From Desulfobacterales bacterium (GTDB lineage Bacteria > Desulfobacterota > Desulfobacteria > Desulfobacterales > JAHDSC01), in contig JAHDSC010000047.1 of NCBI GenBank assembly GCA_018432925.1, positions 1 to 37,198 of the forward strand: a stretch of 37,198 nucleotides of DNA. Direction: 5' to 3'. Shown piece by piece: positions 1 to 37,198 of the stretch. Position numbers and translations under genes: made by a program. Numbering within the stretch: position 1 is the stretch's first letter; each line of letters opens with the position of its first letter. The notes under the pieces were generated by a model, which saw nothing but the letters and a program-made list of their open reading frames with translations, searched no databases and was not told where the DNA came from.

Positions 1-1116
1 AACCGATTCCGCGATGATTCCCAGGTGAAGCTTTGTGGCTGCCAGCGACTGCTGAAGGTCGTCGTGCAGAATTTCAGCCAGTCTCTGTCGTTCACGCTCC
101 TCGGCTTCGGAAAGCTGGTGCGCGAGCGAGCGAAGTTGCCTTGTCTGTTCCTCCAGGTTTTTTAAAGCCGCCTGCCGCTTTGTAACGTCTTGCAGGTTCA
201 GCACTAAAAACTGCACCTCACCGGATTTGTCCATTAGCGGCGTTAGCTGCCAGTCCCAATAACTCTCCCCTCGCTCGGGATTGCAGGCGTATGTAAACGG
301 CTTGGATAAGGCACGGTACGGCTGCTTTGTTTGAACCACCCGGCTGAAGATCATATGGTTTTCCGGATCGGGGTACAGGTTGAAATGATTGATTCCTCGA
401 AAGTCCCTTGGGGGCCTTCCCTCAATTCCGGCGTAGGCGTCGTTGACCCGGATGAAGTTGAAGTCACGGTCCATAAAAGCAAGGGGCGTGATTGTGTGCC
501 GGAAGAATCCATCCAGAGTGCGCTGACGTTCCCGGAGCTTCTGCACCGCTAATTTTCGCCTGGCCACCTCGCCCTGAAGAACGGTGACGGTATTGGCCAG
601 TTCTTCCGTCCGCCGGGTGACTTTTTCCTCCAGTTGCTCGTTCAGTTGTTGAAGTTCTCCTTCGATCCGATTTCGTTGGGTAATATCCCGTATCGTCAGA
701 ACCGCCAGAATAATTTTTTCATTCGTATCTTTTACCGGCATGCCGCTGTAAAAAAGAATCCGATCATTCTTGGTTCGCTTGTTGCGGAGACGCCCTTCCC
801 ACTCCAAGATCGTTTCACCGTCCACCACGCGTCGAAGAGGCCAACGTTCCGGGGGGAGAAGATCACCGGACATATCGTATAATTCACAGATATCCATGAA
901 CTCAGGCAAGCACCACCGGATTTCGTGGGAAGACTTCATATCGTGGAGCCGCATGGCCGCGGAATTCATTTGCAGAATTCCGCCTTGGGCATCAAAGATA
1001 ATGACGCCTTCCACAAGGCTGTCGAGAATGGCCTTGAACTGGGAAAAATCAAGTTCCGCATCGGCTGACAGATTACCGACGCGCTGCGGGATTGCCTTCA
1101 ACCGGTTGCCCGTCAT
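1..1116 (-). CDS. PAS-PAS sensor histidine kinase, HisKA_3 (NarL-type) class, 3' end outside window
   Basis: Membrane-free sensor kinase of a NarL/LuxR-type two-component system; the part in the window encodes about 372 residues and runs off the left edge in frame. ATG at 1116 begins MTGNRLKAIPQRVG. A first PAS domain spans about residues 20-135, followed by a helical, probably coiled-coil linker (QQLNEQLEEKVTRRTEELAN) and a second PAS domain at about 195-315. After another coiled coil comes the HisKA_3 dimerisation box ERERQRLAEILHDDLQQ, with the phospho-accepting His at about residue 351. The HATPase domain would follow outside the window. No transmembrane segment is visible, so a cytoplasmic signal is likely; the signal itself cannot be read. 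The cognate regulator is not seen here. Domain identity is confident. Confidence 0.9.
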   Translation of the reverse strand, partial: MTGNRLKAIPQRVGNLSADAELDFSQFKAILDSLVEGVIIFDAQGGILQMNSAAMRLHDMKSSHEIRWCLPEFMDICELYDMSGDLLPPERWPLRRVVDGETILEWEGRLRNKRTKNDRILFYSGMPVKDTNEKIILAVLTIRDITQRNRIEGELQQLNEQLEEKVTRRTEELANTVTVLQGEVARRKLAVQKLRERQRTLDGFFRHTITPLAFMDRDFNFIRVNDAYAGIEGRPPRDFRGINHFNLYPDPENHMIFSRVVQTKQPYRALSKPFTYACNPERGESYWDWQLTPLMDKSGEVQFLVLNLQDVTKRQAALKNLEEQTRQLRSLAHQLSEAEERERQRLAEILHDDLQQSLAATKLHLGIIAESV

Positions 1117-1637
1117 AACACGGCTCCTTCAACAAGTTGGAATTCCTTATTATAATAGGCAATTAAAAATAAAGGGCGTTTTATGCATCAAATCCGATCA
1201 AAAATAAGAGACCTTTGCATAACGCCCTCTTGCGCCTGATTTCTGCGTCATGCTCATATTTTAATTCTCTAAATATTCAATTCAGTTGCGTGGTTCAAAT
1301 GATCACTTTTCTTGAACCTGAACGAAATCGAGTATTTTTCAAAGGTCTCGCTCTACATAATGCCAATGGGGTGCGGCTGTTCAGAAAGGATCGCTTGCGA
1401 TTTTTGCAACATATTATTAGATGATGGAAAGTTATGTGGGTTTTTTGAATATCTGTCAAGAAAAATCATGTATGCGCGATGGAATCCGAAGGAATTACGG
1501 AAATCACCGCCGAATCATGCGAATTTCATCCCCGGGTTGAGTCCATCCTGGAGGTATTTGAAACGATGTCGTTCAACCGCTTTTCCGATTGTACCGGCCT
1601 ATGACAAGCATCGATGGAAGGTGCGGCCGACATAACC
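1117..1637. other. Intergenic region without a recognisable gene
   Basis: About 520 bp between two minus-strand genes. Plus-strand open frames here do not resemble any protein family. The stretch holds an imperfect hairpin (GGGCGTTTTATGCA at 1173 against TGCATAACGCCC at 1216) and a pair of 10-bp inverted repeats 130 bp apart. It also contains the upstream region of the sensor kinase. It may be a decayed mobile-element remnant; nothing firmer can be said. Confidence 0.4.
1208..1349. repeat. Possible MITE/IS remnant bounded by GAGACCTTTG inverted repeats
   Basis: GAGACCTTTG at 1208-1217 is the exact reverse complement of CAAAGGTCTC at 1340-1349. The 15-mer TTTTTCAAAGGTCTC that forms the right end also occurs at 29501-29515. 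No target duplication is visible and the interior has no coding potential. This could be a short non-autonomous element or a chance match. Confidence 0.25.
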
Positions 1638-2774
1638 TCAATAATACATCCACTCCAAAGCCACCCTCTTCCTCTCGGACACTTCCACTCCTTCCATTTT
1701 CAGCAACGCGCGCTTCATATTCGCCCCGCCCTGGTATTCTCCCAACTCGCCGCCCGCTCGTATCGTTCGATGGCACGGGATTACAATCGGGAATGGATTT
1801 CTCGCCAAGGCGTTTCCTACCGCCCTTGCCCCGCCTTCCAAACCCAAACTGCGAGCAATCCTTCCATACGTGCTTACCCATCCCCTCGGAATCCGATGTT
1901 CCGCCAGAAGGACCAACCGCTGAAACTCGGAACAATTGTCCAGAGCAATCCAATCCAGTTCAAACCGGATCGCTTCCCCGGAAAGAAAGGCCTGAATCCG
2001 TTCAGCCAGCTCAACAACAGGAGCGCAGGATCGCCGCACGGGATGTGGAAAAATTGCAGCCAGGCGATTATCCGGCGGGTTTTTTTCGTTCGGCAACAGG
2101 ATTTGATGCACTCTGGGCCCGGATTCGGTTTCCCGCCATACCATTCCCAACACACCGAAAGCAGAAGAAATCGAAACAAAGCAGTTATGGAATTCCATAA
2201 AGCTCCTTTTTAAAAACCGGACCCCGTGCTCCGCCGGACGGCACCGATAGCGTTTCACCAAACCGCGAGACTGCGAAGGATCTTTTTCAGGTGAAATCGA
2301 TCCGATCGGTGGATCCGCAAGCCATTGTCCGACATGGTGATGACCGGAAATAAAACGTTTCAGGCGCCGCCGAAATTTCGCCACATCCGGGCGATGCGTT
2401 ATATAGAACAAATGGGATTCGAGCCTGGAATCGCCGGCACCGAATCCGGGTATCGGAACGGCATCACACCAGCCCTTAAGGAACAGGCCGGCCCAGGCAA
2501 TCTCACGGCGTCGCGGATCATGGGAATACCAGACCTCGGTCAGCGACACAGCCGGTCGCAGATAATCAATATGCCACCGGTGAGCTTTTTCGATCCTCAA
2601 ATGACGTCCGACCCTGGCAAGTACGCCACCCGGTCCGAAGGCGCTTCCGATATAAATGTAGTATCCCTTCCTGATATTGAGTCTTCCCAGCTTTCCGACC
2701 TCGATGGACCGTTCGGACGGACATCGAAGAATTAATGCATAGGTACCGGATTCGGCTTTCAAAGGCGGATACAT
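1638..2774 (-). CDS. DUF123 (GIY-YIG-like) domain fused to O6-alkylguanine-DNA alkyltransferase
   Basis: Predicted 378-residue DNA-repair fusion. Residues about 8-150 match the DUF123 family, which is related to GIY-YIG nucleases and is often found next to or fused with endonuclease III: SGTYALIL start, RKGYYIYIGSAFGPGG, RVGRHLR and RWHIDYL. Residues about 193-375 are a full Ogt/MGMT module with the suicide methyl-acceptor site IPCHRTI (Cys334), RAVGNALARNP upstream and the GEYQGG loop downstream. An internal ATG (residue 193, position 2198) begins the Ogt part and could give a free Ogt form. A linker of about 40 residues rich in Arg/Pro joins the two. The family role of Ogt is direct removal of alkyl groups from O6-guanine; the DUF123 activity is unproven. 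The frame is continuous with no stop, so a real fusion is favoured over two genes. Confidence 0.85.
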   Translation of the reverse strand: MYPPLKAESGTYALILRCPSERSIEVGKLGRLNIRKGYYIYIGSAFGPGGVLARVGRHLRIEKAHRWHIDYLRPAVSLTEVWYSHDPRRREIAWAGLFLKGWCDAVPIPGFGAGDSRLESHLFYITHRPDVAKFRRRLKRFISGHHHVGQWLADPPIGSISPEKDPSQSRGLVKRYRCRPAEHGVRFLKRSFMEFHNCFVSISSAFGVLGMVWRETESGPRVHQILLPNEKNPPDNRLAAIFPHPVRRSCAPVVELAERIQAFLSGEAIRFELDWIALDNCSEFQRLVLLAEHRIPRGWVSTYGRIARSLGLEGGARAVGNALARNPFPIVIPCHRTIRAGGELGEYQGGANMKRALLKMEGVEVSERKRVALEWMYY

Positions 2775-3219
2775 ATGTTCCCGGAAAAGAAGGTTTCTAT
2801 TCGGGCAATTTCGCCGGTTTTTTCAATACGATCCATTTAGCCCGGTTGGGATTCAAAATCAAGAGCCGCGAGCCATTCCGATCATGGAATCATTCCATGG
2901 CATTTTCAAATAAATACCGGACCCGAACCGTGCGGTTGCATAACATCATTACATTTCAAGGAAGCGGTCTTCCGGCGGACAATTGAAAAAATGAAAAATT
3001 CCTGTGAAGGGATTTCTTTTTTTGTTATTTTGTAATAAGGATTTTTTTGTTAGAAGAAAAACGATTAAAAATAAAATCGATTCCGATTTCATCATGTAAG
3101 TGAAATTTTACGCTTTTTTTGGATCCTTTTTCAATTTTGTTCCGTAGCGGAAACGTTGCCTTTAGTTTACATGTGGAAGCCGCGCCTTGCGGACAAAATA
3201 CCCAAAAAAGGAATGCATC
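2775..3219. promoter_or_regulatory. Divergent intergenic region, A+T-rich
   Basis: About 445 bp separate the minus-strand DUF123-Ogt gene from the plus-strand radical SAM gene. Positions 2985-3130 are strikingly A+T-rich with runs of A and T and should hold the promoter of the radical SAM gene. No convincing -35/-10 pair, operator palindrome or small gene was identified. Confidence 0.4.
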
Positions 3220-4161
3220 ATGACGTGTTTCGAACCGTCTTACATTGAAACGTTCCGGATGGGATTGCTCCGGGATAAGGTTGATAAAGCCCGCGAAATG
3301 TTACGATCCTGTACCCTGTGCCCGAGAGAATGCCGGGTGGATCGGCTATCCGACCGACGGGGGATTTGCAGAACCGGCAAAAACGCCCCCCTTCATTGCT
3401 ATAAGACGCATCTTGGTGATGAGCCCTCTCTGGTCGGCAAGGCGGGATCGGGCGCATTCTTTTTCACCCAGTGCAATCTCCTTTGCATTTTTTGCATGAA
3501 TTACGAGATGAGCCATGACGGTCATGGGAGAGAGATTTCAGACGCGGAAATGGCCGATATGATGCTAACCCTGCAGAACTTGGGATGCCTGAATATACAC
3601 TTTATCACCCCCACCCATGTCATGCCCCAAATTCTTTCCGCCCTTGAAATCGCTGTCGGAAAAGGTTTGAGAATACCCCTCGTCTACAATTCCAGCGGTT
3701 ATGAAAACGTCGAAGCTCTCCGCCTCCTTGAAGGAGTCATCGATATCTATATGCCGGATTTTAAATTCTGGGATCCGGATGTGTCGGAAAAACTGTGCCG
3801 GGCTCGAGATTATCCGGAAAAGGCTCGAAAGGCCATTTTGGAAATGCATCGGCAGGTCGGGGATCTGGTCATCGACGAATCCTCGGGAATGGCACGGCGC
3901 GGACTTTTGCTCAGGCATCTGCTGATGCCCTGCGGGATGGCAGGCACACGGGATATCATGAGATTCGTTGCCCGGGAAATATCGCCGAATACCTATGTGA
4001 ACATCATGCCCCAGTTCAAGCCCCTCGGCCGATCTCACAAGATCAAGGAACTGCTGCAACCGATTTCAGAAGAAGAGTATGCCGAGGCGTTACGGGCCGC
4101 AAGAGAAGAAGGCATCGAACGAATCGAGAAAAGGCCCGGACTCGTTTTCATGGGCTTCTGA
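3220..4161 (+). CDS. PflA-like radical SAM protein (COG1313 type)
   Basis: Radical SAM protein of about 313 residues in the group annotated as pyruvate-formate-lyase activating enzyme-like (COG1313). The start at 3220 (MTCFEPSYIETF) is chosen over the upstream in-frame TTG at 3187 because AAAAAAGGA lies just ahead of it. The N-terminal CTLCPRECRVDR...GICR cysteine set probably binds an extra cluster or metal. The radical SAM CxxxCxxC motif is CNLLCIFC in the segment FFFTQCNLLCIFCMNYEMS. Downstream come HFITPTHVMPQI and VYNSSGYENVEAL, typical of this family. The substrate is unknown; members are thought to install glycyl radicals or modify proteins, but no glycyl-radical enzyme is adjacent. 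Monocistronic by position. Family assignment is firm, function is not. Confidence 0.88.
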   Translation: MTCFEPSYIETFRMGLLRDKVDKAREMLRSCTLCPRECRVDRLSDRRGICRTGKNAPLHCYKTHLGDEPSLVGKAGSGAFFFTQCNLLCIFCMNYEMSHDGHGREISDAEMADMMLTLQNLGCLNIHFITPTHVMPQILSALEIAVGKGLRIPLVYNSSGYENVEALRLLEGVIDIYMPDFKFWDPDVSEKLCRARDYPEKARKAILEMHRQVGDLVIDESSGMARRGLLLRHLLMPCGMAGTRDIMRFVAREISPNTYVNIMPQFKPLGRSHKIKELLQPISEEEYAEALRAAREEGIERIEKRPGLVFMGF

Positions 4162-4187
4162 GGTAACCCGCCTGCAAACGAATAAAA

Positions 4188-4306
4188 GATCCCCGTTGGA
4201 AGCAGCGGGGAATCTTCTACGGTGATGATTTCGGGTCGATCTTCGGATTCGCTTGCCGGCCTCCGCGGTAAACCGAAGGAAATACAATCGCTGCCGCAAT
4301 TCCAAT
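4188..4306. repeat. Diverged intergenic repeat, copy A
   Basis: About 119 bp that align along their length, with substitutions, to 21258-21372. The element begins with a hairpin (CCCCGTTG, GAAG loop, CAGCGGGG), continues with a shared stretch resembling ATCTTCTACGGTGATG and TCGATCTTCGGATTCGC, and ends near CGCTGCCGCAATTCCAA. It lies between the convergent radical SAM and DUF4340 genes, so the hairpin may also serve as a transcription end. Confidence 0.55.
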
Positions 4307-4311
4307 CGGTT

Positions 4312-5256
4312 TTATTTTTTCTCCTTTTTTATCAACTCCTCCACGTTTTTTTTCAACTCGTTCACCGGATACTCGGCAAGCAGAAAAGGATAATCATTTT
4401 CTGAAGAAACGGCGGGATACAGGGCGCCATATTTGTCGGTCCGGGCAAGTATGGAAAGAAAATATTCCTTGGAACCCTTCAGGACAATGTTGTAAACCGG
4501 CTCCCTGAAATCGTCTTTTTTCCGGTCGGCAATATATTCTTCGCACTTCATCCCGGACAGTAAGGAAAAAAGACGCTTCAATCCGGACGCTTCCACCTCC
4601 TTTCCCCCACTCGTCAGCCAGACCGGCTCCGCGCCGGAAACCCGGGAGGAGTCGGCCGCAGAAATTTCTTTTCGTCCGACCGTGATGGTTTCCTCATCCA
4701 TCAACACGTTGATTTCCCTGATGTCGTCCGGATCGAAAGCCAAAACGGTCATGTCCCGGAACTTATGGACGGTCTGGTCAAACTCCCGTCGGAAATCACC
4801 GAGGGCATGATAGACATTTGGGTCTCCGGCCAGTTTAATAAAGGTGTGTCGATAGGTGCCCGCCGGTTTTCCGATATCGAAATCACGACTCAACGTGTTT
4901 CCCATCCAGGCTTTAACGGTAATTTTTTTGTCTTCGTTTAAATCATACCGGATATAGTTTTTTGATTCGGAAACCAGGGCGGTCAGAGTCAGTTTCTTGA
5001 TCGTATTCAGCATATTCCGGACTTTACCCGGATCGGCGGGATAGGCCTCGGGATCGATATACCATTGCTCGCCTTCCTTTTTTAAGACAATGGGTTGGCC
5101 CGTTTTGAAGATTTCGATCCGGGATATGCGTTTTTCGGTGATATCGGGTAGTCCCGGCAGTTGATAATGAGTCCGGTCGGAGTCTCGAATTGCCAGATAA
5201 AGTATCAAACCGATAATGACGGCAACCAGTAGGATCGATTCTTTTTTCCTTTTCAT
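4312..5256 (-). CDS. DUF4340 domain protein, partner of a Gld-type ABC exporter
   Basis: Protein of 314 residues with one N-terminal membrane anchor (SILLVAVIIGLILYLAI, residues about 7-23) after a Lys-rich start, and a periplasmic DUF4340 domain containing IEIFKTGQPIVLKKEGEQW and related beta repeats. DUF4340 proteins in proteobacteria are regularly the last gene of an operon with GldA/GldF-like ABC subunits and a GldG-like protein, exactly the order seen here. The ATG at 5256 has GAGGAAATAAG just upstream. It probably acts with the transporter at the inner membrane; the substrate is unknown. About 378 bp separate it from the GldG-like gene, an unusually wide gap for this operon. Confidence 0.85.
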   Translation of the reverse strand: MKRKKESILLVAVIIGLILYLAIRDSDRTHYQLPGLPDITEKRISRIEIFKTGQPIVLKKEGEQWYIDPEAYPADPGKVRNMLNTIKKLTLTALVSESKNYIRYDLNEDKKITVKAWMGNTLSRDFDIGKPAGTYRHTFIKLAGDPNVYHALGDFRREFDQTVHKFRDMTVLAFDPDDIREINVLMDEETITVGRKEISAADSSRVSGAEPVWLTSGGKEVEASGLKRLFSLLSGMKCEEYIADRKKDDFREPVYNIVLKGSKEYFLSILARTDKYGALYPAVSSENDYPFLLAEYPVNELKKNVEELIKKEKK

Positions 5257-5321
5257 CTTATTTCCTCATCATTTAAAAACTCAAGCTCCCGCCCGTCTTT
5301 TATTTTAAAAGAGAAACGTTA

Positions 5322-5540
5322 TCAGCCGCATGTCGAAGGAAATTTTGAGGGACAAGGTACGTTCATGGGAGTTTCGATAACGGCACACATGACCTTATGA
5401 ATGACGGTTGATCTCCATGTAAATTCTTCATGCGCTGAAAACACCAACCGGGTGCCCGGCCGAGGGGCTTGCCGCCGGATCCCGGCAAACCGCTTCGGTG
5501 TCGCGATTCGTCCCCTGAAAATTTGATTCAACGTCGGCAT
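5322..5540 (-). CDS. Possible small ORF between gldG-like and DUF4340 genes
   Basis: A 72-codon minus-strand frame (MPTLNQIFRGRIATPKRF start) fills most of the 378-bp gap inside the ABC operon. A GGAG sequence lies about 9 bases ahead of the ATG. The product is basic (many Arg) with no recognised domain, signal peptide or membrane segment. It could be a genuine small operon gene or a decayed fragment. Nothing in the sequence decides between them. Confidence 0.25.
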   Translation of the reverse strand: MPTLNQIFRGRIATPKRFAGIRRQAPRPGTRLVFSAHEEFTWRSTVIHKVMCAVIETPMNVPCPSKFPSTCG

Positions 5541-5634
5541 GATCGATACTCCGAAAAAATCGGGGGGAGAGGAACTTGAGTGAATAAATCACAGCCGGTT
5601 GAACGTTATCGAAACTCGATCAGAAGCGATCTGA

Positions 5635-7839
5635 TTACTTTTGAAATATTTCCTGAATCCGTTTCTTCCGTGAATGACGGCGAACCCATACAAGGCAGCC
5701 GAACAGAACCACCAACAGCGGCAACACCACGATGTTAAAAACTTTTGTAAAGGTATGGGTAAAGGGTCCCCTGTCATATAACGGATTGAAACGCTGTTCC
5801 TTGCTTCGCATCACCGCAATTTCTTCCCGGTTGTTCAGGGCATCCAGAACGTTCATGATAAACATATCATTCGGACTCTGGCCTTCCGGGTCCAATACGT
5901 TATCCCTGAGCATCTCGGAGGATGCCATCAGGAAAATCCTGCTTGATACACCTTTTTCCATAAAACCGCCGGTTCCTTCAATTTTCGACAGATCCGCTTC
6001 CTCCTTCCCGGCAACCGTCTTTTCCCGTTTCACTTCCGCATTCGCATCATCGGAATCGGGTTTACCGGACGTTTTCTCCGGCATGGGTTTTCCCGAAAAG
6101 AAGCTGGGGAATTCCCCTTCCAAGAGATAGGCCAACGGAAAGCTTTCCTTCTCTGTTTCAGACGCAGGCGGGTGTATGTACAAAGGATTGAGGTTGATCC
6201 GGCTCCTCATTTCCCAGGATTTCTCCGATGAGGAAAACAACCGGAAAGCCTTCAGGCGATTCTCTGCAATCCGTTTTTCATCCAATTCCAGAGGGGATAT
6301 TTTAACAGCGATCAATCCCTTGATGTTTTTCATGAAACCGAGATCCTGGTTGATCTTCTCATTCTTGATGATCGGGGCGAAATAGATCGGTCTTTCACCG
6401 CCTCCCAGCTGCCTCGGTAGTTTTTGCTTATGGCAGTTTTCATCCATGACAAACGATTTTTTGATCCGGATGCCGTAATGATCCAACAATTTTTCAAGAC
6501 CCGTATCCAGTGGCTGATAAACCGGTTCCCCGCTGAATCCGTAAGAGGCCTGATTTTCAGGCATGCTTTCACGGAAGACGTCCAGAAAAATGGCCAGGTT
6601 GATCCCCTTCATTAATGCCTGATCGATCTGGTACAATTCGTAATCGCTGAATTGTTCGGTCGGCCGGGCAATCACCAGGCAGTTAATGCCTTCAGGAATA
6701 AGACCGTCTCGAAGGTTCACCGGCTGAAGCGAGTAGTTATCGGCGACAAGGGTTGTAAAGCTCGACAACATGTCCGGGTTTTGTTCTCCCATCGGAGAAA
6801 AGTCTGCAATATTCAATGTGCCGTAGTCCGCCAGGTATCCCAGGTCTTCATTGATATCGATGAGCGTTTCCAAATGGTCGCTGATCATCTCCTCCAGTTG
6901 ACCGATTTCAACCAGATTGTACTGCGTTCCGATGATCGGTATTCGGAGGACATTCAAAAGCGGCACCTCCCTGCGTTTGTCTCCGTATTCCATCACCAGG
7001 CCGATGACACCGCTGCCTGCCCGGACTTTTTCACCAGCAAGCGCAGGCCACTTCAAGGTCATCAGGTTATATCTTTCCAACTCGTTTCCGGAAACCGGAT
7101 CATTCGAAGGATCCACATAAGTGTATTGGAGTTTCCCGTACATTTTTTTATTCAGGGCTTCAATGATATCGGCTATTTTTTCCGGATAATCGGAAAGCTC
7201 ATCCAGATTCATGAACGACGCCACGGACTGCAAGGAAGAAGAAAGAAACAGTTGGATTCGGATTTTCTCCCGCAGGCGGAGAAGCGCGCTGATTTTGTTA
7301 TTCAACTTCTGAACGGCCGTCGTGATTTTGTATTCCAGGCCGTCTGTGGTGGTAATGGTAGAGATCCGTTCGATCATATCGCCATGAATCAGCACCAGAC
7401 CCATATACGCATTTTTGAATTTGATCTCATCCTTTTCCACCACTTGAATCTGAACCGGATGGATCCCGTAATTGTTTGCCAGTTCCCGGTTTTCTCCGGC
7501 CTCTTCCGAAATCCCCTCCGCCTCGGGGCTGACATCGTGGAACCGGTAGTTAAAATATCGATTCCCATGGATGGCATATTCTTCCAGCAAATCGCGAAGA
7601 TAGCGCTCCGTGTTGTTATGCGGCGCCGGAAGATTTTTCGTAAAAAACACGTCGATGGTCAGTGGTTCCGAAAGGGTGGAAACCACGTTTTTACTGGCCT
7701 TTGACAGGGTATAGATTTTGTTTCCGGTAAGATCGATCCGGAAAAACAGCGTCATGCCCGCCAGATTGATCAGCACGACGACGATCAGGTAGGTGAAGAG
7801 TTTCATGTATTTTGCGTACCTGCTGTTCATGCCCATCAT
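5635..7839 (-). CDS. GldG-like ABC-transporter auxiliary protein
   Basis: About 734 residues. The start is placed at 7839 because GGAGAGGGA lies immediately upstream; longer versions would overlap the permease gene. The N-terminal segment LFTYLIVVVLINLAGMTLFF is a membrane helix, and VFNIVVLPLLVVLFGCLVWV close to the C-terminus is another, with a large periplasmic region between. The region after the first helix (TGNKIYTLSKASKNVV, then LSEPLTIDVFFTKNLP) is typical of the GldG/ABC_transp_aux family, whose members resemble a DUF4350-type fold and accompany GldA/GldF ATPase and permease subunits. In Bacteroidetes GldG supports gliding, but deltaproteobacterial homologues have no defined role. 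A Lys/Glu-rich low-complexity stretch (about residues 620-660) lies before the last third. The gene follows the permease by 10 bp, supporting one operon. Confidence 0.85.
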   Translation of the reverse strand: MMGMNSRYAKYMKLFTYLIVVVLINLAGMTLFFRIDLTGNKIYTLSKASKNVVSTLSEPLTIDVFFTKNLPAPHNNTERYLRDLLEEYAIHGNRYFNYRFHDVSPEAEGISEEAGENRELANNYGIHPVQIQVVEKDEIKFKNAYMGLVLIHGDMIERISTITTTDGLEYKITTAVQKLNNKISALLRLREKIRIQLFLSSSLQSVASFMNLDELSDYPEKIADIIEALNKKMYGKLQYTYVDPSNDPVSGNELERYNLMTLKWPALAGEKVRAGSGVIGLVMEYGDKRREVPLLNVLRIPIIGTQYNLVEIGQLEEMISDHLETLIDINEDLGYLADYGTLNIADFSPMGEQNPDMLSSFTTLVADNYSLQPVNLRDGLIPEGINCLVIARPTEQFSDYELYQIDQALMKGINLAIFLDVFRESMPENQASYGFSGEPVYQPLDTGLEKLLDHYGIRIKKSFVMDENCHKQKLPRQLGGGERPIYFAPIIKNEKINQDLGFMKNIKGLIAVKISPLELDEKRIAENRLKAFRLFSSSEKSWEMRSRINLNPLYIHPPASETEKESFPLAYLLEGEFPSFFSGKPMPEKTSGKPDSDDANAEVKREKTVAGKEEADLSKIEGTGGFMEKGVSSRIFLMASSEMLRDNVLDPEGQSPNDMFIMNVLDALNNREEIAVMRSKEQRFNPLYDRGPFTHTFTKVFNIVVLPLLVVLFGCLVWVRRHSRKKRIQEIFQK

Positions 7840-7849
7840 TTCCCTCTCC

Positions 7850-8554
7850 TTATTCCTTTTCCCGCAGGGCCAGGTTTGCACAATAAAGGCCGATAAAAAT
7901 TATGCTGAAAAAATACAGGATGTCTCTGGAATCGATAACACCCCGGGCAATGTTCTTGAAATGGAAATCCGCACCCAGATACCCGATAAGGCCCAGAGTG
8001 GACCGGGGAAAGAAAAAGAGCATCTGATCCACAAGAGTCAGGGAAAAGCAGATGATCGCGCCGACGATAAAGGCAATGATCTGGTTGCGGGTCAAAGAGG
8101 ATGCAAAAAGCCCAACAGCCGTGAAGGCCGCGCCAAGTAAAACCGCGCCCAGGTAGCCGCCCGCAACCGGACCCCAGTCGAGCTGGCCTAAAAATGCAAT
8201 GAAAACCGGGTAAGATAACGTTGGAATGAGAGCAGCGGCGATCAATAGAACACCGGCCAAAAATTTTCCGATAACAATGTCTCGGAATGTAACGGGCAGA
8301 GTCCGTAAAATTTCATAAGAACCGATACCGAGTTCTTCGGAAAACAGCCTCATGGTAATTGCCGGAATAACAAATGAAAATGTGATCGGAAGAAGGTTGA
8401 AGAAATTTCTCAGGTCCGCCTGGTTATAGAGAAAAAAGGTGGTGAAAAAAAACCATCCCGTCACCAGAAGAAATATGGCAATCACGATATAGGCAATCGG
8501 GGATATGAAATAGTCTTTCAGTTCCTTGTTCAGTATGTGAACCACCTGCTTCAT
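7850..8554 (-). CDS. ABC-2 type transporter permease, GldF-like
   Basis: A 234-residue integral membrane protein with about six hydrophobic helices: YIVIAIFLLVTGWFFFTTFF, a pair around residues 50-60 and 95-115, GAVLLGAAFTAVGLFASSL, IIAFIVGAIICFSLTLV and DILYFFSIIFIGLYCANLAL. The start MKQVVHILNKELKDYFISPIAY is characteristic of ABC-2/GldF permeases. Its ATG lies only one base from the stop of the ATPase gene and its stop is 10 bases from the GldG-like start, so the subunits are almost certainly translated as one operon. It should form the membrane channel of the exporter in the inner membrane. Substrate unknown. Confidence 0.9.
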   Translation of the reverse strand: MKQVVHILNKELKDYFISPIAYIVIAIFLLVTGWFFFTTFFLYNQADLRNFFNLLPITFSFVIPAITMRLFSEELGIGSYEILRTLPVTFRDIVIGKFLAGVLLIAAALIPTLSYPVFIAFLGQLDWGPVAGGYLGAVLLGAAFTAVGLFASSLTRNQIIAFIVGAIICFSLTLVDQMLFFFPRSTLGLIGYLGADFHFKNIARGVIDSRDILYFFSIIFIGLYCANLALREKE

Positions 8555-8555
8555 A

Positions 8556-9494
8556 TCAGTTCTCCTTGGTCAATTCTCGGAAGACGGTTTCAAGGTCTTT
8601 GGTTTCCTGATAAAATTCGATCAGGATCCAGTCGGTTTTTTTGATCGCTTTGTAAATATTTTCCCTCATATCGGCGGCGGGTTGGCAGGTCAACCGGATA
8701 TCCAGCTTCCCTCCATCGGCATCCGCACGAGGCTCGATTCCAATAATCCCGTCGATCGTCATCAGTTGAGCTTCAACCGCGTTACGGTCTGCATTCAAAA
8801 GGGAAATGTGGATCACACGCTCCTTGCCGGCTGATTTTTTCAGATTCTCCGTAAGGTCGTCCGCAACGATCTTCCCCTGATTGATAATCACCACACGGTC
8901 GCAGGTTGCTTCGGCCTCTCTGAGAATATGCGTGGAGAGAATAACTGTTTTTTCCTTTCCGATCTGCCGGATAATATCCCGGATCTCAACAATCTGGTTC
9001 GGATCCAGTCCCGAAGTCGGTTCATCCAGCACCAGAATTTCGGGATCGCTCATCATGGCATGAGCCAATCCAACGCGCTGCCTCAATCCCTTGGACAGAT
9101 CGTTGATGGGAAAGTGCATCACCGAGTTCAACCCGCACGTGTCGGCCAGAAACCGGATCCTGGCGCTTTTTTGATTCCTGTCCAGCCCTCGAATCCGTGC
9201 GATATAATCCAGGTAATCATAGACCAGCATATTATGGTATAGCGGTGCCGACTCCGGCAGGTATCCGATGAGCTTTTTAATCTCCAGCGGATTTTCATCA
9301 ATTGTATGGTCCTTGACTCGAATCGTTCCGGATGTGGGCATAAAATAGCCGGTAAGCATACGCAGGGTAGTGGTTTTTCCCGCCCCGTTCGGACCAAGCA
9401 ATCCAAGGATTTCACCTTTGTGAATATCGAGGCTGATATGATCCACCGCACAGAACGCATTATAATATTTGGTTAAATTTTCAACATGGATCAT
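8556..9494 (-). CDS. ABC transporter ATP-binding protein, GldA/NatA-like
   Basis: A 312-residue ATPase subunit. Walker A is GPNGAGKTT (about residues 34-42), the ABC signature region is LSKGLRQRVGLAHAM, and Walker B plus D-loop is ILVLDEPTSGLDP, followed by the switch His in LSTHIL. After the nucleotide-binding domain comes a C-terminal extension of about 80 residues typical of the GldA/CcmA-like export ATPases. It is the first gene of the minus-strand set ATPase, permease, GldG-like, DUF4340, so it likely energises export or complex assembly at the inner membrane. The promoter should lie in 9495-9580. Confidence 0.92.
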   Translation of the reverse strand: MIHVENLTKYYNAFCAVDHISLDIHKGEILGLLGPNGAGKTTTLRMLTGYFMPTSGTIRVKDHTIDENPLEIKKLIGYLPESAPLYHNMLVYDYLDYIARIRGLDRNQKSARIRFLADTCGLNSVMHFPINDLSKGLRQRVGLAHAMMSDPEILVLDEPTSGLDPNQIVEIRDIIRQIGKEKTVILSTHILREAEATCDRVVIINQGKIVADDLTENLKKSAGKERVIHISLLNADRNAVEAQLMTIDGIIGIEPRADADGGKLDIRLTCQPAADMRENIYKAIKKTDWILIEFYQETKDLETVFRELTKEN

Positions 9495-9581
9495 GGCCGG
9501 TTCTCCCTTTTACAATGAAGGATCATCCAATCGTCGGTTGCATGAAAGAACGAAAAACAGCCGTCTTTAAAAAAGTTCCAG

Positions 9582-9613
9582 GCGTTGCGATTCATCCATC
9601 TTCATCGCAACGC
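9582..9613 (-). terminator. Perfect 10-bp hairpin, possible terminator of the ppiC/amidase unit
   Basis: GCGTTGCGAT and ATCGCAACGC form a perfect 10-bp stem with a 12-base loop. Read on minus, downstream of the amidase gene, it is followed seven bases later by TTTTTT. The T run is further from the stem than in a strong intrinsic terminator, so the call is tentative. The rest of the 9495-9747 gap holds no gene. Confidence 0.4.
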
Positions 9614-9747
9614 ACCCTTCGTGCGTCTCATTGCACAGGACTCGCACACTATCCATCCGGAACTTTTTTGGAAACGACCTTTTTATTGCGTTTTTAAATC
9701 CTGGGACGCATCAAAAAATGAATTATTAAAAAATTATGCCTTGAAGT

Positions 9748-10533
9748 TCAAGCGGAAATTTCAATCTTGAAAGTATCGGCATCTTTCCATGCCGGAAATT
9801 TGTCCCGATACAATAGAAGCGGTGAATAGGGTATAGCGGTGGTGTGAGCGCAGACCTCGTTGCGCTTTTGAAAGACAACCTTGCCTGTCGGATCGATGAT
9901 CGAAGAATCGCCGCTGTAGGAGTAGCCTTTACCATCCACACCCACCCGATTCACCCCGATCACATAGCACTGGTTTTCGACGGCTCTGGCCTTCAGCAAC
10001 AGGGTCCAATGAGATGAGCGCTTTTCCGGCCAATTCGCAATGAATACCGCCACATCGTACTGGTTTGCAATATTTCTCGTCCATACGGGAAAACGCAAAT
10101 CGTAACAGACAAACGGTCTGATTTTCCATCCGTTCAATTCAACGGTGAGAGTCTTATGCCCGGCGCTGTATATGGAATCTTCATGCGCCATACGAAAAAG
10201 GTGCCTTTTATCATATGCAAAAATCGTCCCCTCCGGCTTTGCCCAGATCAGGCGATTAAAATACTTCCCGTTTTCCCGGATGATCAGGCTCCCGACGATA
10301 TCGGCGTTCTTTTGCCTCGATTTGTCTCGCATCCATTTCACGGAAGGCCCGGCCATATCCTGAGCAAGATGCCCGGCATTCATGGTAAAGCCGGTGGTAA
10401 ACATCTCCGGCAGAACAATCAGGTCTGTTTCTTCCCGCAACCTGTCTATTTTATCATCCAGCGCGGCCAGATTGTACTCGATATCCTCCCAACCCAGATC
10501 CGTCTGAACCAGCGTTGTTTTTAAGTCCCGCAT
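9748..10533 (-). CDS. Omega-amidase/YafV-like carbon-nitrogen hydrolase
   Basis: A 261-residue member of the nitrilase superfamily. The catalytic triad is visible: Glu43 in LPEMFTTGF, Lys109 in YDKRHLF and Cys143 in FVCYDLRFP. The sequence MAHEDSIYSAG and the ANWPEKRSSHWTLLLKARA segment match the YafV/Nit2 omega-amidase branch, which hydrolyses alpha-ketoglutaramate-type omega-amides released by glutamine transaminases. Length equals the usual 255-270 residues. A cytoplasmic enzyme, it follows the PpiC gene by 37 bases on the same strand with GGGGA ahead of the ATG, so co-transcription is probable although no functional link is obvious. Substrate assignment is from family only. Confidence 0.88.
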   Translation of the reverse strand: MRDLKTTLVQTDLGWEDIEYNLAALDDKIDRLREETDLIVLPEMFTTGFTMNAGHLAQDMAGPSVKWMRDKSRQKNADIVGSLIIRENGKYFNRLIWAKPEGTIFAYDKRHLFRMAHEDSIYSAGHKTLTVELNGWKIRPFVCYDLRFPVWTRNIANQYDVAVFIANWPEKRSSHWTLLLKARAVENQCYVIGVNRVGVDGKGYSYSGDSSIIDPTGKVVFQKRNEVCAHTTAIPYSPLLLYRDKFPAWKDADTFKIEISA

Positions 10534-10570
10534 AGTTTTCCCCGGAATCCCCGGAATGACGCCGAACCTC

Positions 10571-11548
10571 TTAAAATCTTTTTATTTCCGCTTTTGCTCG
10601 CAGCTTTTCGATTAACCGGTCAACCTCCTGCTGAACCTTCATATTCTTCAGATATCGACTGATTTTTTCCTTCGTCGCCTCGTAATCCAATGTGGTCGCT
10701 GCTTGTTTATCGACAACCTTGATCAGATGAAAGCCGAAACGGGTTTCCACAATGTCGCTCATTTCACCCGGTTTCATACCGAAAGCCGCTTTTTCAAACG
10801 GCTCAACCATTTGACCTCTTGAAAAGTAACCCAGATCTCCCCCATTGGCCCCACTGGGACAGTCCGAATACTTTTTTGCAAGCGCAGCGAAATCCTCCCC
10901 TTTCTGAAGCCGCTGCCGGATCTCCTGGATTTTTTTGCGGGCATCCGTTTTTTTAGAATCATCCGCCGGGGGTTCTATCTTAATAAGGATGTGGCTTGCG
11001 CGGACCTGCTCGGGTTTTTTGAAAAATGTCGGGTTTTCATCATAGTAGGTTTTTGTTTCCTTCTCGGAAACGACAATTTTTTTGATAACTTTATCTTCAA
11101 TGAATTGCTGAATCGTCAGCCTCTTCTTTAACTCGTTTTTCATCGCCGTTTCAGAAAGATGGATCTCGGTCAGGGCTTTCCTGAATTCCTCTTCACCCGA
11201 GAACTGTTTTTTTAAATTGCCGAACTCGTTCTCGACGGCCTGGGATTCAATCTCAATTCCCGTCTTTTTTCCTTCCTGATATAGCAGTTCGCGGTTGATC
11301 AGGTTTTCGAGGGTTTCATTTTTCATTTCTGCGATTTGAGAATCGTCCATCTGCCTGCCCTGCTTTTCAAGCTGCCGCTGCATGTTGTTCATTTCCCGGT
11401 TCAAATCTCCCCGGGTGATAACCGATCCGTCGACCGTCGCAACCTTATCTTCCGGCACCGGCTTTTCACCGGCTGATGAAGGCAAAGAAAACCCCAGGAT
11501 AAAAATCATCATTACAAACCAAAAGCAGTTGCCGTATTTTGCCTTCAT
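10571..11548 (-). CDS. SurA/PpiC-type peptidyl-prolyl isomerase, periplasmic foldase
   Basis: A 325-residue exported chaperone. A signal peptide (NCFWFVMMIFILGFSLPSSAG) ends at about residue 27. Residues about 35-165 form a SurA_N-like helical domain (VDGSVITRGDLNREM, NLINRELLYQEGKK). The parvulin/PpiC domain spans about 180-275: RASHILIKIEPPADD, GEDFAALAKKYSDCPSG, GGDLGYFSRGQMVEPFEKAAF and TRFGFHLIKV. A helical tail rich in Lys/Glu closes the protein. It should assist folding of exported or outer-membrane proteins. AAGGGGGAAATCAAG precedes the ATG. Its promoter lies in the 260-bp region shared with the divergent surE gene. Confidence 0.92.
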   Translation of the reverse strand: MKAKYGNCFWFVMMIFILGFSLPSSAGEKPVPEDKVATVDGSVITRGDLNREMNNMQRQLEKQGRQMDDSQIAEMKNETLENLINRELLYQEGKKTGIEIESQAVENEFGNLKKQFSGEEEFRKALTEIHLSETAMKNELKKRLTIQQFIEDKVIKKIVVSEKETKTYYDENPTFFKKPEQVRASHILIKIEPPADDSKKTDARKKIQEIRQRLQKGEDFAALAKKYSDCPSGANGGDLGYFSRGQMVEPFEKAAFGMKPGEMSDIVETRFGFHLIKVVDKQAATTLDYEATKEKISRYLKNMKVQQEVDRLIEKLRAKAEIKRF

Positions 11549-11808
11549 CTTGATTTCCCCCTTATTCTTTTTTAAAAAAAACCCCGCAATCCGTCGGTAC
11601 CGAAAAAATTAACACCATCATCTTTCATCACTCAAAACCATCAGCGGCTGTTTATACCACTTTTTATGTTAAATAAACAGATATTATTCCGGTTGCCGCT
11701 TTTAAAAATCTGCAAGCTGATGTATAAGGGCTAAATGAAGCGGCCTGGAAGGATGCCTGCGGTTCGATAAACAAGAAAATTGCGGTTGCTCAACGATTTT
11801 GGAAAACG

Positions 11809-12639
11809 ATGAATATTTTTCTTACAAACGATGATGGCATTCATGCGGAAGGAATAAAAGCGCTTTATCGAAGATTTGCGGAAAAGCATTCCGTGACCGT
11901 GGTTGCGCCCGACCGCGAGCGAAGTGCCGTGGGACATGCCATCACCCTTCACAAACCCCTTCGCTCCACCAGGGTCAAACTGGATAACGGATCATTCGGA
12001 TATGCCGTCAGCGGAACCCCGGCGGACTGCGTAAAACTGGGGTTGCTCGAAATACTCGATAACCGTCCGGACATTGTCATTTCCGGAATCAACCCGGGAG
12101 CCAACGTCGGCGTGAACCTGAATTATTCCGGAACCGTGTCCGCAGCCAGAGAGGCCGCCTTATACGATGTGCCCGCAATCGCTGTCTCCATATACGGTTA
12201 TGAAATCGACAATTATGACGATGACGCCTGTTTTATCGAACGGTTGACGGAGGAAGTGATTGAAAAGGGTCTTCCCTTCGGAACGTTCCTGAATGTCAAC
12301 ATCCCCAATAAACCCATGAAAGAAATCGCGGGGGTCCGGATCAGCAAACAGGGGGTCACCCTTTTTTCCGAATATTTTGAAAAAAGGGTGGACCCGCGCA
12401 ACCGAACGTATTATTGGCAGGGATGCGATTCCCATGTGTTTGAAAAAAATCCCGACATCGATGGGGCCGTACTTTGTCAGGATTATATTTCCATCACCCC
12501 GATTAAGTGCGATATGACCGATTACCGCATCATCAAGGCTCTGAAAAAATGGAAGATCGCCGGCGGAACAGAGGAAATCGGGACCCGTGAAAGCGGTTCC
12601 GAAACCTTCATCCCTCCCGGCGGTGAGGGGATTCTATGA
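11809..12639 (+). CDS. surE: 5'/3'-nucleotidase SurE
   Basis: A 276-residue SurE-family phosphatase that removes phosphate from nucleoside mono- and polyphosphates in the cytoplasm. The N-terminus MNIFLTNDDGIHAEGI carries the metal-binding DD pair. VVAPDRERSAVGHAIT, SGTPADCVKLGL, VISGINPGANVGVNLNYSGTVSAAREAA (shown in part) are the family's signature loops. Metal ligands expected from the family are the DD pair, a Ser and the Asn of the SGIN motif. The C-terminal tail after residue 255 is short and variable. The gene starts a plus-strand cluster and its stop overlaps the next start by four bases (ATGA), which implies translational coupling with the YhaM-like nuclease. Confidence 0.95.
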   Translation: MNIFLTNDDGIHAEGIKALYRRFAEKHSVTVVAPDRERSAVGHAITLHKPLRSTRVKLDNGSFGYAVSGTPADCVKLGLLEILDNRPDIVISGINPGANVGVNLNYSGTVSAAREAALYDVPAIAVSIYGYEIDNYDDDACFIERLTEEVIEKGLPFGTFLNVNIPNKPMKEIAGVRISKQGVTLFSEYFEKRVDPRNRTYYWQGCDSHVFEKNPDIDGAVLCQDYISITPIKCDMTDYRIIKALKKWKIAGGTEEIGTRESGSETFIPPGGEGIL

Positions 12640-13634
12640 AAAAACAGTTTATAAATGATTTAAATGCGGGCGATCCGGTCGATGATGTTTTCGTATTGTC
12701 GGAAAAGGCACTGTCCCGCAAAAAGGACGGCAACAGTTTTTTGAACATTACCCTTTCCGATAAAACCGGGAGCATGAAAGGCGTCGTCTGGGACAATGTC
12801 GATCAGATCCTCCCGCTGGTATCCTCCGGTGACTTTGTCCGTGTAAAGGGAAATGTTTCCGAATATAAGGGAACGCTTCAACTCGTCGTGAAAACCCTGT
12901 CGGGATGTTCCGCGGAGTCGGTCGATTCATCCGATTATCTCCCCGCAACCGGCCGGAATGTGGATAACATGTACGAACGGATTGTTAAGCTGGGCGCTAC
13001 CATTGAGACGGCGTATCTGAAAAAGCTTCTGGAGGCGTTCTGGGGGGACGAGGAGTTTGTCGAAAAATTCAAGACCGCGCCCGCTGCCAAAAAAATGCAC
13101 CATGCGTACCTGGGGGGCCTTCTCGAACATTCCCTTTCCATGGCGCTTCTCGCGGATCAGATTGCCGGCCATTACAGCGGAATCAACAGGGATCTTCTTC
13201 TCGCAGGCGCCGTCCTTCATGATATCGGAAAAACCGAGGAGTTCGAATACAAATTCAAGATCGACTATTCCGATGAGGGGAGGCTTCTCAGCCATATCAT
13301 TATCGGAATTCGAATGATCGAAGAAAAACTCCGAGCAATCCGGGAATTTCCGGAAGAACAGGCTCTGCAGCTCAAGCATATGATCGTCAGTCATCACGGG
13401 GCCAGAGAATTCGGCTCGCCCGAGCCTCCGAAGACAATCGAGGCCGTTTTGCTGTACTACATCGACGACATGGACACAAAGGTGAACGGTATCCGGCAAT
13501 TTATTGCCGATGAAGATCAAAACGAGAGTTGGACTTCGTATCATCGGCTCCTGGATCGCCATTTTTATATCGGGAAAACTCCGCGCGGCGCGGCGCCGGC
13601 CGAGAAACCCGTTCCACCCGATTTAACCGATTAA
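12636..13634 (+). CDS. YhaM-like 3'-5' exoribonuclease (OB fold plus HD domain)
   Basis: A 332-residue protein with an N-terminal OB-fold nucleic-acid-binding domain (about residues 5-90, SFLNITLSDKTGSMKGVVWD and GDFVRVKGNVSEYKG) and an HD-type metal-dependent hydrolase domain (about 145-300). The HD motifs are HHAYLGGLLEHSLSM, LLLAGAVLHDIGKTEEF and HMIVSHHGAREFGSP. This arrangement is that of the YhaM family, which trims RNA or single-stranded DNA from 3' ends. It overlaps surE by four bases and precedes tmk by 23 bases, so the cluster joins nucleotide salvage and nucleic-acid turnover. Its exact substrate here is inferred from family. Confidence 0.88.
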   Translation: MKKQFINDLNAGDPVDDVFVLSEKALSRKKDGNSFLNITLSDKTGSMKGVVWDNVDQILPLVSSGDFVRVKGNVSEYKGTLQLVVKTLSGCSAESVDSSDYLPATGRNVDNMYERIVKLGATIETAYLKKLLEAFWGDEEFVEKFKTAPAAKKMHHAYLGGLLEHSLSMALLADQIAGHYSGINRDLLLAGAVLHDIGKTEEFEYKFKIDYSDEGRLLSHIIIGIRMIEEKLRAIREFPEEQALQLKHMIVSHHGAREFGSPEPPKTIEAVLLYYIDDMDTKVNGIRQFIADEDQNESWTSYHRLLDRHFYIGKTPRGAAPAEKPVPPDLTD

Positions 13635-13657
13635 ACCAATGAAGCCGGTGCAACGAC

Positions 13658-14302
13658 ATGTTTATTACGCTTGAAGGTATCGAGGGTTCCGGAAAGACGA
13701 CCCAATTAAAGCATATCGTTGGTTTTCTGCAAAAAAAGGGCCACCACTGCATCACCACAAGAGAACCCGGCGGCACAAGGATCGGAGAGAAAATACGGGC
13801 GATTCTTCTGGATCCGGAAAGCAGGGCCATGGATCCGATGGCGGAACTGCTTTTGTACATGGCCGACCGCGCCCAGCATCTTGAAGAGCTGATCCGGCCA
13901 TGCCTGTCGGAAGGAAAAACGGTCTTATGCGACCGGTACTACGATGCCACGGTGGCTTATCAGGGCTTTGCCAGAGGACTTGATATCGGACTCCTGAACG
14001 AATTGCACGGGTTGATTTTTAAAGACTTGAAGCCGGATTTGACCCTTCTTCTCGATCTGTCGCCGGAAATCGGTCTCCAGCGCGCCCTGAGAGAGATCGA
14101 AAACGGCGCCAGAAATGGATCCGAGATTCGTTTTGAAAAAGAAAAAATCGCTTTTCATGAAAAAGTCCGGGCGGGTTACCTCGAACTCGCCCGACTTGAA
14201 CCCGCCCGGTTTCGAATTATCGATGCCGCCTCGACAGAGGATCAGGTTCGAGAAGAAATCTTAAAAGCCGTATCCGTGATCTTGAGCCGGAACGGCCGCT
14301 AA
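13658..14302 (+). CDS. tmk: Thymidylate kinase
   Basis: A 214-residue dTMP kinase, of usual length, making dTDP for DNA synthesis. The P-loop GIEGSGKTTQ is at residues about 7-16. TREPGGTRIGEKIR is the family's dTMP-binding arm and DRYYDATVAYQG the second nucleotide-binding motif. The LID region carries RFEKEKIAFHEKV. The stop codon shares one base with the start of the cysteine synthase/CysRS fusion (TAATG), so the two are translationally coupled. No unusual residues are seen. Confidence 0.95.
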   Translation: MFITLEGIEGSGKTTQLKHIVGFLQKKGHHCITTREPGGTRIGEKIRAILLDPESRAMDPMAELLLYMADRAQHLEELIRPCLSEGKTVLCDRYYDATVAYQGFARGLDIGLLNELHGLIFKDLKPDLTLLLDLSPEIGLQRALREIENGARNGSEIRFEKEKIAFHEKVRAGYLELARLEPARFRIIDAASTEDQVREEILKAVSVILSRNGR

Positions 14303-16647
14303 TGAAAATGTATCACGGAAAAAACGAGGTTCCCGGCTTGAAGGAAGATAACACGGAAGCAGGTTCGCGGATGTACCATAGCATATTAGATCTCATCGGC
14401 AACACCCCGCTGGTTGAAATACGGAAGCTCAATCCAAACCCGAAGGTGAAAATTCTCGCCAAACTGGAGTACCTCAATCCCGGAGGATCGATCAAGGATC
14501 GGACCGCGCTTGCCATGATCGAGGAGGGAGAGAAATCCGGCGAATTGACCCCGGATAAAACGGTGATTGAGGCTACGAGCGGCAATACGGGAATCGGGCT
14601 GGCGCTCGTATGCGCGGTCAAGGGATACAAACTGCTCCTTGCCATGTCCGAATCCGCCAGCCTGGAGCGGCAAAAGATCCTGAAAGCCCGCGGGGCGAAA
14701 ATTTTACTGACCCCCGGCCATCTAGGCACCGACGGAGCGATTGAAGAAGTCTACCGTCTGGCTCGCGAGAACCCTGAAACCTACTTTATGACCGACCAGT
14801 TTAATAATGAAGCCAACTGCCGGGCCCATTATTTCGGGACCGCGGAAGAAATCTGGAAACAGACCGAGGGGAAAGTGTCGATGGTGGTCGCCACCATTGG
14901 CACGACCGGAACCGTGATGGGGATTGCAAAAAGGCTGAAGGAATATAACCCGGCTATCCGCATCGTGGGGGTTGAGCCTTACCTGGGTCATAAACTCCAG
15001 GGATTAAAAAACTTGAAGGAGTCTTACTGCCCGGAAATTTATGTAAAAAATCTGCTGGATAAAAAAATCAACATCGACGACGAAGAAGCCTTCGAAATGA
15101 CCCGGCGGCTGGCGAAAGAAGAAGGCCTCTTTGTTGGAATGAGCAGCGGTGCCGCCATGGTCATCGCCCGGAAAGAAGCGGAAGCCCTGTCCGAAGGAAC
15201 CATTGTGGCGATATTCCCGGACAGCGGTGAACGATACCTCAGCACAACGCTTTTCGACGTCCGCGAAACGGGCGAGCTGAAATTTTACAATACGTTGAGC
15301 CGAACCAAGGAACCTTTCGAGCCGCTGGAGCCCGGCAAGGTTCGCATCTATTCATGCGGCCCCACCGCGCATGCCCGGATGCACCTCGGACAATGCCGCC
15401 GTTTCGTCTTTGCCGACCTTCTGACTCGCTATCTTGAATTCAGAGGATATTCCGTACGGCATATAATAAACATCACCGATCTGGATGATAAGACCATCGA
15501 AGGCTCTGAAAAAGCGGGCCAATCCTTGTCCGAATTCACGGAAAAATATATCGGTATGTTTAAAAACGATCTGGCCATCTTGAGAATCAAGCCCGCCGAA
15601 AAATACCCGAGGGTCAGCCATCACCTTCAAGATATGGTATCGCTGGCGGAGGAACTGGTAAGAAAGGGATTTGCCTATGAAAAGCTTCGTTCCATATATT
15701 TCGACATTTCCCGCCTTTCCGATTATGGAAAATTATCCGGAATTGATTTGAATAAGATGCGCCTTGGAACCACCGTCGATCTGGATGATTATGAAAAAGA
15801 CAACCCCAGGGATTTCACGCTCTTAAAACGATCGAAGCTTCCGGAACTCAAAAGAGGTATCTACATCAAAACCAGGTGGGGCAACGTGCGCCCTTCCCTG
15901 CATATTCAATGTGCATCCATATCCATGAAATATCTGGGAGATTCATTCGATATCCATACCAGCAGTCGGGAACTGGTCTTTCCGCATCACGAAAACGAAA
16001 TCGCTATCGCCGAGGCGCTGACGGGAAAGCCGCTGGCCCGGTACTGGATCCATTGCGACCGGGTATTGGTGAACGGCAAAAAGGTCGATGAGAAAGGCAA
16101 GACACCGGTTCTGCGGGATCTCATCGACATGGGCTATTCCGGCAGGGAAATACGGTTCTGGATGCTTTCCGGGCATTACAGAAAACCGATCGCCTTTTCC
16201 GCTGACAGGCTCCGGTATGCCAGACGCTCCCTGAAAAGACTTGACGACTGTGTTCAGGGATTGATGAATGCCGCAGAAGGGGAGTCTTATTCCGAACTGA
16301 ACCAGTTGCTTTATGACATTAAAAACGGTTTTACCGGCGCAATGGATGACGATCTGAATATATCGGCCGCCCTGGCTTCGATATTCAAGATGATCCGGCG
16401 GATCAATACCCTGATCCGGCACAAAAAAATTGATCCGGATGACGCATCGAGAATCGTGGATGCATTCCGAAATATCGATTCGGTGTTGAATGTGTTCGAC
16501 TTTGGAGATATGGTTTCCGATCCGGACATACAACGCCTGGTCAGGGAAAGAGAAAAAGCGCGGTCGGAAAAAAACTGGGAACTTGCGGATAAAATACGTG
16601 AGCAGCTGATATCCCGCGGAGTCCCTGTAAAAGACCGGAAAGTTTGA
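14302..16647 (+). CDS. Cysteine synthase fused to a cysteinyl-tRNA synthetase-like domain
   Basis: A 781-residue two-domain protein. Residues about 24-315 are a complete PLP cysteine synthase (CysK/CysM): Lys65 in NPGGSIKDR should carry PLP, TSGNTG is at 92-97 and FPDSGERYLST ends the domain. Residues about 325-781 have the length and order of cysteinyl-tRNA synthetase. Zinc ligands Cys352, Cys537, His562 and Glu566 and NITDLDD are retained. Several catalytic motifs are altered: HIGH/HIGN is HLGQ (361-364), KMSKS is KVDEK (594-598), GWHIEC is SLHIQC with the usual Trp replaced by Leu533, GGG before the FPHHENE motif is TSS, and the DTxxGTxW tail is missing. Free cysteine made by one half could be passed to the other, but altered motifs leave tRNA charging in doubt; another ligase reaction, as in MshC-type CysRS relatives, or a regulatory role is possible. 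ATG 14302 gives tmk coupling; Met24 is an alternative start. Confidence 0.92.
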   Translation: MKMYHGKNEVPGLKEDNTEAGSRMYHSILDLIGNTPLVEIRKLNPNPKVKILAKLEYLNPGGSIKDRTALAMIEEGEKSGELTPDKTVIEATSGNTGIGLALVCAVKGYKLLLAMSESASLERQKILKARGAKILLTPGHLGTDGAIEEVYRLARENPETYFMTDQFNNEANCRAHYFGTAEEIWKQTEGKVSMVVATIGTTGTVMGIAKRLKEYNPAIRIVGVEPYLGHKLQGLKNLKESYCPEIYVKNLLDKKINIDDEEAFEMTRRLAKEEGLFVGMSSGAAMVIARKEAEALSEGTIVAIFPDSGERYLSTTLFDVRETGELKFYNTLSRTKEPFEPLEPGKVRIYSCGPTAHARMHLGQCRRFVFADLLTRYLEFRGYSVRHIINITDLDDKTIEGSEKAGQSLSEFTEKYIGMFKNDLAILRIKPAEKYPRVSHHLQDMVSLAEELVRKGFAYEKLRSIYFDISRLSDYGKLSGIDLNKMRLGTTVDLDDYEKDNPRDFTLLKRSKLPELKRGIYIKTRWGNVRPSLHIQCASISMKYLGDSFDIHTSSRELVFPHHENEIAIAEALTGKPLARYWIHCDRVLVNGKKVDEKGKTPVLRDLIDMGYSGREIRFWMLSGHYRKPIAFSADRLRYARRSLKRLDDCVQGLMNAAEGESYSELNQLLYDIKNGFTGAMDDDLNISAALASIFKMIRRINTLIRHKKIDPDDASRIVDAFRNIDSVLNVFDFGDMVSDPDIQRLVREREKARSEKNWELADKIREQLISRGVPVKDRKV

Positions 16648-16713
16648 CGACCGGTTCATTCGACGGGTGATCCGGGAAATCTCAAAAATGTTATCAATGA
16701 ACCAAGAGGACCC

Positions 16714-17691
16714 ATGAAGCCGATCTATTTTCCGTTTACCTTCATTCCGGAACCGGCTGCGGAAGCACTTTCTCTGTTCTTCCGGCAGATCGTGATATAT
16801 CAGCCTTCAAACCGGAAAATCCCCGAAAAAATGCAAAACGAAGCCGAAAGCGGTTTTCTCGATATCCGAATCCCGGTTACAGGGGATGAGGTAAAGCTGG
16901 ATGCGGTTTTAAAAGATTACACCAACTGGGCAAATATCCACAGAAGAGACAATTTGACCTTTTTCAGGCCCTGGATAGAAAAAACCCCGTTCCGGGACAA
17001 CAACTCCGTTTCACAAATCATGGCGGAAATTAAGAATAAACAATCGATGAAACCGGATTCCCTGTTCCACGCAAGAATCTTTCTTCATATCGCACAGGAA
17101 TTTGACATCCAAAAAATGGAAATAAACTCGGATCTTTTCTCTGTCGAAGCGATGAAAATGGATTTTTTAAAAAAAATAATGGGGGAAGAGGAGGGGGCCG
17201 GTGAGGAAAAAATTGAATCCGATACCCAGGGGATTATCGATTCCGGCAGTTATATGACAGCGGAAAGGTTGGACGCATGGACCCGGCTTTTCCAGGAGGA
17301 CGAGGAACCCTCCGGGCTGTTTATTACCACCAGCCCAGCGGTATTTGAATACCTGATGGAAAAGGTCCCCGAAATAAAAATGGTCCGGAAGTTTGACTCA
17401 ATCCCGTCGAAAAACAAGTCAACTGAAAACATGGGATACTGGAGGGACCGCCTGAATAAGTATCTGGATACGTTTGAGAAAAACGGTCGGGCCGATTGGA
17501 CCGAAGATATGAAGCCGGCGCGGATTTCCGATACCGGCGGCGAAACCGTTTCGTTTACGCTGTACCGGATTCCCGGAAAAGCACCCCGGGATTTTTTCCG
17601 CCGTTTTTTGATACGGGGCGAATCTTCGACGAGAAAAAAGAAGGATGACGAAAAATCCGCCGATACACTGGTTGGTATCGTTGCGGGATAA
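16714..17691 (+). CDS. Uncharacterised soluble protein
   Basis: A 325-residue protein I do not recognise. The start ATG is preceded by AAGAGGACCC, a reasonable ribosome site. It opens MKPIYFPFTFIPEPAAEAL and contains FRQIVIYQPSNR, an acidic middle (GEEEGAGEEKIESD, about residues 153-166) and a basic C-terminal tail (FFRRFLIRGESSTRKKKDDE). No signal peptide, membrane helix, P-loop, zinc motif or repeat is seen, so it is probably cytoplasmic. It follows the CysK-CysRS fusion by 66 bases on the same strand and precedes the ferredoxin. Base composition is like its neighbours, which argues for a native, lineage-conserved gene. Confidence 0.75.
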   Translation: MKPIYFPFTFIPEPAAEALSLFFRQIVIYQPSNRKIPEKMQNEAESGFLDIRIPVTGDEVKLDAVLKDYTNWANIHRRDNLTFFRPWIEKTPFRDNNSVSQIMAEIKNKQSMKPDSLFHARIFLHIAQEFDIQKMEINSDLFSVEAMKMDFLKKIMGEEEGAGEEKIESDTQGIIDSGSYMTAERLDAWTRLFQEDEEPSGLFITTSPAVFEYLMEKVPEIKMVRKFDSIPSKNKSTENMGYWRDRLNKYLDTFEKNGRADWTEDMKPARISDTGGETVSFTLYRIPGKAPRDFFRRFLIRGESSTRKKKDDEKSADTLVGIVAG

Positions 17692-17795
17692 GGCTGTATC
17701 GGCTTTTGGTTTCAGCATCCGGATACCGGTGCAAGAGAGCGCTCGTCTCCGTCCTCGCCGATGATTTTTAATGAAAAAATTATTCCTAAGAAGGC

Positions 17796-17822
17796 TTGAC
17801 TCGCTCCATGATTTAGTATAAG
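17796..17822 (+). promoter_or_regulatory. Sigma-70-type promoter of the ferredoxin gene
   Basis: TTGACT at 17796-17801 and TATAAG at 17817-17822 are separated by 15 bases (16 if the -35 is read one base earlier). The pair lies 75 bases before the ferredoxin ATG, in the gap after the preceding gene. Spacing is slightly short, so the call is moderate. Confidence 0.5.
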
Positions 17823-17896
17823 GGTTTTTTCCGATATTGAGATAAACGCTGGAAGTAGTCAGTATGATTTAATTTTTATGAAAGGAGGCTTTTTAG

Positions 17897-18085
17897 ATGG
17901 CTTATAATCCCACTGTCGATGAAGAAAAATGCGTAGGCTGCGGAGAATGCGTGGATGTCTGTCCGGTTGAAGTATTTGAAATGCAAGACGACAAGTCGGT
18001 TCCGGTGAATGCGGAAGAGTGCATCGGTTGTGAAAGTTGTGTCGAAGTTTGCCCGGAAGACGCCATTTCCGTCGAGGAAGAGTGA
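17897..18085 (+). CDS. 2[4Fe-4S] ferredoxin
   Basis: A 62-residue bacterial 8Fe ferredoxin, a cytoplasmic low-potential electron carrier. Two CxxCxxCxxxCP motifs are intact: Cys12, 15, 18, 22 and Cys42, 45, 48, 52. The protein is very acidic (ending AISVEEE), as is usual. It is preceded by its own promoter and a strong AAAGGAGG ribosome site (17880-17887) and followed by a clear intrinsic terminator, so it is a single-gene, probably highly expressed unit. Partners cannot be read from context; in anaerobic sulfate reducers such proteins serve pyruvate:ferredoxin oxidoreductase and related enzymes. Confidence 0.97.
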   Translation: MAYNPTVDEEKCVGCGECVDVCPVEVFEMQDDKSVPVNAEECIGCESCVEVCPEDAISVEEE

Positions 18086-18098
18086 TCTGATCATAATC

Positions 18099-18148
18099 TG
18101 CTGCCCCTATGGATCTTTATCCCATCAAGGATCGGGGGCAGCATTTTT
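18099..18148 (+). terminator. Intrinsic terminator of the ferredoxin gene
   Basis: TGCTGCCCC (18099-18107) and GGGGCAGCA (18135-18143) form a perfect 9-bp stem with a 27-base loop, directly followed by TTTTT. It starts 13 bases after the ferredoxin stop. Confidence 0.85.
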
Positions 18149-18331
18149 CATGACACCTGCCTTTCATTCGATTTTTCCTTCCTTTTACGGCCAGGCGGCT
18201 GTTCCATAACAAGAAATCCGTTCTCAATTTCGGTCCGTGTTCAAGGAATCGAGATGATCGATTCTTTGAAGGATGGGCGGATAAGAATTGTTGAGCCAGG
18301 CACAGCCGGCAACTTGTATCAAATAAAGCAA

Positions 18332-18358
18332 TGCCGCTGAAACGCGGCACACTTTTTT
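18332..18358 (+). terminator. Hairpin plus T run upstream of the 110-residue gene
   Basis: TGCCGC, loop TGAAAC, GCGGCA, then CAC and six T. It lies in the 355-bp gap between ferredoxin and the next gene and could end a short transcript or attenuate the downstream gene. The rest of that gap shows no gene. Confidence 0.4.
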
Positions 18359-18440
18359 CAGAATCACCGGCTGTTAGAAGAAGTCTGCCAGCCCACATAC
18401 GGCTTGAACATCGCAATAAACTGTGATAACCGAACTTTCT

Positions 18441-18773
18441 ATGAAACAATACGTTGTCGACGAATTGAGATTCACGGATTACGAAAAAATCAAAGCCTAT
18501 CTGGACGCCTGCCTGGGCCCCGGTCAGATGGAAGGAATCTACTGGGTACCGCTTGAGGAAAACCTTCTCAATGATGTTCAGGCCGCACATACCGAATGCA
18601 AACCATTCTATCTGGCCCTTGAATTGCAATCGAACCGCCTGTCATGCGAGCTTCTGGTTCGAACCACGAATCGGATTCGATGCCAATGCATGGAGTATGC
18701 AAACGAACAACAGCGCAACTGGATCATCGCATTCGTAGACGCCATTTTCGAGAAACTCGGGATAAAAACATGA
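18441..18773 (+). CDS. Conserved-looking small protein of unknown function
   Basis: A 110-residue protein beginning MKQYVVDELRFTDYEKIK. An in-frame GTG at 18423 would add six residues; neither start has a convincing ribosome site, and the ATG is kept because it gives the more protein-like N-terminus. Features are LDACLGPGQMEGIYWVPL, a Cys-containing core (ECKPFYLALELQSNRLSCELL) and RIRCQCMEYANEQQRNWII. It has alpha/beta character, no signal peptide and no membrane helix. It sits 48 bases ahead of plsC on the same strand. I do not recognise the family. Confidence 0.65.
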   Translation: MKQYVVDELRFTDYEKIKAYLDACLGPGQMEGIYWVPLEENLLNDVQAAHTECKPFYLALELQSNRLSCELLVRTTNRIRCQCMEYANEQQRNWIIAFVDAIFEKLGIKT

Positions 18774-18821
18774 GATACGGCATGATTCGAAAAACCGACC
18801 ACTGACAACAACAACTTTACC

Positions 18822-19544
18822 ATGATACACACGCTGTTTATTGTTATATGGACTTTTCTGGTGACGGTTTTCTTTGCCATCGCCGCCATACTGGCATCGC
18901 TTTTCGGCAGTGGCGGGAATGCGCCGCATATCGTCGCAAGGATTTGGGCCCGATCCCTTCTCTTTGCCAGCCGCATCCGGGTCACCGTGAAAGGCCTTTC
19001 CAACATCGATCCGAAGCGGTCTTTTATTTACATGTCCAATCACCAGAGCAATTTTGATATTCCGGTTTTATTGGCGTATCTTCCCGTTCAGTTCCGATGG
19101 ATCGCAAAAAACGAACTGTTTAAAATACCGATTTTCGGTTACGCCATGAAAAGGGCCGGCTATATCAGCATCGATCGATCGGGACGAAAGTCCACCCTTC
19201 AAAGCATCCGGAACGCCGCGGAAATAATAAGAAACGGCGTATCGGTGATCATTTTTCCGGAAGGAACCCGCAGCCAGGACGGAAACCTGAAGTCTTTTAA
19301 AAACGGCGGATTTGTTCTGGCCGTTGACTCCGGTGTTCCGATCATCCCGATCATCATTCATGGAACCTGGCAAATCATGTCGAAAAATCAGCTGCGCATT
19401 AAACCCGGCCGGGTTTTCCTTGAAATACAAAAGCCGGTTGAATCCTCGAATTTTTCCAGAAAAACCAAGAACGACCTTCTGGAGAAAGTCAGACAGATCA
19501 TCAGCGACGGTTTGGAAGAGGAAAGGAAAAACACATCATGTTGA
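18822..19544 (+). CDS. plsC: 1-acyl-sn-glycerol-3-phosphate acyltransferase (PlsC family)
   Basis: A 240-residue membrane-associated acyltransferase that adds the second acyl chain in phosphatidic acid synthesis. A strong N-terminal membrane helix (LFIVIWTFLVTVFFAIAAIL, residues about 4-23) is followed by the catalytic HX4D motif NHQSNFD (His74, Asp79). The substrate-binding motif FPEGTRSQDG and the VPIIPIIIHGTW segment complete the PlsC blocks. Length and motif spacing are normal. Its stop overlaps the start of rnj by seven bases, so the two are translationally coupled. Confidence 0.92.
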   Translation: MIHTLFIVIWTFLVTVFFAIAAILASLFGSGGNAPHIVARIWARSLLFASRIRVTVKGLSNIDPKRSFIYMSNHQSNFDIPVLLAYLPVQFRWIAKNELFKIPIFGYAMKRAGYISIDRSGRKSTLQSIRNAAEIIRNGVSVIIFPEGTRSQDGNLKSFKNGGFVLAVDSGVPIIPIIIHGTWQIMSKNQLRIKPGRVFLEIQKPVESSNFSRKTKNDLLEKVRQIISDGLEEERKNTSC

Positions 19545-21187
19545 AGATAATCCCTTTGGGCGGGCTGGGAGAAATCGGCCTGAATATGATGGTCGTTGAA
19601 TCCGAAGATACCCTTTTTATAATCGACGCGGGCCTCATGTTTCCCGAAGAATATATGCTGGGCATCGATTTTGTGATCCCGGACATGGATTACATTCGAC
19701 AGAAAAAGTCCAAAGTTTCGGCAATTGTTTTAACCCATGCGCACGAAGATCACATCGGCGCCCTCCCCTTTTTGCTGAAAGAGGTGAAAGCACCGGTTTT
19801 CGGGACCCCATTCACCCTTGGAGTGGTGCGGCATAAACTGGAGGAATACGGCCTGCTTTCATCCGCCGCTTTGCATGAAATCCATCCCAGGGAAAAACTG
19901 AAAATCGGAAATCTTGAGCTCGAATTCATCCGGGTCTCTCACAGCGTTGTCGATGGAGTCGGCATTGCGATCCGGACTCCTCTCGGAATCATTGTTCATA
20001 CCGGGGATTTTAAAATCAACCACATCTCGATCGACGGCATGATGACCGACGTGAACAAATTCGCCCAAATCGGGGAAGAAGGCGTACTGGCATTGCTGTC
20101 GGATTCCACCAATGTTGAAAAAGAAGGGTATACCATCTCGGACAAAGAAATCGGCGAAACCTTGTCAAAGATTACCGCCGGGAGCAGCGGACGAATCATC
20201 GTCGCACTTTTCGCCTCGAACGTTTCCCGAATCCAGCAGATCGTCAATATTGCCCGGGATCGAGGGAGCAAGGTTGTCTTCAGCGGAAAAAGCATTGAGA
20301 TAACGGTCAATATCGCCAAAAAACTTGGACACATCCGTGTCCCGGACGGTATGGAAATCGATATCGACCAGGTCGGCAACTTTCCGGATGAAGAAATCGT
20401 TATCATCACAACAGGCAGTCAGGGAGAGCCGATGTCGGCCCTTGCCCGCATGGCAACCGGGACCCACAAGCAGATAAAAATCAAGGAAAAAGACACGGTC
20501 ATCCTTTCTTCAAAATTCATTCCCGGAAATGAGAAGGCCATTGCAAATATAATCAATAAGCTCTACAAACAGGGCGCGAACGTAATTTATGAAAAAATAT
20601 CGTCGATCCATGTATCCGGGCATGCCTTTCGGGAAGAATTAAAGCTGATGATCAACCTGACCAAGCCAAAATATTTCATTCCGATCCACGGAGAGTACCG
20701 CCATTTGATTCTCCACGCACGCCTCGCCGAACAGGTCGGCATCCCCATGGAAAGGATTCTTCTTGCGGAAAACGGCCAAGTGGTGGCGTTCGATGAAAAT
20801 GGGGCGGGAATTTCAGACAGTGTTCTAACCGGCAGGGTACTGATTGACGGCAAGGGAATCGGCGACGTCGGAAAAAGTGTGTTGAAGGAAAGACGGATCC
20901 TGTCCGAAGACGGCCTGGTTGTGGTGAACATGGCGTTTGATCAAGGAACCGGAACGATCGTATACGGCCCTGAGATTGTATCCCGTGGCTTCGTATTTGA
21001 AACGGAAACCGGGCATCTTCTGGAAGATGCCAAGCAGGTGATTCTTGAAGCGATAGAAGACATGGATCCCGAAGCTTCGGACCGGATTGATGCGGTCCGT
21101 TCAAAAATACAAACCGCTTTGAGAAAATATTTTTATTTTGCCATCAAACGCCGCCCGGTGATACTCCCGTTTATCCTTGAGGTGTGA
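19538..21187 (+). CDS. rnj: Ribonuclease J
   Basis: A 549-residue metallo-beta-lactamase/beta-CASP ribonuclease with 5'-3' exonuclease and endonuclease activity in mRNA and rRNA processing. It starts MLKIIPLGGLGEIGLNMM, the family's typical opening. The zinc motif HAHEDH is at residues 67-72, with SHSVVDGVGIAI and HTGDFKIN following, then the beta-CASP motifs (LLSDSTNVEKEGYT, TTGSQGEPMSAL, SSKFIPGNE, HVSGHA, IPIHGEYRHL). The C-terminal domain ends KRRPVILPFILEV. Slightly shorter than many RNase J proteins at the N-terminus because no basic extension is present. Coupled to plsC by a 7-base overlap. Confidence 0.95.
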   Translation: MLKIIPLGGLGEIGLNMMVVESEDTLFIIDAGLMFPEEYMLGIDFVIPDMDYIRQKKSKVSAIVLTHAHEDHIGALPFLLKEVKAPVFGTPFTLGVVRHKLEEYGLLSSAALHEIHPREKLKIGNLELEFIRVSHSVVDGVGIAIRTPLGIIVHTGDFKINHISIDGMMTDVNKFAQIGEEGVLALLSDSTNVEKEGYTISDKEIGETLSKITAGSSGRIIVALFASNVSRIQQIVNIARDRGSKVVFSGKSIEITVNIAKKLGHIRVPDGMEIDIDQVGNFPDEEIVIITTGSQGEPMSALARMATGTHKQIKIKEKDTVILSSKFIPGNEKAIANIINKLYKQGANVIYEKISSIHVSGHAFREELKLMINLTKPKYFIPIHGEYRHLILHARLAEQVGIPMERILLAENGQVVAFDENGAGISDSVLTGRVLIDGKGIGDVGKSVLKERRILSEDGLVVVNMAFDQGTGTIVYGPEIVSRGFVFETETGHLLEDAKQVILEAIEDMDPEASDRIDAVRSKIQTALRKYFYFAIKRRPVILPFILEV

Positions 21188-21257
21188 GATTGCGATGGGT
21201 TCTTCACCGGTATGGATTTCACAAATATGACAAGAAAACCTCACGCCGAATGGGCAC

Positions 21258-21372
21258 TTCCCGCTGAAACCAACGGGAGATCTTCGACGGTGAGGGTTTT
21301 TGATCGATTTTCGAATTCACGCGCCAACCCTGCGGCAAGCCGCAGGGGATGCGTTTGCTGTTGCAGTTCTAA
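21258..21372. repeat. Diverged intergenic repeat, copy B, with a perfect hairpin
   Basis: Second copy of the element at 4188-4306, in the same orientation, in the 225-bp gap between rnj and ftsK. It contains CCCG...CGGG at its start, ATCTTCGACGGTGAGG, GATCGATTTTCGAATTC, and a perfect stem CCCTGCGGC/AA/GCCGCAGGG at 21328-21347, ending GCTGTTGCAGTTCTAA. Two hairpins 60 bases apart suggest a structured repeat family or a transcribed element. Confidence 0.55.
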
Positions 21373-21412
21373 ACCCGCAGTTTACGGATAACAGACCGGA
21401 ATACACAAAATC

Positions 21413-23563
21413 ATGCGTAAGGAAGTCTTTGGAATTTTACTGTTTTTCCTTGTCATTTTCTCGCTGATCAGTCTTTTGTCATACGATCCCGCGGACCCCT
21501 CCATCCACAATGCAAAAGCCTCCGGACAGATCCACAACCTTTTCGGTTTTCTCGGAGCCCACCTGTCCGGTATACTGATCGGATTGTTCGGGCTCGGCGC
21601 ATTCTGGATTCCGATTTTATTTCTTTTTATGAGTATCCATTTTTTTGGGAATCATCCGGCCAGATCCCTTGTCTTGAACCTGGCCGGAGGATTGATTCTT
21701 GTGGTGGCCACCGGAAGCCTTCTGGCATTCCAGCAGAATCATTACGTGATTCTCGGAACAAAATTTTCAACCGGCGGCATCATCGGAATCCCCTTAAAAT
21801 CTTTTCTTGTAAAATATTCAAATCCCACGGGCGGCACGATTATTTTAACTGCGATATGGATTATCGGTTTTATCCTTGCGACGGGAGTCTCACTGATTGC
21901 TTTCGGCAGACGATGCTGGAAAACCGGATGGAGCGTGATCGATCATATAAAAACTTTGCTGGTTATCTGGAAAGAACGGAGGGAAAAAGCGAAAAAACGC
22001 TCCAAGGCGGCAAAAGAAAATCGGATGAAGAAAAAACAGGAAATTGAAATCAAGGGACTGAAGGCCAAACCCATCCGGGAAGTTCCGGTGCCGAAACAGG
22101 AAGTATTTGATTTCATGCGCGAGGAAACCGGCTTTCAACTTCCTTCCGTTAATTTTCTCGATGCTCCGGAGGACAAACCGGTTGCCGCGGATGATGAAAA
22201 TTTGCGGATGAAGTCCATGCAGCTTGAAAAAAAGCTGAATGATTTTGGAGTGCACGGCAGTGTGGTTGCCGTAACCCCGGGTCCCGTCATTACGACATTT
22301 GAATATGAACCCGCCGCCGGGGTTAAGATCAATAAAATCGTAAACCTTTCGGATGATCTTTCCCTCGCGCTCCGTGCAACGAGCATCCGGATTGTCGCAC
22401 CGATACCCGGCAAGGCCGTCATCGGCATTGAGATTCCGAATGTCGTAAGACAGATGGTTCGATTCAAGGAGGTGGCGGTTTCCGGCGCATTTGAAAAGTC
22501 CAAGTCCAAACTCACCATCTGCCTTGGAAAAGATATTATCGGAAACCCGGTGGTGGCGGATCTCGATCGAATGCCGCATCTTCTGATCGCCGGCGCAACC
22601 GGAACGGGGAAAAGCGTCGCACTCAATACCATGATTTGCAGCTTTCTGTACAAATCGACGCCTGATGAAGTCAAACTCATCATGATCGACCCGAAAAGAA
22701 TCGAGCTTTCCATCTACGACGGGATCCCTCATCTGATAACGCCCGTGGTCACGGATGTCAAAAAAGCAACCCATGCCCTTTTCTGGGCGGTTCGGGAAAT
22801 GGAAAAAAGATATGAGCTTCTTTCTGAAAAAAAAGCTCGAAACATTCATCAATACAACCAGAAAATAACGAAGGAAGATAAGGATACCGAAGGGAATCCT
22901 CTGCAAAGACTGCCGTGTATCGTTATCATTATTGACGAACTGGCCGATCTCATGATGGTCGCTTCCCGGGATGTGGAGGTTGCATTGACACGGCTTGCCC
23001 AGATGGCAAGGGCGGCCGGGATTCATCTGATACTTGCGACGCAAAGGCCTTCGGTGGATGTCCTCACGGGAATCATCAAGGCAAACTTCCCGACGCGTCT
23101 TACCTTCCAGGTTTCTTCCAAGACCGATTCAAGAACCATCATCGATACGAACGGGGCCGAAAGTCTTCTCGGAAGCGGAGATATGCTCTTTCTTCCACCG
23201 GGAACGGGAAAACTTCAGCGTATCCACGGGGCCTACATATCCGAGGCGGAAATCGCCAGGATCACGGAATTTTTAAAAACCCAGCAAAAGCCCACTTACG
23301 ACAAGGAAGTAACGAAAGCGCCGGCGGAGGAAAAAAGCGGAGATGAAACTTCGGATCCGCACGACGAAAGATATGATGATGCGATCGCTCTTGTTACAAG
23401 AACCAGGCAGGCATCCATATCGATGATTCAACGCCATTTGCGTATCGGTTACAATCGCGCCGCCCGTATCATCGAGATGATGGAAAAAGAAGGAATCGTC
23501 GGTCCTTCAGACGGCGTGAAACCCAGAGAAGTTCTTGTTCCGGGATATGAAAACATGCCTTGA
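21413..23563 (+). CDS. ftsK: DNA translocase FtsK
   Basis: A 716-residue chromosome-segregation motor of the division septum. Four hydrophobic helices occupy residues about 7-160 (FGILLFFLVIFSLISLLSY, then LSGILIGLFGLGAFWIPILF, SLVLNLAGGLILVVATGSLL, IILTAIWIIGFILATGVSL). A basic linker (KERREKAKKRSKAAKEN) leads to the alpha/beta motor. Walker A is GATGTGKS (394-401), Walker B is CIVIIIDELADLMM, and LATQRPSVDVLTGIIKANFP is the FtsK signature. The C-terminal winged helix (QASISMIQRHLRIGYNRAARIIEMME) is the gamma domain that reads KOPS sites. The linker is short, giving a compact FtsK like SpoIIIE. Confidence 0.95.
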   Translation: MRKEVFGILLFFLVIFSLISLLSYDPADPSIHNAKASGQIHNLFGFLGAHLSGILIGLFGLGAFWIPILFLFMSIHFFGNHPARSLVLNLAGGLILVVATGSLLAFQQNHYVILGTKFSTGGIIGIPLKSFLVKYSNPTGGTIILTAIWIIGFILATGVSLIAFGRRCWKTGWSVIDHIKTLLVIWKERREKAKKRSKAAKENRMKKKQEIEIKGLKAKPIREVPVPKQEVFDFMREETGFQLPSVNFLDAPEDKPVAADDENLRMKSMQLEKKLNDFGVHGSVVAVTPGPVITTFEYEPAAGVKINKIVNLSDDLSLALRATSIRIVAPIPGKAVIGIEIPNVVRQMVRFKEVAVSGAFEKSKSKLTICLGKDIIGNPVVADLDRMPHLLIAGATGTGKSVALNTMICSFLYKSTPDEVKLIMIDPKRIELSIYDGIPHLITPVVTDVKKATHALFWAVREMEKRYELLSEKKARNIHQYNQKITKEDKDTEGNPLQRLPCIVIIIDELADLMMVASRDVEVALTRLAQMARAAGIHLILATQRPSVDVLTGIIKANFPTRLTFQVSSKTDSRTIIDTNGAESLLGSGDMLFLPPGTGKLQRIHGAYISEAEIARITEFLKTQQKPTYDKEVTKAPAEEKSGDETSDPHDERYDDAIALVTRTRQASISMIQRHLRIGYNRAARIIEMMEKEGIVGPSDGVKPREVLVPGYENMP

Positions 23564-23595
23564 GGCATCCGGTTCCGGAAATCTTATGGGCGACC

Positions 23596-23746
23596 CTAAC
23601 AGGGTGTTGAAAAACAAGAATCAGGCCGTCAGGCAAGGCGCGCGGCGAAGCGACAAGCGCAGCATATTCAAGCATATGTGAGCATTGGCGAGAGCCCCGC
23701 AACGCTGAATGGCGGCCTCGGGTGCAGTTTTTCAACACCCTGCTAA
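23596..23746. mobile_element. MITE copy 1 with CTAA target duplication
   Basis: A 143-bp element (23600-23742) with terminal inverted repeats CAGGGTGTTGAAAAAC and GTTTTTCAACACCCTG, flanked on both sides by CTAA. The interior (GAATCAGGCCGTCAGGCAAG, then AGCATATGTGAGCATTGGCG) is nearly identical to the copies at 28005 and 30406. It carries no gene. It lies about 35 bases after the ftsK stop. Confidence 0.92.
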
Positions 23747-23958
23747 GACAAATCATATTGCCGCGTCTTTTCGTTGCAATCGAACAGCATCCGAACCGCC
23801 GGACGCAATCGCCTTCCAGGAGACATGTCCGCGGCCCCCTTGCTCCTGCCCGTAACGTAAATGTATCCACTCTTTCGGCGTTTTAAATATTGACCGGAAA
23901 TTTCCCCCGATCTTATCCATTCGAATGCCTCAACACGGAAAGGAAATATATATTCCAT
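23743..23958 (-). CDS. Small ORF next to MITE 1, perhaps truncated
   Basis: A 71-codon minus-strand frame starting MEYIFPFRVEAFEWIRSGEI whose stop codon falls in the CTAA duplicated by the MITE. The FEWIRSGE start and following basic stretch vaguely resemble small ASCH-like proteins, but too little is left to be sure. No ribosome site is clear. If real, the MITE either landed exactly at its stop or cut the gene short. It fills part of the 608-bp gap between ftsK and the next gene; the rest (23959-24171) shows no gene. Confidence 0.3.
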   Translation of the reverse strand: MEYIFPFRVEAFEWIRSGEISGQYLKRRKSGYIYVTGRSKGAADMSPGRRLRPAVRMLFDCNEKTRQYDLS

Positions 23959-24171
23959 GTTTGAATTCCGGCCACCCCATAAATTATTTTTTTCTTTTTA
24001 TCGGATGAAAGACGAATGAAAATATTTCAGGTATCCTCCGCAATAAAATTCGAGCCTCCTTTCTTAAGATATGAAATCGTTTTGCCGAATTAAACATTAA
24101 AAAAGTATACCCCGCGTTCGGCTGCGGAATTGCCGGATCCCCAACGGACCTTTTTAGCAAGGTGTGAAATA

Positions 24172-25575
24172 ATGGCCCAAAATATAAATCAAAAACAGGG
24201 GTTTTCAAAGGTCGGCCTCTTTCTGATCAATGAGGGTTTGGTCAAAGAAGAGGATATGGAGAAGGCCCTCGAAATCCAGAAACAAGAGGCGGAAGAATCA
24301 AGGACTCCTTTAGGCAGAATACTGGTCCGAGAAGGATTGCTATCCAAGAATCAGATCGAGGGGCTCTTCCGCCATCCCGAAATTCGAGAAAAAACGGGGG
24401 CCATGGCCCTTGAAGCCGGGTTGATTACCGAACAACAGCTTTCCGAATGCCTCGGCAAAAAAATGCCGGGAGAACCGATAGACAAGGTATTAATCCGGGA
24501 GGGATATTTAACATCTGAAACCCTGAAAACATTATTGGAAAACCGGGTCGATGGAATGAAATTGGGTGAGCTGGCCATTAAGCTCGACATGATCGATCAA
24601 AAAGATCTTGAAGATGCAATCAAGATAAAGAGTTCCCAACGCAGCATCGGCCAGATTCTTTGCGATATGGGGATCATCACTCCTACCGAGCTTAACCAGG
24701 TTTTTCTCAAAATGTACAGCCGCAAGATGAGACTCGGAGAAATTTTGATTAAGCAGGGAATCATTACCAATGACAATCTCCAGGACGCTCTGCAGGAACA
24801 ACTTCAAAAAGACGGTGTGCTGGGGCGCATATTGAGAAACAAGAATCTGATCACTACCAAACAACTGTATTCTGCGCTTTCGATTCAATACGATATGCCG
24901 TTTCTGGAATTGGAAGACTTTACCCATACTGCGTCCCAGAAATCCGAGCTTTGTAATATTATGGATCGAAAGCGGGCAAAACAAAATCGGGTCGTACCGT
25001 TATCGCTGGAAGGAAAAATACTCACATTGGCCGTTTGCGACCCGGAAAATAAACAACTTGCCGGTGGATTAGAAGAAAAGTATGCCGATCTTCAGATAAA
25101 ATACGCATTGATAACGGAAGAAAAATTCAATGAAATTTTCGAATCTTTTTATGAGGACCGGTTCAGCGCATGTGAGAATACCGCCGCCGATTCAGGAAAT
25201 GATGAAGATATCGAATTCATGAACGATCACCCGGAATCAAATAACACACCGCTTCATTCCGGCGAAACCAATTCGGTGATTTCCTTCCCGAACAGCCCTC
25301 GGACTTCAGAAAAGAAAAACCCGCCGGTGAACGGCAAAATCATCCTTTCGGATCCTAAAAATGAAGGCGTTTTGATCGATACGCTCTTTGAAAGATACGA
25401 AGCGCTCAAAGAAAAAAAAAGGCTTGCCTCCAGCCGCTCGGATTTATCCCTGTTCAAGGAATTTATCGTGAATAACTATCATACGATCTGCGATACCTTT
25501 GAATGCAGCGCGGTGGCCTTTTGTGTGGATGTCCTGGAGGACGGGCTAAAGATTCTGGCCGAACCGAAGAATTAA
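24172..25575 (+). CDS. Multi-MshEN-domain protein without an ATPase domain
   Basis: About 467 residues. The start is set at ATG 24172 (AAGGTG upstream), not the TTG 42 bases earlier. It contains several copies of the T2SSE_N/MshEN helical unit with the pattern LGxxLxxxGxIxxxxLxxAL: GLFLINEGLVKEEDMEKAL, LGRILVREGLLSKNQIEGLF, KVLIREGYLTSETLKTLL, LGELAIKLDMIDQKDLEDAI, IGQILCDMGIITPTELNQVF, LGEILIKQGIITNDNLQDAL and LGRILRNKNLITTKQLYSAL. A GspE/PilB N-terminal-like alpha/beta part follows (NRVVPLSLEGKILTLAVCDP). No Walker motif is present. In GspE/MshE such units bind c-di-GMP; a sensor or scaffold role is inferred. The C-terminus (LFKEFIVNNYHTICDTFECS) is not recognised. The MinD-like ATPase gene follows 46 bases later. 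Confidence 0.8.
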   Translation: MAQNINQKQGFSKVGLFLINEGLVKEEDMEKALEIQKQEAEESRTPLGRILVREGLLSKNQIEGLFRHPEIREKTGAMALEAGLITEQQLSECLGKKMPGEPIDKVLIREGYLTSETLKTLLENRVDGMKLGELAIKLDMIDQKDLEDAIKIKSSQRSIGQILCDMGIITPTELNQVFLKMYSRKMRLGEILIKQGIITNDNLQDALQEQLQKDGVLGRILRNKNLITTKQLYSALSIQYDMPFLELEDFTHTASQKSELCNIMDRKRAKQNRVVPLSLEGKILTLAVCDPENKQLAGGLEEKYADLQIKYALITEEKFNEIFESFYEDRFSACENTAADSGNDEDIEFMNDHPESNNTPLHSGETNSVISFPNSPRTSEKKNPPVNGKIILSDPKNEGVLIDTLFERYEALKEKKRLASSRSDLSLFKEFIVNNYHTICDTFECSAVAFCVDVLEDGLKILAEPKN

Positions 25576-25620
25576 CAAAAGCGATTGACCCAATTTCAAG
25601 GAGCAAAATAAGGAGTGAAT

Positions 25621-26793
25621 ATGGCAAGAGTCATCACGGTCACAAGCGGAAAAGGTGGCGTCGGAAAAACGAACATCAGTGTAAATCTCGCGTTTCATCT
25701 GGCCGCCCGGGGTTATCGCACATGCCTTTTTGACGCGGATTTAGGTCTTGCGAATATCAACATCCTTTTGGGAATCCATCCGGATTACAACCTGGCGGAT
25801 GTTCTCTCAAATGCGAAGAGCATGAAGGACATTATCGTAACGGACTGCCATGGAATCGATATTATTCCGGGAAGTTCCGGAGTGGAAATGATGGCGGACC
25901 TTGAATACGAACAAATTGATCCCATGGTCAAATCGTTTGCCCAACTCGATGATTACGACTTTTTGATTTTCGATACCTCCGCCGGCATTTCGAAAAATGT
26001 CATTTCTTTCTGCATGGCTTCTTCGGAGATCATCCTGGTAGTAACGCCGGAGCCCACCTCGTTGACCGATGCCTACGCCCTGTTGAAGGTTCTTTCTTTA
26101 AACGGCTTCAATGATTCCGCAATGGTTGTCGTCAATCAATGCAAAAATCCGCAGATTGCAAAAATTGCCTACACAAAGTTAAAAGAAACCGTTCAAAAAT
26201 TTCTTCCGATCAAAATCCTGCCGCTTGGAACCATCGTCTCAGACCCCTGTGTGGCGGAAGCGGTTAAAAATCAAAAACCGTTCATGGCGCTCTATCCTTC
26301 TTCAAAGGCCGCCAAGTGTATTCAGAATATCGCGGAAAATCTTCTGAAAAAAGATCAGGAAAATTTGGCGAGCTATGGGCTGGAGACGTTTTGGACCCGT
26401 TGCCTGAAGCTGTTAAAAAGCCCCTTGCAGCTTCCGAATGCCAAGCCCGAAAAAAAGGGGGAAAATAAAACGACTCCCCCCCCGATCCAACCGGCCGCAG
26501 AAAAGCCCGAAACAGGCGATGCCGATAATCAGGCACCGGCCGCTCCTCAACCGTCCCATCCGGAAAGTGACGACAAAGGAGACCTGGTCCGGGAAATCCA
26601 GAAACTATCCGGCTGCCTGATACAAAGTCTGTCCTCCATAACAGAGGAACTTGGGGCAATTCGGAAGGTTCTTGAAAACGGGAAAGAAATCCCTCATGCG
26701 GAAAGCGAGCCTGCGGGGAATCCTCCTGGAAAAGAACCAACCGTCATCCCCCTGGATTTTGAAGCCTTTCTTGAACGCCGGAAGAGCAATTAA
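25621..26793 (+). CDS. MinD/FlhG-like ATPase with a Pro-rich C-terminal tail
   Basis: A 390-residue P-loop ATPase of the MinD/ParA/FlhG family. The deviant Walker A GKGGVGKT is at residues 10-17, with the signature Lys11. LFDADLGLANINILLG and FLIFDTSAGI are the switch motifs, and VVTPEPTSLTDAYALLKVLS is typical of the FlhG (YlxH) branch. ATG 25621 has AAGGAG about six bases ahead. After residue 260 comes a Pro/Ala/Glu-rich linker (TTPPPIQPAAEKPETGDADN) and a C-terminal coiled coil-like segment (LVREIQKLSGCLIQSLSSITEELGAIRKVLEN, in part), which ordinary FlhG proteins lack. It probably positions a polar or envelope structure together with the MshEN protein encoded upstream. No flagellar genes are adjacent. 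Confidence 0.88.
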   Translation: MARVITVTSGKGGVGKTNISVNLAFHLAARGYRTCLFDADLGLANINILLGIHPDYNLADVLSNAKSMKDIIVTDCHGIDIIPGSSGVEMMADLEYEQIDPMVKSFAQLDDYDFLIFDTSAGISKNVISFCMASSEIILVVTPEPTSLTDAYALLKVLSLNGFNDSAMVVVNQCKNPQIAKIAYTKLKETVQKFLPIKILPLGTIVSDPCVAEAVKNQKPFMALYPSSKAAKCIQNIAENLLKKDQENLASYGLETFWTRCLKLLKSPLQLPNAKPEKKGENKTTPPPIQPAAEKPETGDADNQAPAAPQPSHPESDDKGDLVREIQKLSGCLIQSLSSITEELGAIRKVLENGKEIPHAESEPAGNPPGKEPTVIPLDFEAFLERRKSN

Positions 26794-26944
26794 AATTGTC
26801 TTTTTTCTTGCTTTTTTTCAAATTCAAGGCGAATCTGTACCTGATCGTCTGCGTTCCAGCAACGATTGCAACAAATTTCTCCCGGTCCGGATCAATTTCG
26901 TTCCGAACCCTTGCCCCCAGGCTTCAACCGATTGCAGAGGTTTC

Positions 26945-27937
26945 ATGAGGCGCACATCGTTTTTCTGCCTTATTATGGCATTTGTCCTGATTTTTGTTGT
27001 CGCCTGCTCAACCCCCAAGATTCATCTCTTTAAGGATGCCACGGTCCCTTTTAAGGAATTCACCCTTCAGGGGAAAGAAAAAGGCAAAGTTCTGGTCATC
27101 CCCATCCGGGGGATTATCTCGGATCTTCCGGAAAGAGGCATTCTGTACTCCAGGCCAAGCATGGTCCAGGAGTTCGTCTCTCAACTGAATCTGGCGGAAA
27201 AAGACAAGGCGATCAAAGCAATCCTGCTGAAAATCGATTCTCCCGGCGGAACGATCACCGCGACTGATCTGCTGTATCATGAAATTACGGATTTCAAAGC
27301 ACGGACCGGTATGAAAGTCGTCTCGGTCATGATGGATACCGGCGCTTCGGGCGGCTATTATGTTTCGCTGCCTGCCGACCGGATTATCGCGCATCCAACC
27401 ACCATCACCGGTTCCATCGGGGTGATATTCATTCGGCCAAGGTTGACGGGGTTCATGGCTAAAATCGGCTTGGAAATGGAAGTGAATAAGTCCGGGGAGC
27501 ACAAAGATATGGCATCTCCTTTCCGGGAAACCTCCGCAAAAGAAGAAAAAATCCTCGACGGCCTGATCCATCAACTGGGAAAAAAATTTACAGATCTCGT
27601 GGCCCGGCATCGCGGACTCGATCCAAATGTTCTTTCCGACATTTCCACCGGTCGGATCTATTCCGCGACGGAGGCGCTTCAGATCGGGCTTGTGGATCAG
27701 GTCGGATATCTAAGCGATGCGCTTACGGAAACGAAGAAATTGGCCAACCTGCCGAAAGATGCCAAGGTCGTGGTTTATCGCCGCACCGAATACCCGAATG
27801 ACAATCTATACAATACCGCAACCACCCGATACAATGGAACCGGGCTCGCTCTTGTTGATCTTGGGTTGTCGGAATCCCTCACCTCACTGAACGCCGGTTT
27901 TTATTATCTATGGCTCCCTGTTGCAGGGAAAAAATAA
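26945..27937 (+). CDS. Lipoprotein SppA-like S49 peptidase
   Basis: About 330 residues. The ATG at 26945 (MRRTSFFCLIMAF) is preferred to the long upstream open frame because it starts a lipoprotein signal (FVLIFVVAC, Cys21) with AGAGG ahead. The protease core contains KVLVIPIRGIISD, LLKIDSPGGTITATDLLYHE, and GASGGYYVSLPADRI with nucleophile Ser135. The general base Lys187 lies in GEHKDMASPFRE; the Ser-Lys distance of 52 equals that of Bacillus SppA (147/199). This is a single-domain signal-peptide-peptidase-like enzyme anchored by lipid in the envelope, which would digest leftover signal peptides or lipoproteins. It follows the MinD-like gene by 151 bases. Confidence 0.9.
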   Translation: MRRTSFFCLIMAFVLIFVVACSTPKIHLFKDATVPFKEFTLQGKEKGKVLVIPIRGIISDLPERGILYSRPSMVQEFVSQLNLAEKDKAIKAILLKIDSPGGTITATDLLYHEITDFKARTGMKVVSVMMDTGASGGYYVSLPADRIIAHPTTITGSIGVIFIRPRLTGFMAKIGLEMEVNKSGEHKDMASPFRETSAKEEKILDGLIHQLGKKFTDLVARHRGLDPNVLSDISTGRIYSATEALQIGLVDQVGYLSDALTETKKLANLPKDAKVVVYRRTEYPNDNLYNTATTRYNGTGLALVDLGLSESLTSLNAGFYYLWLPVAGKK

Positions 27938-28000
27938 TTCTCAGGCCCATTTTTTGGAAAATCTGCTCGGGCGGAAGGAAAATGACGATGGCACCGCCGA

Positions 28001-28147
28001 TTAACAGGGTGTTGAAAAACAAGGATCAGGCCGTCAGGCAAGGCGCGCGGCGATACAACAAGCGCAGCATAAGCATATGTGAGCATTGGCGAGAGCCCCG
28101 CAACGCTGAATGGCGGCCTCAGGCGCAGTTTTTCAACACCCTGTTAA
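28001..28147. mobile_element. MITE copy 2 with TTAA target duplication
   Basis: A 139-bp element (28005-28143) with the same 16-bp terminal inverted repeats and interior as copies 1 and 3, but four bases shorter in the middle (GCAGCATAAGCATATG). It is flanked by TTAA on both sides. The right TTAA contains the stop codon of the minus-strand ImmA/IrrE gene, so the element landed at the very end of that gene. Confidence 0.92.
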
Positions 28148-28971
28148 AACAACAGCGCGAATACATTATAGCCGTTGAAAACCGTATGCGCCTGAAAAAT
28201 GCGATCCACTTCCTCGAGCCGGATGGTGTCTCGGAAAACAGCACCGACATCCTCGCAGGTTACCACTCTGGAAAGGTTATGATTGGGTGGGAAAAATTGA
28301 AAATCAGCGATTAATTCTTTCTTGTACCTTTCCTCCCAGGACGCCGACCAGGCTTGCCCTTTAAGTCTCAGGCCGGGATTTCCATCACCGTCTATGTCAA
28401 TCGATAGGATAAGAATGGCGCACTGTTTGTCGGAGGATTCGACGTATCGGACCGCTACGCGCAGAATGGGCACATCCGAAAGCTCGGCGAGCAAAAGAAT
28501 CGTCTCCATCGAAAGCGGATAGGTGTCATAAATTATTTTCATCAGCGGTGTAGGCAGCAAGGTTTCTTCCGCAAAAATATTTGCTTCAAATTCCGCTTTC
28601 ATTCGGGTTATGGGATTGAGGTCGGTTTCGGAGCACAGGTAAAAAACTTCCCTGTGTTCCGGAATCACATGGTGCCCCAGTTCATGTGCCTGGGCAAATA
28701 TCTTTTGAGTCGAAAAAAGAGCGGTGTCAATCAGCACTTTTTTTTCGTCTGTAATAAGCGCCGCCTTTACCTTTTTGAAAATCCTCTCCGAAGAACGGGT
28801 TATTTTCTCAATGGTGTTTTTTTCTCCAAGATCACATTCGTCGCAAGAAAATCCTTCCAATCGGATCAATTCCTCCAGAGAAACACCCCAGTCCATCGCG
28901 TGGTGTTTCGAGCGCGTCTCACAAGCCAGAAGTCGTATTCGCTCCTTGTTTTTTTCTGAAAAAGTATTCAA
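28144..28971 (-). CDS. ImmA/IrrE-type metallopeptidase (M78)
   Basis: A 275-residue zinc peptidase. The HELGHH motif (AQAHELGHHVIPEH) gives HEXXH, and EFEANIFAEETLLP provides the downstream Glu ligand, as in the ImmA/IrrE family. Such enzymes cleave repressors of phage, mobile elements or stress genes. The start is the TTG at 28971, with AAAGGA ahead; an ATG at residue 26 (MDWGVSLEELI) is an alternative. The C-terminal 120 residues (LSIDIDGDGNPGLRL onward) are unlike IrrE and may be a sensor domain. No helix-turn-helix repressor is adjacent; the only partner is the small protein 33 bases upstream. The target is unknown. Confidence 0.85.
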   Translation of the reverse strand: MNTFSEKNKERIRLLACETRSKHHAMDWGVSLEELIRLEGFSCDECDLGEKNTIEKITRSSERIFKKVKAALITDEKKVLIDTALFSTQKIFAQAHELGHHVIPEHREVFYLCSETDLNPITRMKAEFEANIFAEETLLPTPLMKIIYDTYPLSMETILLLAELSDVPILRVAVRYVESSDKQCAILILSIDIDGDGNPGLRLKGQAWSASWEERYKKELIADFQFFPPNHNLSRVVTCEDVGAVFRDTIRLEEVDRIFQAHTVFNGYNVFALLF

Positions 28972-29004
28972 TATTTTTTCCTTTCCGCTGGTTCGAAAAA
29001 AAAT

Positions 29005-29361
29005 TTACCGGTGCTCCTCCAACCATTGAGCCAGCTTGTTATTCTCTTCCTGCGCCACATTTATAAAATTGGTCAAGGTCGCTATCGTCATGCTCACCAG
29101 GGATTTGTAATTCGTTTCATTGATCCCTTCCAAATCCTCCCGAACCACGGCGACGAAATTAATCACACCCGCCCGGTACCGGTGTTCCTTTAAAGCCTCA
29201 TTTCGCTTGGTGTTTAAAACTTCTCGTTCAATCCGGTTTTCTATCGTTTCATGAGGCGGTTCTTCTCCGGTGAATTCGGCACCTGCTTTTTCAGGAATCG
29301 TTTCTTCCGGAAATTGATTCTCCTTATTACCTGATGATTTCCAAAATTTAAAAAATTCCAA
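29005..29361 (-). CDS. Small helical protein upstream of the ImmA/IrrE gene
   Basis: About 118 residues. The start is the TTG at 29361, since AAGGAGG lies five bases ahead; the longer TTG form at 29385 would include that ribosome site in the coding region. The N-terminal half is Glu/Pro/Lys-rich (NQFPEETIPEKAGAEFTGEE); the C-terminal half is probably helical (HRYRAGVINFVAVVRE, then YKSLVSMTIATLTNFINV). No signal peptide or HTH. It likely shares a transcript with the metallopeptidase gene (33-base gap) and may be its substrate or regulator; that is inference. Family not recognised. Confidence 0.6.
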   Translation of the reverse strand: MEFFKFWKSSGNKENQFPEETIPEKAGAEFTGEEPPHETIENRIEREVLNTKRNEALKEHRYRAGVINFVAVVREDLEGINETNYKSLVSMTIATLTNFINVAQEENNKLAQWLEEHR

Positions 29362-29737
29362 GAAAACCTCCTTTTCGCACCGCAATTTCTAATGAGCCGC
29401 GAGGCGAAGTTTGTAAAATTCCCACCCGGCCGTTTCATCATGAACCTTTTATCGCCGCGGCTATGAATCCGAAACGGCAAGCGGTAGAACCCGCCCGCGG
29501 TTTTTCAAAGGTCTCAAATTTTTAAAATGTCCATGTTCCGTCTATCCTTTTCGGAATCCGATGATTTTTCTTATATCCAAATTGTGGGGCGGCAGTCAAT
29601 AGCGTCGGATCATGAAAAAACCCGTTCCTATTGAGAGGGGCTTCAAACCGCCGGATTCTCACATTCATTTTTTGAAACGATTATGATATAAGTTTTGCGA
29701 TCTTATCCTTACGACATCGAAGGAGGCCGGTAAATCA
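29362..29737. promoter_or_regulatory. Divergent intergenic region
   Basis: About 375 bp with no recognised gene between the minus-strand small-protein/peptidase unit and the plus-strand thioesterase. It should hold promoters for both. It contains the 15-mer TTTTTCAAAGGTCTC at 29501-29515, shared with 1335-1349. The ribosome site for the thioesterase, GAAGGAGG, lies at 29719-29726. Confidence 0.4.
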
Positions 29738-30235
29738 ATGAGCAGGACCGAAAATTTAAGGCAGGTGCCTAACAGAGGCAGTCATAAATGTTTCGGGTGC
29801 AGCAAAAATAACCCTTCGGGACTTCAGATGAAATTTTTCACCGATGAAAAATCGGTTTTTTCATGGCTGACCGTACCGGAACATTTGAGCGGATGGAACA
29901 ATCTGGTTCACGGGGGAGTCCTGTCAACCATTCTGGACGAAATCATGAGCTGGTCGGCAATTTGCCTTCTCAAAAAGATTATCTTAACAAAATCCATTAC
30001 CGTGGATTTCATAAAACCGGTTTTTATCGGACAAGAACTGCGGATTGAAGGAAACGTGCTCGAGGTTAAAAACCGGAAGGAAGCACTGCTGGAGGGTTTC
30101 ATCTACGACATGGATGAAAATATCTGCGCCCGATCGATCGGAACCTTTGCGCTCATCACCCCGCAAATCGCCAAAAAGCTCGGCATCATGGACGACGAAG
30201 CCCTGCAGGACATGAAGCCGCTGATTGAGGAATGA
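29738..30235 (+). CDS. Hotdog-fold (PaaI/4HBT-type) acyl-CoA thioesterase
   Basis: A 165-residue single-hotdog protein. The opening SHKCFGCSKNNPSGLQMKF is the typical zinc-like Cys start of this subgroup. The catalytic block LVHGGVLSTILDEIMSWSA holds the HGG motif and Asp/Glu helix of PaaI-like thioesterases, and KSITVDFIKPVFIGQELRIEG is the second strand set. It would hydrolyse an acyl-CoA thioester in the cytoplasm; which acyl group cannot be told. Start ATG 29738 has a strong GAAGGAGG site. It is alone on its strand and is the last backbone gene before the group II intron relic. Confidence 0.9.
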   Translation: MSRTENLRQVPNRGSHKCFGCSKNNPSGLQMKFFTDEKSVFSWLTVPEHLSGWNNLVHGGVLSTILDEIMSWSAICLLKKIILTKSITVDFIKPVFIGQELRIEGNVLEVKNRKEALLEGFIYDMDENICARSIGTFALITPQIAKKLGIMDDEALQDMKPLIEE

Positions 30236-30289
30236 CACGCATCATCCTAATCGGTATAGGGAGGGACCTCACGGCCTCCCCCCTCCCAC

Positions 30290-30323
30290 ACCACCGGGCA
30301 TACGGATCACGTACCACGGCGGT
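30290..30323 (-). ncRNA. Group II intron domain V
   Basis: Exactly 34 nt, the canonical domain V length. On minus it starts ACCGCCG and ends CGGTGGT, which pair over seven bases with one G-U. The inner GTACG pairs with CGTAT across a small loop. A CGC triad sits near the 5' end. Confidence 0.75.
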
Positions 30324-30401
30324 TCGGTTGATTGCTCTGGCCCGTGTGAGACCAGCCGAGTTTTCAGTTGATTCAGCGCAGCAACCAATATGTTCACTTA
30401 C

Positions 30402-30552
30402 CTAACAGGGTGTTGAAAAACAAGAATCAGGCCGTCAGGCAAGGCGCGCGGCGATACGACAAGCGCAGCATATTCAAGCATATGTGAGCATTGGCGAGAG
30501 CCCCGCAACGCTGAATGGCGGCCTCAAGCGCAGTTTTTCAACACCCTGCTAA
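30402..30552. mobile_element. MITE copy 3 with CTAA duplication, inside the group II intron
   Basis: A 143-bp element (30406-30548) nearly identical to copy 1, with the same terminal inverted repeats and CTAA on both sides. It occupies what remains of domain IV of the intron relic. Confidence 0.92.
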
Positions 30553-31146
30553 TTGAACGACCACACTTGAGTACCGGTCTAATGTCTACTGTCCAAATGC
30601 CTACTTGCTCTCTCTAACCGTTCGGGCCTTCAGTACAAGCTTTGCGGTTCGGCATATCCGTTTCTCCGTCTTTCGACTCTGGAGTGCCTCACTAGCCTCA
30701 CCTGATTTATACCTACTATGCCTTCTGCTGACTTCTCCCATGCGGTCAGGGTCGATTGTGCTCTTCCCTCAGCCAGTTTCCGCCGCACGCGGCATCCCTG
30801 GGCACATGAGGGATCTCCCAGGGTAAGACACATAACTTTCAATGCATAAACGCCGGATTTATAAAGCACATCCCGTTGCGGATGGAGGACTTCGCGGTCA
30901 CGTGCCCGCTCGTCCCGGGTGTACAAGACCTCAGATCCGGTTCCTGTATGTCGCCCTGCATCTTTGAATTGGAGTTGGCCGCTCCTTGCAGTCGCTTTCG
31001 CTTTCAGCTCACCTTCCACTTCGCTCCGCATCCAGACCCCGCCTCACGACGACGCCCTTGCCCTTTTCCTAACCTTAGGCTCCGCGAATACCTGGTACAG
31101 GGACTTTCACCCTGATAGCTACGAGCCTGCCTGGCACACACGCCGC

Positions 31147-31209
31147 GCATAACCGGCTGGCAATGGAGTGCAACGGAATTGCCAGTCCGACTTGATGCGG
31201 TTGATATGC
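31147..31209 (-). repeat. attC of the EreA-like cassette
   Basis: A 63-bp site starting 23 bases after the esterase stop. On minus it runs from GCATATCAACC to CCGGTTATGC, with arms CTGGCAAT and ATTGCCAG. GTTATGC is the R' core site. It is the last attC of the array. Confidence 0.8.
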
Positions 31210-31232
31210 AACCTCGTTTCCACTTTCGGTCC

Positions 31233-32453
31233 CTATAGGTCAACCAGTTTGTCTTTGTTGGCGCCAGGAATGCAGAAGATGGCATCAAAGGCTTCGCTCA
31301 AATTCGTCTCAACGGACGCGCTTTGGGATCTCATTCGTTTTGTGCCTTTCACGTCGTCTGCAAGCACCAAACAGGAGGTCGTCATCCCGCCGATGTTAAC
31401 GATACGCTGCTCCACGCTGTCCTTTTGAATTTCATCAGCAGGGGCAAGCTCAACCGAAAAGCCAAGCGGGCTCTCAAGTGATGGATATTTCATCTCCGGA
31501 ACGGTGGTTCCCAAATGGGTTGCTCCAATGGCACGGTAGTCTTGTCGATGCGCAAGGTGTTGCCCCATGGGAACGGCCTCCAGTTCACCGGAAAAGGAAA
31601 GCAATGTTTTCTGGATGTGGTTGTTATGCGCCAGCAGAAGGATCTTCAAATTTGAGTCCTCTTGGAGACGCTTCTCCACAACGCCAGCCATGAATAATTC
31701 ACGAACAGATGTATCGCCCTCAAGCGAAGAGCCATCAAAGAACCTCTTCATGTTGCGCAGGCTTTCCAACGTATGTTCAACCGATGATACACGATCAAAC
31801 ACGTTTTGAAATAGCGCGTTCCCGTGAAACTTGGTAAGAGCCGGGGCCAGTCCCAATAGTCGCAATTTTAGTCGCATGATTCCAGAGAGTGCTTTATCCC
31901 TCGAAGCTGGGTCGAGTTCCCCCCATTGCGTTGATGAGACCACAGCGGACTCTCCGGAGATAGGTGCCAGAGATTGCCTTAACTCTTCCACTTCCGGTTT
32001 TACGAGGGGATCGAGGACCTCAATATCGATAGACAATTGATCGAGATCATCGCATGGGTTCAAAGTGTTGGGCAAATCGATGCCAATCACTATCAGTTTT
32101 CTGCTGGTTTCCCGGAGATAGGCTTTGAGCCAAGTCAGCACCGACCCATACACAGCGAAGGTCAATGGATTCGCGACATTTATCAGTTCATCTGCATCCA
32201 TTGAGGAATTAAGCCACTCGGAAATCCGATGGCCCTGAATCGCCCCGCACTCCATGCCAACTGCGTTAAATCCGTGTACCTCCACGAAATAGCGGATGAG
32301 ACTGGCTCTAGCCAGGGAGAATTCCGAAACAAAGTGGGCGCTTTCGCCAACGCCAATGATTCGGGAGTATTGCGCTATGGAAGCGATACTCTCAAACTCA
32401 CTGAAATCCAGCTTTAAAGGATGTAAAAGTGTTCTGGCCACTCGGCATATCAT
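31233..32453 (-). CDS. EreA-like erythromycin esterase homologue (integron cassette)
   Basis: A 406-residue protein, the same length as EreA as I recall it. The family's GESAHFVSEFSLARASLIRY block, MECGAIQGHRISEWLNSS, GIDLPNTLNP, LEGDTSVRELFMAGVV, LLAHNNHIQKT with its catalytic-region His residues, and KRMRSQSASVET all closely match EreA motifs; by eye similarity covers the full length. EreA opens the macrolactone ring of erythromycin. Start ATG 32453 has AAGGTG seven bases ahead. As a cassette with its own attC, it resembles known ereA cassettes of class 1 integrons, but the sequence is clearly divergent, so it is called EreA-like. Macrolide activity is inferred. Confidence 0.9.
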   Translation of the reverse strand: MICRVARTLLHPLKLDFSEFESIASIAQYSRIIGVGESAHFVSEFSLARASLIRYFVEVHGFNAVGMECGAIQGHRISEWLNSSMDADELINVANPLTFAVYGSVLTWLKAYLRETSRKLIVIGIDLPNTLNPCDDLDQLSIDIEVLDPLVKPEVEELRQSLAPISGESAVVSSTQWGELDPASRDKALSGIMRLKLRLLGLAPALTKFHGNALFQNVFDRVSSVEHTLESLRNMKRFFDGSSLEGDTSVRELFMAGVVEKRLQEDSNLKILLLAHNNHIQKTLLSFSGELEAVPMGQHLAHRQDYRAIGATHLGTTVPEMKYPSLESPLGFSVELAPADEIQKDSVEQRIVNIGGMTTSCLVLADDVKGTKRMRSQSASVETNLSEAFDAIFCIPGANKDKLVDL

Positions 32454-32515
32454 ATGTTCACCTTATAAAATGTCTCAATCATGATGCGTTCTGTGCTCCT
32501 ATGCAGGGTCGCTGT

Positions 32516-32590
32516 TCACAACGGGGGCCTTCACCGGCGGGAGTGGCGCGCAGCGGAACTCCCGTCCGAGTGTAAGGCATTGATGTTAAC
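32516..32590 (-). repeat. attC of the 220-residue unknown cassette
   Basis: A 75-bp imperfect hairpin. On minus: GTTAAC start, GCCTTACACTCGGACGGGAGT arm pairing with ACTCCCGCCGGTGAAGGC, ending CGTTGTGA. It overlaps the stop codon of the upstream cassette gene, as is usual for compact cassettes. Confidence 0.75.
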
Positions 32591-33248
32591 TGGTGCCTGA
32601 GCTAACGGCGATATCATATATTACTCGTGATCCATCTGGATTATCACCAAATACCAGGGCTCTGATATTATTAAATTCTTTTAGATCGCTTTTTGATTTG
32701 CCTTTAAAGAAATGTCCCTTTCCTTTACCTATTTTTGAGACTGCCCACACGGTGTTTTTATTATTTAATTGGAATGAGCCGATCAATTCTGTACCCATGG
32801 GATTTTTGCCGGGCCATTCTGGTATTTTTGCATAAGGAGTCGTTATGATAATGTATATTTCAATTGCCTTGATTTGTGGTGGTGGAGGCACCCACTTGAC
32901 CTTTTTGGAATTCTTTACTTCTGAATTGCTCGATACAGCGGTTTCCGGTGTAACTATCCTGAAGGCTAACGTAACCCCCTCAGCGATTTCAGGTGGTTGG
33001 GGCCATTTATCGGTAAAACGGCTAGCTAAGCTTGGAATCGCTCCTTCGACCCTATCTTTGTAGTTGCTCTGGCTAAATGCTACATGCCAATTACCAGATT
33101 GGTGCATGCTTGCTTTCAGTTCGCCACCCAGGGCTCTGCACGCTAAATAAATTTCGGAATGACCTCCAGATGTTTCAGTCCACAGCTTCCATGTAGCCGA
33201 GTGAAGCGATACGTTTCCAACTCCAAATCTTATTGATTTCTGAGGCAT
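32586..33248 (-). CDS. Unknown cassette-encoded protein
   Basis: About 220 residues if started at ATG 33248 (MPQKSIRFGVGNVSLHS). An in-frame ATG at 33272 lies inside the attC core site GTTATGC and would add eight residues. No ribosome site is obvious for either. The N-terminal half is beta-rich (SATWKLWTETSGGHSEIYLA), the middle has a Pro-rich loop (KKVKWVPPPPQIKAIEIY) and the C-terminal half again reads as beta strands (IGSFQLNNKNTVWAVSKIG). No signal peptide or membrane helix. No family recognised. Its place between two attC sites marks it as a gene cassette. Confidence 0.65.
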   Translation of the reverse strand: MPQKSIRFGVGNVSLHSATWKLWTETSGGHSEIYLACRALGGELKASMHQSGNWHVAFSQSNYKDRVEGAIPSLASRFTDKWPQPPEIAEGVTLAFRIVTPETAVSSNSEVKNSKKVKWVPPPPQIKAIEIYIIITTPYAKIPEWPGKNPMGTELIGSFQLNNKNTVWAVSKIGKGKGHFFKGKSKSDLKEFNNIRALVFGDNPDGSRVIYDIAVSSGTS

Positions 33249-33268
33249 CTTTGCGCCAGTTAACACCA

Positions 33269-33342
33269 GCATAACCGGTGTTTTTCGCAGAGTGTAGAGA
33301 GCGAAGCGAACGAAACGGCGCGAAAAACATCCGTGTTAATGC
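33269..33342 (-). repeat. attC of the GNAT cassette
   Basis: A 74-bp site. On minus it starts GCATTAAC and ends GGTTATGC. Arms CGGATGTTTTTCGC and GCGAAAAACACCGG pair almost fully, with a variable centre. It starts 17 bases after the acetyltransferase stop. Confidence 0.88.
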
Positions 33343-33359
33343 ATTTTAAATGGTTCTTA

Positions 33360-33818
33360 TCACAGCTTCAAAATGAGCCGTAGCATGTCTTTAAGTTGGA
33401 TTTCATTTTCAAAAATTGGTTCATCATAATTGTTGATGAAATAATCTTTGTGTATTGAGTCCACTCGAAATCCAAAACGTTGATAAAATGTCAATTGATA
33501 ACCAAAGGTTCCAGTTACTAATTCCACTGATTCAATATTCTTCTCTCTGAGACTGTCCAGAACAAATTGGAGTAATTGTGACCCAATACCTGATTTCTGG
33601 TTTTCCGGTAAGACAGCGATATTGAATAACTCAATTCTGTTTTTGTCTATGGGTTTTAAAACGCAGACTCCAACAATTTCTTTCTGGATTACAGCCACAT
33701 AACATAATGAATCTTCCAAATATTGATTTATACGTTCAATTGATGGATCCGCTTCAAGTAACAGCTTTTGAGGAACCAAGTCTGGAGAGATTTCCTTAAT
33801 TTCCATCATTTTTTCCAT
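33360..33818 (-). CDS. GNAT family N-acetyltransferase (cassette)
   Basis: A 152-residue acetyl-CoA-dependent transferase. Motif A is ELFNIAVLPENQKSGIGSQLL, with the QKSGIG pyrophosphate loop, preceded by the VAVIQKEIVGVCVLKP strand pair, and motif B lies in YQLTFYQRFGFRV. The acceptor is unknown; it does not carry the marks of a known aminoglycoside acetyltransferase. The first ATG (33818) overlaps the core site GTTAAAT of the upstream attC; the ATG pair at 33806/33803 gives near-identical proteins and may be used instead. Base composition is more A+T-rich than the backbone. Confidence 0.85.
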   Translation of the reverse strand: MEKMMEIKEISPDLVPQKLLLEADPSIERINQYLEDSLCYVAVIQKEIVGVCVLKPIDKNRIELFNIAVLPENQKSGIGSQLLQFVLDSLREKNIESVELVTGTFGYQLTFYQRFGFRVDSIHKDYFINNYDEPIFENEIQLKDMLRLILKL

Positions 33819-33873
33819 TTAACGCCGGAAATCACGCGCCGCTGTAAGCGGTCGCGTGGATTGATTCGATACA
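33817..33873 (-). repeat. Partial attC cut by the IS110 remnant
   Basis: On minus, a hairpin CACGCG-A-CCGCT against AGCGG-CGCGTG (33833-33858) followed by AATCACG-type arm sequence and the perfect R' core GTTAAAT. The distal R'' half is absent; sequence like the start of an IS110 element begins within about 30 bases. This suggests insertion into the attC. Confidence 0.65.
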
Positions 33874-33904
33874 AGTTATGGCCTTCCTTCAGATGAAGGA
33901 TATA

Positions 33905-34558
33905 ATGGAACCCCAAACTTTCATTAACCTCAAATTTTACAATCAACTGCACAAGTAATACCGCGGTGCCGATCTTCATGCCAGAAAAATGTATGTCTGC
34001 ATCTTGAATCATAGGGGAAAAGTCGTTGTCCATCCGAATATCAAAACCGACCCTGAACTGTTTTTCGAACGGATCTTTCCCTTCATCGAAGATGTTGTTG
34101 TCGGCGTCGAATGTGTCTTCTGCTGGTACTGGCTGGCCGATCTTTGCGCCGACCATCATATCGACTTTGTCCTCGGGCACGCATTATACATGAAAGCCAT
34201 TCACGGCGGCAAAACCAAAAACGATAAAATCGATTCTTACAAAATCGCCATGCTGCTCAAAGGCGGCAATTTCCCGACTGCTTATCCCTATCCGGCAAAA
34301 TGGCGGGCCAGCCAGGATCTTTTGCGCCGGCGCATGTATATCTCAAGGCGATGCAGCGAACTGGTCAAGTGGGCGGTCAAGGAGGCCATCCTCATGCTCA
34401 GAGGCTCTGCCGAAGCCAAATATTTGGTATCCAAACTGGAGCGCAGATACAACAAAGGCAAGGCCCTGGGCATCTTTACCCACAAGCTGGGCCGGGCCAT
34501 CTACTTTATGCTGAAAAACAAAGAGGCGTTTGATATGAAACGATTCTTCGATAAATAG
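33905..34558 (+). pseudogene. IS110-family transposase, decayed
   Basis: The frame from ATG 33905 reads MEPQTFINLKFYNQLHK, then a TAA at 33956-33958, then YRGADLHARKMYVCILN, which continues the IS110 (DEDD transposase) N-terminus in the same frame. VGVECVFCWYWLADLCADHH and GHALYMKAIHGGKTKNDKID are the family's signature blocks. After RRCSELV the sequence jumps to a C-terminal end (YNKGKALGIFTHKLGRAIYF), missing roughly 100-150 residues including the serine-containing transposase_20 domain. One stop codon plus an internal deletion make it inactive. It is the only plus-strand gene in the array. Confidence 0.88.
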
Positions 34559-35105
34559 GCTTGGAACCGGAAGGTGCCGGCTTGCGGCCTAACTGAGATC
34601 ACACGGGTGGACCTGATGCTCTCTATTTAAACCATGCAGCCTGACTGCGAAAAAAGAGTGGACCAAATACCCGAAGCTCGTTGCGCTTGATTGGCGGCAC
34701 CTTCCGGCTCCATCCACGGATACGGATATCCTGATAGTTGATGATCGCGTTCTGCCCCTTTTCCGAGTGACACCCGAACCAGACGCCCGCTCCGGCGGAC
34801 GAGCCGATTTCTTTGACTGCGCCGGAATAAGGGACACGAAATATATTCCGAAGCCGTCTGAAGGCGGCACGCTGATTGTCAATGAACCTTTTGGCGGATC
34901 GGTTAATCCCGATAGTTGTCTGGTGCAGACGCGTTATTCAAAACGCGCTGACGCTCATAATCGAAGATGCAAGCCGGAACCAGCGAATCGCTTGTCAGGA
35001 AATCCGATTGAAAGACGGAAGATATTTTCATTTACGTTTCCGATCGAAGGGACTAGTTTTTTCTTGACACCCGAAGGCCATATAGATGTTCGCCTATGTC
35101 ACCTG
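34559..35105. other. Region without a recognised gene between IS110 relic and yoeB
   Basis: About 547 bp. Besides the inverted repeat pair, a plus-strand open frame runs roughly 34620-35170 without a plausible start codon at its beginning; its translation (ILIVDDRVLPLFRVTPEPD) is not recognised. A GTTAGGC heptamer on minus (34586-34592) and GGCGAAC on minus (35088-35094) fit integron core-site patterns but lack pairing arms. The attC expected after yoeB was probably destroyed here. Confidence 0.4.
34563..34711. repeat. 17-bp inverted repeat pair after the IS110 relic
   Basis: GGAACCGGAAGGTGCCG at 34563-34579 matches the reverse complement of 34695-34711 at 16 of 17 bases. The pair encloses about 115 bases with no gene. 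It begins four bases after the transposase stop and may be an IS end, a small non-autonomous element, or a structured 3' region. Confidence 0.6.
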
Positions 35106-35369
35106 CTATTCGTAATGTGTCCACATACGGATGACTTTCACTGTTTTGATGTCATCCAGTATTTGATAAACTAGACGATGCTGTATATTAATTCTTCTGG
35201 AGCATGCCCCGGATAGATCTCCGAGAAGTTTTTCATATGGAGGTGGAGTCTGGTAGGGATCTTTCCTGAGAATCTCTATAAGGTGCTCTGCTTGAGGTTT
35301 CAAACCGGAATGTGCAATCTTCTTGGCGTCTTTCTTTGCTTGTTTGGTGAAGACTATTTTCCAAGTCAC
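35106..35369 (-). CDS. yoeB: YoeB-family toxin
   Basis: An 87-residue RelE-superfamily ribosome-dependent mRNA endonuclease. It begins MTWKIVFTKQAKKDAKKIA and contains YEKLLGDLSGACSRRINIQHRLVYQIL, with the C-terminal WTHYE carrying the His-Tyr pair used in catalysis by YoeB. Length matches the family. Its start overlaps the antitoxin stop by four bases (ATGA), the usual coupling. As a cassette, such pairs stabilise integron arrays against loss. Active by sequence: no key residue appears changed. Confidence 0.93.
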   Translation of the reverse strand: MTWKIVFTKQAKKDAKKIAHSGLKPQAEHLIEILRKDPYQTPPPYEKLLGDLSGACSRRINIQHRLVYQILDDIKTVKVIRMWTHYE

Positions 35370-35608
35370 CAGTCTATGTCCTTATCGCACTCATCAACAG
35401 GAGTCTCAAGTCCTTCCTGGATAGATTCACGCATGCCAGGTATTGATGTTAGGAATAAAGTCTCCTGGATTGCACGCCAATCTTCCTCAGAAATAAGGAC
35501 TGCGGAGCTCCTTTTCCCTACAATCTGAATGGGCTCATGGGATTCTTTCACCTCATCTACAAGGCTATATAAACGTTTTCTTGCTTCTGTTGCTGTTAAG
35601 GTAGGCAT
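35366..35608 (-). CDS. yefM: YefM/Phd-family antitoxin
   Basis: An 80-residue antitoxin that binds YoeB and represses its own operon. It starts MPTLTATEARKRLYSLVDEV, the Phd/YefM DNA-binding opening, with SSAVLISEEDWRAIQETLFL in the middle and an acidic, toxin-wrapping tail (LETPVDECDKDIDW). The ATG at 35608 is chosen over that at 35614 because AAAGGAG ends one base before the latter and seven before the former. The palindromic operator lies 16 bases upstream. Confidence 0.93.
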   Translation of the reverse strand: MPTLTATEARKRLYSLVDEVKESHEPIQIVGKRSSAVLISEEDWRAIQETLFLTSIPGMRESIQEGLETPVDECDKDIDW

Positions 35609-35623
35609 ATTCATTCTCCTTTG

Positions 35624-35641
35624 CGTACGATATATCGTACG
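35624..35641 (-). promoter_or_regulatory. Palindromic operator of the yefM-yoeB operon
   Basis: CGTACGATATATCGTACG is a perfect 18-bp palindrome made of two CGTACG hexamers whose centres are 12 bp apart. As recalled, Escherichia coli YefM-YoeB uses TGTACA hexamers at the same spacing. It lies just before the ribosome site of yefM, where repressor binding would block transcription. Confidence 0.75.
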
Positions 35642-35672
35642 TCATAAAGCAATCAATGTCAAGTCATTTAAA

Positions 35673-35768
35673 GGCGAACGGGTTTTTCAGCTGTTGCCAG
35701 GGCAATACGGAATTTCGATTTACCAAGGCCGCCCCGCCCTGGCAATCAGCTGCAAAAAATGGTTGTGC
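35673..35768 (-). repeat. attC of the KOW-like cassette
   Basis: A 96-bp site. On minus: GCACAACC start, GCAGCTGATTGCCAGGGC arm, centre, GCCCTGGCAACAGCTG arm, ending GTTCGCC. Arms pair over about 17 bases with a two-base asymmetry, the typical attC bulge. The R' core departs from GTTRRRY. Confidence 0.82.
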
Positions 35769-35774
35769 GCTCTT

Positions 35775-36005
35775 TTATACTTGAAGTGATACAAGAGAAG
35801 CCTGAGGCACAGTAATTAGCGCCCCATTATCTCCACGCTCAATCATTAAAACAACCTCAGGTTCAATGGCTTGAATAGAGATAACTGAACATTTTTTCCC
35901 CTTAAACTCACCATCGACCACCTCAACAGAGTCATTTATTACAAATTTTACGATGCTATTCGTACGACCTTCATAAAAATCATTTTGTAGATTTTTTGGT
36001 ATCAT
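35775..36005 (-). CDS. Small KOW-like cassette protein
   Basis: A 76-residue protein starting MIPKNLQNDFYEGRTNS. The middle VEVVDGEFKGKKCSVISI matches the KOW pattern (hydrophobic, Gly, Lys-Gly, Val) and is followed by a second small beta section (GALITVPQASLVSLQ), so a small SH3-like barrel is likely. KOW folds bind RNA or proteins in transcription and translation factors; here the role is unknown. No ribosome site is obvious, and it may be read from an upstream cassette transcript. It is bounded by attC sites on both sides. Confidence 0.65.
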   Translation of the reverse strand: MIPKNLQNDFYEGRTNSIVKFVINDSVEVVDGEFKGKKCSVISIQAIEPEVVLMIERGDNGALITVPQASLVSLQV

Positions 36006-36038
36006 GGAACCAGTTCTTTATTTTTGAAGTGATTCGTA

Positions 36039-36098
36039 GCACAACGTTGCTAATCAGCCGCGCGGCTTTTTGCGTCGGCTGAATTAGCATGGTTATGC
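36039..36098 (-). repeat. attC of the DUF4268 cassette
   Basis: A 60-bp site very close to the classical 59-base-element layout. On minus: GCATAACC, then TGCTAATTCAGCCGACGC, a short loop, GCGCGGCTGATTAGCA, and GTTGTGC. The R'' GCATAAC and R' GTTGTGC pair with one G-U. It starts five bases after the stop of the gene. Confidence 0.92.
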
Positions 36099-36102
36099 GG
36101 GT

Positions 36103-37053
36103 TTATGCTATAGCCTTTAGTCTCTTTTTAATGAAAGGCGACATGATTTTTTTGAAATTGATAAGATTTTCAACATGCCATGCTCTAATTTGTATTAGTT
36201 CCTGTTCGTTTGATTCAATAGTCCCTTCTCTATATACTGAAATTCGTGAGGCTCTTTTATCATCAAGCCGTTCCCACTCAAGCTCTTTTCCAAATTTCGA
36301 ATGTATCTCTTCCTTTTGATCGTATAGCAAATCAAATAATGCCTTATTCTTTTCACCATCGCCAACATCAATATAAAGCTCCGTGCGTGCCTTACCTCCC
36401 TGTACGAAAACGGCGCCAAAAGTAATGCCCGAGACGCCAGAAGAAAAAGAGTACCAATTTTGGGGTTGTCCAATCTTTGCATTTGTAAACTGGTACTTTT
36501 CTCTAAGCTCATCAATTAACGCCTGAAAATAATTGCGGTACAGTTCTCCTTTAGCAGAAACAGTGCCACCGGCGTGGCGCTTTTTCGATTTCTGCCATTC
36601 GCTTGGAGAAACGACTGGCTTGAAACTGTAGGCTGGCTTTGAATCATCTATTTTGAAGACTTCAATAACAACTCCAAAGAATTGCGTGTCTTCGTCAGTT
36701 CTTTGATTTAACCATTCAAGAGCCTGCCTGTGTTCATCTCGTACAACCTCAGCAATCCATACCACTGTTGATGCGCTGTAACCAGCGGCATATGTCAGCA
36801 ACTTGCCAAGATGATCGTGATCCGTTTGTGTCAATTGATTTTCAATTATGACCGTGTGGCCGGAACCCAAATCTTTTGCGAGCAAATCCAAGGAGAAATC
36901 ACCAACGGCTGCTTCCATATCCGTGAGTTCCAATTCCATTCCAAGGGCTTCACCAAGTGAGCCAATGTTATCCGCAAGCCATGGTGTAAAATCCTTTGCT
37001 TCTTTAGGCCAAATGTCCCTTGGATTTAGCTTCTTTATTTTCCCAAATTGCAT
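36103..37053 (-). CDS. DUF4268 / PD-(D/E)xK-like protein (cassette)
   Basis: About 316 residues from ATG 37053 (MQFGKIKKLNPRDIWPKE), which has GAGAGG ahead; the ATG at 37080 lies in the attC core and would add nine residues. The N-terminal half resembles PD-(D/E)xK nuclease-fold proteins: GDFSLDLLAKDLGSGHTVIIENQL, with Asp and a Glu-x-Gln in place of the usual Glu-x-Lys, then DHDHLGKLLTYAAGY. The C-terminal half (LYRNYFQALIDELREKYQF, TELYIDVGDGEKNKALFDLL) matches DUF4268. Such proteins occur near restriction and other defence genes. Loss of the catalytic Lys makes cleavage uncertain; DNA binding or a modified active site is possible. Confidence 0.8.
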   Translation of the reverse strand: MQFGKIKKLNPRDIWPKEAKDFTPWLADNIGSLGEALGMELELTDMEAAVGDFSLDLLAKDLGSGHTVIIENQLTQTDHDHLGKLLTYAAGYSASTVVWIAEVVRDEHRQALEWLNQRTDEDTQFFGVVIEVFKIDDSKPAYSFKPVVSPSEWQKSKKRHAGGTVSAKGELYRNYFQALIDELREKYQFTNAKIGQPQNWYSFSSGVSGITFGAVFVQGGKARTELYIDVGDGEKNKALFDLLYDQKEEIHSKFGKELEWERLDDKRASRISVYREGTIESNEQELIQIRAWHVENLINFKKIMSPFIKKRLKAIA

Positions 37054-37076
37054 ACTTACCTCTCTGTTTACTGGAC

Positions 37077-37187
37077 GCATAATGCGGCGGTGACCTGCGG
37101 CGGTCTGGCGGAGCTGGGCGGCTGGGCGCTTGCTCCCGAGTCCGGTCAGCGGAGGCCAGACCCTGTCAGGTCCACTGGCTTGTTCGC
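37077..37187 (-). repeat. attC of the next upstream cassette
   Basis: A long (111 bp) site. On minus: GCGAACAAGCC (R''), GTGGACCTGACAGGGTCTGG arm, a central GC-rich loop, CCAGACCGCCGCAGGTCACC arm, ending ATTATGC. R' has A where G is usual. The gene it belongs to lies outside the window. Confidence 0.8.
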
Positions 37188-37198
37188 GCAGCGCTTGC

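Follow-up and report, generated by a model that had tools for sequence, protein, structure and literature searches.

The gene at 31233-32453 (minus strand) of the window, i.e. the whole 37,198 bp stretch of DNA that was analysed, was found to encode an EreA-family erythromycin (macrolide) esterase of 406 aa. The ORF call, with coordinates that include the stop codon, starts at an ATG at 32453 and has no internal stops, and the start codon is backed by alignment with a homologue (L002) in the Deltaproteobacteria MAG SM3-B3m. The context of the gene was examined using an attC covariance model trained on nine attC sites of other integrons, without window sequence, which identified six sites over the whole window (E-values of 5e-9 to 0.0016, all <0.01) between 31136 and 36098. 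All six lie on the minus strand and most of them mark the 3' end of a cassette ORF, and the array occupies the right end of the contig. One of them lies directly downstream of the esterase gene, on the same strand and in the array, and the gene is therefore an integron gene cassette. The cassette is predicted to span the interval between two recombination points, one in the attC upstream and one in its own attC. The features of the array are as follows.

31233-32453 (minus): EreA-family erythromycin (macrolide) esterase gene (ORF, NCBIfam, Pfam, 6xcq, catalytic residues, dN/dS)
31141-32521 (minus): esterase gene cassette, predicted extent, 1381 bp (attC positions; leader and attC align with L002)
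32454-32515 (minus): leader of the cassette, in which a ribosome-binding site (AAGGTG) precedes the ATG (sequence; homologous L002 leader)
31140-31209 (minus): attC of the esterase cassette, damaged, R'' GCATATC and R' split after GT (25.3 bits, E 9e-5)
30553-31139 (minus): group II intron, 5' part, in the attC R' box (GT^T) (Rfam RF02001, 82 bits)
32516-32588 (minus): attC of the preceding cassette, which encodes a hypothetical protein (32586-33272) (31.8 bits, E 1.2e-6)
33258-33351 (minus): attC of a GNAT acetyltransferase cassette (33360-33818) (21.8 bits, E 0.001)
33817-33874 (minus): attC upstream of the GNAT gene (39.8 bits, E 5e-9)
35106-35614 (minus): Phd-YoeB type toxin-antitoxin pair (NCBIfam)
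35673-35768 (minus): attC of a cassette with an ORF at 35775-36005 (21.1 bits, E 0.0016)
36039-36098 (minus): attC of a DUF4268 cassette (36103-37080) (36.5 bits, E 5e-8)

The Phd-YoeB pair shares 82% DNA identity with one in the L002 cassette array, where at least 10 attC matches were found. A remnant of an IS110-family transposase was also present within the window array, on the opposite strand (33989-34558, plus).

The host is a draft genome of 3.38 Mb in 198 contigs (97.8% complete), in which the sulphate-reducer marker dsrA had no match above the cut-off. It belongs to the same phylum as the MAG carrying L002, and to describe the cassette as environmental, as the first-pass annotation did, is an inference from this host. 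Further attC-like sites were seen elsewhere in the host genome (G000:C14:93479-96306 and single matches on C131, C46 and C135), and possibly represent other arrays without an integrase. A MITE-like element, a palindromic 152 bp repeat with GAAAAAC/GTTTTTC ends, occurs in at least 40 copies genome-wide, nearly all 95-99% identical, and three of these are in the window (23595-23746, 27996-28147 and 30401-30552).

Esterase identity and relationships

The predicted protein matched PF05139 (Erythro_esteras) with 71.3 bits, against a gathering cut-off of 26.4, and thus belongs to this superfamily. The NCBIfam EreA model was matched over positions 1-408 of 408 with 574 bits, and the EreC crystal structure 6xcq aligned with residues 2-406 (E 1.5e-161), consistent with the earlier statement that the product has the full length of EreA. 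The EreB and EreD models gave only ~127 bits, EreD being compared through its model score only. However, the score of 574 bits is below the 750-bit cut-off for EreA proper (NCBIfam NF000208), with which EreA1 and EreA2 score 935 and 952 bits. The other environmental members tested scored 543-597 bits, all <750.

The presence of nearly all EreA motifs had also been claimed, and all five known catalytic residues, E37, H40, E68, R251 and H279, were found to be kept, as they are in every type I member compared. These are residues 47, 50, 78, 261 and 289 in the EreC paper, where the numbers are those of the 408-residue EreC sequence plus 10, and the 6xcq entry itself bears the H289N mutation. At the positions invariant in ten other members of the clade, the window protein keeps 162 of 172 and differs at 10, including G38S, which lies between the catalytic E37 and H40 at a position where EreB has N. 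The dN/dS ratio was 0.30 against L002 and 0.14 against EreA2 (where dS, ~2, is near-saturated), and neither a stop nor a frameshift was present; the esterase has therefore been kept under purifying selection.

Over its whole length the protein is 62% identical to EreA1, EreA2 and EreC, 66% to a Nitrincola protein, and 66-67% to a group of ereA4-like proteins encoded by pALTS31, Halomonas and Providencia cassettes, values that, with the score below the EreA cut-off, fit its earlier description as clearly divergent. Identity rises to 79% with L002 and 77% with a protein from genome G261, both genomes being of the host's phylum, and relatives beyond these EreA-type proteins share ~40%. At the DNA level, the gene is 66% identical to that of EreA2.

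The phylogeny that had been proposed as a check, with EreA and EreB, was reconstructed with IQ-TREE from 33 proteins rooted on EreB, and the window protein fell inside, not outside, an 11-member EreA clade (support 99/98). The clinical EreA/A2/C proteins form their own four-member branch (99/99), and the window protein lies outside it and, at 62%, well below the ~90% identity that membership would call for. The other branch (100/98) contains the ereA4-like proteins together with a weakly supported group (85/58) made up of Nitrincola, the window protein, L002 and G261, within which the last three come together with support of 99/96. EreB and L066, both far from the EreA clade, joined on long branches, but placement within the clade was unaffected. 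As the tree puts it outside the EreA/A2/C subclade, the window protein is a type I (EreA-like) esterase of a sister lineage of clinical ereA/ereA2/ereC, and is not ancestral to them. What stands of the first-pass annotation is that this genome, which is non-clinical, has an integron cassette for an EreA-like esterase, but direct ancestry of clinical ereA is not supported, the tree speaking against it.

An EreA-type esterase gene was found in none of the 57 nearest relatives of the host, in 2 of 395 sampled genomes of its phylum and in 1 of 201 in a sample of the Halomonas family, and the viral contigs searched yielded one distant relative only. A chromosomal housekeeping esterase of the phylum is ruled out by its presence in only those two sampled genomes. 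The patchy distribution, the array content shared with L002 and the homologous L002 cassette are consistent with spread as a cassette.

The damaged attC site and group II intron

The gene had been described as linked to its own attC, and an attC is indeed directly downstream, but its R'' is mutated and a group II intron splits its R'. In the intact homologous attC of L002 (7245-7319), R'' is GCATAAC and R' is GTTCGGC, whereas in the window R'' is GCATATC, ending in ATC rather than AAC, and GCGT runs straight into GTGTGCC, the start of the intron. Rfam group II domains D1-D4 were identified at 30828-31053, and the intron terminates at the 152 bp palindromic repeat. No reverse transcriptase match was found in the window intron, indicating that the RT has been lost.

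The intron, which is on the cassette strand, is up to 79% identical to introns located at the same junction in clinical class 1 integrons (L102 and L103). Introns of this kind occur in class 1 integrons on an IMP-14 plasmid of E. coli and on a plasmid of Proteus penneri, where they are also on the cassette strand with the junction GCGT|GTGTG or ACGT|GTGTG, and in the E. coli plasmid the attC resumes at TAGATGC after the intron. As the window junction matches these, the intron has split the R' box after GT, adjoining the recombination point. IIC-attC introns typically target the bottom strand of the attC and are oriented against the cassettes; one same-strand case is reported from Enterobacter cloacae (PMC7923331).

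No intact integron integrase was found above the cut-off in the host genome, and an N-terminal integron-integrase-like fragment (L077; G000:C142:1857-2156) appears to be decayed. As the attC is interrupted and no integrase was detected above the cut-off, this copy of the cassette is probably immobile, or frozen. However, the array runs off the end of the contig, where an integrase would be expected, making the absence of the integrase uncertain.

Predicted function and alternative explanations

The explanation that best accounts for these observations jointly, and which is considered likely, is that the gene is a type I Ere cassette encoding a macrolide-hydrolysing enzyme, that it represents an environmental sister lineage, and that its attC was later damaged by an intron. 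Given its family membership, the protein is predicted to hydrolyse macrolides, most likely by opening the macrolactone ring of 14-membered macrolides, and it is a complete, probably functional relative of the erythromycin-destroying enzymes that integrons carry. Zielinski et al. proposed a mechanism in which H50, held by E47, activates a water that E78 and H289 place, with the transition state stabilised by R261 (PMC7979712). By homology, H40 of the window esterase, held by E37, would activate a water also positioned by E68 and H279, and this water would attack the ester of the macrolactone ring with R251 stabilising the transition state; the ring-opened macrolide would no longer be an antibiotic. 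The cassette may have entered a chromosomal array of the host via site-specific recombination at attC, and the group II intron would have landed later at the recombination point of the esterase attC, probably leaving this copy no longer mobile.

A type I Ere-fold esterase that has another lactone or ester as its natural substrate, with macrolide hydrolysis absent or incidental, is unlikely but deserves consideration; the first-pass annotation had offered a different natural ester as its second reading. This analysis found no link between the host and macrolides, identity to the tested enzymes is 62% only, and the wider family includes BcR135/136, which show esterase activity towards p-nitrophenyl butyrate and for which a role in succinoglycan biosynthesis has been proposed (PMC7979712). 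However, wherever activity or resistance data have been published for members of its own clade, the enzymes are macrolide esterases. The macrolide esterase activity of EreC was established by LC-MS, its substrates being 14-membered rings and azithromycin, with two 16-membered macrolides hydrolysed poorly (PMC7979712), and the MIC of erythromycin for E. coli MG1655 increases >16-fold with ereA2 and ereA3 cassettes (PMC11721406). The retention of all catalytic residues and the location of relatives in resistance integrons, next to dfrA, aadA and blaOXA, also argue against a different substrate. A misassembled or contaminating array end, which would mean that the cassette is not of this host, is very improbable. 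The binning of draft genomes can misplace mobile arrays and no integron integrase was found above the cut-off in the bin, but the array and chromosomal genes form one uninterrupted stretch, and a chimeric contig is unlikely because copies of the genome-wide 152 bp repeat both adjoin the array (30401-30552) and sit in the chromosomal part (23595-23746). Relatives with the same GC are also carried by two genomes of the same phylum.

Least probable of all is that the window lineage was the direct source of the clinical ereA cassettes, as the first-pass annotation had suggested. The cassette is in a non-clinical genome, and the stretch from the stop codon to R'' is alike in the L002, EreA1 and ereA4 cassettes beyond shuffles (best pairs L002/EreA1, p 0.003, and L002/ereA4, p <0.0005), although several pairs were non-significant and the R'' motif itself adds to the likeness. 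However, EreA/A2/C are on the other side of a well-supported split from the group holding the window protein, the DNA identity of 66% to EreA2 corresponds to a dS of ~2, and the attC sites of the three lineages differ. The resemblance of the stop-to-R'' stretches is no more than a hint of one old cassette ancestor for the L002, EreA1 and ereA4 cassettes. A more speculative and somewhat doubtful extension is that EreA was turned into a cassette a single time, well before macrolides came into clinical use, and that cassettes descended from it survive in the chromosomal arrays of uncultured hosts of the Deltaproteobacteria type, selected by a natural macrolactone. If so, integron macrolide resistance would be older than medicine and its environmental phylogeny would be recoverable.

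The gene is thus genuine and complete, and it probably encodes a working member of a known family of resistance enzymes, of an ordinary kind but in a new lineage and host group. A clinically important cassette family thereby gains a lineage from another phylum, which provides those tracing clinical ereA with a sister group for testing its origin. The current NCBI EreA cut-off misses environmental EreA cassettes, one of them already on a wastewater plasmid, and the window cassette is also an example of one apparently frozen by an intron at its recombination point.

Comparison with known systems

The EreA, EreA2 and EreC determinants of class 1 and class 2 integrons resemble the window esterase in length, family, catalytic residues and carriage on a cassette with an attC. 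However, the window gene shares only 62% protein and 66% DNA identity with them, belongs to a separate branch, has a different attC that is broken by an intron, and is chromosomal.

The ereA4b cassette of pALTS31 (In1810) and near-identical cassettes in Halomonas and Providencia are on the window's side of the EreA tree, 66-67% identical and also below 750 bits. That of pALTS31 was published under the name ereA4b, with the remark that AMRFinder had missed it (PMC8098119). In contrast to the window cassette, the ereA4-like cassettes have another attC and leader, and their integrons, found on plasmids and in Providencia, include an integrase. Three copies of an ereA4-like esterase cassette (L005, L006 and L007), each near an integron integrase, were seen in the chromosome of Providencia rettgeri RB151.

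The L002 cassette, at 79% identity and in the same phylum, aligns with the window cassette in leader, ORF and attC, but differs in its intact attC and in the full integron integrase encoded by its genome. The gene in genome G261 (L059/L076; 77% identical, same phylum) is near an integron-integrase fragment in the case of L059, but unlike the window gene is followed by no recognisable attC. The type II enzymes EreB and EreD belong to the same superfamily and have the same catalytic histidines and glutamates, but differ in having K rather than R at position 251, far lower model scores and, for EreB, ~26% identity to the window protein.
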